Shown: positions 1-59,559 of the stretch, one piece after another
How the letters are laid out: each line of letters starts with the position of its first letter
Position numbering within the stretch: the first letter of the stretch is position 1
DNA from: an uncultured Spirochaetaceae bacterium
GTDB lineage: Bacteria; Spirochaetota; Spirochaetia; Sphaerochaetales; Sphaerochaetaceae
DNA: 59,559 nucleotides
Assembly: GCA_900315435.1 (NCBI GenBank)
Contig: OMYY01000017.1
Location: 1 to 59,559, forward strand
Direction of reading: 5' to 3'
Made by a program: the position numbers and the translations under genes
Notes under the pieces: model-generated
Seen by the model: the letters and a program-made list of their open reading frames with translations, nothing else
Database searches by the model: none
What the model was told of the DNA's origin: nothing

Positions 1-842
1 TAGCCGGCCTGCGGGCCGGCACTTGGGCTGGCCCAACTACATGGCATGCGCTGGCCCGTTAATGTGGCACTACTGTCCCCCTGGAACGACCATTTGCATT
101 TGGCAAGTTGGGACGGGATGCTGTTCCAGACAGCACGGATTCTGGGAACCTGATCATTGGGCGCATGTTTGGAAACATCCTGATCGTAGGCAGCGAGAAT
201 GTTGTCTTGTATCTGCGCGACCTGATGGTAGTCGTGATTCGCGCTGAAGGAAAGCACAGCCTCAGGCATTCCTCCAACATAGTAGTATTTCTTCAGTGCA
301 TCGGTCAGCTTCAGTCGGAAGACCTTCATCATTTCAAAGTCCTTCCGTGCAATCATGTCGGCACAGTCCTTCATGCCGTCGGCAATCAGAAATTCGCGGA
401 AGGAGAGCGGATAGAGTTTCAGAAAATCCACTTTCCCCACCGGGAATGATGTTCCTTGGTGCAAGGCGATTCCGAGAAGAGAACCGGCACAGATAATGTG
501 ATATTCCGGTGCATTCTCACAAAAATACTTAAGGGAGGCGAGGGCTGCCGGAACTTCCTGGATTTCATCAAAGATGAGCAGGGTATCATCGGGTGTTATC
601 GTATGGCCGCAGTAGAGCTCGATCCCTTGCATGATCCGCTGGATGCTCAGATCACCGGCAAAAAGATTGGACATGATTTCGTTATGGTCAAAGTTGATAT
701 AAACGGTATTTCTGTATTCCTGTGCTCCGAACTCTTTCATCAACCAGGTCTTTCCTACCTGACGTGCGCCCTCGATGATAAGCGGTTTTCTTCGCGAGCT
801 TTCCTTCCACTGTTTCAAATCATGCAAAGCATCGCGGTACAT
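1..842 (-). CDS. ATP-binding protein, AAA_14/DUF4143 family, 3' end truncated
   Basis: The frame starts at an ATG preceded by GGAGGA six bases upstream and stays open to the window edge. It shows a Walker A motif (GARQVGKT, residues 25-32), a Walker B motif (LLIFDE, around 88-93) and the family blocks AGSLLG, GTSFPVGKVDF and YYYVGGMPEA. Family resemblance runs to NSIPSQLAK, around position 98. The next thirty or so residues do not look like DUF4143 sequence and are encoded by palindromic, GC-rich DNA, so the C-terminal half was probably lost to a rearrangement. Proteins of this family are common solitary genes in gut bacteria and their physiological role is not settled. The gene is more AT-rich than aspS and carB, which fits acquisition by transfer. 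Family call is firm; truncation is likely; function is unknown. Confidence 0.8.
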   Translation of the reverse strand, partial: MYRDALHDLKQWKESSRRKPLIIEGARQVGKTWLMKEFGAQEYRNTVYINFDHNEIMSNLFAGDLSIQRIMQGIELYCGHTITPDDTLLIFDEIQEVPAALASLKYFCENAPEYHIICAGSLLGIALHQGTSFPVGKVDFLKLYPLSFREFLIADGMKDCADMIARKDFEMMKVFRLKLTDALKKYYYVGGMPEAVLSFSANHDYHQVAQIQDNILAAYDQDVSKHAPNDQVPRIRAVWNSIPSQLAKCKWSFQGDSSATLTGQRMPCSWASPSAGPQAG

Positions 843-1052
843 GACGTTCCTCCAGACAGGTAGCTATCCAATTTGGATGATACGGTGTAATTACATTTTT
901 ATCAGTGAAATACGGGTATAAGTCGCATCTTCCACGAAACAATGGCTATGCAAGGCGAAGCAAGAGAACCGGCATCCAACCCCTACGAATGGGCCACGCC
1001 TGTGTGCTATCGTTGGTGTTCCTGCAATCGCGATTTGCCGCACGGCGGTGGT

Positions 1053-1083
1053 AAAAAAAGCCCCCTCTTTCGAGGGAGCCCCA
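1053..1083 (-). terminator. Rho-independent terminator of aspS
   Basis: On the minus strand, 20-50 bases after the aspS stop, an eight-pair stem (GCTCCCTC with GAGGGGGC, one G-U pair) with a GAAA loop is followed by a run of T. Confidence 0.85.
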
Positions 1084-1102
1084 GCAGCCAATCGATGTCT
1101 GA

Positions 1103-2890
1103 TCAGTTTTTCTTTTCTTCAGGCATGACCACGTTGATGTGGAGTTCCTTCAGGTTCTCCGGCTCAAGCTCGCTCGGAGAATTGTCCATGGAACAGACAC
1201 CTACCGTGTTCTTCGGGAAGGCGATGACCTCGTGGATGGAAGTCTGCTCGCTGACGATCATCACAAGACGATCGATTCCCGGGGCGATGCCACCGTGTGG
1301 AGGAGGACCGTACTTGAAGGCGTCAAGCAGGAACCCGAAGGCTTTTTGCGCCTTCTCCTCAGGGTAGTTGCAAATGGAGAAAACTCGTTTTTGCAACTCG
1401 ATGTCGTGGATACGGATTGACCCGGAAGCGCACTCATAGCCGTTGCAGACCATGTCGTACAGGTCTCCGATGACGGCACCGGGATCCTTCTCCATGGTCG
1501 GGATGTACTCGACCTGAGGCATGCTGAACATATGGTGGGCTGCCTCCCAGTGACCCTCGTCCTCGTTGAACTCAAAGAGCGGAAAGTCGATGATCCAGCA
1601 GAAGGCGAAGGTATGTGGCTTGGCAAGTTTCAGGTCCTTGCCGACCTGGGTGCGGACTGCGCCAAGAGCCGTGCAGCAAACCTTCCATTTCGCGTCGGCC
1701 AGCAGGACGATCAGGTCCCCTTCCTTGGCCCCGAACAGGTTGATGAGCTCAGCCTCGAGACCAGCGAAATACTTGGCGCAACCACCGGCGAGGGTATTGC
1801 CGGCTCCGACCTTGGTCCAGGCGATGCCATGGGCCTTATAGGTCTTGGCCACCTCGTTCAGGCTGTCGATGTACTTGCGGGTGAACTCCTGGTGCTCGTT
1901 TTTCGGCGCACAGATGCCCTTGACGCTTCCCTTGGCGGCGACGAGGTCCTTGTAGACCTGGAAGGAAGACTTCGAGACCAAGTCGTTCAGGTCCTTCATC
2001 TCGACGCCGAAGCGGAGGTCCGGCTTGTCGCAACCATAGGTGTTCATCGAGTCATACCACTTGATTCTTCTGAAATGCTCGGGCAGCTCGTAATGGACCA
2101 CTTCCTTGAAGACATGGCGCATGCACTTTTCCATCATGTCGAGCACGTCGTCGCGATGGACGAAGCTCATCTCGACATCCAGCTGGGTGAACTCGAGCTG
2201 GCGGTCGCCGCGGGCGTCCTCGTCGCGGTAGCAGCGGGCGATCTGGAAGTACTTGTCCATGCCGCCGACCATGAGCAGCTGCTTGTAGAGCTGCGGACTC
2301 TGGGGAAGGGCATAGAACTTGCCCGGCCACAGGCGGGAGGGAACGACGAAATCGCGGGCCCCCTCGGGGGTCTTGCGGACCAGCGTCGGGGTCTCGATCT
2401 CGTAGAACCCTTGGCCGCAGAGGTAATCCCTGATGGAGTGGACGAACTCGTGGCGGAGCCGGATGCGGTCCTGCATGCCCTTGCTGCGCAGGTCGAGATA
2501 GCGGTAGCGCAGACGGATGTCCTCGTTAGGCACATGCTCGTCATCATCGATCATGAAGGGAAGCGGAGCGCACTTGCTCAGGATCTGGATCTGTTCTGCC
2601 TTGACCTCGATCTCGCCGGTCGGCATGTCTTTGTTGACCATGCTCTCGGGACGAAGACGTACGGTTCCCTTGACGGCGATGCAGTACTCAAGGTGCAACT
2701 GCTTGGCCGTTTCCACCAACTCGCTAGAGGCGTCGTCGTCAACGACGACCTGGGTGATGCCATAACGGTCACGCAGGTTGATGAAGTGCAGGGCGCCATG
2801 GTTGCGGTCGCGATGTACCCATCCGTTGAGGATGACAGTCTTGCCATTGTCTGCTTTTGTCAGCGCGCCACACGTGGTGGTTCGCTGCAT
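1103..2890 (-). CDS. aspS: Aspartyl-tRNA synthetase
   Basis: Class IIb synthetase that charges tRNA-Asp with aspartate in the cytoplasm. From the start MQRTTTCG it is 595 aa, close to the usual 590. It has an N-terminal OB-fold anticodon domain, class II motif 2 (ARCYRDEDARGDR), a bacterial GAD-type insertion, and motif 3 (GIAPGIDRL) near the end. The chosen start has an AGAAG element upstream; the frame also contains an ATG 17 bases earlier without a Shine-Dalgarno site. The OB fold reads RNHGALHF, with histidine where, from memory, discriminating enzymes such as that of E. coli have leucine. This could mean a non-discriminating enzyme that also charges tRNA-Asn. The gene lies 85 bases after carB on the same strand and ends at a clear terminator. 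Confidence 0.96.
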   Translation of the reverse strand: MQRTTTCGALTKADNGKTVILNGWVHRDRNHGALHFINLRDRYGITQVVVDDDASSELVETAKQLHLEYCIAVKGTVRLRPESMVNKDMPTGEIEVKAEQIQILSKCAPLPFMIDDDEHVPNEDIRLRYRYLDLRSKGMQDRIRLRHEFVHSIRDYLCGQGFYEIETPTLVRKTPEGARDFVVPSRLWPGKFYALPQSPQLYKQLLMVGGMDKYFQIARCYRDEDARGDRQLEFTQLDVEMSFVHRDDVLDMMEKCMRHVFKEVVHYELPEHFRRIKWYDSMNTYGCDKPDLRFGVEMKDLNDLVSKSSFQVYKDLVAAKGSVKGICAPKNEHQEFTRKYIDSLNEVAKTYKAHGIAWTKVGAGNTLAGGCAKYFAGLEAELINLFGAKEGDLIVLLADAKWKVCCTALGAVRTQVGKDLKLAKPHTFAFCWIIDFPLFEFNEDEGHWEAAHHMFSMPQVEYIPTMEKDPGAVIGDLYDMVCNGYECASGSIRIHDIELQKRVFSICNYPEEKAQKAFGFLLDAFKYGPPPHGGIAPGIDRLVMIVSEQTSIHEVIAFPKNTVGVCSMDNSPSELEPENLKELHINVVMPEEKKN

Positions 2891-2975
2891 AAATGCTTCT
2901 TCTGCCATAATGAGCACAGTGTACTCGCAAGGGGGCGGAATTGCAATCTTGCGGCAGGCCGGAAAACGACTTGCG

Positions 2976-5900
2976 TCACTCCTCCCAGCGGCCACGGGGC
3001 AGTTCGCGTACCGTGTAGTACCCCTCCTGCTCGTAGCGGATCGCCTCGACAGCCGCCCGCGCCGCGCTGGTGGTCGTGGTGTAGGGGATGTGGAGCCGCA
3101 TGGCCATGGAGCGGATGTCGTCGTCGCTTCGCCTGGCATGGTAGCCCATCGGCGTGTTGATGACCAGGTCCACCTTGTGGGCATGCATCAAGTCGACGAT
3201 GTTGGGATGCCCGTCCTGCGTCTTCAGGACGACGCCGCACAGGATGCCGGCCTCGAACAACGCCCTCGCCGTGCCGCGGGTGGCGAGCAGGGTGAATCCC
3301 ATCTTCTCCAGGTCGCGTGCGATCGGGATGATGGTCTGGTGGTCGTTGTGGTTGACGGTGATGACCACCGTCCCGCTCTTGGGCAGCAGATTTCCAGCGG
3401 CAGCCTGACTTTTCGCATACGCCTCGCCAAAGGTCCTGCCCATGCCGATCGCCTCGCCGGTGGAACGCATCTCCGGGCCGAGAGCCGGATCGACGTTGCT
3501 GAAGCGGTCGAAACTGAAGACCGCCTCCTTGATTGCCCATCCCATCAACGGCTTGCCCTCGGCGACAGCTCCCTCGGCGGGAACCAGTCCTTGGCTGACC
3601 AGGTCCTCGCCATGCCAGACGCGGACGGCAGCCTCGATGAGGTTGACCCCGCTGGTCTTGCTGATGAAGGGGACGGTCCGGCTCCCTCTCGGGTTGACCT
3701 CGATGATGAACAGGTCGTCCCCCTTGCTGGCGAACTGGATGTTCATCAATCCCTTGACCTTGAGTTCCCGGGCGAGTTTGAGGGCCCACTGCCGCATCTG
3801 GGCCAGGACCTGGGGACGGGACTTGTAAGGAGGAAAGACCGCCGCCGAGTCTCCAGAGTGGATTCCCGCCGCCTCGATGTGCTGGACGATTCCGCCTATG
3901 TAGAGGCTCGTGCCGTCGCTGACGGCATCCAAGTCATACTCGAAGGCGTCCTCAAGGAACTGGTCGATCAGGACCGGCTTCTTCGTCGAAGTCTCCACCC
4001 TGCTGTGCTCGATGAAATCGGTCAGGCCGGCCTCGTCGTCGACGATGAACATGCCCCTGCCACCTAGGACGAACGAGGGCCTGAGCAGGACGGGGAAGCC
4101 CACTTCCTTGGCTTTTTCGTAGATTTCCTGGGGGTTGTGGGCGGTGCGGTTGGTCGGGTTGCGCAGGCCCAACCTGTGGACCAGCGCACTGAAACGTTCG
4201 CGGTCGCCTGCCTCGTCCAGGCCATCCAGACTGGTGCCCAAAATGCGCGCTCCGGCAGCCTCGAGTTCTCCAGCCATGTTCAGCGGGGTCTGGCCTCCAA
4301 GCTGGACAATCACGTTTCTCGTGCCCTCCAGCCGCATGATTTCCTTCACGTGTTCGGCGGTCAACGGCTCGATGTACAGCCGGTCGCTGGTGTTGAAATC
4401 GGTGGAAACCGTCTCGGGATTGCTGTTGACCATGATGGTCTTCACTCCGAGTTTCCGCCAGGCAAGGCTGGAGAGGGTGCAGCAGGTGTCGAACTCGAGC
4501 CCCTGGCCGATCCGGTTCGGGCCGCTTGCGATGATGATCACCGCCTGTTCCCCGAGTGGTCGTGTCTCGTCAGCTTCGCCGTAGGTGGTGTAGCAGTAGG
4601 GGGTCGACGCCTTGAACTCGCCTGCGCAGGTATCCACATGGTGGGCTACCGCAAACATACGCAGCTTCTGGCGGAGCTCGTACACTTGTCGCTCGTCCAT
4701 GCCGGCAAGCTGTCCGATCCGCTTGTCGCTCATGCCGTAACGTTTTGCTTCGAGCAACAGGTCGTGTTCCAGCTTCTCGCTTGCAAGGCGCGCATCCAGC
4801 TGTGCCTGCCGCTGGAGCTGATGGAGGAACCATGGGTCGAAGCCGGTGATCTGGTTGATATCCTTCAGGGTGTGGGTTCCGCGGACAATGGCGGTATAGG
4901 CGGCCAGCAGCCGGAGCGGGTGGGCGCTGTGCAGGAAGTTGTCGATTTCCTCATCGTCGTAGCCGGCGTCCTTCAGGTCGACCAGCCCCTCAAGCTTGCG
5001 CTCGCTGGCACGGATTGCCTTGTTCAGCGCTTCCAAGGCGGTACGTCCGAGCGAAAGGGCTTCGCCGACACTGCGCATCTGCGTGCCGAGCGCGCTGTAG
5101 GGAAGGGGAAATTTCTCCAGTTCGAAGCGGGGCACCTTGACGGCGCAGTAGTCCAGAGCTGGCTCATAGCAGCTTGCGGTCTTGCCGGTGATTTCATTCA
5201 GGACCTCGTCCAGCGTGTAGCCGACGGCAAGCTTGGCGGAGCAACGGGCAATCGGGAAGCCGGTCGCCTTGCTTGCCAAGGCGGAGGAGCGGGATACGCG
5301 CGGGTTCATCTCGATGACCACCATGCGCCCGTCCTTCGGGTTGACGGCAAACTGGACGTTGCTGCCGCCGCAATCCACACCGACGGCACGGAGAATCGCT
5401 ATTGAGGCGTTGCGCATGTGCTGGTAGGCCTGGTCGTCCAAGGTCTGGATCGGGGCTATGGTGATCGAGTCGCCGGTGTGGACACCCATCGGGTCGATAT
5501 TCTCGATCGAGCAGACGATGATCGCGTTGTCCTTGTGGTCCCGCATCACCTCCATCTCGAACTCTTTCCAGCCGATCAGAGACTCCTCTACCAGGGCCTC
5601 ATGGACCGGACTGATTTCCAGCGCCCGGGCGATATTCTCCATGAACTCGTCGTCGTCATGGGCGATCGAGCCGCCGAATCCTCCCAACGTGAAACTGGGG
5701 CGGATGATGACGGGGTATCCAATGGTGTTCTTCGCCTGGATGCCCTCCTGGACGGTGTGGACTCCGACACTGCGGGGACTTTCCAGTCCGAGACTCTCGA
5801 CAATCTCTTTGAAGCGCTCGCGGTCTTCGGCCAGGTTGATGCTCTTGATCGAGGCTCCGATCACTTGGACTCCGTACTTGTCCAGGATTCCCTTCCGGGA

Positions 5901-6206
5901 GAGTTCCATGGCCAGGTTGAGTCCGGTCTGTCCGCCCATGGTCGTCAGGATCGCGTCGGGTCTTTCGCGCTGGAACAGCTCCTCGACGTACTCGGTTTTC
6001 AGGGGCTCCATGTAGATATGGTCGGCAAGTCCGCTGGTGGTCTGCACGGTGGCCGGATTGGGATTGAGCAGGATCACCTCGTAGCCTTCTTCCTTCAGGG
6101 CCTTGACGGCTTGGGTTCCGCTGTAATCGAACTCACAGGCCTGCCCGATGATGATCGGGCCGCTGCCGATAACCAGAATGCGATGGATATCCGTTCTCTT
6201 GCTCAT
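2976..6206 (-). CDS. carB: Carbamoyl-phosphate synthase, large subunit
   Basis: Large subunit of carbamoyl-phosphate synthase, which makes carbamoyl phosphate from bicarbonate, ammonia and two ATP for pyrimidine and arginine synthesis. The 1076 aa match the normal length of about 1070. Two homologous ATP-grasp halves are visible: the first begins RILVIGSGPIIIGQACEFDYSG and carries FTLGGFGGS, the second begins IIASGPNRIGQGLEFD and carries FVLGGRGM. The allosteric MGS-like domain forms the last 140 or so residues (INTPMGYHARRSDDDIR). The start codon overlaps the carA stop by four bases (ATGA), so the two subunits are translationally coupled. Confidence 0.97.
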   Translation of the reverse strand: MSKRTDIHRILVIGSGPIIIGQACEFDYSGTQAVKALKEEGYEVILLNPNPATVQTTSGLADHIYMEPLKTEYVEELFQRERPDAILTTMGGQTGLNLAMELSRKGILDKYGVQVIGASIKSINLAEDRERFKEIVESLGLESPRSVGVHTVQEGIQAKNTIGYPVIIRPSFTLGGFGGSIAHDDDEFMENIARALEISPVHEALVEESLIGWKEFEMEVMRDHKDNAIIVCSIENIDPMGVHTGDSITIAPIQTLDDQAYQHMRNASIAILRAVGVDCGGSNVQFAVNPKDGRMVVIEMNPRVSRSSALASKATGFPIARCSAKLAVGYTLDEVLNEITGKTASCYEPALDYCAVKVPRFELEKFPLPYSALGTQMRSVGEALSLGRTALEALNKAIRASERKLEGLVDLKDAGYDDEEIDNFLHSAHPLRLLAAYTAIVRGTHTLKDINQITGFDPWFLHQLQRQAQLDARLASEKLEHDLLLEAKRYGMSDKRIGQLAGMDERQVYELRQKLRMFAVAHHVDTCAGEFKASTPYCYTTYGEADETRPLGEQAVIIIASGPNRIGQGLEFDTCCTLSSLAWRKLGVKTIMVNSNPETVSTDFNTSDRLYIEPLTAEHVKEIMRLEGTRNVIVQLGGQTPLNMAGELEAAGARILGTSLDGLDEAGDRERFSALVHRLGLRNPTNRTAHNPQEIYEKAKEVGFPVLLRPSFVLGGRGMFIVDDEAGLTDFIEHSRVETSTKKPVLIDQFLEDAFEYDLDAVSDGTSLYIGGIVQHIEAAGIHSGDSAAVFPPYKSRPQVLAQMRQWALKLARELKVKGLMNIQFASKGDDLFIIEVNPRGSRTVPFISKTSGVNLIEAAVRVWHGEDLVSQGLVPAEGAVAEGKPLMGWAIKEAVFSFDRFSNVDPALGPEMRSTGEAIGMGRTFGEAYAKSQAAAGNLLPKSGTVVITVNHNDHQTIIPIARDLEKMGFTLLATRGTARALFEAGILCGVVLKTQDGHPNIVDLMHAHKVDLVINTPMGYHARRSDDDIRSMAMRLHIPYTTTTSAARAAVEAIRYEQEGYYTVRELPRGRWEE

Positions 6207-7321
6207 TTCGCTACTCCCATTTGCACGAAGCGGTCAAAAATCGGTGCGGCGTCATGGGGGCCGGGCGAGGCCTCCGGGTGGAACTGGACCGAGGCGACTT
6301 TCCGCTTCTCGTCGATCAAGCCTTCGATCGACCCGTCATTGGCGTTGGTGTACCAGACCTTTACTCCTGGGGGAAGGCTGTCCGGGTCGCTCATGAAACC
6401 ATGGTTCTGGCTGGTGACGAAGGTGCGCCCCGTCAGGTGGTCGTAGACCGGCTCGTTTCCGCCATGGTGCCCGAACTTCATCTTCACCGTCGTGCCTCCG
6501 AGCGCCCAGGTGATCAACTGGTGACCCAGACAGATGCCGACGACCGGCATGACGCCGATCAGGCTCCTGACCATGGCGACGGCGTCCTGCAGCAGGGCAG
6601 GGTCACCCGGTCCATTGGAGAGGAAGAGCGCGTCACAGCCGGTAGCCAGCACCTCTTCCCTGGTGGCGGTGGAAGGAAGAAGCGTGACCGCGGCACCACG
6701 CTGGTAAAGCTCTCGGATGATGGAGCGTTTGACTCCGAAATCGACGAGGGCGAAACGGCAGAGCGGGTGTTCCGGCCGGCTTCCGTCTATCAGCGGGTCG
6801 ACGAGGGGCTCGGCCACCGTCACGTCGGCGATCAAATCCCGCTCGGTGATTGCAGGGAAGGAGGCGAGTCGTTCCTTTGCCAGCTCAAGTTCCTTCGCAT
6901 CGTGATAGGTGAGGATCATCGCGTTCTGGCTGCCATGGTCTCGCAAGTGCAACGTAAGACTGCGGGTATCCACCCCTTGGATGCCGCTGATTCCGCTTTT
7001 CTCCATGAAGGCAGAGAGGGAAACCCGTCCCTCGGAAACCGGCCCGTCATACAGGTCATGGACCACCAGCCCGCTGGCCTTGATTCCCCTGCTCTCGCAG
7101 AAGCGTCCCTCGCAGCCGTAGTTGCCGATCTCCGGATAGGTCATCAGGACCATCTGGCCGTTGTAGGAGGGGTCGGTGAGAATTTCCTGATACCCGGTCA
7201 TGCTGGTGTTGAAGACGATTTCTGCGATTGGTGCCCGTTCCACGCCCGGCTCGAGATAGCCGAATCCCGTTCCCGGAAAAATGGTTCCGTCAGAAAGCAA
7301 GAGAATGGTTTGTTGCATCAT
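6203..7321 (-). CDS. carA: Carbamoyl-phosphate synthase, small (glutaminase) subunit
   Basis: Glutamine amidotransferase subunit that hydrolyses glutamine and delivers ammonia to CarB. The N-terminal CPSase_sm domain (LLSDGTIFPGTGFGY) is followed by a class I GATase domain with the nucleophile motif GICLGHQ and the His/Glu motif VQFHPEASPGPHD. The start is ATGATG at 7321 or 7318, giving about 372 aa, the usual size. The open frame extends further upstream but that part is not family-like. No strong Shine-Dalgarno is visible. carA heads the carAB operon and diverges from gap. A promoter and an unusual palindrome lie upstream. Confidence 0.95.
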   Translation of the reverse strand: MMQQTILLLSDGTIFPGTGFGYLEPGVERAPIAEIVFNTSMTGYQEILTDPSYNGQMVLMTYPEIGNYGCEGRFCESRGIKASGLVVHDLYDGPVSEGRVSLSAFMEKSGISGIQGVDTRSLTLHLRDHGSQNAMILTYHDAKELELAKERLASFPAITERDLIADVTVAEPLVDPLIDGSRPEHPLCRFALVDFGVKRSIIRELYQRGAAVTLLPSTATREEVLATGCDALFLSNGPGDPALLQDAVAMVRSLIGVMPVVGICLGHQLITWALGGTTVKMKFGHHGGNEPVYDHLTGRTFVTSQNHGFMSDPDSLPPGVKVWYTNANDGSIEGLIDEKRKVASVQFHPEASPGPHDAAPIFDRFVQMGVAK

Positions 7322-7340
7322 TTGTACCCAAATTGCCGAC

Positions 7341-7369
7341 ACTTTACCAAAATGCTTTTCAAATTGCAA
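7341..7369 (-). promoter_or_regulatory. Predicted sigma-70 promoter of carAB
   Basis: On the minus strand, TTGCAA and TAAAGT are separated by 17 bases. The predicted transcription start is about 13 bases before the carA ATG. The -35 lies inside a TTTGTTGCAA element that resembles the arms of the palindrome further upstream. Confidence 0.45.
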
Positions 7370-7405
7370 CAAAGTAGGCTCATTTTTCCCGACTATTTTT
7401 CTTCT

Positions 7406-7435
7406 TATGCAACAATAGAGCGGAATTGTTGCATA
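7406..7435. promoter_or_regulatory. Perfect 11-bp inverted repeat upstream of carAB (candidate operator)
   Basis: TATGCAACAAT and ATTGTTGCATA are exact complements separated by eight bases. Further TTGTTGC copies occur at the carA -35 (around 7364-7372) and at the start of the carA coding sequence (around 7310-7318). There is no T-run, so a terminator is unlikely and an operator for an unknown regulator is more plausible. Confidence 0.5.
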
Positions 7436-7619
7436 CAGGGAAGTACGGAATGGAGGGAACCCGACTTAAGGCACAATGGAAGAAACGGGTAATTATTCCT
7501 TGTTTTCTGGAATTATTTGTGGGGGATGGTTGTTTCATGTGAAAATTGGTGCACCGGAGAGAGGTATATGCATTGCTGGCAAGCAGTTTTCATGGCGGAA
7601 GCCTTGCCACACGAAACGA

Positions 7620-7647
7620 TTTACAGTATATCTGTTTGTGGTATATC
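7620..7647 (+). promoter_or_regulatory. Predicted promoter of gap
   Basis: TTTACA and TATATC are spaced by 16 bases, about 60 bases upstream of the start codon. A small GC hairpin and a strong AAGGAGA ribosome binding site follow. Confidence 0.5.
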
Positions 7648-7705
7648 GAGTACCCCTGTGAGGGGGTCATGACAAAGGCAAACATACTTTTTTAAGGAGA
7701 CAAAA

Positions 7706-8710
7706 ATGTCTGTAAGAGTTGCTATTAATGGTTTCGGCCGTATCGGCCGTCTGGCTTTCCGCCAGATGTTCCAGGCTCCTGGCTATGATGTCGTCGCCAT
7801 CAACGACCTGACCAGCCCCGCTATGCTGGCCTACCTGCTGAAGTACGACACCACCCATGGTCCTTATCAGGGGACTGTCGAGGCTGGCGAGGACTTCATC
7901 ACCGTCAACGGCAAGAAGATCACCATCTACGCCGAGAAAGATGCCGCCAACCTGCCTTGGAAGGATCTGAAGATTGATGTCGTCCTGGAGTGCACTGGTT
8001 TCTACACCTCCAAGGAGAAGGCTTCCGCCCATATCAAGGCTGGTGCCCGCAAGGTCGTTATTTCCGCTCCGGCTGGCAACGATCTTCCGACCATCGTCTT
8101 CAACGTCAACCACAAGACCCTGAAGCCGACCGACACCATCATCAGCGCCGCTTCCTGCACTACCAACTGCCTCGCTCCTATGGCCAAGGCCCTGAACGAC
8201 CTTTGCCCGGTCGAGAGCGGCTTCATGACCACCGTCCACGCCTACACTGGCGACCAGATGGTGCTCGACGGCCCGCAGAGAAAGGGTAACCTCCGCAGAT
8301 CCAGAGCTGCCGCCGAGAACATCGTTCCGGCTTCTTCCGGTGCAGCCAAGGCCATCGGCCTGGTCATCCCCGAGCTGAACGGCAAGCTGAACGGCGCCGC
8401 CCAGAGAGTTCCTGTCGCCACCGGTTCCACCACCATCCTTGACGCTGTCGTCATGGGCAAGGTGACCGTCGACCAGGTCAACGCCCAGATGAAGAAAGAG
8501 TCCACCGAGTCCTTCGCCTACAACGAGGACGAGATTGTCTCTTCCGACATCATCAACAGCACCGCCGGTTCCATCTTCGACGCCACCCAGACCAAGGTCC
8601 TCCCGATGGGAGACAAGACCCTTGTCCAGGTCGTGTCCTGGTACGACAACGAGAACTCCTACACCAGCCAGATGGTCCGCACCATCAAGTACTTCTCCGA
8701 GCTGAACTAA
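7706..8710 (+). CDS. gap: Glyceraldehyde-3-phosphate dehydrogenase, type I
   Basis: Glycolytic NAD-dependent enzyme that oxidises and phosphorylates glyceraldehyde 3-phosphate to 1,3-bisphosphoglycerate. The 334 aa are standard. The N-terminal Rossmann motif [10 protein letters not shown], the active-site SCTTNCLAP (catalytic cysteine) and the C-terminal [12 protein letters not shown] are all present. AAGGAG lies seven bases before the ATG. The gene uses a narrow codon set, as highly expressed genes do, and stands alone with its own promoter and terminator. Confidence 0.97.
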
Positions 8711-8734
8711 ACCAGCAAGGAATGGAGATTCTCA

Positions 8735-8764
8735 GAGAGGCCGCCGCGAGGCGGTCTCTTTTTG
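8735..8764 (+). terminator. Rho-independent terminator of gap
   Basis: GAGAGGCCGCC and GGCGGTCTC form a GC-rich stem with a GCGA loop and a small bulge, followed by TTTTT, about 25 bases after the gap stop. Confidence 0.85.
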
Positions 8765-8826
8765 TCCAAAACAGGAAGAATCCGGGACTATCCCTTTCAT
8801 GGTCCGGCACCTAGGCACATAAGAAC

Positions 8827-8844
8827 GCCCCGCCGTAGCGGGGC
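8827..8844 (-). terminator. Likely terminator of the araD-isomerase operon
   Basis: On the minus strand a perfect seven-pair stem GCCCCGC/GCGGGGC with a TACG loop lies 22 bases after the isomerase stop. The following T-tract is weak (GTTCTTAT), so termination may be partial. Confidence 0.55.
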
Positions 8845-8865
8845 ACCGAAGGGCATTGTTTTCCC

Positions 8866-10329
8866 TTAGCCCTCGAACGGGTTCTCCGTCGGGTAGGGGA
8901 GGTTTGCGGGCTGGTTGTAGCCGAACTCCCGCACCCCCAGCATCCGCAGCAGGTCGAAGAAGCTCTTGCCGTGGTGGCCGAACATGACCGCGGCGTGGTG
9001 GGGGAAGTGGCGCTCGAGCAGGACGTGGCGGTAGAAGCGGCCCATCTGGGGCACCGCGAAGACGCCGATCGATCCGAAGCTCCTGGTAGGCATGTCCAGC
9101 ACCTCGCCCTGGGCGGCGTAGGCCGACAGCCCGCCCTCGGCCTTGCCCTGCAGCCGGTAGACCGTCACCTTGCCCGGCATGATGTCGCCTTCGATCGTGC
9201 CGCGGGTGATGTCGGGCTCCCCCTCCGGCTCCAGGTCCCGCTTCATGATCCGCTGGAAGCCCATGTGCGCCCCCCTGAGCAGGCAGGACGCGGTGTTGCC
9301 GCAGTGGAAGCCCATGAACAGGTCCTGTTGCGTGTAGGGCAGCTCCCGCCCCTCGAGGTAGCTGGCGGGGACCGTGTTGTTGATGTCCAGCAGCGTCACC
9401 GGCTTCCCGCTCAGGCAGGTGCCGATGAACTCGCTCAGCGTCCCGTAGATGTCCACCTCGCAGGAGACCGGAATCCCGCGCGCCGTCAGGCGGCTGTTGA
9501 CATAGCAGGGCACGAAGCGGAACTCCGTCTGGAAGGCGGGCCAGCACTTGGTCGTCAGCGCCACGTACGCGCTCCGCCCCCGGTGCTCCTCCACCCAGTC
9601 GAGCAGCGTCAGCTCGTACTGGGCGAGCCGGTCCAGGATGCCCTCGTAGGGGTTGTCCCGCCCCAGCTCCCTCCGCATCTCCTCCACCACCGTGGCGATG
9701 CGCCCGTCGTCCTCATGCCTGTGGTAGGCAGCCAGCAGGTCGAGCTCGCTGTTCTCCTCGATCTCCACCCCCAGGTCATACAGCCCCTTGATCGGCGCGT
9801 TGCACGCCAGGAAGTCGGCGGGCCTCGGACCGAAGGAGATGACCTTCAGCCCCTTCACCCCCAGGTAGGCGCGGGCGGCGGGCATCCATTCCCTGATCAT
9901 CCTGGCGCACTCCCCGGCGCTCCCCACCGGGTAGGAGGGGATGTGCGGGCGCAGCCCGCGCAGGCCGAGGTTGTAGGACGCGTTCAGCATCCCGCAGAAG
10001 GCGTCTCCCCGGCCGTCGACCAGGTCCCCGTCCCCTTCGGCCGCGGCGCAGAACATCACCGGCCCCCCGAACTCCTGGCACAGCAGGGTCTCGTAGGTCT
10101 CCGGCCCGAAGTTGCCCAGGTAGACCACCAGGGCGTTCGCCCCGTGCGCCCGGACGTCCGCAAGCGCCTTCCCAACGTCCCCTTCCTGCTCGACGCACAC
10201 CGGACACTCGTACAGCCCCTCGCCGTACGCCTTCACCACCGCGCTCCGGCGTCTCTCGCTCAGGGCGAGCGGAAAGCACGAGCGGCTCACCGCGACAATC
10301 GCTGGTTTCACTACGGGAATATTCTGCAT
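8866..10329 (-). CDS. L-fucose/L-arabinose isomerase family protein
   Basis: Predicted cytoplasmic aldose-ketose isomerase of the FucI/AraA superfamily, 487 aa. Metal-ligand-like motifs are visible: SCEVDIYG (Glu), VTLLDINNT (Asp) and the C-terminal MFGHHGKS (His). The start is the ATG downstream of AAGGAG. The araD-type gene ends four bases upstream, so the two form one operon. Neighbourhood favours a pentulose route in which the isomerase makes L-ribulose and the epimerase acts after a kinase step. A ribulokinase-like gene lies at 28.2-29.9 kb. Substrate could equally be L-fucose or D-arabinose, with the neighbour then acting as fuculose-phosphate aldolase. Family is firm, substrate is open. 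Confidence 0.85.
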   Translation of the reverse strand: MQNIPVVKPAIVAVSRSCFPLALSERRRSAVVKAYGEGLYECPVCVEQEGDVGKALADVRAHGANALVVYLGNFGPETYETLLCQEFGGPVMFCAAAEGDGDLVDGRGDAFCGMLNASYNLGLRGLRPHIPSYPVGSAGECARMIREWMPAARAYLGVKGLKVISFGPRPADFLACNAPIKGLYDLGVEIEENSELDLLAAYHRHEDDGRIATVVEEMRRELGRDNPYEGILDRLAQYELTLLDWVEEHRGRSAYVALTTKCWPAFQTEFRFVPCYVNSRLTARGIPVSCEVDIYGTLSEFIGTCLSGKPVTLLDINNTVPASYLEGRELPYTQQDLFMGFHCGNTASCLLRGAHMGFQRIMKRDLEPEGEPDITRGTIEGDIMPGKVTVYRLQGKAEGGLSAYAAQGEVLDMPTRSFGSIGVFAVPQMGRFYRHVLLERHFPHHAAVMFGHHGKSFFDLLRMLGVREFGYNQPANLPYPTENPFEG

Positions 10330-10333
10330 AGAA

Positions 10334-11050
10334 TCACACTCCTTTCTGTTGTGTTTGTCCGTAATAGGCATGTACGCCGTGCTTACGGAGGAAATGCTTG
10401 TCCAGCAAGTACTGGTCGATGGCGGGAACCGCCCCGTCGGCCAGCATCAGGGCATGGTATGCCATCATGGCGCACTGTTCGGCCACCGCGGCGTGATAGA
10501 CCGCGTCGCTTGGGCTATCGCCCCAGCAGAAGGGCCCATGGCTGTGCACCAGCACCGCGGGAATCTCCTTAGGGTCGCGGCCGAGTTGCCTGAACGTCTC
10601 GACAATCACGTTGCCGGTCTCCAGCTCGTAGTCTCCGTCGATTTCTTCTTTGGTCAGGTTCCGGGTACAGGGGATGTCGCCATAGAACGAGTCGGCATGG
10701 GTGGTTCCGAGGGCCGGAATCGCGCTGCCCGCCTGGGCGAAAATCGTGGCCCACGTGGAGTGGGTGTGGACGATGCCGCCGATAGAGGGAAAGGCCCGGT
10801 ACAATGCGAGGTGGGTCGGGGTGTCGCAGGAAGGGGAAAGATCGCCCTCGACCACCTTCCCGGTGGCGATGTCGACAACCACCATGTCGTCCGGCCGCAT
10901 CCGCCCGTAGGGGACTCCGCTGGGCTTGATGACCAGATGGGTGCGCTCAGGGTTGATGCCGCTGGCGTTCCCCCAGGTGAAGAGCACCAGATGCTGTTTC
11001 GGGAGCTCCATGTTGGCCTCGAAAACCTCTCGTTTCAGTTGTTCAAGCAT
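10334..11050 (-). CDS. araD: L-ribulose-5-phosphate 4-epimerase (class II aldolase family)
   Basis: Class II aldolase/adducin-fold enzyme of 238 aa that either epimerises L-ribulose 5-phosphate to D-xylulose 5-phosphate or cleaves a related sugar phosphate. Visible motifs are [18 protein letters not shown], the zinc-binding HTHSTWAT and [10 protein letters not shown]. The C-terminal [10 protein letters not shown] is typical of AraD/UlaF/SgbE epimerases and is absent from FucA aldolases, which supports the epimerase call. The start [16 protein letters not shown] follows AAGGAAG. It is the first gene of a two-gene operon with the isomerase and has a good sigma-70 promoter upstream. Confidence 0.85.
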
Positions 11051-11080
11051 ATGCCGCTTCCTTGTGTGGAGATGCTCTTC

Positions 11081-11110
11081 ATTGTCCCCACCTCGCCCAT
11101 GGATTGTCAA
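11081..11110 (-). promoter_or_regulatory. Predicted promoter of the araD-isomerase operon
   Basis: On the minus strand a consensus TTGACA is followed after 18 bases by GACAAT. The expected transcription start is about 24 bases before the araD-type ATG. Small inverted repeats (TTTC-TGACAT-GAAA) lie upstream, toward the divergent phosphatase gene. Confidence 0.55.
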
Positions 11111-11262
11111 GGAAACGATTGAATGGCTCGAAAGTGCAACTTTCTGACATGAAAGGTGTTTTCTTCTTTAGAGACTATGGTATCATGTATAAATGTCATT
11201 GTGAGATGCACAGGACAAATATGGAATCAGGGCTCTCATGGAAGAGCAACAAATGAACATCC

Positions 11263-12030
11263 ATGTGGAATAAAGCTATTTTCTGCGACGTAGATACGAC
11301 CATGCTTCCCGACCAGCGCCAAATGCCGAGCGGCACGCTTGTCGAAGGTCTCCATCAGGCGACCAAGGCTGGTTGTCTGGTGGTGATTGCCACCGGACGC
11401 ATCCGGGAATCGGTAAGGAACGTCTTCCAATCCCTCGAAGGGGAGGCCGTCTTCGCATGTTCCAATGGTGGCGACATCACCTGGAAAGGACAGCCGATTT
11501 CCTACGCATCGATGGACCTGAAGGATGTGGACCCCATGGTGCTGGTCGCGGAAAAATACGGGTGCACAGCCTACATATCCGCCGAGCACCCCTATTGGGC
11601 CGGAGCCCTTTCTTCCTGCTACCATGCCTTTTGCCGTTTCCAGCAGCTTCCCGTGCTTTCCTACAAGCGAGGCATGCTCCTTTCCCAGCTCTACCAGGTC
11701 AGCGTGATCGGCCATGGAGAGAGCCATGAGCAGTGTTTCGATGAGTTCGTCAGGATATGGGGACGCCGCTACCATGTCGTATCCAGCAACCGCGGCATCT
11801 TCGATGTCTCCTCGACCAGCAAGGCCGAGACCATCGAGAAGGTCTGCGCCGCATTCCAGATTCCCTGTGAGCGGACTTGGTCCTTTGGCGACGGGGAGAA
11901 CGACGCGATCATGATGCGCCAAAGCGCCCATCCCTACGTGATGGATTGGGCGCCTGCAAGCATGCTCGAAGAATTTCCCCTCCATTGTCACCGGGTGGAG
12001 GACGTGCTTCCCTCCATCATCCGCCTGTGA
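11263..12030 (+). CDS. HAD-superfamily hydrolase, Cof subfamily
   Basis: Predicted sugar-phosphate or nucleotide phosphatase of 255 aa. HAD motif I is DVDTTMLP, motif II is IATGR, the motif III lysine is in TSKAE, and motif IV is FGDGENDAIM. Motif I reads DVDTT where most relatives have DxDGT; both aspartates remain, so activity is plausible. A C2-type cap domain fills about residues 85-185. No strong Shine-Dalgarno is seen; the closest GGAAGAG is 16 bases away. It is divergent from the araD operon and ends 12 bases before the stop of the convergent dehydrogenase. Substrate is not predictable. Confidence 0.85.
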   Translation: MWNKAIFCDVDTTMLPDQRQMPSGTLVEGLHQATKAGCLVVIATGRIRESVRNVFQSLEGEAVFACSNGGDITWKGQPISYASMDLKDVDPMVLVAEKYGCTAYISAEHPYWAGALSSCYHAFCRFQQLPVLSYKRGMLLSQLYQVSVIGHGESHEQCFDEFVRIWGRRYHVVSSNRGIFDVSSTSKAETIEKVCAAFQIPCERTWSFGDGENDAIMMRQSAHPYVMDWAPASMLEEFPLHCHRVEDVLPSIIRL

Positions 12031-12042
12031 GGGACAGACGCG

Positions 12043-13080
12043 TCATTCCCCGAGCCTGATCATCACCTTGACCACGTCTTCGTGTCCGGCCGCGGCGTAC
12101 TCGTAGGCCTCGACCGACTTCTCGAAGGGGTAGACTTTGCTGATCAGCCGCTTGACGTCGATCTTGCCGCTGCCCACCTGCGCGATCGAGGCCGGGTATT
12201 CGTTGACATAGCGGAAGATGGTCTTGATCGTGATGCCACGCTGCTGCAGGAAGTTGATGTCGATGGGGACCGGGTTGCCCGGGATGCCGATCAGGACCAC
12301 GTTGGCTCCTGGAGCGGCAGCCTCGAAGATATGGGGAAACATGCCCTCGAAGCCGGAGCACTCGAAGACGTGCTGCACGCCCATGCCCTCGGTCCGGTCC
12401 ATGATTTCCTTCACCACATCCTTGCCCTTCGTGTTGATCGCGACAATCCCGTCATAGGTGGCGGCGATGTCCAGCTTCTTCTGCTTGATGTCGGCGATAT
12501 AGACCGTGGAGCATCCGCCGGCAAGCGCGCTGATGGCGGTCATGATGCCGATGGTGCCGGCTCCGTTGACCAGGGCGGTGTCTCCAGGCTGGATACGCGC
12601 CCGCTTGGCGGCTTCCATGCCGATGGAAAGCGGCTCGATCATCGCTCCCTCGTCGTAGCTCATGTTGTCGGGAATCCTGAAGGTGAACATGGCAGGGTGC
12701 ACCACGTTCTCCCGACAGCAGCCGTGGATCGGCGGGGTGGCCCAGAAGCGGACCGCGGGGTCGATGTTGTAGTTGCCGGAAAGGGTCTCACGGCTATGCA
12801 GGTCGGGGATGCCCGGCTCCATGCAGACGCGGTCGCCCACCCGCAGGTGTGTGACGTTGCTGCCCACCTCGGTGACGATGCCTGACGCCTCGTGGCCGAG
12901 GATCATGGGCTCCTTGACGACGAAATTGCCGATATTGCCCTTCAGATAATAGTGGACGTCGCTTCCACAGATGCCGCAGCTCTTGATCTGGATACGGACG
13001 TCGTCCGCACCAACCGTTTCGTGGATCGGATAGTCGCGGACGTCGAGGTCAAGCTGTTTCTCAAGTACCAGTGCCTTCAT
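12043..13080 (-). CDS. Zinc-type polyol dehydrogenase (sorbitol/xylitol dehydrogenase family)
   Basis: Medium-chain dehydrogenase, 345 aa, predicted to interconvert a polyol and a ketose with NAD. Catalytic zinc ligands are present: Cys in [11 protein letters not shown], His-Glu in GHEASG and Glu in MIEPLSIGM. The Rossmann motif is GAGTIGI. The structural-zinc lobe is unusual: where relatives carry closely spaced cysteines before GRYN..VRFFATPP, this protein reads [16 protein letters not shown] with none, so the structural zinc is probably absent. AAGGAGG lies 10 bases before the ATG. It diverges from the ROK regulator gene, which may control it. Confidence 0.9.
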
Positions 13081-13157
13081 AGGGGAAAGCCTCCTTCCTG
13101 CTGATGATAACTTAACTATACCATTTTATAAAAGTTGTGCATTAGAAAAATGAAAAA

Positions 13158-13177
13158 AGCACATAGGACTCTGTGCT
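13158..13177. promoter_or_regulatory. Inverted repeat upstream of the ROK operon (candidate operator)
   Basis: AGCACA and TGTGCT are exact complements separated by eight bases, between the divergent dehydrogenase and ROK genes. The placement suits ROK autoregulation; there is no direct proof. Confidence 0.35.
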
Positions 13178-13255
13178 TGGAAGCCGAGGTTTCTTTTGAC
13201 AGGGGAATGGCAAGAGATGTATTCTTTGCTACATACGTTTATGGAAGGGGAATGC

Positions 13256-14329
13256 ATGCAGACGAGGAACCGGATAGTGGGGCTCCTGTACAAGGAGAAG
13301 TCGGTGACACGGCAGGAAATCGCCTCGAGGTTGGGCCTCAGCATGCCGACGGTCCTTGCCAACGTCACCGAGCTGATCGCGAGCGGAATGGTCTACGAAT
13401 CCGGCCTGAACGAATCCACAGGGGGGCGGAAGGCCAAGCCGCTTTCCCTCTCCCAGGATGTCCATTACGTGGTGGGGCTTGATATCACCCGCCACCATCT
13501 GCGTTTCGTGCTTGAAGATATTGGCAAGGGCGTGGTCCGGGGTGAGGGTGCGGACTTGGATTTCCAGAATGATCCGGACTACTTTCGGGAGATGGCGCAC
13601 AAGCTGGACGATTTCATCGCGGCCAGCCGTGTGGCGCACAGGAAGATCGAGGGGGTCGGCATCTCGATTCCCGGCATCGTCAATCCCTTGGCCAGCGAGG
13701 TAAGCCGTTCCCATATCCTGGGAATCACCCACGTGCCCCTTTCCTGGTTCTCCCGCAATATCGCCTATCCGGTCTGCTTTGCCAACGACGCGAAGAATGC
13801 CGCGCTTGCCGAGATTCCGCCCCAGGAGGGGAATGTGGTCTACCTGTCCCTGAACGAGACGGTCGGCGGCGCCTTCTGCCAGAAACAGGGCCTGTATAAC
13901 GGAGATGACTGGCAAAGCGGCGAGTTCGGCCATATGGTCATCTACCCCGGAGGGAAGCGCTGCTATTGCGGCAAGAGCGGATGTGCCGACCCCTACCTGT
14001 CCAGCCACGCGCTGGGCGAGAACCTGGAGGAGTTCTTCAAGGCGTTGGCCGACGGGGACGAACAGGCGAAGGCCCGGTTCGACGCCTATACCGACGCGCT
14101 TGCCATCTTGGTCTCCAATCTCCGCATGGCCTTCGACTGTCGGATTCTGCTGGGTGGCGATGTCGGCGGCTACCTTTCTCCCTATCTGCAGATGATCCAG
14201 AGAAAGGCGGGAACGTTGAATCTGTTCGATCCTGACGGCTCCTATATCGAGACCGGACACCTGAAACGGGAGTCCAGCGCGATTGGGGCTGCGAAACGTA
14301 TGGCCCGGCTGTATCTCGAACAGTGGTGA
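13256..14329 (+). CDS. ROK-family transcriptional regulator
   Basis: Predicted sugar-responsive DNA-binding protein, about 357 aa from MQTRNRIV. A winged helix-turn-helix (VTRQEIASRLGLSMPTV) precedes a ROK domain that contains ISIPGIVNP, ANDAKNAALAE and the zinc motif CYCGKSGCADPYLS. The ATP phosphate-binding signature of ROK kinases (DxGxT) is replaced by LDITRHHL, so it is a regulator and not a sugar kinase. The chosen start has GGAAGGGG six bases upstream; longer starts at 13217 (ATG) and 13196 (TTG) are possible. It is the first gene of a run with VOC, TIM-barrel and SGNH genes and diverges from the polyol dehydrogenase. Confidence 0.88.
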   Translation: MQTRNRIVGLLYKEKSVTRQEIASRLGLSMPTVLANVTELIASGMVYESGLNESTGGRKAKPLSLSQDVHYVVGLDITRHHLRFVLEDIGKGVVRGEGADLDFQNDPDYFREMAHKLDDFIAASRVAHRKIEGVGISIPGIVNPLASEVSRSHILGITHVPLSWFSRNIAYPVCFANDAKNAALAEIPPQEGNVVYLSLNETVGGAFCQKQGLYNGDDWQSGEFGHMVIYPGGKRCYCGKSGCADPYLSSHALGENLEEFFKALADGDEQAKARFDAYTDALAILVSNLRMAFDCRILLGGDVGGYLSPYLQMIQRKAGTLNLFDPDGSYIETGHLKRESSAIGAAKRMARLYLEQW

Positions 14330-14346
14330 ATAAGGAGGAAAGCAGT

Positions 14347-14724
14347 ATGGAGTGCATACAGGGCTTGCAGCACATCGGCTTGCCTGTCAACGACAGCAAG
14401 AAGACTCGGGCGTTCTACGAGTCTCTCGGTTTCAACGTGGTCTACGAGACGGACAACGGCGACGAGCACGTCGTTTTCCTCGAGCAAAAAGGGCTGGTTC
14501 TGGAAACCTACCAGAACGGCAGGGCCGCGATGGTGGACGGAGCGTGGAACCATGTGGCGCTTGATGTGGACGACGTCGAGGCCGCCTTGCGCGAATGCGA
14601 GAAGCTTGGATATCTGCCGCTTGAAGGCTCGATCCAGTTCCTTCCGTTCTTTGGAAAGGGCGTCAGATTCTTCACCATCCTCGGTCCCGACCATGAGAAG
14701 ATCGAGTTCAACCAGAAACTGTGA
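14347..14724 (+). CDS. VOC-family (glyoxalase/bleomycin resistance fold) protein
   Basis: Small metal-dependent VOC protein, 125 aa, one vicinal-oxygen-chelate module. Potential metal ligands are His in HIGLPV, His in NHVALDVDD and Glu in EKIEF. The ATG follows AAGGAGG and sits 17 bases after the ROK stop; the next gene begins 10 bases downstream, so it is within the operon. Members act as lyases, isomerases or dioxygenases. Pairing with a TIM-barrel sugar isomerase suggests work on a sugar or keto-sugar, but the reaction is unknown. Confidence 0.85.
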   Translation: MECIQGLQHIGLPVNDSKKTRAFYESLGFNVVYETDNGDEHVVFLEQKGLVLETYQNGRAAMVDGAWNHVALDVDDVEAALRECEKLGYLPLEGSIQFLPFFGKGVRFFTILGPDHEKIEFNQKL

Positions 14725-14734
14725 GGTGCCAGTC

Positions 14735-15631
14735 ATGCGTATTTCGACGGAAACAGGCTCTCTGATCCAGAAGGTCGGCGAGCGCAGGATGATCGAGATT
14801 CTCTCTCAAGCGGGATTCCAGGCCCTCGACTATACCTTCAGCCCGTTCATGGAAGAGGGTGACAGCCCTTGGAACGGAAGCGGGTACAAAGCCCACGCGA
14901 GGGAAATCGCCGAAATCGCCCGGGACCATGGGGTGGTGTTCAACCAGGCCCATGCCCCGTTCCTGTTCCAGCTGGCGGTGGACGAGGTGCCCGACTACAC
15001 AAGACACATCCTACCTCTTTTGGCACGTTGTCTGGAATGCGCCTCCTTGCTTGGCATTCCCCATGTGGTAGTCCATCCTCTGCACAACCTGCGGTACCGC
15101 AAGTTCCATGACGTGGTGTGGAAGCTGAATCTGGACTTCTACCGGAGTCTGGCGTCCTACGCCCAGGAGTTCGGCGTGAAAATCGCCTTGGAGAACATGT
15201 TCCAGAGCGATGCTCTGCGCAAGACGATTGTCCTGGACATGCTGAACGACCCGAATGAGTACGTAAGTTTTTACGACGAACTGGACGACAAGGAGCATTT
15301 CATCTGCCTGCTCGATACCGGCCACAGCGGACTGGCGGGAGAGGACGCAGCGGACTCGATCCGGATCCTCGGGCCACGCCTGAAGGCGCTTCATGTGAAT
15401 GACAACTGCTTCACCGACGACCATCATCTGATTCCTTACCAAGGGATGATCGACTGGGACCGTGTCCTGCATGCCCTCTCCGATATCGGCTACCGGGGAG
15501 ACTTCACCTTCGAGGCCCTCCATGTCTGGGAGCACGGGGACGAGAGTTTCTATCCGGTGCAGGCCCGATACCTGTACGAGGTGGGGCAGTACATGGTACA
15601 GCGGATCGAGCAGTTCAAAAGCAAAAAATAA
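14735..15631 (+). CDS. Sugar phosphate isomerase/epimerase-like TIM barrel protein
   Basis: Xylose-isomerase-like/AP_endonuc_2 TIM barrel, 298 aa, expected to bind a divalent metal and act on a sugar or inositol-type substrate in the cytoplasm. Metal-site candidates include VVVHPLHN, IALENMFQ (Glu), LLDTGHSGLAG (Asp, His), ALHVNDN (His) and FTFEALH (Glu). It starts at the ATG of MRISTET, 10 bases after the VOC gene. Relatives include IolE-type dehydratases, tagatose epimerases and 3-keto-sugar lyases; the sequence alone does not choose between them. Confidence 0.88.
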   Translation: MRISTETGSLIQKVGERRMIEILSQAGFQALDYTFSPFMEEGDSPWNGSGYKAHAREIAEIARDHGVVFNQAHAPFLFQLAVDEVPDYTRHILPLLARCLECASLLGIPHVVVHPLHNLRYRKFHDVVWKLNLDFYRSLASYAQEFGVKIALENMFQSDALRKTIVLDMLNDPNEYVSFYDELDDKEHFICLLDTGHSGLAGEDAADSIRILGPRLKALHVNDNCFTDDHHLIPYQGMIDWDRVLHALSDIGYRGDFTFEALHVWEHGDESFYPVQARYLYEVGQYMVQRIEQFKSKK

Positions 15632-15682
15632 GGGAAAAGCTCACGGTTCGGCTGAACCTGTCTGGAAAGGGAGGAACATGGG

Positions 15683-16327
15683 ATGTACCACATTGTCTGT
15701 TATGGGGATAGCAATACCTGGGGGGATTGCCCGCTTGGCGGGCGATGGCCCTACGAGGTGCGTTGGCCGGGAGTCCTGCAAGCCTTGTTGGGAAAGGAAT
15801 TCCTCGTGCACGAAGAGGGAATCAATGGAAGGACGACCGTCTTCGACGACCCGATGGGAGGAACGTACCGCAACGGCCTGAAAGGACTGGGGTATGTGCT
15901 TTCCACCCACGGACCGATCGATGTCCTGGTTTTTATGTTGGGAACCAACGATACGAAAGAAAATCTGAACGCAAGCCCCTATGCGATTGCCAAGGGGATG
16001 GAGACACTGGTCACGCTCACCGAACATTTCGAGTATCCGCAGCAACAGGGTGTCCGGCATATCCTGATTGTCAGCCCGATTGCCATCGGGGACAGGATCA
16101 TGGATGTCCCGCGGTTTCGGACCTATGGCCCTACCGCCCCGGAAAAAAGCCGTCGTCTCGCCCCGCTCTACCAGGAGGTCGCCCGCAACCATCACTGCGC
16201 GTTCTTCGATGCCTCGACGGTCGCAGGACCGAGCGAGGAGGACCAGTTGCACATGATGGAGCCGGGGCACAAGGCGCTGGCCGAGGCGCTTGCCCCGCTC
16301 ATCCGTAGTCTCGCGCTCAAGTCCTGA
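15683..16327 (+). CDS. SGNH/GDSL hydrolase
   Basis: Predicted esterase of the SGNH fold, 214 aa. Block I is CYGDSNTWG (nucleophile serine), block III is MLGTNDTK, and block V is EEDQLHM (Asp/His). No signal peptide, so it is probably cytoplasmic and may remove acetyl or other acyl groups from imported sugars, as in the related arylesterase/acetyl xylan esterase subgroup. GGGAGG precedes the start. It is the last gene of the ROK operon and its 3' end overlaps the convergent GntR gene by 11 bases. Confidence 0.88.
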   Translation: MYHIVCYGDSNTWGDCPLGGRWPYEVRWPGVLQALLGKEFLVHEEGINGRTTVFDDPMGGTYRNGLKGLGYVLSTHGPIDVLVFMLGTNDTKENLNASPYAIAKGMETLVTLTEHFEYPQQQGVRHILIVSPIAIGDRIMDVPRFRTYGPTAPEKSRRLAPLYQEVARNHHCAFFDASTVAGPSEEDQLHMMEPGHKALAEALAPLIRSLALKS

Positions 16328-17030
16328 GTTTCAGCGTGAAGGTGTTCCTTCCGACCGGATAGATGCTTTCACTGACTTCCAGCGGTCGCGCATGCTGGTC
16401 AAGCGTGAAACTGCTGATTACGATCGCGATCGAGCCAGGCTGCACGCCAAGCAGTCTGGCTTCCTTGTCGTCCAGATTCTTCGCGCTGATCGTCTTGGTG
16501 ATGTCGCTGCGGTGCAGCCCATGCTCCTTGAAGATGTCATGGAGGCTGGTGGTCTCCAGGTCGTAATTCTCGATGAAGGAGAGGGAGATGGGCAGGTAGC
16601 TCGTGGTGATGACGATCGAGCCCTGGTCGAAGGAGCCGCTCTGGTAGCGGAGTCTGGTCAGCTTCATGACCTGTTCTCCTTCCTTCAGCCGGAATGTCCC
16701 TGCGATCTCGGCCGGCGCCTTCATCCTCCTGAACTCCAGCACTTCGGTGGTCGTTTTGAACCCTTGGCTCTTCAATTCCTCGGCGAAACTCTCGATGAAG
16801 ATGGTACTCTGCTCGAGCACCTTGGCCGAGGTGACGATGGTGCCTTTTCCCTTGATCCGCTTGATCAGCCCTTCGTTCTGCAGTTTCAAAAGGGCGGTGC
16901 GGACCGTAGTCCTGCTGACTCCGTACGCTTTGCACAGTTCCGTCTCCTTGGGCAACATCGTTCCTTCCGAGAGGGTTCCATCCGTGATCTGCGTATGGAT
17001 GGTGTCGAGAATCCGGTCATATAACGGCAT
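16317..17030 (-). CDS. GntR-family transcriptional regulator (HutC/UTRA type)
   Basis: Predicted repressor of 237 aa. The N-terminal winged helix is typical GntR (MLPKETELCKAYGVSRTTVR), followed by a UTRA ligand domain (residues about 85-235; QVMKLTRLRY). UTRA domains bind small metabolites, often sugar phosphates. The start MPLYDRIL follows AAGGAG; an upstream in-frame ATG at 17066 lacks a ribosome site. It diverges from the FAD oxidoreductase/ABC transporter operon and is the obvious candidate to control it. Confidence 0.9.
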   Translation of the reverse strand: MPLYDRILDTIHTQITDGTLSEGTMLPKETELCKAYGVSRTTVRTALLKLQNEGLIKRIKGKGTIVTSAKVLEQSTIFIESFAEELKSQGFKTTTEVLEFRRMKAPAEIAGTFRLKEGEQVMKLTRLRYQSGSFDQGSIVITTSYLPISLSFIENYDLETTSLHDIFKEHGLHRSDITKTISAKNLDDKEARLLGVQPGSIAIVISSFTLDQHARPLEVSESIYPVGRNTFTLKLRT

Positions 17031-17148
17031 GGAAAGAAACTCCTTGTGTTTGTGGTAAGTCTGCATTGAATCGAATAATGTAATAACATACTAAGCGATT
17101 GGAACCGGTTTTGTCGAGTTTTTTCAAATTTTTTTGAAATATTTTTGA

Positions 17149-17201
17149 TTGACAGCTGATAAAACCATGACATAATACATTTTTGTGAAGGGATTACCTT
17201 C
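17149..17201 (+). promoter_or_regulatory. Promoter and candidate operator of the FAD1-ABC transporter operon
   Basis: A consensus TTGACA (17149-17154) is followed after 16 bases by CATAAT (17171-17176). A palindrome GAAGG-GATTA-CCTTC (17187-17201) covers the expected start of transcription, the right place for a GntR repressor to block initiation. Upstream lies an AT-rich repeat TTTCAAA...TTTGAAA. Confidence 0.6.
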
Positions 17202-17227
17202 GTATGTAGTTATATATGGAGGATTGC

Positions 17228-19081
17228 ATGTCCATACGGTCAAAACATCGTCATGCCCGCTTTGATGTCGTGGTGGTGGGAGGAGGCATGAACGGCCTTT
17301 GCGCCGCCATCGCCAGCGCACGGCACGGGGCAAAGACGGCGTTGGTCCAGGATCGTCCGGTGCTCGGGGGCAACGCCTCCAGCGAAATCCGCATGCACAT
17401 CTGTGGCGCCGGAGTCGACATGACCAAGCCGAACTTGGAAGAGACCGGCATCCTCTACGAGTTGATGCTGGAGAACAAGCGGGTCAACGATTCCTACAAC
17501 TACAGCATCTGGTCGACGGTGCTCTGGAGTGCCGCATCCCAGCAGAAGAACCTGACCTTGTTCCTGAACTGCGCCATGTACGACGTCAGCCTGCAGGGGA
17601 AGGAGATCGTCTCGATCGACTGCTATCAGAGCACTACCGAGTGCCATTGGCATATCGAAGGGAGCATCTTTGATGACGCGACCGGCAACGGGACGCTCGG
17701 CTATATGGCCGGTGTCCCGTACCGGACTGGCAGCGAGGCCAAGAGGGTCTATGGCGAACCCCATGCCCCGGAAAAGGCAGACAACAACCGTATGGGAAAT
17801 ACCTTGCTCTTCAAGGCGGTCGATACCGGACATCCGGTGAAGTTCACCGCTCCTTCCTGGGCATGGCATTTCACGGAAGAGGACCTGAAGTACCGCAACC
17901 ATCCCAACCTTGCCCGTGGGCAGGAGGCCTTGACCTTGCTGGACACGGGAAGCGCCGATGGCAAGCAGTATACCGAGGCCCCGTGTCTGGACTATGGCTA
18001 CTGGTGGATCGAGCTGTCGGGAAAGGGCCGTGACATCATCAGCGAATACGAGCCGATCCGCGACGATCTGATCAAGGCGGTCTATGGCGTCTGGGACCAT
18101 ATCAAGAACGTCGGCGACCATGGTGCGGCGAACTACGAGCTCGCATGGGTGGGGATGCTGCCCGGCGTGCGGGAAAGCCGGCGGCTGATGGGCGAGTACG
18201 TCCTGAATGAGAACGATGTCCTGTCGGGTCGGAGATTCCCCGATGCGGTCGCCTATGGCGGATGGCCGGTGGATGCCCATTGCGCCCACGGTCTGCTCGA
18301 TAGGGGAAAGGTCCCCTCGCTCGTCCACAGCTTTCCTGGATGCTATACCATTCCGTACCGCTGCTATGTCCCGAAAAAGGTCGATAACCTGTTCATCAGC
18401 GGACGCAGTCTTTCCGCCTCGAAGCTCGGCATGGCTTCCAGCCGGGTCATGGGCACCTGCAGTGTCGGCGGACAAGCGGTCGGAACCGCGGCCAGCCTCT
18501 GCATCAAATACGGCATCTCCCCCAGAGAAGTAGGGAGGTGGCGTATCGACGAGTTGCAGCAACAGTTGCTGAAGGACGACTGCTACATTCCTGGAGTAAG
18601 GAACCATGACCCGAAGGACCTGGCCTTGCAGGCAAGGGTCTCTGCGTCCAGCGGGGAGCGGGATGCGGCCTTGGTGCTGGACGGCGTATCCCGTCCAGAG
18701 GGGGAGGAGCGCAACTACTGGGAGAGCGGTCCGCTTTCCGAGGGAGCCCAGACCCTTTCCCTCTGCTGGGACAAACGGGTGGCTGTCCGACAAGTGCGTC
18801 TGACCTGGTATACCGATCTGACCCGCCCGGTGAAGATCACCATGTCCAGCCGCCGGCAGAAGCTCGAGCAGGTAGGAGTTCCCCGTGAGCTGGTCAAGGA
18901 CTATGACCTTTCGTTCTTTGACGGGGAGCGGTTGGTCGCGAGGAAAGCGGTTCGTGGCAACTCGCAACGGCTCAATGTGGTGGATTTGGAAAAAGTCGTG
19001 CGCATCAGCCGTCTCGAGGTGAAAGTGCTTTCCACCAACGGGGCTCCTGTGGCGCGTTTGTTTGAGATTCGTGCGTATTGA
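17228..19081 (+). CDS. FAD-dependent oxidoreductase (FAD_oxidored family) with C-terminal beta-sandwich, paralogue 1
   Basis: Predicted cytoplasmic flavoenzyme of 617 aa. Residues about 10-45 form the FAD Rossmann motif (VVVVGGGMNG) and are followed by RPVLGGNASSEIRMH, a signature of PF12831. The C-terminal 150 residues (from RVSASSGERDAALVLDG) resemble a discoidin/F5-8-type carbohydrate-binding sandwich. GGAGG lies five bases before ATG-TCC; the ATG at 17216 overlaps that site and is less likely. There is no signal peptide. It heads an operon with a sugar-binding protein, two permeases and an MBL protein, so it probably oxidises the imported glycan or a derivative. A close paralogue lies at 26.4 kb. 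Substrate is unknown. Confidence 0.88.
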   Translation: MSIRSKHRHARFDVVVVGGGMNGLCAAIASARHGAKTALVQDRPVLGGNASSEIRMHICGAGVDMTKPNLEETGILYELMLENKRVNDSYNYSIWSTVLWSAASQQKNLTLFLNCAMYDVSLQGKEIVSIDCYQSTTECHWHIEGSIFDDATGNGTLGYMAGVPYRTGSEAKRVYGEPHAPEKADNNRMGNTLLFKAVDTGHPVKFTAPSWAWHFTEEDLKYRNHPNLARGQEALTLLDTGSADGKQYTEAPCLDYGYWWIELSGKGRDIISEYEPIRDDLIKAVYGVWDHIKNVGDHGAANYELAWVGMLPGVRESRRLMGEYVLNENDVLSGRRFPDAVAYGGWPVDAHCAHGLLDRGKVPSLVHSFPGCYTIPYRCYVPKKVDNLFISGRSLSASKLGMASSRVMGTCSVGGQAVGTAASLCIKYGISPREVGRWRIDELQQQLLKDDCYIPGVRNHDPKDLALQARVSASSGERDAALVLDGVSRPEGEERNYWESGPLSEGAQTLSLCWDKRVAVRQVRLTWYTDLTRPVKITMSSRRQKLEQVGVPRELVKDYDLSFFDGERLVARKAVRGNSQRLNVVDLEKVVRISRLEVKVLSTNGAPVARLFEIRAY

Positions 19082-19100
19082 CGCGAAAGAGGAGGATTGT

Positions 19101-20462
19101 ATGCGTAAGTGGAAGATGATGGTGCTTGTCGGTATGTTCGCCAGCGCCATGGCCTTTGCCCAGGGTGGCAAGGAAACACCGTCGAAGGCCAAGGAGGGAA
19201 AGCAGCCGGTCACGTTGCGCGTGTGGGCCGGTATCCAGCCGGAGTATGGCTATGACGAGATGGTGCAGAAGTTCAATGAGGCGTTCAAGGACAAGGGCAT
19301 CCAGGCGGAGTATGTCCGCTATGTGAACAACGGCGACGGCAACCTGCAGCTTGAGACCTACCTGATGAGCGGCGGCGACATCGACGTCTTCATCAGCTAT
19401 GGCGGCACCGGACGCCTGATTCCTCGTATCGAATCCGGCTTGGTGCTGCCTCTGGACGACCTGATGGCAAAAACCGGTTTCGATATCGAAGGCGAGATGG
19501 GTGTCGGCAACGTGACGTCCTACAAGTACGATGGAAAATTCTATGCCATTCCGACCAAGTACGAGAACGGCGCGTGGATCATGGCGAACGTCGACATGTT
19601 CAAGGCCGCCGGAGTCGAGCTGCCCTACAATGGCTGGACATACGACCAGTTCCGCGAAGCCTGCAAGAAGCTTACCCACGGAGAAGGCCAGGACAAGGTC
19701 TATGGCATGAACTGGTTCTTCAGCGGCGATGTGGCCAATGGAGACCCGATTTTCTACAGCACGCTCGGCGCGAAGTCGACCTACAAGGACGCTGACGCCA
19801 CCGAGACCAACTATGACGATCCTGCCTGGAAGGCAGGCATGCAGCTTGCCGCTGACACGATGCTGGTCGACAAGACCGCTATCACCTACGACCAGATTGT
19901 CGGCGACAAGCTCCGCTTCGCCAACACCTTCCTGGAGGGTAAGTGCGCCATGCAGACCGGTATCAGCCAGATCCGTCTGGTCAAGGATACCGCGACCTAT
20001 CCGCACGATTTCATGACTGCCATCATTCCTGGCCCGGTTCCGACCGAGAAAGATCTGGAGTACTGGGACCACGCCAAGATCAATGGCGCCGGAGACCTGA
20101 TTTGCATCGCTTCCAAGACCGAGCATCCTGAGGAGTGCGCCGAGTTCGTGAAGTGGTACATCCAAGGCGGTATGGCTCCGTTGGCCAAAGGTGGAAGGAT
20201 CCCGTTGTGGACGGGAGTCTCCAAGGACGACGTCATCAAGGCATTCGAGACGGGAGCCGAGGGTGTCTTCGACGCGGATTCGCTGAGGAACTACCTGAGC
20301 ATCCGCACCAACCTGGCGGAGAAGGGACCCACCACCTCTGTCAACACGCAGATCAACACGATCCTGAAAGAGGAAGAGGCTCAGGCCTTCTATGGCCGCA
20401 AGAGCGTCGATCAGGCTTTGAAAGACGCCAAGAGCCGTGCTGACGCGTTGCTGAAGAAATAA
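19101..20462 (+). CDS. Sugar ABC transporter, periplasmic substrate-binding protein (family 1)
   Basis: Predicted extracytoplasmic binding protein of 453 aa. The signal peptide (MRKWKMMVLVGMFASAMAFA, then QGGKE) has no lipobox cysteine. The mature part has the family 1 pattern: TLRVWAGIQPEYG, GGDIDVFISYGG, KYDGKFYAIPTKYENGAWIMANVD and NGWTYDQFREACKKLT. AGAGGAGG precedes the ATG, 19 bases after FAD1. It should deliver an oligosaccharide or glycoside to the two permeases that follow. Confidence 0.92.
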   Translation: MRKWKMMVLVGMFASAMAFAQGGKETPSKAKEGKQPVTLRVWAGIQPEYGYDEMVQKFNEAFKDKGIQAEYVRYVNNGDGNLQLETYLMSGGDIDVFISYGGTGRLIPRIESGLVLPLDDLMAKTGFDIEGEMGVGNVTSYKYDGKFYAIPTKYENGAWIMANVDMFKAAGVELPYNGWTYDQFREACKKLTHGEGQDKVYGMNWFFSGDVANGDPIFYSTLGAKSTYKDADATETNYDDPAWKAGMQLAADTMLVDKTAITYDQIVGDKLRFANTFLEGKCAMQTGISQIRLVKDTATYPHDFMTAIIPGPVPTEKDLEYWDHAKINGAGDLICIASKTEHPEECAEFVKWYIQGGMAPLAKGGRIPLWTGVSKDDVIKAFETGAEGVFDADSLRNYLSIRTNLAEKGPTTSVNTQINTILKEEEAQAFYGRKSVDQALKDAKSRADALLKK

Positions 20463-20492
20463 CAAGCAACGGACAACAAGGAGACGTCACGT

Positions 20493-21395
20493 ATGGATCA
20501 AAGACAGAAACGAGCGCTGAGATCGAACATGATCGCGTATTCGTTCATCATACCAAGCTTGTTTTTCCTGGTCTGGCTGGGAGTCATACCGCTGGCGGTC
20601 TCCTTGTTTGTCAGTCTCACCGATTGGAACTACACCAAGGGGTTCGGGAACTGGAACTTCCTCGGGTTGAAGAACTTCATCGACCTGTGGAGCGACGAGT
20701 GGTTTGTCGCATCGTTGAAGAACACGCTGGTCTACACGATCGTGGAAGTGCCGGTTTCCATCTTGCTCGCTTTGGTGATCGCGGCGGCCATCCAGGACTA
20801 CTGCCGTGACAAGTATTCCCGCGTGCTGAGGACCGTCATGTACATGCCGAAGATCTGCAACATCGTCGCTTCGTCCGCGGTCTGGGTGGCGCTTCTCTCC
20901 AGCTACGGCCCGTTCACGCTGATGGTCAAGGCCTTGGGGTGGAAGAATCCGCCCCGGTGGCTGGCGGATTACCACTGGGCATTGCCGTCGTTGATGCTGG
21001 TCTCGGTATGGATGAGTCTCGGTTACCGGATTCTCCTCTACAGCGCTTCCTTGCAGTCGATTTCCGACGAGCTCTACGAGGCTGCCGAGATTGACGGAGC
21101 GTCGAAATCCAAACAGTTCTTCAAGATTACGATTCCGCTCCTCCGCCCGACGACCTTCTTCTTGATGATTACCGGCATCATCGGCTCGTTCAAGATGTTC
21201 GGAACCACCAACGTCATGACCCAGGGCGGACCCGGGCATTCGACCTACACGCTCGTCTATTACGTCTATAAGACCGCCTTCAGCTATTACCGGATGGGCT
21301 ATGCGTCTGCCATCGCCGTCGTCCTGTTCGTGTTGTTGCTGATTGTCACTGCCATCCAATGGAATCACAACAAGCAAGCGGAGGCCAACCTATGA
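20493..21395 (+). CDS. Sugar ABC transporter permease, MalF/UgpA type
   Basis: Inner-membrane permease of 300 aa with about six transmembrane helices, the first at residues 14-36. The cytoplasmic EAA loop that contacts the ATPase is EAAEIDGASKSKQFFKITIP. AAGGAGAC precedes the start. Its stop overlaps the start of the next permease by four bases (ATGA). No ATPase gene is in this operon, so a shared MsmK/UgpC-type ATPase encoded elsewhere probably drives it. Confidence 0.93.
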   Translation: MDQRQKRALRSNMIAYSFIIPSLFFLVWLGVIPLAVSLFVSLTDWNYTKGFGNWNFLGLKNFIDLWSDEWFVASLKNTLVYTIVEVPVSILLALVIAAAIQDYCRDKYSRVLRTVMYMPKICNIVASSAVWVALLSSYGPFTLMVKALGWKNPPRWLADYHWALPSLMLVSVWMSLGYRILLYSASLQSISDELYEAAEIDGASKSKQFFKITIPLLRPTTFFLMITGIIGSFKMFGTTNVMTQGGPGHSTYTLVYYVYKTAFSYYRMGYASAIAVVLFVLLLIVTAIQWNHNKQAEANL

Positions 21396-22255
21396 TCAAG
21401 GTCGTTGGAACCCATCAAAACAAGGTGGCGAGGATCATCGCGAACATTCTCGTCACGATGCTCGGATTGTTGACCATCGTGCCGTTCATCTGGATGGTCA
21501 GCGCATCCTTCAAGATGCAGAGGGATGTCATGGCGGTACCCATCCAGTGGATTCCGAGGTATTGGTATCCTGACAACTATCAGGTCGTGCTCCATCTGGG
21601 GAACGCGGCGAGGAAAGACTATCACTTCTTCCTCGCGTACTGGAACTCGATCAAGCTGGCGGTCGTCCATGTGTCGCTGGTCATCGTGCTTGCCTGCATG
21701 AGCGGTTACGCGTTCGCCAAGCTGAAATTCAAGGGGAGCCATACCCTGTTCTTGGTCTATCTCGCGCAGCTGATGGTGCCGGGACAGTTGACGCTGATTC
21801 CCCGGTTCTCCATGTTCAGCGACATGGGACTGGTAGGCACGATGTGGCCGCTGGTCTTCAGCGGACTGGTCAGCGTCTCCTCGATTTTCCTGATCAGGCA
21901 GGCGTTCATGGGGGTGCCGGACGAGCTGAGAGAATCGGCCATGATCGATGGTGCGAACGAGTACGTGATCTGGGCGCGGATCATGACGCCGATGATCAAG
22001 CCGACGGTGGCGGCCATGGCAACCGTAAAATTCCTGGATTCCTGGAACAGCTATCTGGATCCTCTGGTCTTCCTGTCCAACTGGCGTCAGTACACGCTCC
22101 CGATTGCGCTGAACCAGTTCGTCGGCGAGGAGGTGAGCCAATACAACCTCACCATGGCGGCCTGCTGCCTGACGGTCATCCCGGTGTTCATCGTCTTCCT
22201 CTGTGGACAGAAGTTCTTCGTCAAGGGTTTGAACGCCGGTGCGGTAAAGGGGTGA
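21392..22255 (+). CDS. Sugar ABC transporter permease, MalG/UgpE type
   Basis: Second permease of the importer, 287 aa, with about six transmembrane helices and the EAA loop ESAMIDGANEYVIWARIM. The ATG overlaps the preceding stop and has GGAGG seven bases upstream. It pairs with the MalF-type subunit and the binding protein just upstream as a CUT1-type system. Confidence 0.93.
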   Translation: MIKVVGTHQNKVARIIANILVTMLGLLTIVPFIWMVSASFKMQRDVMAVPIQWIPRYWYPDNYQVVLHLGNAARKDYHFFLAYWNSIKLAVVHVSLVIVLACMSGYAFAKLKFKGSHTLFLVYLAQLMVPGQLTLIPRFSMFSDMGLVGTMWPLVFSGLVSVSSIFLIRQAFMGVPDELRESAMIDGANEYVIWARIMTPMIKPTVAAMATVKFLDSWNSYLDPLVFLSNWRQYTLPIALNQFVGEEVSQYNLTMAACCLTVIPVFIVFLCGQKFFVKGLNAGAVKG

Positions 22256-22258
22256 GGC

Positions 22259-23215
22259 ATGGTAGAGTTGTACTTCTTGAACCTGGTCCAGCAGGAAAAG
22301 CTGTGTGAGAAGAGCGGGGAGTCCACCATCATCCGCCTGCCCGAAGGCGGAACCGTGCTGGTGGATTGCGGGGTCCCGGAAGCGGGGCCTGCCATCGTCC
22401 GCAGGTTGCAGTCGCTTGGGGTGAAAAAGCTTGACGCCCTGCTGCTTTCCCATTTCCATCTGGACCATATTGGAGGCGTGCCTGACGTTCTGGACGCATT
22501 CGACGTGGATCGGGTCTACTCCTATCCTGTCGACTGGTTTTCCGACTACATGACCAAAGCGCTCCCGGCCTACGTGGCAGCGCTGGAGAAACACCATCTC
22601 GTCCCCCAACCGCTCTTTGACGGCATGTCCTTCAGCCTGGAAGGCGTCAGGTTCGACATTCTCTCGCCACCAAAGGATTTTCCCCACGCCTTTTCCGACT
22701 ACCAAAAGTGGATGCTGGAGAAATACGGGCAGGAGGTCTATCCCTACGACAGTGCCGCCGTCACGGTGCCCATGGCCAACGACAGCTCCATCTGCTTCAA
22801 GATGAGCTACGGTACAAGCACCTACCTTTCCTGTGGAGACCTGTACTATTCGGGAGAGCGCATGGTCCTGGACAGGCACAAGGATGACCTCCACGCGCTG
22901 GTCGCGAAGGCCAACCATCATGGAAACATGACCAGTTCGATTCCCGAATGGGTCGACGCGGTGGGGGCGAAGATCGTGGTCGGCATGAAGGACGGACTGC
23001 CTGACGACCTGGTGAAGAAAAAGGATCCGGAAAAGGCGGAGTTCTGGAAAAACCATGTCTCCGGGTGGCCGTACGAGCGATGGCCGGAACATGGGGCCGA
23101 TTACTATTTCACCTATTGGAATGGAGAGGTGCGGGTGGAGATGGACGACCAAGGACATGCGACCGCATATCCCCAGCGAGGGACGAAGAACATGCGTCCC
23201 TCCAGCATCGGCTGA
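22259..23215 (+). CDS. Metallo-beta-lactamase-fold hydrolase, paralogue 1
   Basis: Predicted metal-dependent hydrolase of 318 aa, ComEC/Rec2-like MBL subgroup. The zinc motif HFHLDHIGG is intact, with further ligands likely in DSSICFKM, SCGDLYYSGE and KANHHGN. No signal peptide. It starts three bases after the permease stop, so it is the last gene of the FAD1-ABC transporter operon. Relatives act on lactones, nucleotides or phosphodiesters; a sugar lactonase role downstream of the flavoenzyme is possible but not shown. Confidence 0.85.
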   Translation: MVELYFLNLVQQEKLCEKSGESTIIRLPEGGTVLVDCGVPEAGPAIVRRLQSLGVKKLDALLLSHFHLDHIGGVPDVLDAFDVDRVYSYPVDWFSDYMTKALPAYVAALEKHHLVPQPLFDGMSFSLEGVRFDILSPPKDFPHAFSDYQKWMLEKYGQEVYPYDSAAVTVPMANDSSICFKMSYGTSTYLSCGDLYYSGERMVLDRHKDDLHALVAKANHHGNMTSSIPEWVDAVGAKIVVGMKDGLPDDLVKKKDPEKAEFWKNHVSGWPYERWPEHGADYYFTYWNGEVRVEMDDQGHATAYPQRGTKNMRPSSIG

Positions 23216-23217
23216 GA

Positions 23218-24147
23218 TTACCGCAGGTTCTTCCCGCCGCGCTCCACCTGCACGGCGAATGAGCCGTCTTTCTCGAGAAAAAACCGCACTTCGCCATTGA
23301 CGAACGTATGGTAGTACTCGCATCCCATGGCGGGCCAGTCCTTCTCCGGCCTGCTGTCCGCATTGTCCTTCCAGAAGGAAGCGGCTTCCGGTTTCGGCGA
23401 GGGAGGGAGCGAGTCTCTGACGGCGCAGACGGCCTTGGGGCGCGTGGCGTGTATCCACGCCTTGGTGCTCGAGGTATACGCCCCGTGGTGGTTGACCTTC
23501 GCAAGCGTACAGGAAAGGTCCGGCTTGTGAAAGCGGACCAAGCGCGCTTCTCCCGGGTAGTAGAGATCGCCACAGGTAAGGAACGAACCCTTGCCATAGG
23601 TGCATTTCAGGCTGATGGAGGAGTCGTTGATGAAAGGTTCCGCCGGATGGGCCTTGCTGTGGTAGTAGGGGAAGCGCAGCGTATCGGCGATGGAGGCTTC
23701 GTACGTTTGCCAGTCGGCCGGAAAGTGTTTCCAAGGCCCAAGGACATCAATGGATACGCCGTCCATCTTCCATTGGTCTCCTTCCCAGACCATGTGGCTG
23801 GCAAGATTGTGCCTCCGCAGAGCGGCGAACAGTTGCGGGACCCTGTCGTTGTCACAGACATCCCCGAAGTAGGTTTCCGGCCAGGTGATGACCTCACCGA
23901 CCGGGAACGAGTCCAGGATGCAGGGGGCTCCACCGATATGGTCGATGTGGAAGTGGGTGAGCAAGAGACAATCGATCCGCCTTACCCCGAGAGAGCGCAG
24001 CCGGTCCCGGAGCATCTCTCCGCTTTCAGGCACCCCGGTATCAATCAGCATGGTCGATCCAAGGGGAAACTGGATCAGGATGCTTTCCCCGCTCTTGATT
24101 GCGCCTTCTGCCTTACGGGTGATGTTGAGGAACGTGATGGCAAGCAT
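23218..24147 (-). CDS. Metallo-beta-lactamase-fold hydrolase, paralogue 2
   Basis: 309 aa, clearly homologous to the convergent gene whose stop is two bases away. Shared blocks are LTHFHIDHIGG, DSSISLKCTYG, LTCGDLYYPGEA and KVNHHGAYTSS, and both begin with a short (F/Y)LN..(R/Q).E..(I/C).SGES segment. The ATG has no Shine-Dalgarno site, but a TATAGT hexamer sits eight bases upstream with a -35-like TTGCCG 17 bases further, so the mRNA is probably leaderless. Enzyme class is supported; substrate unknown. Confidence 0.85.
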   Translation of the reverse strand: MLAITFLNITRKAEGAIKSGESILIQFPLGSTMLIDTGVPESGEMLRDRLRSLGVRRIDCLLLTHFHIDHIGGAPCILDSFPVGEVITWPETYFGDVCDNDRVPQLFAALRRHNLASHMVWEGDQWKMDGVSIDVLGPWKHFPADWQTYEASIADTLRFPYYHSKAHPAEPFINDSSISLKCTYGKGSFLTCGDLYYPGEARLVRFHKPDLSCTLAKVNHHGAYTSSTKAWIHATRPKAVCAVRDSLPPSPKPEAASFWKDNADSRPEKDWPAMGCEYYHTFVNGEVRFFLEKDGSFAVQVERGGKNLR

Positions 24148-24155
24148 ATGCACAA

Positions 24156-24184
24156 ACTATATGTCCCAGATCCTTTCCCGGCAA
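24156..24184 (-). promoter_or_regulatory. Leaderless-type promoter of MBL paralogue 2
   Basis: On the minus strand, TTGCCG, 17 bases, TATAGT, then eight bases to the ATG. Transcription would start at or next to the start codon. Confidence 0.55.
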
Positions 24185-24243
24185 GTGGCATGCATCCTGG
24201 TTCTTCCTGTGGCACACATGGTATGGCATCCCGGCCAATGACA

Positions 24244-24780
24244 TTATCCGGCAACCGGCTCTTCTTTGACTGTCACCTGCCTTGTCCGGGTGTCGACATT
24301 GATTCCAACCAGGTGGACCTGCTTGAGACCCTTCAGATAGGCATAGGGCTTGCCGTAGCACCTTTCCAGAATCTGGCTGGTGGCGGTTTGGGCGTCTTTG
24401 TCTCGTTTGAATTCCATCACATACAGGTGCTTCGGCATCACAAGCACCGCGTCGACACGTCCTGTGGATACGCTCTTCTCCCCCTCTACTCGCGCTCCGA
24501 GCGCCACCATGAAGCTGAGGAACACCGAGTGGTGATATCGTTCATCCTTGATATGCAGTTTGTAGGGTATCTGGGAGAAAAGGGATTCGATGCCATCGAT
24601 GAGTGACGGCACATCACCGTCTTCCGCACTTGCACGCATCAGGTCCCTTAGTGTGGCTAGTCTGCTTTGGGTTCCGATTCCCTTGCGGGCGAGCAACGTG
24701 ATGGTAAAGGTTCCCCGCACTTCATCATTGGAGAAGTCCAGCCAGATGAGTTGGCTGCCTGCCGGGGTGCGATGCGAGTA
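24244..24780 (-). pseudogene. C-terminal remnant of an AAA-ATPase-like/PD-(D/E)XK nuclease protein (PDDEXK_9, DUF1703)
   Basis: The frame from about LIWLDFSNDEVRGTF to the stop matches the C-terminal half of DUF1703-type proteins. It keeps the nuclease core: Asp in GRVDAVLV and the ExK of YVMEFKRDK. The N-terminal AAA-like half and any start codon are missing. Upstream sequence is instead the broken sensor kinase, so the two are joined at about 24765-24790. These proteins form large families in gut bacteria; no function is assigned to this remnant. Confidence 0.75.
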
Positions 24781-25359
24781 TCTTCCAAAGGAAGGATTGG
24801 TCGATCGAGACAACCATGGTGCCAAGCGGTTGGACATCCCCGTTGAGCCCGTAGAGCTCGCTGGCGTAAGAGATGCCTTCGTTCTGGTTCCACACGGCAA
24901 ACCCTTGGTTCTGCTTGCTCTTCGCTACCCATGAAGCCTGTTCCAAGGCGTGCTGTTCTTCCGGACTGAAGGGCTGGTTGCTGTACCAGAACCCCGCGTT
25001 GTCCTGGAAGAGGATTCTGATATGGGCGAGCATGTCGTCGTACAGATTCTGCAGCTCGATGGAACGGCACACGTTGGCGAATGCCTTGTAATGGTCATAG
25101 GAGGATCCTGCAAGGTGTGTGGTGAACTCCACGCCGAAGTCCTCGTCGTTGCGAAGATTGTGCTGAGGTTGACCATCTTCTCGAAAAGTTGGTTGAGGTC
25201 CTCGTTGCTATGGCGGACATCCTCGACGATCCGCTGGCTGAGTTCATCCTGGATGGTGCGCTCGTACTGGAGGAGGCTGCCTACGAAGAGCAATGCGAAA
25301 GGAAGGATGATCAAGCCGGTCACCAACGCCAGAAGATGGGTGGAAATATGCTTTCTCAT
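24780..25359 (-). pseudogene. Remnant of a membrane sensor histidine kinase (N-terminal part, frameshifted)
   Basis: It begins at 25359 with MRKHISTHLLALVTGL, whose ATG overlaps the AraC-type gene stop by four bases. A transmembrane helix and part of a periplasmic sensor domain follow. At about 25151-25153 one base appears to be missing: reading switches from NLSTIFA to the frame NDEDFGVEFTTHLAG. That second frame runs through LGTMVVSIDQSFLWKIL and then meets the nuclease remnant. The HAMP, dimerisation and ATPase domains are gone. It looks like a YesM-type kinase once co-transcribed with the AraC-type regulator. Confidence 0.75.
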
Positions 25360-26270
25360 GGGAGGGCTCTTCCTTTCCGGATGGATGCCCGGAAGGCGGA
25401 AGGAGTCATCCCCGAGCCACGGCGGAAGACGAAGGAGAAGTAGTTCGGATCTCCGAAACCGCAGGCCATGGCGATATCGGTGACCCGCATGTCGGTATCC
25501 GCCAGCATCCGCTTGGCGCGGGTCAGCCGTTCTTCCTCGATGACCTCGGTGATGGACCGTTGCAGGTTCTTCTTGAACAGATGGCTCAGGTGGGAGACGC
25601 TGCAGTGGCAGAACCTGGCGATATCGGCGGCGTGGATTTCCTCTTTCCAGGAGCTACGGATGAAGGCCATGGCGTGGGAAAGGGTGAGGAGCTTGGCGGT
25701 GTTGGCACGGTAAATCTCTCCCTCGCGGACAATGCCGAACTCCTTCAGCTGCGTGTAGTACAGGGTGAGCCAGGCCCCAATGGCCCCGCTGGCAGCCGCC
25801 ATCGCCTGGGTGTCCGCCTTGCTGACCGTGAACGTGTCCTTCCAGTGTTCCAGCAAGGCTGGGTCGGATCCGGCCAAGGCGACCGCCCGTCTGGCACGGA
25901 CACGATTGCGCTCATCATCGTGGGGAAAGCCCCCGATGCACACGGCTCCGATGACCTGGTCCCCATAAAAGACTGGAAAGACGAATTCCGGAATGCCACA
26001 CCAGGCGTTGCCGATGAACCAGCATCGCTTGCGGGCACAGGCGTTGCGCAGCAGCGCATTGCCCCGTTGGCAGCGCTCCCAGAGCGCATCATGAGCCTTC
26101 AATTTCATGCACCAATCGCACTCGTGGCTGATGCACAGGCCGACCGACGAGGCGATGGCAGGTTCCTTCCCGAGAAATCCGGCGAAATCCTTGATGACCA
26201 CGCGCCAGCCGTAGCGCGAACGCAGGTAGGCGATGGACTGCACGATTCCGTCCCAGTAATTGAGTTCCAT
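25356..26270 (-). CDS. AraC-family transcriptional regulator with PocR sensory domain
   Basis: 304 aa. Residues about 5-170 form a PocR-type ligand domain, rich in Cys/His (SHECDWCMK, ACARKRCWF, CGIPEFVFPVF). The C-terminal 100 residues form an AraC double helix-turn-helix (ADIARFCHCSVSHLSHLFKK, ITEVIEEERLTRAKRML, VTDIAMACGFGDPNYFSFVFRR). Its stop overlaps the start of the ruined histidine kinase gene. It diverges from the FAD2-ribulokinase operon, the likely target. There is no Shine-Dalgarno site, and TATACT lies six bases before the ATG. Confidence 0.9.
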   Translation of the reverse strand: MELNYWDGIVQSIAYLRSRYGWRVVIKDFAGFLGKEPAIASSVGLCISHECDWCMKLKAHDALWERCQRGNALLRNACARKRCWFIGNAWCGIPEFVFPVFYGDQVIGAVCIGGFPHDDERNRVRARRAVALAGSDPALLEHWKDTFTVSKADTQAMAAASGAIGAWLTLYYTQLKEFGIVREGEIYRANTAKLLTLSHAMAFIRSSWKEEIHAADIARFCHCSVSHLSHLFKKNLQRSITEVIEEERLTRAKRMLADTDMRVTDIAMACGFGDPNYFSFVFRRGSGMTPSAFRASIRKGRALP

Positions 26271-26276
26271 ATGCCC

Positions 26277-26305
26277 AGTATATATCCGACGTGAGTGCTG
26301 GTGGA
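26277..26305 (-). promoter_or_regulatory. Leaderless-type promoter of the AraC/PocR gene
   Basis: On the minus strand TATACT lies six bases before the ATG. The -35 match (TCCACC, spacing 17) is weak, as in regulated genes. Confidence 0.4.
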
Positions 26306-26311
26306 GATGTT

Positions 26312-26337
26312 TGCACGATTTCAAAGATTGTCGTGCA
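26312..26337. promoter_or_regulatory. Perfect 7-bp inverted repeat between AraC and FAD2 genes (candidate operator)
   Basis: TGCACGA and TCGTGCA are exact complements with a 12-base spacer, midway in the divergent region. The placement suits a regulator acting on both directions. Confidence 0.45.
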
Positions 26338-26381
26338 TGAGATTCAATGCCCCTCCCGTACGCTTGGAGTACAAGACAGCT

Positions 26382-28229
26382 ATGCAGCAACAAATTTTGG
26401 AACGGACCTATGAGGTAATCGTGGTAGGTGGCGGGCTGGCGGGCATCTCCGCCGCAATCGCCAGCGCGCGTCACGGGGCAAGGACGGCCATCGTCCAGAA
26501 CCGGCCGATGTTCGGGGGCAACGCCTCGAGCGAAGTCCGCATGCATGTCGTGGGAGCTTCCTGCCACATGACGAAGGAAAACGTCAACGAGACCGGCATC
26601 ATCGAGGAGCTGCTGTTGGAGAACAAGTGGCGGAACCCACGCCACAGCTTCAGCGTCTGGGACTCGGTGCTCTGGGAGAAGGTCCATTTCCAGAAGAACC
26701 TGGACGCTTACCTGAACACGACGATGAGCGATGTGGAGGTGGAGGACGGCACCATCCGGGCCATCCGTTGCTATCAGATGACCACCGAAAAGCGTTTCCG
26801 GCTCGCTGCCAGGATTTTCGTGGATGCCACGGGACACGGGACCTTGGGCAAGGAGGCGGGAGCCGCCTTCCGCTACGGCAGCGAAGCCCGCTCGGAATTC
26901 CAGGAAAAGGATGCCCCGGAACAAGCAGACCGGTACACCATGGGGGACTCGATCCTCTTTCAGGCAGTGGACCGTGGCCGTCCTGTTTCCTATATCAAGC
27001 CTGCCTGGGCCTATACCTATACCGAACATGACCTCCGCTATCGTCCCCACCTTTCCCGCATCGAGGCAATCGATGACGCAGGCAGGGTAGTGGCCAAGGG
27101 AACCTCCAAGGCGCTCCCCAATTTCAGCGAGGTCGACTCCGGCTACTGGTGGATCGAGCTTGCCGCTCCCAATGGGGATATCATCCAGGACGCCGAGGAA
27201 ATCCGGGACGAGCTCTTCAAGAGCGTCTACGGGGTCTGGGACCATCTGAAGAACCAGGGGGACCATGGAGCGGCCAACTATGACCTGGACTGGGTAGGCG
27301 AGGTTCCCGGCATCCGGGAGAGCCGGCGTCTGGAGGGCCCCTATCTTCTGAACGAGAACGACGTGCTTGCCAACCGGGTGTTTCCCGACGCGGTCGCCTA
27401 TGGCGGCTGGCCGATGGACATGCACACACCCGGAGGACTGAAGGACTTGGACGAAGTGCCGAGCCACGTTTTGCACTTCGACGGTATCTTCACCATCCCC
27501 TACCGTTGCTACTACAGCCGCAACGTCGGCAACCTGATGATGTGCGGAAGGGATATCTCGGTGACCAAGATGGCCTTCGGCGCCATCCGCGTGATGGCGA
27601 CCTGCGCCATCGGCGGGCAGGCCGTCGGTACTGCCGCCGCCCTTGCCGTCCGTTACCGGGAGTCCCCCCGCGAGGTGGGAGAGACGCACATCCGCGAGCT
27701 TCAGCTCGAGCTGATGCGCGACGACGCCTGGATACCAGGCCTCGATACCACGGATCCGGAGGACCTGGCCCGGGACGCTTTCGTCACCGCGACCAGCGAG
27801 ACTCCTGGCTGTGCGGCGGCATCCGTCGTCGACGGCCACCTGCGGGAGGAAGGTGGACAATCCCATTGCTGGCAGTCCGGGCCGATTGGAAAGGGCCAGG
27901 CAATCACCCTGACGTTCCCCGTGCCTCGGAAGATCCATCAGGTCCGCATGGTCTTCGACCCGGACCTCAGTCAGGAAATCATGCCCAGCCTGACCGCATC
28001 GGTGCGCAGCAGGCAGCCCGAATGGCTGCCGCCCCAGCTGGTCCGATCCTATCGTCTTGAGGTACGCGGGAAAGGCAAGCTCCTCTTCACCCGGGAAGAA
28101 AAGGAGAACCACCAGCGCCTGGTGGTCGTCGAGCTGGACCAGATGCTTGTCTGTGATACCCTTGTCCTGACAGTGACCGGCACCTATGGAATGGATGCCG
28201 CCCGTCTGTATGAAATCATGGTATATTGA
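26382..28229 (+). CDS. FAD-dependent oxidoreductase (FAD_oxidored family), paralogue 2
   Basis: 615 aa from MQQQILERTYEV. FAD motif VIVVGGGLAG, then NRPMFGGNASSEVRMHVVG and FVDATGHGTLG. It shares long near-identical blocks with the enzyme at 17.2 kb (SARHGA, YWWIEL, YGVWDH, DHGAANY, FPDAVAYGGWP, IPYRCY) and the same C-terminal beta-sandwich (FVTATSETPGCAAASVVDG). No signal peptide. Longer in-frame starts exist upstream, but they would run through the operator region. The ribulokinase gene begins four bases after its stop, so oxidoreductase and sugar kinase are co-expressed, likely under the PocR-AraC protein. Reaction unknown. Confidence 0.88.
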   Translation: MQQQILERTYEVIVVGGGLAGISAAIASARHGARTAIVQNRPMFGGNASSEVRMHVVGASCHMTKENVNETGIIEELLLENKWRNPRHSFSVWDSVLWEKVHFQKNLDAYLNTTMSDVEVEDGTIRAIRCYQMTTEKRFRLAARIFVDATGHGTLGKEAGAAFRYGSEARSEFQEKDAPEQADRYTMGDSILFQAVDRGRPVSYIKPAWAYTYTEHDLRYRPHLSRIEAIDDAGRVVAKGTSKALPNFSEVDSGYWWIELAAPNGDIIQDAEEIRDELFKSVYGVWDHLKNQGDHGAANYDLDWVGEVPGIRESRRLEGPYLLNENDVLANRVFPDAVAYGGWPMDMHTPGGLKDLDEVPSHVLHFDGIFTIPYRCYYSRNVGNLMMCGRDISVTKMAFGAIRVMATCAIGGQAVGTAAALAVRYRESPREVGETHIRELQLELMRDDAWIPGLDTTDPEDLARDAFVTATSETPGCAAASVVDGHLREEGGQSHCWQSGPIGKGQAITLTFPVPRKIHQVRMVFDPDLSQEIMPSLTASVRSRQPEWLPPQLVRSYRLEVRGKGKLLFTREEKENHQRLVVVELDQMLVCDTLVLTVTGTYGMDAARLYEIMVY

Positions 28230-28233
28230 GGTA

Positions 28234-29901
28234 ATGCGGGATACACAGATGCAAGCGGTAATCGGGATTGATTTCGGGACGGCAAGCGGCCGGGCGGTGG
28301 TCTTTGACGCGCTCACCGGAAGGGAGCTCGGACAGGCGGTCTGTCCCTATCCTTCCGGAGTCGAGGGGGTGCTTCCCTTCCCCGAGGAACCCCAGGCGGT
28401 CCGCCATGACCCGCGCGACTACCTCTTCGCGTTGGAACGTGCGGTCACCGGAGCCCTCGACGCGGCCGAAGCGGGAAATCCCTCCTTCCGGCGCTCGGAG
28501 GTAAGGGCCATCGGAGTCGACTCGACCGGATCCTCGATGATTCCCTTGAAGGCCGATGGTTCCCTGCTTGCCGACGACCCTGCCTTTGATGGCAACCCAA
28601 ACGCGATGCTCTGGCTGTGGAAAGACCACAGCGCGGCTGGGGAGGCCGAGGAGATGACCCGACGGTGCGCGGAGGAGGGGAACCGGTTTCTCCGCACCAC
28701 CGGAGGGCGGTGCCCGGTGGAGATGCCGTGGCCCCGTCTGCTCAGGCTGGCGCGCCGGGACCGCAGGACCTTTGACGCCGCCTATACCTGGGTGGAGCTG
28801 GATGACTGGATTCCCTTTGTCCTCTCAGGTGGGGGAAGGGCGGCGTCTATCGCCCGCAACAAGGGCGGACTCGCCTGCAAGTGGATGTACCGGGAAGACC
28901 TGGGCGGTTTCCCTTCCGACGCCTTTTTCGCTTCACTGGACCAGGCCTTGGTACGGATTGCCCACACCTTCGACCCCTCGCGGATGCTTCGTGTCGACGA
29001 GACGGCTGGCTGCCTTTGCGCCGAATGGGCCAAACGGACTGGTCTTGCTTCCGGCATCCCCATCGCTCCCGGCATGTTTGACGGCCACGCGGGAGGGCTT
29101 GGGGCGGGAATTCGTCCCGGAGTCTTGGTGGAGACCATCGGGACCAGCGCGGTCGACCTGGTCCTCGTCCCCGGCAGCGATCCGGTCCCCGAGATTCCCG
29201 GCATGTTCGGTGTCGCCCGTGACGCCATCATGCCCGGTGCCTATCTGGTCGAGGCGGGGCGGAGCGCCGTCGGCGACCTGCTTGGCTGGTATGTCCACGA
29301 TATCGCTCCCAAAGGACTTTCTTTCGCGGAACTGGGGGAGCAGGCCGCAAGACTGAAGCCGGGACAGAGCGGCTTGCTTGCCTTGGACTGGATGAATGGG
29401 AACCGCTCCGTCTTCAACGATGCCTCGCTCAGTGGGTTGGTCCTGGGGTTGACGTTGCGTACCAAGCCGGAAGAAATCTACCGTGCCTTGGTCGAATCGA
29501 CCGCATTCGGGGCCCGGATGATCCTGGAGCAGCTCGAGTCCAACGGGCATCCTGTCTCTTCCGTCATCGCCTGCGGCGGCATTCCCCGGAAAAACCAGCT
29601 CTTGGTCGACATCTATGCCAACGTGCTGGACCGTGAGGTCAGCATTTCCCGGAGCACCCAGACCTGCGCGTTGGGCGCGGCAGTGGCCGCCAGCGTGGTT
29701 GGAGGGATATGGCCTTCATTCCCCGAGGCGGTAAGCCATATGACCGGGGTGCTGGAGGAATCCTGCCGGCCGCGCCAGGCCGATGTGGATACCTACAACC
29801 GGCTCTTCTCCCGTTATCGGGACCTGTCCCTCGTTTTCGCCGAAGGAAAGCCGGCCAACCTGGGGGGCTTGATGGCCGAGCTGCGCGGGCTAGGCAAATA
29901 A
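28234..29901 (+). CDS. araB: Ribulokinase-like FGGY carbohydrate kinase
   Basis: 555 aa, the length of AraB-type ribulokinases, which phosphorylate L- or D-ribulose with ATP. N-terminal phosphate-binding motif GIDFGTASGRAVV, then GVDSTGSSM, GMFDGHAGGLGAG, and the C-terminal ACGGIPRKNQLLVDIYANVLDREV are AraB-like. The start has TGAGGTA just upstream, created by the stop region of FAD2. With the isomerase and epimerase at 8.9-11 kb it could complete an L-arabinose-type pathway, though it is not in their operon. Another ketose or a product of the flavoenzyme remains possible. Confidence 0.85.
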   Translation: MRDTQMQAVIGIDFGTASGRAVVFDALTGRELGQAVCPYPSGVEGVLPFPEEPQAVRHDPRDYLFALERAVTGALDAAEAGNPSFRRSEVRAIGVDSTGSSMIPLKADGSLLADDPAFDGNPNAMLWLWKDHSAAGEAEEMTRRCAEEGNRFLRTTGGRCPVEMPWPRLLRLARRDRRTFDAAYTWVELDDWIPFVLSGGGRAASIARNKGGLACKWMYREDLGGFPSDAFFASLDQALVRIAHTFDPSRMLRVDETAGCLCAEWAKRTGLASGIPIAPGMFDGHAGGLGAGIRPGVLVETIGTSAVDLVLVPGSDPVPEIPGMFGVARDAIMPGAYLVEAGRSAVGDLLGWYVHDIAPKGLSFAELGEQAARLKPGQSGLLALDWMNGNRSVFNDASLSGLVLGLTLRTKPEEIYRALVESTAFGARMILEQLESNGHPVSSVIACGGIPRKNQLLVDIYANVLDREVSISRSTQTCALGAAVAASVVGGIWPSFPEAVSHMTGVLEESCRPRQADVDTYNRLFSRYRDLSLVFAEGKPANLGGLMAELRGLGK

Positions 29902-30026
29902 CCAGACCTTGGGACATGGCTACGGAAATGTCCAATGGCCTTCCGGGCAGCCCCCTTTTGTCGGGAGAGGGGATGACGTGCCGCAATTAATTGAGGAAAA
30001 CCTCAAAAAAGTGCTGATTGTCAATA

Positions 30027-30056
30027 TCGACAGCAAAAGCATACGTCTGGTAATGT
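30027..30056 (+). promoter_or_regulatory. Predicted promoter of the cyclic-di-GMP gene cluster
   Basis: TCGACA and TAATGT are separated by 18 bases. The -10 lies only four bases before the ATG at 30061, which has no Shine-Dalgarno site, so transcription would begin near the start codon. Confidence 0.4.
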
Positions 30057-30060
30057 ATGT

Positions 30061-33000
30061 ATGGTGAAAGAACGCTCTCATGGACATATCAGGAAATTAC
30101 CGCTCGACAGGGAAAAACTGCATTGGTACTATGACAGGCTGACCATCGGATTGTGCATCGTACAGGCCAATGATGAGGAAACCATCCTCTTTGCAAACAG
30201 GGAAGCCTGCCTGCTGTATGATTGCGCGACCGAGGCGGAATTCTTTTCCCTGACCGGCGGCACGTTCCGCGGGATGACCAGCGAGGACAGTGTCAGCCTA
30301 GCCAACGTGGTTGGGAGCGGGGGAAACCAGTTTACGCTCCATTTCCAGTACCTGACCGCCTCCCGCCATCTGCACGACGCCGACAGTATCATCACTTTGG
30401 ACGAGATTGATGGGCGGAAGGTCTTTTTCCTGCACTTGGTCAGCCAGCAGATGGAACTGGCGAACAGCATCTCGGACGAGCTCACCGGATTTCTCGGCGG
30501 GAAAGATTTCTTCACTGCGTCCATAGACATGTCCAAGACTACCAGGAACAACGGCAATTTCCCGGACTACTGCCCTGTCTGCTTCAACATCGCCAATTTC
30601 CGTGGCTTCAACCGGGAAAACGGCATAGATGCAGGCAACCGGCTCCTCTCCTACATCGCTCAGACATTGAGGAAGACATTCTCGAAAGGGTTGTTCGGCC
30701 ACACCAATGCGGATACTTTCCTTGCCATTCTGCCCCGCGACGGGCTGGGGGAAAAGGTCGAGGAGGCCTGCGCTTTGGTGAACCGCTATATCGGGTCCAA
30801 GAGCTCCGCACTGAAGGCCGGCGTGGTCATGTTCGACCATGACGTATCTGAGGAGGTGGTCCGGCATTCGTTCGATATGGCGAAGATCGCCTGCAACGCT
30901 GCCAAGGACGACAGGGAGCACTCCTATGTGGTTTTCTCCAAAGAGATGGAGGATCGTCTGGAGAAACGGCAGTATATCCTCGAGCACTTCGACCTTGCCC
31001 TGAAGGAAGGTTACATCAAGTTGTACTACCAGCCCGTCGTGCGGACTCTTTCGGGCAAAGTGTGTTCGTTCGAGGCGCTGGCGAGGTGGGAGGATCCCGA
31101 GCGCGGCATGATCATGCCCGGTGTCTTCGTCCCGGTCCTGGAGAACTCCAGACGTATCGGCCGTCTGGACGCCTACATGATCGACCATGTCGTGCAGTCC
31201 CTCCATGAGCGGCTGAAAAGCGGCCTGCACCTGGTTCCCGTTTCCCTCAATCTCTCCCAGCTGGATTTCGACCTGATCGACCCGCTGAAGTGTCTTGAGG
31301 AAGCCGTGGCGAAATACCAGGTTCCCCGGAAATACATCCATGTCGAGGTCACGGAGAGCGGACTTGCGGAGAACCGCGGCCAGATGGCCCGCACCATCAA
31401 GGCGATCCACGATGCCGGATACGAGGTCTGGCTCGACGATTTCGGCGCGGAGTATTCCTCGTTGAACGTCCTCCATTCCTATTGTTTCGACCTCATCAAG
31501 CTGGACATGGGTTTCTTCCAGAACTTCGACGCGAAGAGCCGCGACATCATCACCGGCATCGTGTTGATGGCAAAGCGCATGGGCCTGCATGTCCTTGCGG
31601 AGGGCGTGGAGACCGAAGAGCAGCTGGCCTTCCTCAAGGAAATCGGTTGCGAGCGGATCCAAGGCTATTATTACGGCAAACCCATGCCGATAGCCAGCGC
31701 GCGTTCCGAGCTGGGCAGGAAGCACATCCTGCTGGAAAGCGACCTCGAGCGCTCCGTGTACGGGGCTGCAGGTCTGGTGGACATCGTCTCCCAGACCCCG
31801 ATCGGGCTGTGCCTGCGGGAGAACGGGACGAGTCGGATGCTTTGCGTGAACCAGGCATTCCTGACCGAGCTCAAGACGGTCGGCATCCAGAGTCTGGAGG
31901 AGTACAACAAGGTGCTCTCCGTAAGGAATATCCTGCTTTCACGCAAGTTGGGCTATTTCATGGACCAGGTGTTCGCAGGCACCACGGGCACCACGACTTT
32001 CGTGGATAACGGCCAGTACCTGCGCATGAACGTGACCAAACTCAGTGGCGTGCAGGATTTCTGGATTGGCAAGGTGAACCTGACCAACATCAGCTTCGAC
32101 CAAGAGGCCACGAAGAACCGGCGCTTCGACGCCATGTTCCGGAACGTGGTCCAGTTCTTTGACGGGGTCTATTTCCTGGACTTGCAAAAGGATGAGATCG
32201 AGGTCGTCGAATGCGTCCATCCGAAGGTCCGTCCCGGTTTTGTCTTCCACGGCATATCCTCCTCGTTCGCCGCATACACGAGCGAGCTGGTGCACATGGA
32301 CGACCGGAAACGGTTCCTTTCCTTCATCGACGTGGAGCAGCTCTACCGTGTGGCTGATGCTTCCGAGCGTGGCTATGCACAGGACCTGTTCCGGATTCGT
32401 CGGGAAGACGGCACCTACCGCTGGACGACGTTCCTTGCGCTCATCCTTCCACGGGGGAACGAGAAAGGCATCCTTTTGTGCGAGCGGCAGGACATCTGGG
32501 AGACCTACCCACAGCGAAAGTCGCTGCTCCCGGTCTTCGCCGCATCCCTTTCTTCCGGTTCGGAATCTCTGGATATCCAGTCGCCGACATGGGAGCGCTC
32601 CCTCCTGTACGCGTTCCTCCGGTTCTCCGGCATTCCCGCCTTTTGGAAAGACCGCTCGCTCCGCTTCCTGGGTGCCAATGAGAAACTGCTTGCCGAGATA
32701 GGGAAGAACCGTGACGAGGTGCTGGGAAAGACCGCCAAGGAACTTGGCATCTATATCGACGCCGACTCCTTCCGCAGCCGGGAGGAACGCATCCTCCGTC
32801 ATGGGGAGACGCTGCATGATACCCGCATGATCCTGGTGGACGGGGTAGGGCGGCAGCTGACGGTCACGGAGTTTCCTTGGTATCTTGGAAACGAGATTGC
32901 GGGCACTGCAGGGTTCCTCAACGTGGGAAGGGCACATCCGGAAGAGTCCTTCATCACCGACCCGGAGACCGGCCTGCTTGACATGTATGGAATCCTGATT

Positions 33001-34788
33001 GCCGCAAGCGCCTACGACGAGGCATACCGCAAGAGCGGAACGGGCTATTGTGGCGTCTATCTGACGTTGAAGGACTACGGGCACCTGTGCAGGACCTTCG
33101 GTAGCGGCTTCACCCAGGCGGTGACGAAGATTGCCGCCGAGGAATTGAAACGGGATGGCATTCCGCTGGGCGCCTCGGCTTCCCGTCTCACGGGTTGCGA
33201 CTTCCTCCTTTTGAGCAAGGAGCCGGACAGTGGATTGCTTGTGCAGCTTGCGCGGAAGGTCCGGAATCGTATCCAAGGCATCCCGGAGATTGGCGGAATC
33301 GCCTGCCACTTGGAGATGGCCTGCTCCCTCGCCTTCGGTGCGGAGGCACAGGGTTTCTTCGACCTGCTGGATTTGCTGTACAAGCGCGCCAGGCATCCCG
33401 AGGACAATGGAATGGAGCGCCTGAACTCCCTTTGGCAAATGGTGGGGCTGTCGACCGAAATTCTGAATTCCCTATCAGACCGGGTCGCGCTGATTGATCC
33501 AGAGACCAACGAGATCCTGTTCCTCAACAGGGCCATGCGCAAGGACCTGAACCTTGCCGAGGACAGCGATTGTGCAGGGAAGAAGTGCTACGAGATTTTG
33601 GAGTGCAGCGACACTCCCTGCAGATTCTGTCCCAACAGCACCCTTTCCGCGTCGACGTTCTCCATCTACCAGCAGAAATGCAAGGGAAGCGGCCAGGAAT
33701 ACCTCGTCAAGGGCGTTCTGGTCCCTTGGAAGGGAAGGATTGTGCGCCTCTCCATAGGGCATGCCACAGGAAATCAGGAACATGGCACTTCCTCGCAGAG
33801 TCTGCTCGACTACGAGATGTGGGCGAATGACGCCATCACCGAGGGCATGGCGGAAAAGGATCCCTCCCACGGCATCCAGAAGGCCATGGAACATCTTGCC
33901 TTCAGCATGCAGGCAGACCGGTTCCTGCTGTTCGAGGAACGGCCGGAGCAGACGGTGCGCTGCACGTACGAGTGGTGTCGGAAGGGGCGTCTGCCCGTCA
34001 AGGAGGAGATGCAGGGCTTGCTCCGCAAGAACCTGGAACCTTTGTACCGGATTTTCACCCAGAAAAAGGTCGCGATGATTCCCGACTACGAGGAGTTCTT
34101 GAAGCGAAACCCGGACTTCGTCCTCCCGATCGATGGGGTGCGGAACATCATCTCCGGACACTTGGCGGTCTCCGGCACCTCGCTCGGCTTCACCATGGTC
34201 CTGAACGCCTCTGACGAGAATTTCCGTCCTGCGGGGTACATGCTCGCCACACTGACGGACTTCTTCGCCGCGCTGCTGCGCAACCGCAACAGCCTGAACG
34301 AGGCCCTCCAGCGAAGCCTGCACGACCCCATGACCGGCGTGCTGAACCGGGGTGGTCTCGCGCAATACCTCCGGGAGCGGACCTTTGTGGGTACGGTGGC
34401 CCTGATTTCCGGTGACATCAACGGACTGAAGCACATGAACGACACCCAGGGCCACGAGGCGGGCGACCACCTGATCTGCTCCATCAGCAAGATTCTGGTG
34501 CACCTGACGGATGCAGACCATGTGGTGCGCATGGGAGGAGACGAGTTTCTGGTCATCGGAGAGGGCATGGACGACGCCGGTGCCCGGAACCTGATCGACC
34601 AGATCAAGGTCTCCTGCTTGGCGCAGGGCCTCAGCCTTGCCTTGGGATACACGATCCATACGGGAAAGATTGCCGATATCGACGCGGTCCTCAGGAAGGC
34701 GGACGAAGCCATGTATGAGGACAAGTCCCTGCAACGGGAAGGCCTGCAAGGTTCCGTTACGGCCGGGCAACCCGACAAAACCACCTGA
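30061..34788 (+). CDS. Very large multidomain EAL/GGDEF signalling protein
   Basis: 1575 aa, no transmembrane helix seen, so a cytoplasmic cyclic-di-GMP enzyme. In order: PAS-like domain (about 20-150); GGDEF-like domain with GGDEF replaced by NADTF (about 165-305); EAL domain (about 315-560) with intact FEALARW, VEVTESG, WLDDFGAEYSS, KLDMGF and EGVETEE, predicted to hydrolyse c-di-GMP; two or three PAS-like regions; a second GGDEF-like domain without the motif (about 970-1110); a PAS domain with a Cys cluster (KKCYEILECSDTPCRFCPN, about 1175-1195); a GAF-like region; and a C-terminal GGDEF with VRMGGDEFL (about 1491), predicted active. It therefore combines synthesis and breakdown modules. 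First gene of a three-gene c-di-GMP group. Confidence 0.9.
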   Translation: MVKERSHGHIRKLPLDREKLHWYYDRLTIGLCIVQANDEETILFANREACLLYDCATEAEFFSLTGGTFRGMTSEDSVSLANVVGSGGNQFTLHFQYLTASRHLHDADSIITLDEIDGRKVFFLHLVSQQMELANSISDELTGFLGGKDFFTASIDMSKTTRNNGNFPDYCPVCFNIANFRGFNRENGIDAGNRLLSYIAQTLRKTFSKGLFGHTNADTFLAILPRDGLGEKVEEACALVNRYIGSKSSALKAGVVMFDHDVSEEVVRHSFDMAKIACNAAKDDREHSYVVFSKEMEDRLEKRQYILEHFDLALKEGYIKLYYQPVVRTLSGKVCSFEALARWEDPERGMIMPGVFVPVLENSRRIGRLDAYMIDHVVQSLHERLKSGLHLVPVSLNLSQLDFDLIDPLKCLEEAVAKYQVPRKYIHVEVTESGLAENRGQMARTIKAIHDAGYEVWLDDFGAEYSSLNVLHSYCFDLIKLDMGFFQNFDAKSRDIITGIVLMAKRMGLHVLAEGVETEEQLAFLKEIGCERIQGYYYGKPMPIASARSELGRKHILLESDLERSVYGAAGLVDIVSQTPIGLCLRENGTSRMLCVNQAFLTELKTVGIQSLEEYNKVLSVRNILLSRKLGYFMDQVFAGTTGTTTFVDNGQYLRMNVTKLSGVQDFWIGKVNLTNISFDQEATKNRRFDAMFRNVVQFFDGVYFLDLQKDEIEVVECVHPKVRPGFVFHGISSSFAAYTSELVHMDDRKRFLSFIDVEQLYRVADASERGYAQDLFRIRREDGTYRWTTFLALILPRGNEKGILLCERQDIWETYPQRKSLLPVFAASLSSGSESLDIQSPTWERSLLYAFLRFSGIPAFWKDRSLRFLGANEKLLAEIGKNRDEVLGKTAKELGIYIDADSFRSREERILRHGETLHDTRMILVDGVGRQLTVTEFPWYLGNEIAGTAGFLNVGRAHPEESFITDPETGLLDMYGILIAASAYDEAYRKSGTGYCGVYLTLKDYGHLCRTFGSGFTQAVTKIAAEELKRDGIPLGASASRLTGCDFLLLSKEPDSGLLVQLARKVRNRIQGIPEIGGIACHLEMACSLAFGAEAQGFFDLLDLLYKRARHPEDNGMERLNSLWQMVGLSTEILNSLSDRVALIDPETNEILFLNRAMRKDLNLAEDSDCAGKKCYEILECSDTPCRFCPNSTLSASTFSIYQQKCKGSGQEYLVKGVLVPWKGRIVRLSIGHATGNQEHGTSSQSLLDYEMWANDAITEGMAEKDPSHGIQKAMEHLAFSMQADRFLLFEERPEQTVRCTYEWCRKGRLPVKEEMQGLLRKNLEPLYRIFTQKKVAMIPDYEEFLKRNPDFVLPIDGVRNIISGHLAVSGTSLGFTMVLNASDENFRPAGYMLATLTDFFAALLRNRNSLNEALQRSLHDPMTGVLNRGGLAQYLRERTFVGTVALISGDINGLKHMNDTQGHEAGDHLICSISKILVHLTDADHVVRMGGDEFLVIGEGMDDAGARNLIDQIKVSCLAQGLSLALGYTIHTGKIADIDAVLRKADEAMYEDKSLQREGLQGSVTAGQPDKTT

Positions 34789-34858
34789 GAATGTCCGTAG
34801 GTGGTGGAATGATTTTGCCAAACGCAATAAGATAGGCACAAATCCGGGAAGAAGGTAT

Positions 34859-36049
34859 ATGTTCGGGGAAAAAGGGAGTCTTGAAGCATGGAGGTATTTC
34901 GGGTATGACCGGAAGACTTTCCGCTCCTGCTTGTCCCAGATCCGCAAGGTGAACAAGAGGACCTCGCGGATCGTCAACCAGATCCTGTTCCTGATGATGG
35001 GCATGTTCTGCATCCTTTCCCTGCTGGGACTGGTCAGACGGACCTTCGCTCCTTTCTATGGTGTTTGCCTTGCCTATGCCGGCGTTACGGAAATCATCTT
35101 CTTTTGTCCTGTTTCTCGTCCCGACAGGGCATCCCTTCTGGACATATACCTTTCCATGTGCGGCTTGTTCGCGTTCGGCATCGCAGCCTCGGTTGCCGAC
35201 CCTTCCACCGTCGCGACTTCGTTCCTGGTCATGCAGACGCTCGTCGCGCTGTTCCTTCTGGACGAGATGGACCGGGTTTTGTCGCTGGAACTGGCGGCCA
35301 TGGCCGTGTTCGACCTGACCGCCCTGGCCTGGAAGCCGCTTGCCATCGCATGGGCGGACATCCTCAACGCCTTGGTCTATTTCGTCGTCTCCACCATGTT
35401 GTGCTCCTACATGCAGCGGGGAAAGATCGCCCAGTTCCTGGCCAACAGCCATTTCCACCGGATGGCGAGGGTGGACGGCCTTTCCGGTCTGCTGAACCGC
35501 CAGACCTTTTTCGAGGCATCCCGGAAGGTGTTGGAGACCCCGGGGGCGGATGCCCCGGTATTTGCCGTCCTGGACATCGACCATTTCAAACGGATCAACG
35601 ACGCGAGCGGGCACCAGAAGGGAGATGACGTCATCCATGCGGTCGGGTACGGGATGATGCGGGCATTGCTTTCGAGCGCCGACCCGCTCCCAGAGTCGTT
35701 GCTCGGGACGTTCTTTTCGTCCGCAAGCCCTTTTCTTGACATCGAGGGATTCTACGACGAAGGGGGCATGGACTGGAACAACGCGCAGGCGCTGGCAGGA
35801 AGGCTTGGAGGTGACGAATTCGCTCTCCTGGTCGGAGGGGTGGATCCGATGGCGCGGGTGCGGAAGGTGGCCGATGCGGTTGCCGGTACTTCCGCCATGC
35901 TGGGGGTGGACGTCTCCTGTTCGGTTGGTTGCTGCACCGTCACGGGAAAGGACCTGCACAAGGCGTATGGCGAGGCGGATTCCGCTTTGTACCAGGCGAA
36001 GGAGCGGGGACGGGCCCAAATCTGCGTTTTCCAGGGAGGTGACCGATGA
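34859..36049 (+). CDS. Membrane diguanylate cyclase with interrupted GGDEF domain
   Basis: 396 aa. About six transmembrane helices (residues 40-190) are followed by a GGDEF domain: RVDGLSGLLNRQTF, LDIDHFKRIND, and RLGGDEFALL (about 315). Between the HQKGDDVIH helix and the GGDEF loop is an extra segment of about 35 residues (around ADPLPESLLGTFFSS). The segment keeps the frame and all motifs, so the cyclase is probably active. The start follows AAGAAGG. The last four bases overlap the start of the next gene, so the two are coupled. Confidence 0.9.
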   Translation: MFGEKGSLEAWRYFGYDRKTFRSCLSQIRKVNKRTSRIVNQILFLMMGMFCILSLLGLVRRTFAPFYGVCLAYAGVTEIIFFCPVSRPDRASLLDIYLSMCGLFAFGIAASVADPSTVATSFLVMQTLVALFLLDEMDRVLSLELAAMAVFDLTALAWKPLAIAWADILNALVYFVVSTMLCSYMQRGKIAQFLANSHFHRMARVDGLSGLLNRQTFFEASRKVLETPGADAPVFAVLDIDHFKRINDASGHQKGDDVIHAVGYGMMRALLSSADPLPESLLGTFFSSASPFLDIEGFYDEGGMDWNNAQALAGRLGGDEFALLVGGVDPMARVRKVADAVAGTSAMLGVDVSCSVGCCTVTGKDLHKAYGEADSALYQAKERGRAQICVFQGGDR

Positions 36050-38616
36050 GCGACCATCGCGAACCACGGGCGGGCTTGCTGTGTACCGTCACCGGCATTG
36101 TCATCGCAGTCATCGGCGCTTGCCTCCTTGCCCGTTCGCTGGTAAGGGAAATCCGGGTCAACGAGGCGGAAACCGTCAAGAACTCCCTGTCCGTTTCTGG
36201 AACGGTCCACTACGACCAGGAAACACCCCTCGAATCCTTTCGCTCCTTGCGGAAGAGCACGAAGCAGGTGCTGTTCCTTTCCTCCTACGACCCCACCAGC
36301 GTCTACTATGACGAGCAGATTGGCGGCATGCTTTCCGTCAGCGATTCCAACGAGATCGAGTTTGACGTCATCAACATGGACTCCCTCAAGCATCACAGCG
36401 AGGACGACCTCGAGATGGTCGAACAGTGGATCAGGGAACGGCTTGCCGAGGAGCACTACTATGGCCTGATTGTGGCGGATGACTTCGCATTGCAGTTCGC
36501 CATGCGGCACCGTGACGACTATTTCAAGGATCTTCCCATCATTTTCTTCGGAGTACAGGACTACGAGCGGGGCTATGAGGCGGCAAAGGATCCGCTGGTC
36601 ACCGGATATCTGGAGGACAGCAACGTGGGTTCCACCGTCGACTTGGCCTTGAAGCTGTTGCCTGCAACGAGGGAGGTGGTCGCGATCTACGACAACAGCC
36701 TGTCCGGTCAGGCGGAAGGCAAGATCTTCGAATCTCTTGCCCAAGACCCTTCCTATGAGGGAATCCGCCTTGTCTCCCTCCACTACGAGCAGTATACGGA
36801 CGAAGAGCTCCAGAAGGTCATCTCCGGCTACAAGGATGGTACCATCATCCTGCTGCTTACCGCTCATTCGGACAGGAATGACAACTACCACACCACGGTG
36901 GAGATTTCCCGTACAGTCACCCAAGCGGCCTCCGTCCCGGTCTTCCACAACAGCAAGGGCGGCTACAACAACGGAATCGTGGCCGGCCGGACCACCTTCT
37001 TCTGGAACATGGCTGCCGGGGCGGTCCGCACCATGCACGCCGTCCTTGACGAAGACCTGGACCTTTCGGCGGTGTCCGTCTCTTCCATTGAGGCCGCCGG
37101 CGCGTATGTGGCCAGCTACCAGGGGATGGCGCGGTTCGGTCTTCCGCTCGACGCCCTTCCGGAGGGTACCATCATCCTGGACGCTCCGGTTTCTTTCAAC
37201 GACCTGTACGGGCAGGTCTTCTATCCGATGACGCTCATCCTGCTCGGCTGCCTGCTGGTGGTCGCCGGTTCCCGCCTGGAGATCCATAAGCGAAAGCAGA
37301 TGGAACGGTCCCTCCGCACGACGGCCGACCGGCTCCGGTTCGCCAACGAGCACGATTCCCTGACTGGCGCCTACACCCGCCAGCGGGTTCTGGGCAGGCT
37401 GGACGAAGAGGAGGCCAGCGGACGGGAGTACGCGCTTGTGTTGATGGACATCAATGGCTTCAAGGACATCAACGACACCTACGGCCATGTGGTAGGCGAC
37501 CGCATCCTGAAGGACATTGCATCGGAGCTTGGCATCCTTGCGGGAAAGTATGATGCAGTGGTATCCCGTTATGGAGGGGACGAGTTCCTGCTTGTCTTCC
37601 CCGACCGGCACCTGAAGGAGTTCGATCCGGTGCTGGACCGCGTGCTTGCGGTGTTCGGAAAGGAACGGAAGACCGGGCTTGACAGCACCCTGGTTTCCGC
37701 CAGTCTGGGCGCCGCCAATTCGGAACGCAATACCCGTCTGAAAGAGGTGCTCGTCTGGGCCGAGACCGCGCTCGCAAGATCCAAGGAAAAGGGCGGGAAC
37801 AACTACCTTCTTTTTACCCGGCGGATGCAGAAGGAAGAACAGGAGAAGGATGTGGCGAAAGGCCTGGTGCTGGACGCGATCCAGCATGACGGCCTGACGA
37901 TGGTCTACCAGCCGCAGGTGGACACCCACAGCGGGAAGCTGATTGGCTTTGAGGCCCTGGCGCGGATGAAGAACGGGGCTTTTGGTCCGGGAGTCTTCAT
38001 TCCGATCGCCGAAAGAAACGGCTGGATCCGCCAACTCGGGCGCCTGACCACGGAAATGACCGTGCGTCAGATCAGCCTGTGGCGGAAGGAAGGGCTGCTG
38101 CCTCCCCCGGTTTCCATCAATTACTCCGCGGACCAGCTTGGGGATGCCGGCTATCTTTCCTTCCTGCAGCGCCTGCTTGCGACCTATGACGTGCCCGCTG
38201 CTGGCGTCAGGCTGGAAATCACGGAGAGCCTCTGCATCCAGAACGGGGTTGACGCCGCTTCCTTCTTCAAGGCTGCCGAGGCCATGCGCATCCAACTGAT
38301 GATGGACGACTTCGGGACTGGCTATTCATCCCTGAACATGCTTTCCACCATTCCGGTGGATTTCGTGAAGATCGACAAGTCGCTCGGCTCCCATTGCGGC
38401 CCGAACGTGGCTCAGCCGTTCCTCAGGGACGTGATCGCCCTAGTCCATGACCTGGGCAAGGGGATTGTCTGTGAAGGTGTCGAGACCAGGAGCGAGTATG
38501 AAAATCTGGAAAAGCTCCGCTGCGACTATATCCAGGGCTATTATTTCGGCAGGCCGCAGGGTCCGGACCAGGCGGCGGAAACCATGCGGAAGGACACGCT
38601 TTTCCCCGAGACCTGA
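36046..38616 (+). CDS. Transmembrane GGDEF-EAL protein with periplasmic ABC_sub_bind sensor domain
   Basis: 856 aa. Transmembrane helix 1 (about 11-29), a periplasmic domain (about 68-380) resembling ABC transporter substrate-binding proteins of the PF04392 type (KQVLFLSSYDPTS, DLPIIFFGVQDYE), helix 2 (about 393-413), GGDEF (RYGGDEFLLVF, about 508) and EAL (FEALARM, about 636; EITESL; DDFGTGYSSLN; KIDKS; EGVETRSE). Both output domains keep their signature residues. The design suggests an external ligand tunes c-di-GMP level. The start overlaps the previous stop (ATGA); the end lies four bases from the convergent PfkB stop. Confidence 0.92.
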   Translation: MSDHREPRAGLLCTVTGIVIAVIGACLLARSLVREIRVNEAETVKNSLSVSGTVHYDQETPLESFRSLRKSTKQVLFLSSYDPTSVYYDEQIGGMLSVSDSNEIEFDVINMDSLKHHSEDDLEMVEQWIRERLAEEHYYGLIVADDFALQFAMRHRDDYFKDLPIIFFGVQDYERGYEAAKDPLVTGYLEDSNVGSTVDLALKLLPATREVVAIYDNSLSGQAEGKIFESLAQDPSYEGIRLVSLHYEQYTDEELQKVISGYKDGTIILLLTAHSDRNDNYHTTVEISRTVTQAASVPVFHNSKGGYNNGIVAGRTTFFWNMAAGAVRTMHAVLDEDLDLSAVSVSSIEAAGAYVASYQGMARFGLPLDALPEGTIILDAPVSFNDLYGQVFYPMTLILLGCLLVVAGSRLEIHKRKQMERSLRTTADRLRFANEHDSLTGAYTRQRVLGRLDEEEASGREYALVLMDINGFKDINDTYGHVVGDRILKDIASELGILAGKYDAVVSRYGGDEFLLVFPDRHLKEFDPVLDRVLAVFGKERKTGLDSTLVSASLGAANSERNTRLKEVLVWAETALARSKEKGGNNYLLFTRRMQKEEQEKDVAKGLVLDAIQHDGLTMVYQPQVDTHSGKLIGFEALARMKNGAFGPGVFIPIAERNGWIRQLGRLTTEMTVRQISLWRKEGLLPPPVSINYSADQLGDAGYLSFLQRLLATYDVPAAGVRLEITESLCIQNGVDAASFFKAAEAMRIQLMMDDFGTGYSSLNMLSTIPVDFVKIDKSLGSHCGPNVAQPFLRDVIALVHDLGKGIVCEGVETRSEYENLEKLRCDYIQGYYFGRPQGPDQAAETMRKDTLFPET

Positions 38617-38619
38617 CCG

Positions 38620-39489
38620 TTAGAGCCCGAGCAGGGCCCTGATGTGCCCGTCGTAGGCGGGAATCGCTCCCCGGTGCCCGCAGACGTAGTTGGCAAGCAT
38701 GGTGCCCCTGTGGAGCGCCTCCTGGACGGAACCCCCTCCAACCAGGGTGGAGATGAAGGCGGCCGAAAGACTGTCGCCGGCGCCGACGGTGTCCACCACA
38801 TCCACGTTCCCGCAGGCTTGTCTGAAACACTTGCCCCCTTTGGTGAAACATTCCGAGCCATCTCCGCCAAGGGTGACCAGCACCATTTCCAGCGGATAGG
38901 CGGCAAGCAGGTTCCGTACGGACTCTTCCAGGTCCGCCCCTTTCCGGCCGACGGCGGAGCTGACAATCGAGACTTCCTCGTCGTTCATCTTCAGGATGGT
39001 GGCGTGGGCGATGCCGTCATCGAGGATGGCGGGGGTGTAGAAGTGCTTGCGGATATTGACGTCGAAGAACCGCAAGGGCGCCTTCGTTTCCGTAAGAAGC
39101 GCCTTGAGGCTCTGCCTGCTGGTCTCATGTCTCTGGACGAGGGATCCCCAGTACAGGACATCCACCTGGGAAGGAAGCGGTTCGGTCAAGGTGATGTCGT
39201 CCCAAGCCGAAGGTTCGTTGAAAGTGTAGTCGGCGTTGCCGTCCTGGAGGGTGACGTCAGCCCTTCCGGTGGGGTAGGTGCTGCGCTTGATGTAGCGGGT
39301 GGTCAGCCCCAGCTCGGAAATCTCCTTGATCGCCCTGCGGCCGAGTTCGTCTTCGCCCACCGCGCTGACGACCAGGCTTTCCGCCCCGAGCCGCTGGATG
39401 TGGCTTGCCACGTTCAGGGGTGCCCCTCCCAGTTTCGCCTGGTCCATGATCACATCGAACAAAATCTCTCCAAAAGCCACGAAACGCAT
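38620..39489 (-). CDS. PfkB-family carbohydrate kinase (fructokinase-like)
   Basis: 289 aa ribokinase-fold sugar kinase. The start MRFVAFGEILFDV, the GGAPLNVASHIQRLG substrate loop and the C-terminal DTVGAGDSL (catalytic Asp) are typical of fructokinases, which phosphorylate fructose at C6. AAGGAAGGA precedes the ATG. It diverges from the glycerol-1-phosphate dehydrogenase gene. Fructose is the best guess; other ketoses cannot be excluded. Confidence 0.88.
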   Translation of the reverse strand: MRFVAFGEILFDVIMDQAKLGGAPLNVASHIQRLGAESLVVSAVGEDELGRRAIKEISELGLTTRYIKRSTYPTGRADVTLQDGNADYTFNEPSAWDDITLTEPLPSQVDVLYWGSLVQRHETSRQSLKALLTETKAPLRFFDVNIRKHFYTPAILDDGIAHATILKMNDEEVSIVSSAVGRKGADLEESVRNLLAAYPLEMVLVTLGGDGSECFTKGGKCFRQACGNVDVVDTVGAGDSLSAAFISTLVGGGSVQEALHRGTMLANYVCGHRGAIPAYDGHIRALLGL

Positions 39490-39649
39490 ACTTTCCTTCC
39501 TTGTTTTACCTATGATAACGCATTTCGTCTGGATGTGGGAGGTGCTCTGAAAAATGGAAACCGACGGGGCGGTTCCGTATTTTCTGATTGTGCTAGGAAG
39601 AGGGATGCGAATGAGTTAGAATAAGTGGTTGAGAAAAGTGGGAGGCGAT

Positions 39650-40963
39650 ATGGAACTTAACGGAGGAAAGGTTTGCAGTTGTGGGAAGCGCCATGTCAAT
39701 GACGCGGTGAAAGCTCTGGTGGTCCAGCAGGGGGCCCTGGAGGAAATCCCCCGGCTCTTGCAGGAGATGGACTGCCATCATCCCTTCCTGGTCATGGACC
39801 TGCACACCAAGGCGGCGGCAGGGGACGAGGTCATCCGGATTCTCGGGAAGGCCCACATCCCGTCGAGCTCCTTTGTCTATGAGACGACAAGTCCCGTTCC
39901 TCCGACCGAGGAGGAACTTGGAAAGGTGATCATGCACTGGGATCCCGAGGCGGATGGCATCCTTGCCATCGGCAGCGGCGTGATCAACGACCTTTCCAAG
40001 TTTGTCAGCCGCGCCACCGGCCATCAGTACATCCTGGTCTTGACCGCCCCAAGCATGGACGGCATGGTCAGCCCGACCAGTTCGGTGGATGTGGATGGGT
40101 TGAAGGTTTCCCTGCCTTCGGCCACTGCCTGGGCGGTGGTGGCGGATCTGGATGTGCTTGCCAACAGCCCCAGGCACATGATCGCCAGCGGATTGGGGGA
40201 CATGCTTGCCAAGTACATCAGCCTGACCGAATGGAAGCTGAGCAACCTGATCAACGGGGAATACTACTGTCCCGAGATCGCCGGCATGATCCACCGGGCT
40301 CTGGACTCCGAGTTGCGGGCCGCCCCGAAGCTGCTGGACGGGGACCGGGAGGCGGTGAAGGAGGTGACCGACGGTCTCCTGCTTGCCGGTTGCGCCATGG
40401 CCTATGCCGGGGTGACGCGTCCGGCGAGCGGGATGGAGCACTACATCAGCCACATCATCGACATGCGCCATCTGGCCTTCGGGACCCCCTGCGACCTGCA
40501 CGGCATCCAGTGCGGTGCCGCCACGCTGTACGCGCTTGGCATGTACGAGCGCATGCGGACGATCGGCCATATCGACATCCGGGAAGCCAATGCCCGTGCC
40601 GCCGCATTCAGCTACGAGGAGTGGAAGCCAGTGTTGCGGAGCTATGTCGGGCCGGCTGCCGAGAGCATGATCGCCTTGGAGGCAAAGGAGCACAAATACG
40701 ACCTTGCCGGACACAGGAAACGCGTTGAGGTGATTGCCAGGAAATGGCCCGAAATCCGTCAGGTGATCGCGGCCCTTCCCAAGGCGGACGAGGTAGCAGC
40801 GGTGATGCGCTCGCTCTCCATGCCCGTCCGCCTGGAGGAGGTCGGTGTGGAGACCAGGAATATCCCGACCCACGTGAAGTGCACCAAGGACATCCGCAAG
40901 AAGTATGTGGGCAGCTGGCTTCTCTGGGATATCGGGTTGTTGGATGAAATCGTAGGGGAATGA
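39650..40963 (+). CDS. egsA: sn-Glycerol-1-phosphate dehydrogenase (AraM/EgsA family)
   Basis: 437 aa member of the iron-type alcohol dehydrogenase/dehydroquinate synthase fold. It should reduce dihydroxyacetone phosphate to sn-glycerol 1-phosphate, the backbone stereoisomer of archaeal lipids and, in Bacillus, of heptaprenylglyceryl phosphate. Motifs: GILAIGSGVINDLSKF (NAD binding), TAPSMDGMVSPTSS, GLGDMLAKY, GMEHYISHIIDM and CDLHGIQCG (metal ligands Asp, His, His). The N-terminal CSCGKRH is common in AraM relatives. GGGAGG precedes the start. EamA transporter gene follows 61 bases downstream. AraM is also found in Bacillus arabinose operons. Confidence 0.88.
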   Translation: MELNGGKVCSCGKRHVNDAVKALVVQQGALEEIPRLLQEMDCHHPFLVMDLHTKAAAGDEVIRILGKAHIPSSSFVYETTSPVPPTEEELGKVIMHWDPEADGILAIGSGVINDLSKFVSRATGHQYILVLTAPSMDGMVSPTSSVDVDGLKVSLPSATAWAVVADLDVLANSPRHMIASGLGDMLAKYISLTEWKLSNLINGEYYCPEIAGMIHRALDSELRAAPKLLDGDREAVKEVTDGLLLAGCAMAYAGVTRPASGMEHYISHIIDMRHLAFGTPCDLHGIQCGAATLYALGMYERMRTIGHIDIREANARAAAFSYEEWKPVLRSYVGPAAESMIALEAKEHKYDLAGHRKRVEVIARKWPEIRQVIAALPKADEVAAVMRSLSMPVRLEEVGVETRNIPTHVKCTKDIRKKYVGSWLLWDIGLLDEIVGE

Positions 40964-41024
40964 CATCGGAAACCATGGCGTGTGGCGGACTTTGCCTGTA
41001 TAGTAAGCCGAGAGGTAAGTTGCT

Positions 41025-41885
41025 ATGTGGGTCATGTACGCGTTCTTGTCCGCGCTTTTCGCCGGACTCATGTCGATCCTTGCCAAATGTGGCATCCGCA
41101 AGACCGACTCTACGGTCGCCACGGCCATCAGGACCATCGTCGTCCTCGTCATGTCGGCGGTGATGGTGTGGGTGACAGGGCAGTATACCCCGTTGTCCGA
41201 GATTCCTGCCAGGACGTGGCTTTTCCTGGTCCTCTCCGGTCTCGCGACTGGAGCTTCCTGGTTGTGTTATTTCCGTGCCCTGCAGATCGGCAATATCAAC
41301 AAGGTGGTGCCGATCGACAAGTCGAGCACCATCCTGACCATCATGCTCGCCTTCCTGTTCCTGCACGAGCAGGTGACCCCGCTGAAGGCGCTCTGCGTGG
41401 TCCTGATCGGCGTCGGCACCTGGCTGATGATCCAGAAGAAGGAGACCGAGGGACCTAAGGAGGAGAAGGGTTCCTGGCTCCTGCTCGCCTTTGGTTCGGC
41501 CCTGTTCGCCGCACTGACCGCCATTCTCGGCAAGATCGGTATCCAGGGCGTGGCGAGCAACCTCGGCACCACCATCCGTACCGCCGTGGTGCTGGTCATG
41601 GCCTGGGTCATGGTCTTCGTCACCGGCAAGAAGGACAAGGTGCTCGAGACCCCGAGGGGCGAGTTGGGATTCATCTGCCTTTCCGGCCTTGCTACCGGCG
41701 GTTCCTGGCTGTGCTATTACAAGGCGCTGCAGGACGGGCTTGCCAGTGTCGTCGTCCCGATCGACAAGCTCAGCATGCTGGTGACCATCGCCTTTTCCGC
41801 CGTGGTCTTCCACGAACGGCTGGGCAAACGTTCTGCCATCGGACTTGTCCTGATTGTTGCCGGAACCTTGCTCATGCTGCTCTGA
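41025..41885 (+). CDS. EamA/DMT-family transporter
   Basis: 286 aa with ten predicted transmembrane helices built as two tandem EamA repeats of about 140 residues. The repeats are recognisably similar (LSGLATGASWLCYFRALQ versus LSGLATGGSWLCYYKALQ; VPIDKSS versus VPIDKLS). A charged linker (KKETEGPKEEKG) separates them. Drug/metabolite exporters of this fold move amino acids, nucleotides or sugars; substrate not predictable. AGAGG precedes the ATG. Followed by a strong terminator. Confidence 0.9.
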   Translation: MWVMYAFLSALFAGLMSILAKCGIRKTDSTVATAIRTIVVLVMSAVMVWVTGQYTPLSEIPARTWLFLVLSGLATGASWLCYFRALQIGNINKVVPIDKSSTILTIMLAFLFLHEQVTPLKALCVVLIGVGTWLMIQKKETEGPKEEKGSWLLLAFGSALFAALTAILGKIGIQGVASNLGTTIRTAVVLVMAWVMVFVTGKKDKVLETPRGELGFICLSGLATGGSWLCYYKALQDGLASVVVPIDKLSMLVTIAFSAVVFHERLGKRSAIGLVLIVAGTLLMLL

Positions 41886-41911
41886 TTGTTTGCCGCCTGG
41901 TGGTGTTCCAG

Positions 41912-41938
41912 CCCCCGTTGACCGGGGGTGTCTTTTTG
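41912..41938 (+). terminator. Rho-independent terminator after the EamA gene
   Basis: CCCCCG-TTGAC-CGGGGG stem-loop followed by TGTCTTTTT, about 27 bases after the stop. Confidence 0.85.
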
Positions 41939-41983
41939 CCGGCTCGTCCACCCACCCCGATGCAATGACGATATTGCGTTCCG

Positions 41984-42036
41984 TTTCACAAATTTGTTGC
42001 AAATAATTTTATTAGGTTTTACAGTTATTTGTGAAA
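41984..42036 (+). promoter_or_regulatory. Promoter of the AfuABC/murQ operon enclosed by an inverted repeat
   Basis: TTGCAA (41997-42002), 17 bases, TACAGT (42020-42025) form the promoter. A perfect 10-base inverted repeat brackets it: TTTCACAAAT at 41984-41993 just upstream of the -35 and ATTTGTGAAA at 42027-42036 just after the -10. Centre-to-centre distance is 43 bases, about four helical turns. A regulator bound at both arms would hold the promoter closed; the RpiR protein of this operon is the natural candidate. Confidence 0.6.
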
Positions 42037-42064
42037 ACTTTTTACATGACTGAAGGGGGTTTCT

Positions 42065-43102
42065 ATGAAAAGGATGGCGCTGGTGCTGACAGGATTGTGT
42101 TTCGCTTCGTTGGCGTTCGCACAAGGGACCAAGGAGACTGCCGCTTCCGGGCAGCCGGCAAAGAGTGACCGCCTCGTGCTGATCACTTCGACCGCGGCGG
42201 ACAATCTGGACGCGGTCGTTCCCGCCTTCGAGCAGAAGTACGGGGTGAAGGTCGACATCATTACCGGTAGTACCGGAGAGGTCTATTCCCGCATTCAGGC
42301 GGAAAAGGACAATCCTTCCACGGATATCACCTGGATCGGGGAGTACTACGCGTTGAAGGATCCCCAGTTCTTCGAGCCCTACGTGTCGAGCCATGACGGG
42401 GAGTACCCCGAGAAGTTCCGCAATACCTCGGGCATGTTCACCGCGGTGAATGGCACCTGTCCGGTGATCATCTACAACACGAAGCTGGTCTCCAAGGACA
42501 TCAAGGGGTACAGCGACCTTCTGGATCCGTCCTTGAAGGGGCAGATTGCGTTTGGCGACGCGGGAACTTCCTCGTCCGCCTACAACCACCTGGAGAACAT
42601 GCTGCTTGACTTCGGCAAAGGCGACGTGGACGCCCAGGCCGGGTGGGACTACGTGGCATCGCTGCTGAAGCAGTTGGATGGACGTATCGTCAACAGCAGT
42701 TCGGTGACCTACAAGGGCGTGGTGAGCGGCGAGTATGCCGTAGGCTTGGCCTGGGACGCGCCGGCGCTCCAGCTGGTTTCCGCCGGTACTCCGGACGTGA
42801 AGTTCTGCTATATGGCCGAAGGCTCCGCTTCGAAGCTTTCCGGCATGTGCATCGTCAAGGGCGCGAAGAACCTGGAGAACGCCAGGCTGTTTGTCGACTT
42901 CATCTCCTCCAAGGAAGGACAGGAGCTGATCGCGAAGCAGACTGCGGGAGCCAACCCGGTACGCACTGATGTCGAGCTGCCGGATGCCAAGGCGGTCATG
43001 AAGAGCGCCAGCATCTTCCCGGTCGACGCCGTATGGTCGAGCAAGATCAAGAAGGGCGTGCAGGAGAAGTTCACGAGCCTGATGATGGACATCATGAAAT
43101 AA
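42065..43102 (+). CDS. AfuA/FbpA-type ABC transporter substrate-binding protein
   Basis: 345 aa periplasmic binding protein with a signal peptide (MKRMALVLTGLCFASLAFA, then QGTKE) and no lipobox. Mature part: LVLITSTAADNLDAVVPAFEQKYGVKVDIITGSTGEVYSRI, then STDITWIG and VIIYNTKLV, as in family 1 proteins once called iron-binding. Several AfuA-type relatives bind sugar phosphates and others aminoethylphosphonate or iron. GAAGGGGG precedes the ATG. It is first in an operon that continues into RpiR and murQ, which favours an amino-sugar (phosphate) ligand over iron. Confidence 0.88.
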   Translation: MKRMALVLTGLCFASLAFAQGTKETAASGQPAKSDRLVLITSTAADNLDAVVPAFEQKYGVKVDIITGSTGEVYSRIQAEKDNPSTDITWIGEYYALKDPQFFEPYVSSHDGEYPEKFRNTSGMFTAVNGTCPVIIYNTKLVSKDIKGYSDLLDPSLKGQIAFGDAGTSSSAYNHLENMLLDFGKGDVDAQAGWDYVASLLKQLDGRIVNSSSVTYKGVVSGEYAVGLAWDAPALQLVSAGTPDVKFCYMAEGSASKLSGMCIVKGAKNLENARLFVDFISSKEGQELIAKQTAGANPVRTDVELPDAKAVMKSASIFPVDAVWSSKIKKGVQEKFTSLMMDIMK

Positions 43103-43121
43103 AGGACCGGGGGGCGTGTCG

Positions 43122-44195
43122 ATGAGTGTCGCGATCCACATTGCGCATGCGCGCAAGGCATATGGCGGGAATGTCATCATTCCGGATTTGAGCCTGGACG
43201 TCGAGGAGGGTGAGTTCTTCACGTTGCTCGGCTCTTCGGGATGCGGCAAGACCACGCTGCTGCGCATGATTGCCGGTTTCAATACCATCGAGGGAGGCGA
43301 TTTCTTCTTCAACGGGCAGCGCATCAACGACATCCCCCGCAACAAGAGGAACATCGGCATGGTCTTCCAGAACTATGCCGTGTTCCCCCATATGACGACG
43401 TTCGAGAATGTGGCGTTCGGTCTGGAACAACGGCACGTCAAGGATCCTGAGAAGACAAGGCGCGTGGAGGAGATGCTCGACATGGTGCAGATTTCCGCGC
43501 TTCGCGACCGGAAGCCCCAGAACATGTCCGGCGGCCAGCAGCAGCGTATCGCCCTTGCCAGAGCCATCGTCATCCAGCCTGACGTGCTGTTGATGGACGA
43601 GCCCCTTTCCAACCTGGACGCGAAGCTTCGCATCGAGATGCGTGGAGCGATCAGGTCCATCCAGAAACGATCGGGAATCACCACGGTGTATGTCACCCAC
43701 GACCAGAGCGAGGCCTTGGCGGTCAGCGACCGTATCGCCATCATGCACAAGGGGGTCATCCAGCAGGTGGGTACTCCGCTTGAGGTGTATTGCCACCCAA
43801 GCAATCTCTTCTGCGCTACCTTCATCGGGGAAAGCAACATGCTGGAGGCGACCGCGCTTGGTGGCCGCAAGATAGGTTTCCCGGATGGAGGCCGCATGGA
43901 GGTCCCGTTCCTTTCCGACCGGGTGGCGGAGGGCCGCAAGGTGAAGGTGTGCGTGCGTCCCGACGAGTTCGTCTTCTCCGATACGGGCGTTGCCGCGAAG
44001 GTGGTTGCCCGTACCTTCCTCGGTTCCTCGTACGAGTACCAGGTCGCGTTGCCGGGTGGATTCGCCGTGAAGGTCGAGACAGGTACCCATCACGCGGTCC
44101 TCGATGTGGACGAACCTGTCCACCTTGCCTTCGATCCTTCCATCATCAACGTCTTCGACGGAGAGAGCGGGGATTCCCTGATGGCGAAGGAGTGA
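43122..44195 (+). CDS. ABC transporter ATP-binding protein (AfuC/PotA-like)
   Basis: 357 aa ATPase with Walker A (GSSGCGKTT), Q-loop (MVFQNYAVFPHM), signature (MSGGQQQRIALARA), Walker B (VLLMDEPLSNLD), H-loop (YVTHDQSEAL) and a C-terminal TOBE region (about 235-345). The ATG chosen is 6 bases inside an in-frame GTG. It energises the permease gene that begins two bases after its stop. Confidence 0.94.
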   Translation: MSVAIHIAHARKAYGGNVIIPDLSLDVEEGEFFTLLGSSGCGKTTLLRMIAGFNTIEGGDFFFNGQRINDIPRNKRNIGMVFQNYAVFPHMTTFENVAFGLEQRHVKDPEKTRRVEEMLDMVQISALRDRKPQNMSGGQQQRIALARAIVIQPDVLLMDEPLSNLDAKLRIEMRGAIRSIQKRSGITTVYVTHDQSEALAVSDRIAIMHKGVIQQVGTPLEVYCHPSNLFCATFIGESNMLEATALGGRKIGFPDGGRMEVPFLSDRVAEGRKVKVCVRPDEFVFSDTGVAAKVVARTFLGSSYEYQVALPGGFAVKVETGTHHAVLDVDEPVHLAFDPSIINVFDGESGDSLMAKE

Positions 44196-44197
44196 CG

Positions 44198-45850
44198 ATG
44201 ATGCGAAGAGTCCGCTCTGATTACTGGGCCATGGTGACCGGCCTTTCCATCGCTTTCTTCCTGCTTTTCTTCATCTATCCTGTCTCACGGGTCTTCGTGA
44301 ACAGCGTCTATGATGTCAAGACAGGCACGTTCTCTCTGGATGCGTTCCGGAAGTTCTTCAGCAAGCAATACTACACCTCGACCATCGCGAACAGCTTCAA
44401 GGTGACGACAGCCGCGACCTTGGTCACGCTCCTTTCCGGGTCCCTGATGGCGTACATCATGTCCACGGTCTCGATCCGCGGCAAACGTGTCATCGACCTG
44501 ATGGTCATCGTTTCCATCCTTTCTCCTCCGTTCATCGGAGCCTACTCCTGGATTATCCTTCTCGGACGCGCGGGTATCGTCACCAAGGCGCTTGACGCCG
44601 CTCTCCACGTGCGCCTGCCGGGAATCTATGGTTTTATGGGGATCCTGCTTGTCTTCACGGTGAAGATGACGCCGCTGATGTATCTTTTCGTGTCGGGAGC
44701 GCTCAAGAAGATCGACGCGTCCTTGATCGAGTGCGCGGAAGGGTTGGGATGCGTCGGATTCCGGAAGCTTCGGAAAATCGTCTTTCCGCTGGTGCTTCCC
44801 ACCATCCTGAGTTCCTCGTTCCTGGTCTTCATGCGCATTTTCTGTGATTTCGGTACCCCGATGCTTATCGGGGAAGGGTACCGGACGGTGCCGGTCCTGA
44901 TCTACAACTCGTTCATCGGAGAGATGGACCAGGACTATGCCTTCGCCGCCGCCATGAGCGTGATTGTCATCGCCTTCAGCGTGGTGGTCTTTGTCGCGCA
45001 GCAGGTCATCGCCAACCGCTCTACCATCGAGATGAGTTCGCTCCGTCCTCCGGTTCCCGAACGGAAACGCGGGGTGTGGAACTTGCTTGCCCACCTGTTT
45101 GTCTGGCTGGTCGCGGTGCTGTCGGTGCTTCCCCTGTGCGTCGTCGTGGTCCAGTCCTTCAAGAAGACCGATGGCATCGTCTACCTCAACCAGTTCTCCC
45201 TGGCGAGCTACCGGAACGCCTTCTCGAGCGTCGGGTACTCGATCCTCAATACCTTCACCTATTCGTTTGCCGCCATGTGCTTCATCCTGATGGTCGGCGT
45301 CCTGTTCAGCTATGCCTCGGTACGGCATCCCAACAAGGCGACGAAGGTGCTGGATGTGGTCACGACATTGCCGTATATCATTCCCGGTTCCATCATGGGC
45401 ATCTCCCTGATTCTTGGGTTCAACAAGCGGCCATTGCTGTTGACAGGCACCGCCTTCATCATGATTGTCGTCTACATCGTGCGCCGTATGCCCTACACCA
45501 TCCGCAGCAGCAGCGCGATTCTCCGGCAGGTGGATCCTTCCTTGGAGGAAGCCGCCGTGAGCCTGGGGGCGAGCGATGCTGCCAGCTTCTGGAAAATCAC
45601 CTTTCCGGTGATGTTGCCGGGAGTCACTTCGGGCGCGCTGATGAGCTGGATGAGCATCATCACCGAGTTGTCGGCGACCGTGCTGCTCTATACCACGAAG
45701 ACCCAGACCATCTCGATCGCCATCTACCAGGAGGTCATCCGGGGGAACGAGGGGGTAGCCTGCGCGCTCTCCACGATACTGCTTGCGACGACCGTCATCG
45801 CGCTTTCCCTCTTTTTCAAGCTGAGCGGCAAGAGGGAGATTTCGTTATGA
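44198..45850 (+). CDS. ABC transporter permease, fused two-domain (AfuB type)
   Basis: 550 aa with about twelve transmembrane helices, two permease domains joined in one chain as in AfuB/FbpB. Each half carries an EAA loop: ECAEGLGCVGFRKLRKIVFP and EAAVSLGASDAASFWKITFP. AAGGAG lies in the end of the ATPase gene. The stop overlaps the RpiR gene start by four bases, so transporter and regulator are translationally coupled. Confidence 0.93.
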   Translation: MMRRVRSDYWAMVTGLSIAFFLLFFIYPVSRVFVNSVYDVKTGTFSLDAFRKFFSKQYYTSTIANSFKVTTAATLVTLLSGSLMAYIMSTVSIRGKRVIDLMVIVSILSPPFIGAYSWIILLGRAGIVTKALDAALHVRLPGIYGFMGILLVFTVKMTPLMYLFVSGALKKIDASLIECAEGLGCVGFRKLRKIVFPLVLPTILSSSFLVFMRIFCDFGTPMLIGEGYRTVPVLIYNSFIGEMDQDYAFAAAMSVIVIAFSVVVFVAQQVIANRSTIEMSSLRPPVPERKRGVWNLLAHLFVWLVAVLSVLPLCVVVVQSFKKTDGIVYLNQFSLASYRNAFSSVGYSILNTFTYSFAAMCFILMVGVLFSYASVRHPNKATKVLDVVTTLPYIIPGSIMGISLILGFNKRPLLLTGTAFIMIVVYIVRRMPYTIRSSSAILRQVDPSLEEAAVSLGASDAASFWKITFPVMLPGVTSGALMSWMSIITELSATVLLYTTKTQTISIAIYQEVIRGNEGVACALSTILLATTVIALSLFFKLSGKREISL

Positions 45851-46686
45851 TCACGCGGCTGAAGGAAATCCGCAATTCGCTGTCCGACAAGGACCGGGCT
45901 GTGGCCGACTATCTGATCGGGCATGCCCCCGAGGTGCTCAACCTATCCATCGGCACCTTGGGCGAGCGTGCCGGTGTCTCCGCGGCCACGGTCAGCCGCT
46001 TCGCCAAGACCTTGTTCGGGATGACCTTCCCCCAGCTGAAGGTGGCCCTCGCGCAGGATGTGGCGGGAGGAGGCGGCAAGCAGGAGGATTACGCCTTGTC
46101 CATCCAGAGCGGCATGGACCAGATCCAGCACCGGTTGGCGGCGAACCTGCAGCAGCTGTTCTTCGAAACCTGCATACTGAATCCGGCATCGAAATTTTCC
46201 GAGATCGCGGCTCGGATCGCCAAGGCGAAGCACGTGTACCTGTTCGGCATCGGCGCCAGCGGGCTTGCGGTCCAGGATCTTGCCCAGAAACTGGTCAAGC
46301 TGGGCAAGAGGACGAGCTTCAACATGGATTCCAACCTGGCGATCCTCAATTCCTCGCTCTGCACCGATGAGGATTTCGTCATCGCTATCAGTTACAGCGG
46401 TCTGTCCAAAGAGGTCCTGCTTCCCGCTAGGAAGGCCAAATCCTGCGGGTGCCCCGTGCTCGCGATCACCAGCACCGAGAAGAATCCGCTGCGGCGTATC
46501 GCGGACTACGAGCTCGTGGTGCCGTTGGCGGAGTCGAAAATCGTCCGTATCACGGCAATCTACTCGCGTTACGGGCAGTTCTTCCTGGTGGACCAGCTGT
46601 TCCTCGCGGTGATGAAGGAGCTGGGCGCTGAACCTGAGGAGTTCTATGACCGCTACAACGACTTGTTGCTTGAGCTCAAGAAATGA
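45847..46686 (+). CDS. RpiR/MurR-family transcriptional regulator
   Basis: 279 aa. An N-terminal HTH_6 domain (LSIGTLGERAGVSAATVSRFAKTL cut here as residues about 33-56) is followed by a SIS sugar-phosphate-binding domain (VYLFGIGASGLAVQD; ISYSGLSKEVL; ITSTEKNPL). Regulators of this family sense phosphosugars; MurR of E. coli senses MurNAc-6-phosphate. It lies between the transporter and murQ, overlapping the permease stop (ATGA) and nearly overlapping murQ. Likely controls this operon through the repeat around the promoter at 42.0 kb. Confidence 0.92.
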   Translation: MITRLKEIRNSLSDKDRAVADYLIGHAPEVLNLSIGTLGERAGVSAATVSRFAKTLFGMTFPQLKVALAQDVAGGGGKQEDYALSIQSGMDQIQHRLAANLQQLFFETCILNPASKFSEIAARIAKAKHVYLFGIGASGLAVQDLAQKLVKLGKRTSFNMDSNLAILNSSLCTDEDFVIAISYSGLSKEVLLPARKAKSCGCPVLAITSTEKNPLRRIADYELVVPLAESKIVRITAIYSRYGQFFLVDQLFLAVMKELGAEPEEFYDRYNDLLLELKK

Positions 46687-46697
46687 AGGAGGCAGTG

Positions 46698-47594
46698 ATG
46701 ATTCCTGTAACCGAACAGGTCAACCCATGCTCGAAAGGTATTGATACGAAACCCACGCTGGACATCCTGCGGATCATGAACGACCAGGACAAGCAGGTGG
46801 CATTCGCCGTCGAAAAGGCGCTACCTTCCATCGCTCCGCTGGTCGACCGGATCGTGGAGGCGTTCCATGCCGGCGGACGGCTGGTCTATATCGGGGCGGG
46901 CACCAGCGGCCGTCTCGGGGTGCTGGACGCCTCCGAGTGCCCTCCGACGTTCGGGGTGCCCCGCTCCCTGGTGGTCGGCATCATCGCGGGTGGCGAACAA
47001 GCGCTCCGCTTTTCGGTGGAGAACGCCGAGGACGACGAACAGGCGGGGAAGGAGGATCTGGCCCGCATCGGTCTTTCCCGCCGGGACGTGGTGGTGGGAC
47101 TGACTGCGAGCGGAAGGGCGCCGTATGTGGTCGGCGCGCTTTCCTATGCCCGCTCGCTGCACGCGGCCACCGCCAGCATCGCCTGCAACGCGGACGCCAA
47201 GACCTTTACGGTAAGCGATTTCCCCCTCTATGTGGATGTCGGGCCTGAAATCATCACAGGCAGTACCCGCCTGAAGAGCGGTACCGCGGAGAAGATGGTC
47301 CTCAACATGCTGACCACCACGGCCATGATCAGGATGGGGTATGTCTACGACAACTACATGGTCAACCTGAAGGCTTCCAACAGCAAGCTCAACGAGCGGG
47401 CAAAACGATTGGTGCGTAGCATTTCGGGTTGTCCGGAAGCGGAGACGGAACGCGCGTGGGACGCCAGCGGAAAGAGCGTGCCGGTGGCGGTGCTGGTCGC
47501 CCGCTACGGGATGGACGCAGCATCCGCGAGAAAACTCCTGGAAGCCAGTGGAGGCAACCTGCATACTGCCTTGGAAACACTCGGGACACAATGA
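46698..47594 (+). CDS. murQ: N-acetylmuramic acid 6-phosphate etherase
   Basis: SIS-domain lyase that removes D-lactate from MurNAc-6-phosphate to give GlcNAc-6-phosphate in peptidoglycan recycling. 298 aa, the family length. Signature GAGTSGRLGVLDASECPPTFG is present (split here: residues about 57-77), with the acidic VENAEDDEQAG and GLTASGRAPYV. A C-terminal UBA-like helix set (AASARKLLEASGGNLHTAL) is also typical. The start at 46698 has AAGGAGG upstream; the ATG at 46683 overlaps the RpiR stop and is an alternative. The presence of murQ in a transporter operon is the best clue to what the operon imports. Confidence 0.95.
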   Translation: MIPVTEQVNPCSKGIDTKPTLDILRIMNDQDKQVAFAVEKALPSIAPLVDRIVEAFHAGGRLVYIGAGTSGRLGVLDASECPPTFGVPRSLVVGIIAGGEQALRFSVENAEDDEQAGKEDLARIGLSRRDVVVGLTASGRAPYVVGALSYARSLHAATASIACNADAKTFTVSDFPLYVDVGPEIITGSTRLKSGTAEKMVLNMLTTTAMIRMGYVYDNYMVNLKASNSKLNERAKRLVRSISGCPEAETERAWDASGKSVPVAVLVARYGMDAASARKLLEASGGNLHTALETLGTQ

Positions 47595-47642
47595 CTTTTC
47601 TTGGCGCTTTCGGTACAATGCCATCCAACAAGGGGAATTGCC

Positions 47643-48863
47643 ATGCTTTCACTGGATATTGGAACCACGAAAATCTGCCTGATGGAGCTGAATGACGAGA
47701 ACTCGGTGCTCGACACCAAGGTCGTGGACAACAAAGGCACGACTATTGACGACGGGTTCTGCCACGAGCAGGACGCCGACGTGATTTTCGGCCAGGTGCA
47801 GGCGTTGCTGAAGGGAAAGGAAAAGGACCACCTGGCTCTCACCGGGCAAATGCACGGCTTCGTCCTGATCGACAAGGAGGGGAATGCGCAGAGTCCCTGC
47901 ATCACCTGGCGCGACCAGCGCATCAAAGGCATGCACCTGCCGGGCGATCCGGAACGGACCGGTTGCAAGATCCATCGCGGATATGCCGCGGGAACGTTGG
48001 TCTGGATGCAGAAACAGGGGCAGGACCTGAAGGGGTTGCGGGCGGTGAGCCTTCCCGGATACATCCAGGGCAAGCTGACCGGCGACTTCTCGATCGACGA
48101 CGAGAACGCCGCCAGCTGGGGCATCTACGACGTGAAGGCCCATACCTGGGACTGGAACCTTGTCGACCAACTCGGGCTTCCTCCCGAAGTCCTTCCCGAG
48201 ATCATCCCCAGCGCCAGCATCGTCGGCCTTGGCGGAAAGCTGGTCGTCCACGCTCCGGTGGGGGACAACCAGGCAAGTGTCTGGTATGTGACCCAGGGTG
48301 GCGGGGCGGCCGTCCTGAACCTGGGTGATGGCGGGCAGATGTCGATTCCCGTCAAGACCTTCGCCTACCGTTCCGGGCAGGAGTGCAGACCGATGCCTGA
48401 TGGTACCTTCATCCAGGTCTACTCCTCGCTCTGTGGCGGGTGGGCCTACGACTACCTGAAGGATTTGGTGAAGGAAATCCTCGGCATCTTCGGCCAGCAG
48501 GTGGATGACGATGTGATTCTGGACAAGATGACCGAACTGGCCTCGCAGAGCGGCCACAGCCTGGGAGTCAACACCCGTTTCGCCGGTACCCGCGAGGACG
48601 CCACGCTCAAAGGTTCCATCACCAATATCGACCAGCAGAACCTTACCCTGGGGAACCTCGCCTATGGCTTCCTAGAGGGTATGGCGCGTGAGCTACGCGA
48701 CGCGACCGACTGGAAGGGACCGGTCTTCGCCACCGGATTGTCCGTGCGGAAGAATGCCGTGCTCCAGCAGATTATCAGGAACATGTTCCCGACGACGGTC
48801 GTACCCCGCCGCATGAAGCAGGAAGAGGCTGCCTACGGCGCAGCCCTGTTGGTCAGGAACTGA
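47643..48863 (+). CDS. FGGY-family carbohydrate kinase (sedoheptulokinase-like)
   Basis: 406 aa, shorter than most FGGY kinases (about 480-520). N-terminal LSLDIGTTKICL phosphate-binding loop, ALTGQMHGFVL, CITWRDQR, TQGGGAAVLNLGDGGQMS and the C-terminal FATGLSVRKNAVLQQII with EEAAYGAAL. The QMHG and short length resemble sedoheptulokinases. AAGGGG precedes the ATG, 48 bases after murQ. In this operon it might phosphorylate the imported amino sugar before MurQ acts, which would be a new role for the fold; a role on another sugar is as likely. Confidence 0.85.
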   Translation: MLSLDIGTTKICLMELNDENSVLDTKVVDNKGTTIDDGFCHEQDADVIFGQVQALLKGKEKDHLALTGQMHGFVLIDKEGNAQSPCITWRDQRIKGMHLPGDPERTGCKIHRGYAAGTLVWMQKQGQDLKGLRAVSLPGYIQGKLTGDFSIDDENAASWGIYDVKAHTWDWNLVDQLGLPPEVLPEIIPSASIVGLGGKLVVHAPVGDNQASVWYVTQGGGAAVLNLGDGGQMSIPVKTFAYRSGQECRPMPDGTFIQVYSSLCGGWAYDYLKDLVKEILGIFGQQVDDDVILDKMTELASQSGHSLGVNTRFAGTREDATLKGSITNIDQQNLTLGNLAYGFLEGMARELRDATDWKGPVFATGLSVRKNAVLQQIIRNMFPTTVVPRRMKQEEAAYGAALLVRN

Positions 48864-48876
48864 GGAGGAAAGGAAT

Positions 48877-49179
48877 ATGCTTACGGTCTACGGAATCCAG
48901 TCCTGCGGAACGTGCAGGGAGATGAGAGCGGCCTTCGACAAGGCCGGCGTGCCATACGTCTACAAAAATTTCAGCGAGAACATCCAGAACCTGAAGGACT
49001 TCCTGAAGCTCCGCGATTCCCTCCCGCTCTTCGACGAAGTCAAGGCCAGGGGCGGGGTGGGTACCCCATGCCTGGTTTCCGATGACGGGAAGGTGACCTT
49101 GGACTGGGAGCAATTCCTGCCTGCAGGGTTCCCAATGGAGGAGCGGAACGCCTGCTCCCGGGACGGAAAGAGCTGCTGA
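48877..49179 (+). CDS. ArsC/Spx-like glutaredoxin-fold protein
   Basis: 100 aa thioredoxin-fold protein with an N-terminal CxxC (QSCGTCREM). The segment VGTPCLVSDDG has the cis-proline and an extra cysteine, and two more cysteines end the chain (CSRDGKSC). It starts 13 bases after the kinase with a GAGGAGG site, so it is the last gene of the murQ operon. Probably a thiol-redox or metal-handling protein; classical arsenate reductase is unlikely in this context. Confidence 0.75.
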   Translation: MLTVYGIQSCGTCREMRAAFDKAGVPYVYKNFSENIQNLKDFLKLRDSLPLFDEVKARGGVGTPCLVSDDGKVTLDWEQFLPAGFPMEERNACSRDGKSC

Positions 49180-49232
49180 GGCAAGAATCGTCTCTGGCTG
49201 CAAAAGCTGACCATCCGATCCCCTTGGACGGC

Positions 49233-49248
49233 AGCCCCGAAAGGGGCT
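49233..49248 (+). promoter_or_regulatory. GNRA-type hairpin directly before the OYE-like gene
   Basis: AGCCCC-GAAA-GGGGCT is a perfect six-pair stem with a GAAA tetraloop that ends one base before the ATG at 49249. It hides the only Shine-Dalgarno-like bases (AAGGGG). No T-run follows, so it is not a typical terminator. Confidence 0.4.
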
Positions 49249-50613
49249 ATGCTTGCCAGCATGCGACACGAGAAATTCCATTACCACACCCTTGACGAGG
49301 TAAAGGCGAAGGCGCAGGAGCTGGGAGTGCGGCTTCCTTTCGCGAACGATACCCATGTCCTGGCAGAGCCGGTCAAGGTGCGCTCTTTCCTGATCCACAA
49401 CCGCCTCGGCATCGCCCCGATGGAGGGAGCTGACTCCACAGCTGATGGCAGACCCACCGATTATACGATCCGGCGCTACTGCAACGAGGCGAAGGGCGGG
49501 GCCGGCATCATCTGGTACGAGGCAGTCTCCCTGGTGGAAGAGGGACGTTCCTCCAAAACCCAACTCCTTTTGACGTCACGGACGCTGGACGACTTCAAAC
49601 GGATGAACGAGCAGGTCAAGGAGACAGGCTTGAAAGCCAACGGATTCGAACCGTTGCTCGTCATGCAGGCCAACCATTCCGGCCGCTATTCCAATCCGGG
49701 CAACGTCCCCCATCCCCTGATTGCCCAGCGCAATGCCTGGCTGGAGACCTTCCGCCCGGCGAGCGACTGCGACATCGTCACTGACGACTACCTGCAGTCG
49801 ATGGAAGAGAAGTTCGGCGAGGGGGCTCTCTTGGCGAAGGAGGCCGGCTTCGATGCCGTCGATATCAAATCCTGCCACGGCTACCTGTTCCAGGAGGTGA
49901 TCGCAGCCTATGACCGGCCGGGCATGTACGGTGGGTCCTACGAGAACCGCACCCGCCTGCTGAAGAACTCGATCAAGGCCGCCAAGGTCTACGAGGATGA
50001 CCGTTTCATGGTGACGGCCCGCATCGGCATCTATGACGGATATCCTGCCGCAAGCAGGGGGTTCGGCCAGGCTCCCGACGGTTCCATCGACCTTGCCGAG
50101 CCGAAAAGGCTGGTCCGGGAGCTCCACCAACAGCTTGGCCTGGATCTGCTTGACATCACCATGGGCAACCCCTATGCGACCACCCATGTGACCCGTCCGT
50201 TCGACGCGGGAAAGTATCCTCCGGACGAGCACCCCTTCGAAGGGCTGGCCCGCATGATCGACGGGGTGGGGGAGATGAAGAAAACGGTACCTGATGTGGT
50301 CATCTACGGGTCGGCACCCTCCTACCTGCGCCAGTTCAGCGACCTGTATGCGGCGGGTGCGGTGGAACAGGGCTATTGCGACGGCATGCTCTTCGGCCGC
50401 ATGGCCTTTGCCGACCCTTCGTTTTCCAACGAGATCATCCATGAAGGCAGGATCAACCCGAACCATGTCTGCCTTACCTGCGGCAAGTGTGGCGACTTGA
50501 TCCGCAGCCACAAGCCGACCGGCTGCGTGATCCGTGACCATGAGACCTTCATGCCTTTCTACCGGCAGTTCCTTGAGGAAAAGAAGCACCTGCCTGCCAA
50601 CTTCAGAGGGTAG
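49249..50613 (+). CDS. NADH:flavin oxidoreductase/old yellow enzyme-like protein
   Basis: 454 aa (442 if ATG 49261 is used). An OYE-type FMN TIM barrel: RLGIAPMEGADSTADGRPT, YEAVSLVEEGR, MQANHSGRYSNPG, GFDAVDIKSCHGYLFQEVIAAYDR. The C-terminus has a cysteine set CLTCGKCGDLI...PTGCVI that may bind an iron-sulfur cluster, as in 2,4-dienoyl-CoA reductase and trimethylamine dehydrogenase. The FAD/NAD(P) domain of those enzymes is absent, so an external electron donor is implied. It reduces or oxidises an unknown substrate. Convergent with mgtE seven bases downstream. Confidence 0.85.
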   Translation: MLASMRHEKFHYHTLDEVKAKAQELGVRLPFANDTHVLAEPVKVRSFLIHNRLGIAPMEGADSTADGRPTDYTIRRYCNEAKGGAGIIWYEAVSLVEEGRSSKTQLLLTSRTLDDFKRMNEQVKETGLKANGFEPLLVMQANHSGRYSNPGNVPHPLIAQRNAWLETFRPASDCDIVTDDYLQSMEEKFGEGALLAKEAGFDAVDIKSCHGYLFQEVIAAYDRPGMYGGSYENRTRLLKNSIKAAKVYEDDRFMVTARIGIYDGYPAASRGFGQAPDGSIDLAEPKRLVRELHQQLGLDLLDITMGNPYATTHVTRPFDAGKYPPDEHPFEGLARMIDGVGEMKKTVPDVVIYGSAPSYLRQFSDLYAAGAVEQGYCDGMLFGRMAFADPSFSNEIIHEGRINPNHVCLTCGKCGDLIRSHKPTGCVIRDHETFMPFYRQFLEEKKHLPANFRG

Positions 50614-50620
50614 GGCCGCT

Positions 50621-51979
50621 TCAAATACCGAGCAGTTCCTTGGCGACGGTGAAATAGATGATCAGGGTCAGGGCATCGACGATGGTGGTCAGCATCGGGC
50701 TTGCCATCAGCGCCGGGTCGAGGTGGAGTTTCTTGGCGACGATGGGCAGCGTCGCGCCGAGCACCTTGGCCATGCAGACCGTGCAGACCATCGTCAGGCT
50801 TACCGTCAGCGCGACGGTGACCTGGACGTTGCGGTACGTCAGCATGATGCGGGCGAAGTTGACCGTGGCCAGGATGGTGCCGCAGATGACGGCGACGCGG
50901 ATTTCCTTCCAGACGATCCGGAACCAGTCATGGGGGGTGAGCTCGCCAAGGGCGAGACCGCGGATGATCATGGTCGAGGCCTGACTGCCGGCGTTGCCTC
51001 CGGTATCGGTCAGCATCGGCACGAAGCTGACCAGAATCGGAATCAGGACGAAGGCGCTCTCGTAGTGGGAGAGGATCGAGCCGCTGACCATGCCGCTGAT
51101 CATCAGCACCAGCAGCCAGACGATACGGTTGCGTGCCAGCTCGAAGACACCGGTTTTCAGATAGGGCTTCTCGGAGGGCTGCATGGCCGCCATCTTCTCG
51201 AAGTCTTCGGTCGCCTCGTCGGACATGACATCCACGGCGTCGTCGACGGTCACGATGCCGACAAGCCGGTTCTCCTTGTCGACGACCGGCATGGAGAGGA
51301 AGTCGTATTTCCTGAACAGCAACGCCGCTTTCTCCTGGTCGTCCAGGGTCGTGACGCTGATCACATCCTTCTCCATCAGGCTGTCCACCACGGCGTCATC
51401 CTTTGCGAGCAACAGGTCCCTGATGGTGACGATTCCTTCCAGGTGGTGCTTCTCGTCGGTGACGTAACAGGTGTAGATGGTCTCCTTGTCTTCGCCGACG
51501 GCCCTGATGCGGGAAATCGCCTCCTTGACCGTCATCGTCTTCTTCAGGTCGACGAACTCGGCGGTCATGATGGAGCCGACGCTGTCTTCGGGGTAGCGGA
51601 GATAGGTGTTGATCAGGCTTCGGGTATCGGGCTTGGCGATGCGCAGGATCTTGCGCACGATGTTGGCCGGCAGCTCGCCGATCATGTCCACTGCGTCGTC
51701 GGTGGCCAGGTCCTCGATGATGGTGGACAGCTGTTGGTCGTTCAGGCTGCTGATCAGGGCCTGCTGGCTGTCGCGGTCCATGTTGGCGAAGACGTCGGCT
51801 GCGACATCCTTTTCCAACAGGCCGAACACCACCATCTTCTGGGTGTTGGTATCCAGACTGCTGATGAAATCGGCGGCGTCCACCTCGTTGATGTGGGTGA
51901 GCTCCTCGGCAAGCTGGGTATATTTTCTGTTCTGTACGAGCTCGGTCAGCTCTTCTTTGTTGTACTGATACTGATCCAT
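50621..51979 (-). CDS. mgtE: Magnesium transporter MgtE
   Basis: 452 aa divalent cation channel. N-terminal superhelical MgtE_N domain (residues about 20-120), CBS pair (about 125-250; SIMTAEFVDL, VDSLMEKDVISV, GIVTVDDAVDVM) that senses Mg, then five transmembrane helices with the pore signature FVPMLTDTGGNAGSQAST (about 330-345). AGGGGA precedes the ATG. The leader of about 165 nt contains nested helices and a small ORF, which points to regulation at the RNA level, possibly by Mg. Confidence 0.95.
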   Translation of the reverse strand: MDQYQYNKEELTELVQNRKYTQLAEELTHINEVDAADFISSLDTNTQKMVVFGLLEKDVAADVFANMDRDSQQALISSLNDQQLSTIIEDLATDDAVDMIGELPANIVRKILRIAKPDTRSLINTYLRYPEDSVGSIMTAEFVDLKKTMTVKEAISRIRAVGEDKETIYTCYVTDEKHHLEGIVTIRDLLLAKDDAVVDSLMEKDVISVTTLDDQEKAALLFRKYDFLSMPVVDKENRLVGIVTVDDAVDVMSDEATEDFEKMAAMQPSEKPYLKTGVFELARNRIVWLLVLMISGMVSGSILSHYESAFVLIPILVSFVPMLTDTGGNAGSQASTMIIRGLALGELTPHDWFRIVWKEIRVAVICGTILATVNFARIMLTYRNVQVTVALTVSLTMVCTVCMAKVLGATLPIVAKKLHLDPALMASPMLTTIVDALTLIIYFTVAKELLGI

Positions 51980-52031
51980 GGCAATCCCCTAACACGCAAC
52001 TGGATTGGAAGATGAATCTGAACAGACAAAA

Positions 52032-52094
52032 TCACATGCGGCTGGAGTCGCACAAGTGATAGTCCAGATTCGAACTTCGGTCGTTCGGTTTCAC
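52032..52094 (-). CDS. Putative 20-codon leader peptide upstream of mgtE
   Basis: A GTG start lies five bases after a perfect AAGGAGGT on the minus strand and opens a frame for MKPNDRSSNLDYHLCDSSRM, ending in TGA. It sits within the predicted mgtE leader, about 50 bases before the mgtE ATG. Its Shine-Dalgarno site is partly inside helix P1 of the leader. No homology is claimed. Confidence 0.4.
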   Translation of the reverse strand: MKPNDRSSNLDYHLCDSSRM

Positions 52095-52112
52095 TGGGTA
52101 CCTCCTTGTGCG
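52049..52112 (-). promoter_or_regulatory. Structured mgtE leader RNA element (candidate cis-regulatory RNA)
   Basis: Three nested perfect helices can form: P1 eight pairs (CGCACAAG at 52112-52105 with CTTGTGCG at 52056-52049), P2 four pairs (CCAG/CTGG, 52094-52097 with 52064-52067), and P3 five pairs (CGAAC/GTTCG) with a seven-base loop. Asymmetric internal loops separate them. The element lies between the predicted mgtE promoter and start codon. I could not match it to the M-box or another known class by eye. Confidence 0.5.
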
Positions 52113-52150
52113 GAATATCTGCCAACCTCTTACAAGATCGGGTCACTGGA

Positions 52151-52179
52151 TTTATACCATGAATGCAAAAAGGGGGCAA
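52151..52179 (-). promoter_or_regulatory. Predicted promoter of mgtE
   Basis: On the minus strand TTGCCC, 17 bases, TATAAA. The expected transcription start is near 52144, giving a leader of about 165 nt. Confidence 0.55.
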
Positions 52180-52243
52180 CCCTTCGTCTTGCCGTCCTTC
52201 GCTATCGCGGAGCAAAAACCTGCAAAATGTGGTGTGCCCCGCG

Positions 52244-52272
52244 TTGTCTCTTTCCCTTTCGGGGTGTAGACT
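52244..52272 (+). promoter_or_regulatory. Leaderless-type promoter of the MATE gene
   Basis: TTGTCT, 17 bases, TAGACT, then six bases to the ATG at 52279. No Shine-Dalgarno site is present. Confidence 0.5.
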
Positions 52273-52278
52273 GGGCGC

Positions 52279-53688
52279 ATGTCCCTTCTCTCGAGCTATT
52301 TCGTATCCGACCGGGCCTTGTCGCGGACGCAGCCACGCGGTCCCGTGCCAGCGACCGGATGGCTGGTACGGCATACCCTGCAGGTTGCCTGGCCTGCGAT
52401 GGTCGAGCAGTTTCTGGTTTCGCTGGTGAGCTTGGTCGACACGATGATGGTCGGCGTCCTTGGGGCCTACGCGATCAGCGCCATAGGGCTGTGTGGACAG
52501 CCGAAGTTCATCACCTTGGTTCCCTTCTTCTCCTTGAATGTCGGGCTTTCCGCGGTGATTTCCCGGCGCAAAGGGGAGGGGGACCGGGCAGGGGCGAACC
52601 GGGCCATGCTCTTCGGCCTGAAGCTGGCGGTTTTCCTGGGACTGGTGTTGGGGTTGCTCGGAGTGCGTTTCAGCCGGCAGATCCTGCTGTTCGCCGGCGC
52701 GGCTCCGGACACGATCGACGCGGCCCAATCCTATTTCGACATCATCGTCGGCGGCATGGTCTTCAATGTCCTTTCCCTGGTGATCAACGCTGCCCAGCGG
52801 GGGGTGGGCAACACCAGGATTGCCATGCGGACCAACCTGACCAGCAATCTGGTCAACCTGGTGCTGAACTACTGTCTGATTGGCGGACATTTGGGATTTC
52901 CCGCGTTGGGGGTCAAGGGAGACGCGATTGCCACGGTGTCCGGCACGGTGGTCGCCTGCGCCATGAGTTTCGCCTCGATCTTGAAGCCGGACAGATATTT
53001 GTTTTTGGGTTACGGGAGCAGGGAATCCCGCAGGGTGGACAAGAAGACGACGAGCGCCTTGTGGCGGGTTTCCAGCGCCTCCTTGGTCGAGCAGCTGTTT
53101 TTGCGGATCGGATTCATGACCTACGCGATCCTGATGGCGAGGCTGGGGACGATTGCCTTCGCTGCCCACCAGATTGGCATGAACATCCTCTCCCTTTCCT
53201 TTGCCGTCGGCAACGGCATCTCGATTGCCGTGGTTGCCTTGGTTGGACAGAGTTTGGGCGAAGGCAGACCTGACATGGCCAGGCTGTATGGCCACCTGTG
53301 CCAGAAGCTGGGGTTGCTCTTCAGCGTGACCATGGCCTTGGTCTACACTATCTTCGGCAAGGCGATCTATGCCGCTTTCTCCAGTGACAGCCGGATCCTG
53401 GGCTATGGGGAGAGAATCATGGCGCTGCTCTCCCTGATTGTGGTCCTCCAGGTGTCGCAGGTGATTTTCAGCGGCTGTCTCAGGGGTTCGGGCGATACCC
53501 GGTCGGTCGCCATGGTGGCCTTGGTCAGCGTCGCCTTCATCCGTCCTTTCTGCGGCTGGCTCTTTACCTATCCGCTCGCCCTCGGCCTGATGGGAGGCTG
53601 GATGGGGCTCCTGTTGGACCAGTTCATGCGCTTCCTGCTTACCTTCTTCCGTTTCCGTGGCGGGAAGTGGCTTACCATCAAGCTCTAG
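52279..53688 (+). CDS. MATE-family efflux transporter
   Basis: 469 aa inner-membrane antiporter with twelve predicted helices in two MatE halves. N-terminal half: WPAMVEQFLVSLVSLVDTMMVG and GLCGQPKFI. C-terminal half: SASLVEQLFLRIGFMTYAIL and FAAHQIGMNILSLSFAVGNGIS. Such pumps export cationic drugs or metabolites with Na+ or H+. The start has no ribosome site but a promoter immediately before it. It diverges from mgtE and is followed 19 bases later by rsmI. Confidence 0.93.
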   Translation: MSLLSSYFVSDRALSRTQPRGPVPATGWLVRHTLQVAWPAMVEQFLVSLVSLVDTMMVGVLGAYAISAIGLCGQPKFITLVPFFSLNVGLSAVISRRKGEGDRAGANRAMLFGLKLAVFLGLVLGLLGVRFSRQILLFAGAAPDTIDAAQSYFDIIVGGMVFNVLSLVINAAQRGVGNTRIAMRTNLTSNLVNLVLNYCLIGGHLGFPALGVKGDAIATVSGTVVACAMSFASILKPDRYLFLGYGSRESRRVDKKTTSALWRVSSASLVEQLFLRIGFMTYAILMARLGTIAFAAHQIGMNILSLSFAVGNGISIAVVALVGQSLGEGRPDMARLYGHLCQKLGLLFSVTMALVYTIFGKAIYAAFSSDSRILGYGERIMALLSLIVVLQVSQVIFSGCLRGSGDTRSVAMVALVSVAFIRPFCGWLFTYPLALGLMGGWMGLLLDQFMRFLLTFFRFRGGKWLTIKL

Positions 53689-53700
53689 AATTCCTATACT
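53672..53700 (+). promoter_or_regulatory. Leaderless-type promoter of rsmI
   Basis: TTACCA, 17 bases, TATACT, then seven bases to the ATG at 53708. The promoter overlaps the end of the MATE gene. Confidence 0.5.
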
Positions 53701-53707
53701 TGAGGCC

Positions 53708-54409
53708 ATGGACGTAGCGCTGTACATGGTGGCGACACCGATTGGAAACATGGACGATATCACCTATCGCGCGGTGAGGACGTTGGGCGAGGTCGACGTG
53801 ATTGCCTGCGAGGATACCCGGCACACCTCGCTTTTGCTCAACCATTACGATATCCACAAGCGTCTGATTGCTTGTCATTCCTATAACGAGGACGCCAGCG
53901 CCAAGGGGGTCGTCCAGCTTTTGGAGGGCGGCCAGAGCGTGGCTTACGTGAGCGACGCCGGAACTCCGGGGGTCAGCGATCCCGGGGCGCGCCTGGCGGG
54001 TGCGGTCAGAAAGGCAGGGTTTCCCGTCATTCCCATTCCCGGGGCAAGCGCCTCGGTCACCTTGGTCAGCGCCGCAGGCTTTGTCGGCAAGTCCTTCACC
54101 TTCGAGGGTTTCCTTTCCCCAAAGCCGGGGCGCCGGAAGGAACGTCTTGAGGCGTTGCTTTCCCGCGACGAGGCCTTCATCATCTACGAGTCCCCCTTCC
54201 GGGTCGTCAAGACGCTGAAGGAAATCGCCGCTCTCGCCCCGCAGCGCCAGATTGTGGCGGGCCGGGAGATGACCAAGCTCCATGAGGAGTACCTGACTGG
54301 TACCGCCGGCGAGGTCGCCGCCACCCTTGAGGGCCGTCAGGCTGTAAAGGGAGAGTTCGCCATCCTGGTCAGACCTGAGGAAGCCGATGATCACGCTGAG
54401 GAAACTTGA
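53708..54409 (+). CDS. rsmI: 16S rRNA (cytidine1402-2'-O)-methyltransferase
   Basis: 233 aa SAM-dependent methyltransferase of the tetrapyrrole-methylase fold that modifies C1402 of 16S rRNA. Family motifs: LYMVATPIGNMDDITYRA, CEDTRHTSLLLNHY, VAYVSDAGTPGVSDPG, PGASA and FEGFLSPK. It is shorter than E. coli RsmI (about 286 aa), and ends after REMTKLHEEYLTGT. The 3' end overlaps the next RNA methyltransferase gene by 23 bases. Confidence 0.94.
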   Translation: MDVALYMVATPIGNMDDITYRAVRTLGEVDVIACEDTRHTSLLLNHYDIHKRLIACHSYNEDASAKGVVQLLEGGQSVAYVSDAGTPGVSDPGARLAGAVRKAGFPVIPIPGASASVTLVSAAGFVGKSFTFEGFLSPKPGRRKERLEALLSRDEAFIIYESPFRVVKTLKEIAALAPQRQIVAGREMTKLHEEYLTGTAGEVAATLEGRQAVKGEFAILVRPEEADDHAEET

Positions 54410-55181
54410 GCTGATGCAGGACCGGGTCTGCGCCCGGAAACTGTCGATCATCTACCATGATGCCGCCTTGGCCCTGCACCGGGGCGAAGAGGTGAGCCTG
54501 GGCTACCTGCGTTCGCTGGGTCCGTTGTTCCATTCCGGAAAGTTGCTTCCGCTCTTTGACGGCAGACGAAAACGCATTGACGACCTGCTGCAAAAGGTGG
54601 AGCGGCAGAGCGGGGTCGAGCTCGCCTTCACGCTGAGCGATCTTTCGACGGAAATCCTGGCCGTCCTCGGGGCCGAACCCTCGGACTGGGATTTCACCGA
54701 GGAGGATGGGAAGCTGGATGCATCCCGAAGGATTGTCGAGGACCATATCCTCGTCCTCGACCGGCTTCGCAGTCCGTTCAATGTCGGGTCGGTCTTCCGT
54801 TCGGCCGACAGTTTCGGCATCCGGCAGATCATCCTGGTCGAGGGAACGGCGGATCCCCGCCACCCTCGGTCGCTGCGTACCAGCCGCGGTACGGTGGATA
54901 CCGTGCCTTACGAGGTGATGGCAGAAGAGGAAGTGGCCGGATTGCTGCATGCCATGCCATGCTTCGCCTTGGAGCTGGGCGGAAAGGATATGCGTTCCTT
55001 CTCCTTTCCGCAGCGGGGTGCCTGTGTCATCGGAAGCGAGGAGATGGGGGTTTCTCCCGCCTTGCTTGCCTGCTGCGACCAAAGCCTTGGCCGGGCCTCG
55101 ATCGCGCTACACGGCACCAAGGGCTCCCTGAATGTCTCGGTGGCGACGGGCATCCTCCTGTGCAACTGGTGTTCGGTCTGA
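54387..55181 (+). CDS. TrmH/SpoU-family RNA 2'-O-methyltransferase
   Basis: 264 aa SPOUT methyltransferase. The N-terminal 120 residues are a variable helical extension; the SpoU domain follows with RSPFNVGSVFRSADSFG (motif 1), GACVIGSEEMGVSP (motif 2) and GSLNVSVATGILL (motif 3), the knot that binds SAM. It overlaps rsmI, so both rRNA/tRNA modification genes are co-expressed. Exact target nucleotide is not predictable. Confidence 0.92.
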   Translation: MITLRKLELMQDRVCARKLSIIYHDAALALHRGEEVSLGYLRSLGPLFHSGKLLPLFDGRRKRIDDLLQKVERQSGVELAFTLSDLSTEILAVLGAEPSDWDFTEEDGKLDASRRIVEDHILVLDRLRSPFNVGSVFRSADSFGIRQIILVEGTADPRHPRSLRTSRGTVDTVPYEVMAEEEVAGLLHAMPCFALELGGKDMRSFSFPQRGACVIGSEEMGVSPALLACCDQSLGRASIALHGTKGSLNVSVATGILLCNWCSV

Positions 55182-55185
55182 GTCT

Positions 55186-55578
55186 TTAGCGCGCGCCTTC
55201 CACAAAATAGATCCGGGTGCCGCTCTCCAGCCCGGAGAGGGAAAGGTAGGAACCATGGTGCTCCAGCCGGAGCGATGGCTCCTGCCCGTTCCGCGCAAGC
55301 AGGCAACCCCGCTTTCGGTCGGCCTGCCAGTCCCATAGGGAGGGGATGGCGCCCTCGCAGTACAGCCAAATCAGGCTGTCCCGTACCGCCAGGTGGGTGA
55401 CGAACGTGCCGATTTCGGAAAGCGTTTCCTTTCCCCCCGAGGTTTCCGCCTTGAAGGTGCGTCCCTCCAAGGCCGCGATATTGGGAATCAACGACGCGTC
55501 GACCTGCTTCGGAACCCAGAGCAGGATGACGAGCGCGAGGTTGAGCAAGGCCAGAATCAGTGTGGGCCAGCGGCGCAT
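55186..55578 (-). CDS. Hypothetical membrane-anchored or secreted small protein
   Basis: 130 aa. One hydrophobic segment at residues 5-23 (PTLILALLNLALVILLW) acts as a signal or anchor; the rest is predicted periplasmic with beta-rich character and two cysteines. No family recognised. TACACT lies six bases before the ATG with AAGGGT directly abutting the start, so translation is probably leaderless. It converges on the SpoU gene and precedes by position the LonB-like gene, which is on the same strand upstream. Confidence 0.65.
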   Translation of the reverse strand: MRRWPTLILALLNLALVILLWVPKQVDASLIPNIAALEGRTFKAETSGGKETLSEIGTFVTHLAVRDSLIWLYCEGAIPSLWDWQADRKRGCLLARNGQEPSLRLEHHGSYLSLSGLESGTRIYFVEGAR

Positions 55579-55584
55579 ACCCTT

Positions 55585-55613
55585 AGTGTAGGCACCATGA
55601 GGAGTCCTGTGGG
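55585..55613 (-). promoter_or_regulatory. Leaderless-type promoter of the small membrane protein gene
   Basis: TACACT six bases before the ATG on the minus strand; a weak -35 match CCCACA lies 17 bases further upstream. Confidence 0.35.
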
Positions 55614-55632
55614 AATCTCGTCAGGGTTGGGG

Positions 55633-57546
55633 TCACTTGTTCTGGGTCGCCTGGTACATCCTTCTGAGCTTCTCTTCGACCTGGGCGTTGAAACTGTCCT
55701 GGGGAAAGGTACCCTTCGGGCTGCGCTGTCCCATGCGTCTTCCGGTGAGGATCTCCATGCCCTCGTCGATGGTGGTGACCGGATAGATGTGGAACTTGCC
55801 GTCACGGATGGCGTCGAGCACCTCGTAGGGAAGAATCAGGTTTTTCATGTTGCTTTTGGGAATGATCACTGCCTGGTGTCCGGTCAGGCCGGTCAGCTTG
55901 CAGGTGTGATAGAACCCTTCGATCTTCTCGTTGATTCCGCCCACCGGCTGGATCATGCCCAGCTGGTTGACCGAACCGGTGACCGCCACATCCTGGCGGA
56001 TCGGGATTTCGCCGATGGCGGACAGCAGGGCATAGAGCTCGGTGGATGATGCGCTGTCGCCGTCAATCTCCGAGTAGTTCTGCTCGAAGGCGATGCCGGC
56101 GTAGATGGAGAGAGGGAAGTTCCTGGCGTAGTGCTTGCGCAGATATCCTTCCAGGATCAACAGCCCTTTGTCGTGGATTTCTCCAGACAGTCCCGCTTCG
56201 TGCTCGATGTTGACGATACCCTCGTTGCCGGGGGCGACGGTGGCGGTGATTACCGTCGGAGTGCCGAAGGAACTGGCTCCACGGTCCATGACCGCAAGGC
56301 CATTGACCACACCCACCTTGCTGCCGCTCAGGCTGATCAGCATTTCCCCGTCGACGATGTCCTGGATGATCTTCTCCTCGCTGATTCCGAGGGCGAAGGT
56401 GCGCTCTTCGTTGGCACGGAGGACCTCCTGCCTGTCGATGACCTGCCTGCCATCGATGCGGGCCCAGTAGTCCGCTTCGGTCAGCAGGTCGAAGAGCTGG
56501 GAGAACCGCGTGGAAAGCTCGCCCCTGGTCTCGCACAACCAGGAGCTATAGCGCAGCATCTGCGCCAGCGCGTCGTCGCTGAGCGGCAGGAGTCCCTGTT
56601 CCTTGGCATAGTGTTCCAGAATGGTGATGGTCTTGGTGATGTTGACCGACGAGGCTTCCATCGAGTAGTCGAACTGGGCACTGATCTTGAAGAGGGAAAG
56701 GAACAGCTCGTCCTTGTCGGAGAGCAGGTCATAGGTCTCTTCGCTGCCGATCAGGATGATCTTGACCGGCAGGGCGGGAAGCTGGGGTCGGACCGGGGTG
56801 CCGACCAGTTCGCCGAGCGGGTCGAGCGCATCCCCGATGGTGAGCAGAAAGCGCTTGAGCGCGTCCCACAGCCCGCGCTTGGCGATTACCTCGTCGGCAT
56901 CCAATACCAAAAAGCCTCCCATCGCCCTGAGCAGGCTGCCGGCATGGAGGGCAAGATGGGCGTAGCGCGCATCCTTGTCCAAGGATCCGAAAAGGGTGGT
57001 GAAGGACGGGTGGGGCTCGACGATGAAAGGCCGTTTGACGTCCTCCGCATGGTTGACGAACAGGTTGACCCGGTACCTGTTCCGGTCGGCGTTGCCCCTC
57101 TGGATGTCCTCTCGAACATGGTTCAGGAAGAGCGTCGCCTCGGGGAACGCTCTGGCAATCTCCTTGGTATCGCTTTCCGTGCCGTTGGCAAAAGCCTCCA
57201 TCCGGTCGTGGAAGGCTTCGCCCCTACCAGGGGTGAAGAGCAGCACTTTTGGCTGGTCGGGTTCCTGGAAGTTGAAGAGATAGACGATGTCGCGCAGAAG
57301 GGAGACGTCCCCCCGCTGTTGTTCGGCCATGCGTCTGACTGCGGTCAGCCTGCCGCTGCCGCTGTCGCCGCTGACGAACAAGTTGTAACCGTTCTGCTTC
57401 AGGGCAAGCCCCATCGCCATGGCCCTGAGGGCCCGTGGCTGTCCGATGATCTCGTTGGCGTACGAGGAACCGCGGCACTCGTGCACGACAGTGGTGTCGT
57501 ATTCATAGCGCGCCTCTTCGTAGCTCAGTCCGTTCGCATGTGCCAT
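55633..57546 (-). CDS. LonB-like ATP-dependent protease (AAA_32/Lon_C)
   Basis: 637 aa. An N-terminal ATPase region with GDSGSGRLTAVRR (Walker A variant with Arg in place of the usual Lys, a trait seen in this subfamily), Walker B-like GGFLVLDADEV (around 210-220), and sensor-like IILIGSEETYDLL. The C-terminal Lon proteolytic domain has the catalytic Ser in DGDSASSTELYALLSA and the Lys in GGINEKIEGFY. Likely degrades damaged or regulatory proteins in the cytoplasm. It lacks the LAN substrate domain of classical Lon. No Shine-Dalgarno site; TATAGT lies eight bases before the ATG. Confidence 0.92.
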   Translation of the reverse strand: MAHANGLSYEEARYEYDTTVVHECRGSSYANEIIGQPRALRAMAMGLALKQNGYNLFVSGDSGSGRLTAVRRMAEQQRGDVSLLRDIVYLFNFQEPDQPKVLLFTPGRGEAFHDRMEAFANGTESDTKEIARAFPEATLFLNHVREDIQRGNADRNRYRVNLFVNHAEDVKRPFIVEPHPSFTTLFGSLDKDARYAHLALHAGSLLRAMGGFLVLDADEVIAKRGLWDALKRFLLTIGDALDPLGELVGTPVRPQLPALPVKIILIGSEETYDLLSDKDELFLSLFKISAQFDYSMEASSVNITKTITILEHYAKEQGLLPLSDDALAQMLRYSSWLCETRGELSTRFSQLFDLLTEADYWARIDGRQVIDRQEVLRANEERTFALGISEEKIIQDIVDGEMLISLSGSKVGVVNGLAVMDRGASSFGTPTVITATVAPGNEGIVNIEHEAGLSGEIHDKGLLILEGYLRKHYARNFPLSIYAGIAFEQNYSEIDGDSASSTELYALLSAIGEIPIRQDVAVTGSVNQLGMIQPVGGINEKIEGFYHTCKLTGLTGHQAVIIPKSNMKNLILPYEVLDAIRDGKFHIYPVTTIDEGMEILTGRRMGQRSPKGTFPQDSFNAQVEEKLRRMYQATQNK

Positions 57547-57554
57547 GATTCACT

Positions 57555-57583
57555 ACTATAGCAGAAAACGCGCTTTATGATAG
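57555..57583 (-). promoter_or_regulatory. Leaderless-type promoter of the LonB-like gene
   Basis: TATAGT eight bases upstream of the ATG on the minus strand, with a weak -35 match CTATCA at 17 bases spacing. The divergent Nif3-like gene starts 59 bases away. Confidence 0.4.
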
Positions 57584-57604
57584 ACTGGGGGAAGGAGAAA
57601 CGTG

Positions 57605-58354
57605 ATGCTACGATCTGAACTTACCGCATTCCTTTCCAGCTATCTGGCTCTGGGTGACTATGATGACATGTCCACCAACGGCCTTGTCGTCGGGGCACCC
57701 GAGGACAAGGAAATCCGTCGCGTCGCCACCGCTGTCGACGCCAATCTTGCCACCTTCCGCATGGCGATTGAATGGAACGCCGACCTGCTCTTCACCCACC
57801 ATGGCCTGTTCTGGGGCCATCCGCTTGCCGTGACCGGAGCCCACTATACCCGGTTGAGGACGCTGATGGAAGGGAACCTGGACCTCTTTGTCTGCCATCT
57901 TCCGTTGGATGGTCATGCCGAGGTGGGCAACAACGTCCAGATGGCGAAGATCCTTGGGCTTGGGGAGCTGAAGAGTTTTGCCCCCTTCCGGGGTGTCGAC
58001 CTTGGCTGGTGGGGTACCAGCGCCAGAGCCCTGAGCGTCGAGGAAATCACCCGGAAGCTGGGCTTTTCCCATCCCTTCGTCCTGCCCTATGGTCCGAAGG
58101 AAATCCATACGGTGGGTTTTGTCAGCGGGGGAGGAAGCGACGATGTCGCCATGGCGATGGCGCTCGGACTGGACTGCTTCGTCACCGGAGCGGCGGCCCA
58201 TGAGCAGGCAGCCGACTGTGAGGAGTGCGGCATCACCATGATTGGTGGCGGCCACTACGCCAGCGAGGTCTTCGGCGTACAGGCCGTCGGGCGTCTGCTT
58301 CACGAGAAATTCGGCTTGGAAACCACCTTCCTGGCCCATGACACGGGGCTGTGA
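57605..58354 (+). CDS. Nif3-like dinuclear metal-centre protein (YbgI/YqfO family)
   Basis: 249 aa, the short form without the central insert. Metal-binding motifs: LLFTHHGLFWG (His-His), VCHLPLD (His, Asp) and the C-terminal GGGHYASEVFG (His, Glu). Homologues include type 2 GTP cyclohydrolase I-like proteins, but activity is unsettled. AAGGAG precedes the ATG. The stop shares bases with the lspA start (TGATG), so the two are coupled. Confidence 0.92.
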   Translation: MLRSELTAFLSSYLALGDYDDMSTNGLVVGAPEDKEIRRVATAVDANLATFRMAIEWNADLLFTHHGLFWGHPLAVTGAHYTRLRTLMEGNLDLFVCHLPLDGHAEVGNNVQMAKILGLGELKSFAPFRGVDLGWWGTSARALSVEEITRKLGFSHPFVLPYGPKEIHTVGFVSGGGSDDVAMAMALGLDCFVTGAAAHEQAADCEECGITMIGGGHYASEVFGVQAVGRLLHEKFGLETTFLAHDTGL

Positions 58355-58857
58355 TGCGAAAGCGATACCAACCGTTCCTGTTGACCCTGCTGGTCTTTGT
58401 CGTCGACCAGCTGTCCAAGGCATGGGTAGTGGCCACCATTCCCGAGAACACCGTAGGCTATAGGCTCTTCGGGGATTTTCTGGAAATCTGGCATGTGCGC
58501 AATACCGCCATCGCCTTCAGCATGGGCACCAGCCTCGAGTTGCCGGTGAAGATTGTCTGCTTCATCGTCCTTCCGGTCATCCTGCTCGGGGCCGTCGCCT
58601 ATCTGGTCGTCTCGGACCGCGAGGAGATGACCGCTCGTCTTCGATGGATTCTTGCCCTCTTTTTGGGAGGGGGGCTGGGAAACCTGTGCGACCGGATCTT
58701 CCGCCATCTCAGGGTCGTCGATTTCATGGCCAACCGGGTCTACGGGCTGTTCGGAATGGAATTCTGGCCCACATGGAACGTGGCGGACGCCTGTCTGGTG
58801 GTCAGCGGCATCCTGCTGGCTTTTTCCATGCTCTGTCCTTCAAAGACGCATAAATGA
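58354..58857 (+). CDS. lspA: Lipoprotein signal peptidase (signal peptidase II)
   Basis: 167 aa membrane aspartyl protease that removes lipoprotein signal peptides. Four transmembrane helices are visible. Conserved motifs are present: VDQLSKAWVV, VRNTAIAFSMG, and the two catalytic Asp motifs GGGLGNLCDRIFR and FWPTWNVADACLV. The start overlaps the Nif3-like stop. Confidence 0.95.
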   Translation: MRKRYQPFLLTLLVFVVDQLSKAWVVATIPENTVGYRLFGDFLEIWHVRNTAIAFSMGTSLELPVKIVCFIVLPVILLGAVAYLVVSDREEMTARLRWILALFLGGGLGNLCDRIFRHLRVVDFMANRVYGLFGMEFWPTWNVADACLVVSGILLAFSMLCPSKTHK

Positions 58858-58914
58858 GCCGCTGAAAGGTTCTCTCCAGATGTGTGCGGAATGAAACGGG
58901 AAGGCAGGGATAGG

Positions 58915-58952
58915 AAAAAGGGAATGCTGTACGTGTACCGAACAACATTCCC
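58915..58952 (-). terminator. Rho-independent terminator of the right-edge gene
   Basis: On the minus strand an eleven-pair stem (GGGAATGTTGT with ACAGCATTCCC, one G-U) with an 11-base loop is followed by TTTTT. It lies 26 bases after the stop of the Rpn-like frame and could also slow transcription coming from lspA. Confidence 0.75.
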
Positions 58953-58977
58953 TTCCATATCCAATACCTCTCTTCCC

Positions 58978-59559
58978 TCATGAAGACGGCAGGAGTTTTT
59001 CCCGGATGCCCTCCCGTTCCTCCGGAGGAATATCCAACACATCCATCGCCTGCTCTGGCGACAGGTGGAGCCGTTTGACAAGGCTCTGGATGTTTTCCAA
59101 CAATGTAGATTCCTTTCCTTGTTGGATTCCTTCTTGGAGTCCCTCCTGGCGGCCCTCCTTCCACAAGGAACGGCCTGCGCCCTCGAACATGCCCGTATCC
59201 TCCTCTTGCTGGGGCGGAAGCTCGACGTCCCATCCGTCCTTCAGCCTCTCGCTCCGCTCCCCGGCCGGAAGCAGGGCGTTCAGCCATACCCCCAGCAGGT
59301 CCGCCACCGCATGCGACTCCCATTGTACATGGCATGGTCGAGGTCGGGAATGCAAACCGCCACGACCTTCAGCCCTTTCAGTCCGCCTTTCCACCTGGTG
59401 CCGCTCTCGTCCAGGTTGGACAGCTGCCTGCCGGTCATGCTCCATTCCACCACCCGCCCTTGGTCCTTCTCCGCCGGCCTGAGGAAGATCCAGACCGAGA
59501 CCACCTCGGCGAGGTCCTCGTAGCGGTCGTTCGTGAAGACGTCCTCCTTCTGCTCGCTG
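58978..59559 (-). pseudogene. Rpn-like/PD-(D/E)XK nuclease family protein, frameshifted and cut by the window edge
   Basis: The frame entering from the right edge reads NDRYEDLAEVVSVWIFLRP and KGLKVVAVCIPDLDHAMYNG, then hits a stop. The following HAVADLLGVWLNALLPAGE and the C-terminal WKEGRQEGLQEGIQQGKES and LHLSPEQAMDVLDIPPEER lie in another frame. The switch is at about 59320-59330. The GxxEG repeat and the LSxEQAMDxLxIP tail are characteristic of Rpn-type and related uncharacterised nuclease-fold families. The start lies outside the window. A sequencing error could also explain the frame change. Confidence 0.6.

Follow-up and report, generated by a model that had tools for sequence, protein, structure and literature searches.

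Organization of the gene cluster

The window, by which we mean the whole 59,559-nucleotide stretch of DNA analysed here, is part of the 2.8-Mb draft genome of a spirochaete, and all genomes compared with it are draft assemblies. Seven genes on its plus strand make up a cluster that is divided from an EamA gene upstream by a terminator-like hairpin. The features of the locus are the following.

41911–41929, plus strand: terminator-like hairpin at the end of the EamA gene upstream (pattern match only)
41984–42036, no strand: upstream region with a 10-bp inverted repeat, possible RpiR operator (shuffle test; weak)
42065–43102, plus strand: AfuA-like periplasmic binding protein, cluster D fold (domains, sequence and fold matches)
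43116 (or 43122)–44195, plus strand: ATPase of an ABC importer, AfuC/PotA type, TOBE_2 (domains)
44198–45850, plus strand: permease of the ABC importer, double length, AfuB/PhnU2 type, two BPD_transp_1 (domains, permease tree)
45847–46686, plus strand: RpiR/MurR-type regulator with a SIS domain (domains, synteny)
46698–47594, plus strand: MurQ, N-acetylmuramic acid 6-phosphate etherase (TIGR00274, motifs)
47643–48863, plus strand: FGGY-family sugar kinase, accessory, at this place in the window's genus only (domains)
48877–49179, plus strand: glutaredoxin-like CxxC (CGTC) protein, accessory (domain models)

An earlier note on this DNA had described seven tightly spaced genes in which a complete ABC importer is coupled to RpiR and followed by MurQ, and this layout holds. 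The permease stop overlaps the RpiR start in an ATGA, MurQ begins 11 nt past the RpiR stop and is preceded by AAGGAGG, and gaps of 48 and 13 nt lie ahead of the FGGY and CxxC genes. The binding protein matches SBP_bac_8/11/6, the ATPase ABC_tran with TOBE_2, the regulator HTH_6 with SIS and the kinase FGGY_N, while the two BPD_transp_1 domains of the permease lie in one double-length protein. Upstream of the binding-protein gene, the arms TTTCACAAAT (41984–41993) and ATTTGTGAAA (42027–42036) form a perfect 10-bp inverted repeat, and no 10-bp repeat arose in any of 200 mononucleotide shuffles. A search for an RpiR operator shared across the cassettes found none; the repeat is a weak candidate for this role because its arms are incomplete in locus L099 and absent from loci L100 and L101.

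MurQ scores 364.8 bits against the equivalog model TIGR00274 (cut-off 302), and its counterparts in three other cassettes score 351.7 (L100), 339.8 (L101) and 371.6 (L108). In the alignment it retains the motifs ECPPTFG and ENAEDD; we take ECPPTFG and AED to be the conserved acidic active-site motifs of MurQ, with a catalytic role.

The FGGY protein is an unassigned member of its family that reaches 93.9 bits against the XylB model (cut-off 380), and its closest relatives (37–40%) occur in clusters that have no MurQ and hold either a CUT2-type sugar importer, a PfkB kinase and an aldolase, or a CUT1 importer, the functions of these neighbours being read by eye. For two relatives in another genus (L132 and L133) the neighbours are a CUT2-type sugar importer, a PfkB kinase, a class II aldolase and a transketolase, again read by eye, which suggests ketose metabolism. 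We regard the FGGY protein as most likely a genus-specific addition. The last gene had been called ArsC-like; it encodes instead a glutaredoxin-like protein with the motif CGTC and weak matches to glutaredoxin and YruB models, its likeness to ArsC being distant (20.6 bits against TIGR01617, arsC_related, cut-off 75).

Conservation of the cassette and the supply of MurNAc-6-phosphate

The cassette was sought in a public genome collection and in 119 genomes of the window's family. Its core of binding protein, ATPase, permease, RpiR and MurQ is found in the same order in three genera, namely the window's own (genomes G000 and G004), that of G015 (locus L100) and that of G096 (locus L101). Identities in this gene order are 73/66/75/56/55% for G015 and 67/63/70/51/52% for G096; RpiR accompanies the importer in the other cassettes at 51–56% identity. 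The arrangement is not due to chance, since two other genera keep the five-gene core in the same order at 51–75% identity. MurQ is the sole enzyme of this core. The earlier note had suggested a survey for the conserved order of all seven genes and would have counted its absence from every relative as a refutation, which is not the outcome; three genera share the five-gene core, and the full seven occur within one genus only, where alone the FGGY and CxxC genes follow MurQ. The binding protein is 95% identical in a relative from the window's genus, and in a sample of 393 genomes of the phylum these lineages alone have a binding protein of comparable closeness (E ≤ 1e-70).

A further cassette lies in one Bacillota genome (G476, locus L108), where binding protein, ATPase, permease, MurQ, RpiR and NagB are accompanied by a divergent NagA. 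Relatives of the importer in Bacillota are 40–62% identical. A histidine kinase and a response regulator stand beside the importer in several of the loci L102–L107 and in about 40% of the Erysipelotrichales set, where the neighbours are HptRS-like two-component systems or SIS_2 phosphosugar proteins, and MurQ was found in none of the 59 fetched Erysipelotrichales neighbourhoods with the importer. Many Erysipelotrichales have the full importer next to a histidine kinase and an AraC-type response regulator in an HptRS-like layout (L103, L106, L247, L252–L254, L262, L264 and others), and at L248 (11993–13446) and L256 (6522–7971) an importer of the family adjoins two neighbouring SIS_2 phosphosugar-binding proteins (PRK02947 family, one checked).

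A tree of 71 permeases unites the four spirochaete proteins linked to MurQ in one clade (100/100) and places that of L108 in another. Its well-supported branches require the MurQ label to change twice, which indicates that importer and MurQ became linked on at least two occasions, or else lost their link many times. A constant association of MurQ with the importer is rejected by the Erysipelotrichales neighbourhoods and by the restriction of MurQ-linked permeases to two branches of this tree. A single origin of the whole cassette including MurQ is likewise unsupported, as the G015 enzyme lies apart from those of the window and G096 in the MurQ tree, with branch support left open.

In the known routes, the MurNAc-6-phosphate used by MurQ comes from sugar that a PTS (MurP) or a kinase (AnmK, MurK) phosphorylates at the cell membrane or inside it. 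The neighbourhoods of MurQ genes above the curated cut-off in the window's family were searched for AnmK, BadF/MurK-type kinases and importers. Among untruncated MurQ loci without an AfuABC-like importer, 46 of 48 have an AnmK or BadF/MurK-type kinase in the fetched neighbourhood; the kinase lies within 2 kb of MurQ in 59 of 61 kinase-bearing loci, at a median gap of 30 nt, and the identities of a sample of these kinases were confirmed. Both MurQ loci of G048 (L137 and L198) have neither a nearby kinase nor an AfuABC-like importer. No AnmK/MurK-type kinase is found near the cassette in any of the three genera or at L108, and the chance of three independent loci all being without one is 5e-4; at these loci the importer takes the place of the kinase.

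The absence extends genome-wide for AnmK in all five cassette genomes (G000, G004, G015, G096 and G476) and for MurK-like kinases in all of these except G004, which encodes one 319-aa MurK-like kinase far from the cassette locus. Apart from this kinase of G004, BadF-family matches in the cassette genomes look, when read by eye, like 2-hydroxyacyl-CoA dehydratase activases. The earlier observation that the locus holds no PTS gene can be widened to the window's whole genome assembly, in which PTS_EIIC has no match. All five cassette genomes lack a MurP-type PTS, and only G096 has an EIIC, in a GlcNAc-type IIBC. A genome of the window's own genus, G024, has no binding protein of the cassette clade and carries NagZ, GNAT, AnmK and MurQ together with another ABC importer instead. 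The simplest reading is that the importer delivers the sugar already phosphorylated and so makes a kinase unnecessary.

The loci of the family that combine MurQ with a MurNAc kinase (L150–L162, L166–L174, L182–L196, L136 and others) adjoin ABC importers of the Opp, CUT1 and Lpl types, which are candidates for the uptake of MurNAc, anhydro-MurNAc or muropeptides; the family MurQ loci that were read showed no PTS. In G018 (L146, 11254–12381), a gene for the exo-muramidase NamZ (PF07075, PF20732) adjoins NagZ, AnmK and MurQ.

The binding protein and its putative ligand

The closest solved relative of the binding protein is AfuA (4r72), by sequence (E 3.7e-24) as well as by fold (E 1.3e-23; Z 34.5 at 27% identity, next 30.7; pLDDT of the predicted fold 87.6). 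AfuA is followed by VcA0625 (G6P) and P5PA (PLP) when the sequence is searched, and a profile of the family places HptA second best in the PDB. The ligand of HptA is G6P (PMC13419708), and AfuA takes G6P, F6P and S7P, with Ser37 and Thr150 as phosphate contacts and His205, Asp206 and Glu229 as sugar contacts; the latter three are essential for G6P binding, and the AfuA study defines the family by them (PMC4546632).

In the cassette protein the phosphate-contact hydroxyls are kept, Ser37 and Thr150 aligning with T70 and S171, of which S171 is invariant in ten relatives, whereas the sugar contacts His205, Asp206 and Glu229 are replaced by A232, P233 and K257. As AfuA's essential sugar contacts are not conserved, phosphosugar binding is argued from kinship and the two hydroxyls; because all three contacts are replaced, the alignment leads us to expect a phosphosugar that is not a simple hexose phosphate. 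The MurQ-linked proteins have in common a set of residues, at 125–132, 168, 232–237 and 255–258, that none of six relatives lacking MurQ shares; these overlap in part with the segments of the mapped AfuA contacts. We infer that MurNAc-6-phosphate, with its extra N-acetyl and negatively charged lactyl groups, would fit such a protein. That Lys257 might contact the carboxylate is speculation: every MurQ-linked protein examined has Lys at this position, but two of the six others have it too.

A proposed route for import of MurNAc-6-phosphate

Taken as a whole, the comparative evidence points to a catabolic unit for MurNAc-6-phosphate from outside the cell that would need neither kinase nor PTS, a reading to which we give a probability of roughly 0.6. 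The binding protein would capture MurNAc-6-phosphate, or a very close phosphomuramyl sugar, by way of its phosphate, and the fused permease and the ATPase would import it at the cost of ATP. Control of the operon probably lies with the RpiR protein, its SIS domain serving as sensor of the phosphosugar. MurQ would then take off the lactyl ether to yield GlcNAc-6-phosphate and D-lactate, from which NagA, encoded elsewhere in the genome and present in all five cassette genomes, could continue. Since the sugar would arrive phosphorylated, no kinase or PTS would be required.

Direct import of MurNAc-6-phosphate or a close phosphosugar was the first of two models in the earlier note, and it emerges as the best explanation, with strong comparative support from the gene order, two independent links between importer and MurQ, the absence of a kinase exactly where the importer is present, and nearest relatives that bind phosphorylated ligands. 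The link between importer and MurQ is confined to three genera and one Bacillota genome. The fuller proposition, in which an ABC importer dedicated to MurNAc-6-phosphate works with MurQ and an RpiR sensor to exploit sugar from the walls of other bacteria by a kinase- and PTS-free route that arose at least twice, stands at about even odds. A possible natural source would be MurNAc residues of Gram-positive walls that bear teichoic acid through an O6 phosphate. Wall teichoic acids are linked to O6 of MurNAc by a phosphodiester (PMC9414505), so that breakdown of Gram-positive walls could release MurNAc-6-phosphate outside cells.

The importer might instead carry unphosphorylated MurNAc or a derivative, to be phosphorylated by a kinase outside the AnmK and MurK families (FGGY here, ROK or another elsewhere). 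The FGGY gene within the operon of G000 and G004 and the loss of the AfuA sugar contacts would suit this account, and the ROK kinases present in all cassette genomes could include an unrecognised MurNAc kinase. We nevertheless consider it unlikely, given that the closest relatives of the binding protein all bind phosphorylated ligands and that a MurNAc kinase adjoins MurQ elsewhere in the family. Importer and MurQ also occur with no adjoining FGGY gene in G015, G096 and the Bacillota genome, and G015 and G096 encode no FGGY protein of the window's subfamily (best E 1.1e-9 and 5.8e-9). Phosphorylation of MurNAc by the FGGY kinase, the second model of the earlier note, is accordingly disfavoured, and the protein is rejected as a general account of the missing kinase because the other cassettes lack its gene.

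Import of another phosphosugar, such as glucose-6-phosphate, GlcNAc-6-phosphate, GlcN-6-phosphate or a heptose phosphate, with MurQ co-regulated for some other reason such as recycling of the cell's own wall, also appears improbable. Most importers of the AfuABC-like family have no MurQ nearby and the substrates of AfuA itself (PMC4546632) are of this kind, yet MurQ is the only enzyme of the conserved core, its link to the importer arose at least twice, and internal recycling through MurQ needs AnmK or another MurNAc kinase, which is missing here as far as known families show. An importer for ferric ion, polyamine, thiamine or 2-aminoethylphosphonate, as generic superfamily annotation would have it, is highly implausible: the fold is common to FbpA proteins and the three ABC proteins score highest in NCBIfam with 2-aminoethylphosphonate and PotA models, but these matches all lie far below their cut-offs, AfuA is the best match in both fold and sequence, and the operon holds RpiR and MurQ and no phosphonate or iron genes. 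By inspection, the stretch that would correspond to the iron-binding Tyr pair of the FbpA C-lobe reads GLAWDAPAL and seems to hold no Tyr pair.

The preferred reading, import of MurNAc-6-phosphate, can be set beside known systems. AfuABC of Actinobacillus pleuropneumoniae and Citrobacter rodentium (PMC4546632) and VcA0625 share with the cassette the type of transporter and the fold of the binding protein; compared with AfuABC, the cassette operon adds RpiR and MurQ. The HptASR system of Staphylococcus aureus, a G6P sensor, resembles it in its binding protein and in the two-component systems beside the Bacillota importers, but HptA works as a sensor in the control of the antiporter UhpT, whereas in the cassette the ABC importer is complete and the regulator, RpiR, is intracellular. 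Like MurP/MurQ/MurR of Escherichia coli, the cassette places MurQ and an RpiR/MurR-type regulator beside an uptake system; there, however, a PTS phosphorylates MurNAc on entry, and here an ABC importer stands with no PTS or kinase. The AnmK and MurK routes (MurK in Clostridium acetobutylicum and Tannerella forsythia), which also lie beside MurQ in most of the family, likewise feed MurQ with MurNAc-6-phosphate, but their loci hold a kinase and the cassette has none; ABC importers of other types adjoin the family's kinase loci as well.

We found no description of an ABC importer for MurNAc-6-phosphate, or of AfuA together with MurQ, in the open-licence literature. All parts of the cassette come from known families. 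Their combination and the resulting route would be new, and the cassette probably represents a new way of salvaging peptidoglycan sugar. If true, a direct importer of MurNAc-6-phosphate would be a third way of supplying MurQ, would add a further class of substrate to the hexose and heptose phosphates of AfuABC-type transporters, and would suggest that MurNAc-6-phosphate is available outside cells in anaerobic communities.

Follow-up and report, generated by a model that had tools for sequence, protein, structure and literature searches.

A putative uORF-gated anti-SD switch in the leader of a spirochaete mgtE gene, with relatives in Clostridia

The M-box (ykoK) Mg2+ riboswitch is known upstream of mgtE genes. 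In translational attenuators of the ermC type, masking of the downstream ribosome binding site (RBS) depends on where the ribosome stands on a leader ORF; they differ from the element described here in their antibiotic-induced stalling and in their genes and peptides. The M-box aside, we know of Mg2+-responsive leaders that use a translated upstream open reading frame (uORF) only from Enterobacteria, and our search of open-licence papers found no conserved leader peptide described before mgtE for spirochaetes or Clostridia. Within the Salmonella mgtCBRU operon, the 8-codon uORF mgtQ lies between mgtC and mgtB, and experiments in Salmonella, as given in the available text of PMC8092293 on this enterobacterial system, demonstrated that early holding or loss of ribosomes turns expression ON and smooth passage turns it OFF. 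The MgtL peptide of the E. coli and Salmonella mgtA leader has the acidic/proline destabilising motif EPDP and operates through Rho-dependent termination (PMC11282234, available text), and an acidic composition is described as a signature in the available texts on both MgtL (PMC11282234) and mgtQ (PMC8092293). The mgtE motif of Thioalkalivibrio comprises 32 representatives from one genus, and no uORF is described for it in the available text of PMC11109978.

The leader considered here precedes mgtE on the minus strand of the window, that is, of the whole 59,559-nucleotide stretch of DNA analysed from an uncultured Spirochaetaceae bacterium. Its closest known counterpart is mgtQ: judged from the available text of PMC8092293, both have a short uORF with an AGGAGG Shine-Dalgarno sequence (SD) before a Mg2+ transporter gene, alternative stems (1:2 and 3:4 versus 2:3), an anti-RBS segment which hides the transporter RBS, and acidic codons, which here occur in members of the family. 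On the same source, the differences are that the present uORF has 20 codons (about 18–57 in relatives), stands in a 5' leader and precedes the unrelated channel MgtE; moreover, its peptide core is [GD]RS..(DS)D[YIVH][HP]L, and by eye no kinship with the mgtQ peptide was seen. Two hallmarks of the mgtQ type were found: a short uORF with a strong SD before a Mg2+ transporter gene (AAGGAGG, a coding signal and PF01769, the translation itself being predicted), and an anti-RBS segment able to pair either with the uORF or with the downstream RBS, as indicated by covariation in Clostridia, while in the window clade the pairing with the uORF (P5) is supported and that with the RBS (P6) weakly so. MgtL is likewise a leader peptide before a Mg2+ transporter, and spirochaete relatives of our uORF carry SADPDPVP, DDPL or DSDP; the difference from the available account of MgtL (PMC11282234) is that the latter uses Rho-dependent termination, whereas the helices supported here point to the mgtE start site. 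EPDP itself is absent from the window peptide MKPNDRSSNLDYHLCDSSRM. The Thioalkalivibrio motif is similar in its structured leader with an mgtE-like SD and AUG within a stem, and dissimilar in its restriction to one genus and in having no uORF in the available description (PMC11109978).

We consider that the uORF in the window leader probably attenuates translation of mgtE in the manner of Salmonella mgtQ, and the element is best called a uORF-gated anti-SD switch of mgtE; its working resembles that of mgtQ, with no kinship in anything tested. Three RNA segments would compete in it. Region 2, the mid-section of the uORF, has two possible partners: the uORF start behind it (1:2, giving P1 with the inner helices) and, ahead of it, the segment that precedes mgtE (2:3, giving P5). 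The latter segment (region 3) may alternatively pair with the SD and AUG of mgtE (3:4, giving P6). If the leader is idle or translated smoothly, P1 and P6 would prevail and mgtE would be little translated; early holding or loss of ribosomes on the uORF would keep P1 open, P5 would form and capture region 3, and the mgtE start would be freed, so that the P5 state is presumably the ON state. The likely trigger is low Mg2+, under which ribosomes would become unstable while making an acidic or proline-containing chain, by the intrinsic ribosome destabilisation seen with MgtL and mgtQ. Mg2+ is suggested as the signal by the gene (mgtE) and by the acidic-residue signature of the peptide family, and ribosome destabilisation would be the sensor, an argument which is weakest in the window copy; we are less confident in Mg2+ sensing by this route in the window copy than in the switch, and we suppose that this copy works as its Clostridial relatives do.

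Table 1. Features of the mgtE leader region in the window (all on the minus strand)
Feature	Position	Strand	Description	Basis
Predicted promoter	52151..52179	-	-35 TTGCCC 52179-52174, 17-nt spacer, extended -10 TGG TATAAA 52159-52151	read from sequence
P0	52122..52141	-	5' hairpin upstream of uORF SD; 8 pairs, GTAA loop	fold
P1, 5' arm	52105..52112	-	CGCACAAG	fold, pair counts
uORF SD	52101..52107	-	AAGGAGG	identical in L003-L005
P2-P4, inside P1	52058..52102	-	52102-52099/52061-52058, 52097-52094/52067-52064, 52087-52083/52075-52071	MFE
uORF	52032..52094	-	GTG at 52094, 20 codons, TGA 52034-52032; MKPNDRSSNLDYHLCDSSRM	synonymous excess in frame only
P5, 5' strand	52062..52078	-	uORF codons 6-11; GAAG 52078-52075 + GAATCTGGAC 52071-52062	Clostridial counterpart covaries
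P1, 3' arm	52049..52056	-	CTTGTGCG, uORF codons 13-16	
Terminator-like hairpin	52028..52059	-	TCAC-TT-GTGCG/CGCAT-GTGA then TTTT; shares P1 3' arm, inside P5	
P5, 3' strand	52008..52023	-	past uORF stop; GTTCAGATTC 52023-52014 + CTTC 52011-52008	
P6, 5' strand (anti-RBS)	52002..52018	-	GATTCAT 52018-52012 + CAATCC 52007-52002	fold
mgtE SD	51985..51990	-	AGGGGA	sequence
P6, 3' strand	51973..51987	-	GGATTG 51987-51982 + ATGGATC 51979-51973; covers mgtE SD + start codon	fold
mgtE	50621..51979	-	452-aa MgtE-type Mg2+ channel; PF01769 over cut-off, E 2.8e-40	translation

In the order of transcription, the extended -10 promoter, P0, the SD, the GTG-initiated uORF and a 52-nt gap lead up to mgtE, the closest named protein to whose product is the MgtE of the MAG Spirochaetales bacterium SUG1938 (97% identical). 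An earlier note on this DNA had described a structured mgtE leader at 52032-52144 behind a promoter, without naming the strand; the leader is indeed there, on the minus strand, and the promoter can be read from the sequence upstream of it. Our promoter scanner, which requires T at the last -10 position, did not list the site at 52179-52151; the site is retained in L003, and TATAA-like boxes occupy the same position in L004 and L005. These three leaders, together with that of the window (L002), make up the window clade, which comprises all such leaders present in the searchable data and only three distinct sequences among the four. A search of plasmids with the leader gave no match. The intergenic region is common to mgtE and a divergent 469-aa ORF (52279-53688, plus strand) which by eye resembles a MATE-type efflux protein.

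The SD of the uORF is near-perfect, with a match length of 8, and no other SD in the leader, that of mgtE included, is as strong; it shares AAG with P1, as the earlier note had observed for this small ORF. The peptide is single-copy in its own genome. In the window genus and the next one the uORF encodes MKPNDRSSNLDYHLCDSSRM, MKPNDRSSNLDYHLCDSIRL, MKPSSRSSNLDYHLCGFPHI and MDNPNGSRSQNQDHHSCARICTV, in more distant members of the same family MDKCGKSASISDDPLSR and MTSRFMKADGDDPLSR, and in Clostridia MDICGRSTKMDSDIHLRGRS, MDACGQSSRMDSDYHGQM or MEGRSHKTESDGSHPEPKAE; NCBIfam has no family for these peptides, and the single Pfam match, to a peptide from Clostridia, is a chance one that stays under the cut-off. 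Judging from a listing of best-SD ORFs, picked blindly, a strong-SD uORF of this kind occurs in 19 of the 30 mgtE loci of the window's family (L002-L031) and no such uORF in 10; in L026 the uORF is present with its SD cut off by the contig start. Several spirochaete mgtE genes (L142, L143, L168, L012-L014, L018-L021) are without it, so the uORF leader was lost or never gained in these lineages. Among Clostridia, a motif search revealed the uORF before mgtE in 48 of 79 loci; for L074 and L081 the upstream sequence was too short for uORF listing. Judging from its codon differences, the uORF evolves as a coding sequence: the synonymous share among single-difference codons, counted pairwise with sequences reused and hence descriptive only, is 0.50 (8/16) in the window clade, 0.40 in the CGRS and 0.48 in the MEGRS Clostridia versus about 0.23 expected, and 0.00-0.32 in shifted frames.

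The case for a leader element rests on conservation, not on fold energy. The earlier note had proposed three nested helices of 8, 4 and 5 pairs, and the minimum free energy (MFE) fold of 52144-52032 contains all of them (CGCACAAG/CTTGTGCG, CCAG/CTGG and CGAAC/GTTCG), together with another helix of 4 pairs, GGTA/TATC, and, apart from these, a 5' hairpin of 8 pairs. For this stretch the fold z-score is -1.83 on the minus strand, with 9 of 200 shuffles equally good, which is a slight excess over chance; the whole leader, at -0.65, shows none, and the plus strand gives -0.43. P1, with its 8 pairs, is kept in all four window-clade leaders (95.8% of cells paired, one pair changed on both sides among three distinct rows), and its energy against shuffled partners gives p of 0.018, 0.037, 0.028 and 0.17 for L002-L005; across the 31 spirochaete leaders, P1-like pairing is limited to part of the family. 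The inner helices P2-P4, including the 4- and 5-pair helices of the earlier note, are absent in the more distant L005 and are not widely conserved. At the P0 position, L004 (GTTCTCC/GGAGAAC) and L005 have hairpins of different sequence. A general 5' hairpin was set aside because its statistics are just moderate: over 41 leaders the mean z is -0.96, with p<=0.05 in 9.

The interval given in the earlier note contains the conserved P1; the decisive pairings P5 and P6 lie mostly outside it, in 52023-51973, and connect the uORF with the start region of mgtE. In the window clade, the segment before mgtE can pair alternatively with the uORF mid-section or with the mgtE start. For P5, 87.5% of cells are paired, with two compensatory pairs among the three distinct rows, and p against shuffled partners is 0.13, 0.04, 0.025 and 0.001 (L002-L005); P1 and P5 together have 3 doubly changed pairs, a number also attained by 44 of 500 shuffles, the rows being so few. 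P6 energy in the same leaders is no better than that of shuffles (p 0.19, 0.34, 0.23 and 0.09), and its pairs differ between the window and L004/L005. Across 31 spirochaete leaders the mean z is -1.19 for P5-like pairing (t-test p 3.5e-5) and -0.93 for P6-like pairing (p 0.0013), p-values that are optimistic given that the leaders are related. Eleven of the 53 non-redundant leaders, being upstream-gene fragments or having no recognisable family peptide, were left out of these spirochaete statistics and of those for P0 and the terminator, and 13 were left out of the single-leader swap test; in spirochaetes this test gave a weak Fisher p of 0.032 (0.05 for the window itself), its RBS window being too short for several leaders.

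Predicted folds also indicate how the ribosome may set the switch. The P1 and P5 states of the four clade leaders are 0.5, 2.1, 1.2 and 5.9 kcal/mol apart, and when the start region of the uORF is masked to imitate an initiating ribosome, all four predicted folds adopt the P5 state; 5, 4, 8 and 9 of the 16 bases from the mgtE SD to the AUG are then paired versus 9, 12, 9 and 12 in the P1 state. With -3 to +27 masked, for a ribosome that has reached codon 4-5, the predicted folds are P6-like and not P5; the ON state would therefore require ribosomes to be lost or to be held right at the start.

The covariation support for P5 and P6, as far as alignments can tell, is strong in Clostridia; in the window clade P1 and P5 have compensatory changes and P6 is weakly supported. 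Compensatory changes in homologous leaders, whose absence would have refuted the earlier note by its own criterion, are thus present, few in the clade and many in Clostridia. Among 33 Clostridial leaders the mean pairing z against shuffles is -1.54 for P5 and -1.49 for P6. MEGRS leaders have, ahead of mgtE, a segment whose complement is found twice, in uORF codons 8-12 and in the SD region of mgtE; the three strands are exemplified by ACGAAAGCAGAA, TTCTGCTTTCGT and GCGAAAGGAG in L062, and matching changes in all three are found in L057, L065 and L091. Over 18 leaders, MEGRS P5 is 80.1% paired, with 13 doubly changed cells versus 4.4 in shuffles (0/500) and a covariation of 0.242 versus 0.167 (0/500), and MEGRS P6 is 89.5% paired, with 24 versus 10.3 doubly changed cells (0/500) and a covariation of 0.481 versus 0.258 (0/500); slid versions of both helices score lower. 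CGRS P5 is 84.1% paired, with 11 versus 4.7 doubly changed cells (2/500) and a covariation of 0.355 versus 0.270 (1/500). In alignments A4, A5 and A6 the arms were placed by eye with the pairing in view, which favours the paired-cell counts. A4 holds 18 rows, namely 16 of the 17 MEGRS leaders (L072, which has no matching segment, is out) plus L062 and L089; A5 holds 22 of the 28 CGRS leaders, excluding the near-copies L079, L100 and L101 and the anchorless L071, L087 and L090. The single-leader swap test was significant for MEGRS (Fisher p 9e-4) and not for the CGRS Clostridia (p 0.18). In addition, the GTCTG which follows the terminator T-tract in Clostridia is conserved as part of the P5 strand, and the window has it too (TTTTGTCTGTT). 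In L034, L037, L041 and L106, strong intrinsic terminators stand between uORF and mgtE, and their T-tract leads straight into the P5 strand (TTTTTGTCTGTT).

A sequence-only covariance model of the uORF regions of 36 Clostridial leaders made 20 matches in the 19 genomes reached through 20 of the loci, and by their coordinates all 20 are mgtE leaders that were already in the set; these genomes had contributed to the model, so that this is a measure of specificity and not of sensitivity. When 88 MgtE proteins are arranged in a tree, those of the window clade and of L006-L011, its relatives in the family, share one group of 64 rows with all Clostridial rows (support 100/99), and most other spirochaete MgtE lie outside it; the branching inside this group is poorly supported. 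The shared peptide cores would fit either common descent or a transfer of mgtE together with its leader.

Since the hairpin at the uORF stop is followed by a T-tract (TTTTGTCTG), one can suggest transcription attenuation, in which this hairpin would be an intrinsic terminator prevented by P1, and ribosomes on the uORF would decide. Its energy in the window is -8.8 kcal/mol, with 2 of 40 shuffles equally good, and 8 of 15 Clostridial leaders have a hairpin with a T-tract of -8 kcal/mol or better between uORF and mgtE. However, only 4 of 36 spirochaete leaders do, and the window T-tract has just four T. The hairpin is weaker in L003 and was not found in the next relatives L004 and L005, which makes it doubtful as a terminator, and a simple intrinsic terminator was not kept as the platform in the window; we regard this alternative as improbable. 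Terminators being common in Clostridial and rare in spirochaete leaders, the output stage apparently varies. It is also unlikely, on our estimate, that the same uORF switch senses not Mg2+ but how many ribosomes are generally available, how fast they initiate or a charged tRNA (rare CGA Arg, Cys or His codons). Such a sensor would agree with the CGA-AGT of uORF codons 6-7 (52079-52074, minus strand, in the window), nearly invariant at the nucleotide level in Clostridia and the window, with the window peptide, whose P3, D5, D11 and D16 include no close acidic pair and make it a weak example of the acidic signature, and with the finding that any condition holding ribosomes at the start yields P5 in the predicted fold. 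Nevertheless, the frozen CGAAGT is explained better by the long-range pairing of P5, with CTTC or ACTTCC, than by the peptide; the element is mgtE-specific in the 19 genomes scanned, and the amino acids shared within a clade are not kept elsewhere, whereas an enrichment in acidic residues extends over the spirochaetes. An acidic pair within three positions (residues 2-20) occurs in 33 of 53 non-redundant uORFs (SD match of at least 6, some upstream-gene ORF fragments included) versus 11 and 8 in the other frames, and in 23 of 33 spirochaete uORFs versus 1 and 3; the 20 Clostridial uORFs have no frame-specific excess (10 versus 10 and 5). Acidic peptides of unlike sequence are exemplified by MSDSDGGGSIP, MTDSDGPGSQPPEP, MEAGKSIYSADPDPVP and MDTDPGSC.

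The mgtE context and the structured leader would also suit a metal-binding riboswitch (aptamer) containing an ORF by coincidence. This is very improbable in view of the coding-like evolution of the ORF, the little sequence conservation outside the uORF and the pairing arms, the joint divergence of peptide and RNA between clades, and the Rfam search, which found nothing in the window, nothing up to E 10 on 51950-52300, and only tRNAs in 20 related mgtE loci. The M-box (RF00380), similar in its mgtE context and different in its definition, which has no uORF dependence, is absent here: its model gave no gathering match in the window, none up to E 10 on 51950-52300 and none genome-wide, in agreement with the visual impression of the earlier note, which had named a significant M-box score as a refutation. 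A functionless chance ORF in a structured leader is scarcely credible; the modest fold z-scores would allow it, and the conservation, coding signal, specificity and covariation all speak against it. The uORF-gated switch of mgtE is therefore the reading we prefer: of the Mg-responsive or translation-coupled element suggested by the earlier note, translation coupling is the best reading, and the Mg2+ part follows from the gene and the peptide family.

More tentatively, one can regard the element as a Mg2+ gauge built from the ribosome and found in two phyla, where one reading frame would provide both a ribosome-destabilising peptide and an RNA strand, which in many Clostridia would imitate the mgtE RBS so that one anti-SD segment swaps; it would travel with mgtE and be mgtQ/MgtL-like without visible sequence kinship. 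If so, many spirochaetes and gut Clostridia have a similar solution in front of mgtE, whose product is a major Mg2+ channel of bacteria; nature would thereby offer numerous candidates for ribosome-destabilising peptides, with which to test what nascent chains make ribosomes Mg2+-sensitive, and an unusual case of codons under both peptide and long-range base-pairing selection.

The mgtE genes of L006, L007 and L011 have no recognisable SD and carry a conserved CTTCGTCTC (TTTCGTCTC in L011) about 15-25 nt before the start codon. A tRNA-like element, prompted by GTTCGAATC, was dismissed: ARAGORN found none. Outside the window genome, the M-box model matches 6 of 198 Spirochaetia genomes, and three of the four fetched M-box loci have an MgtE-like sequence (about 33-35% identity) nearby; in L170, L171 and L172, from other Spirochaetia families, a true M-box has a distantly MgtE-like gene in its vicinity. 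Thus, the class uses at least two leader types.
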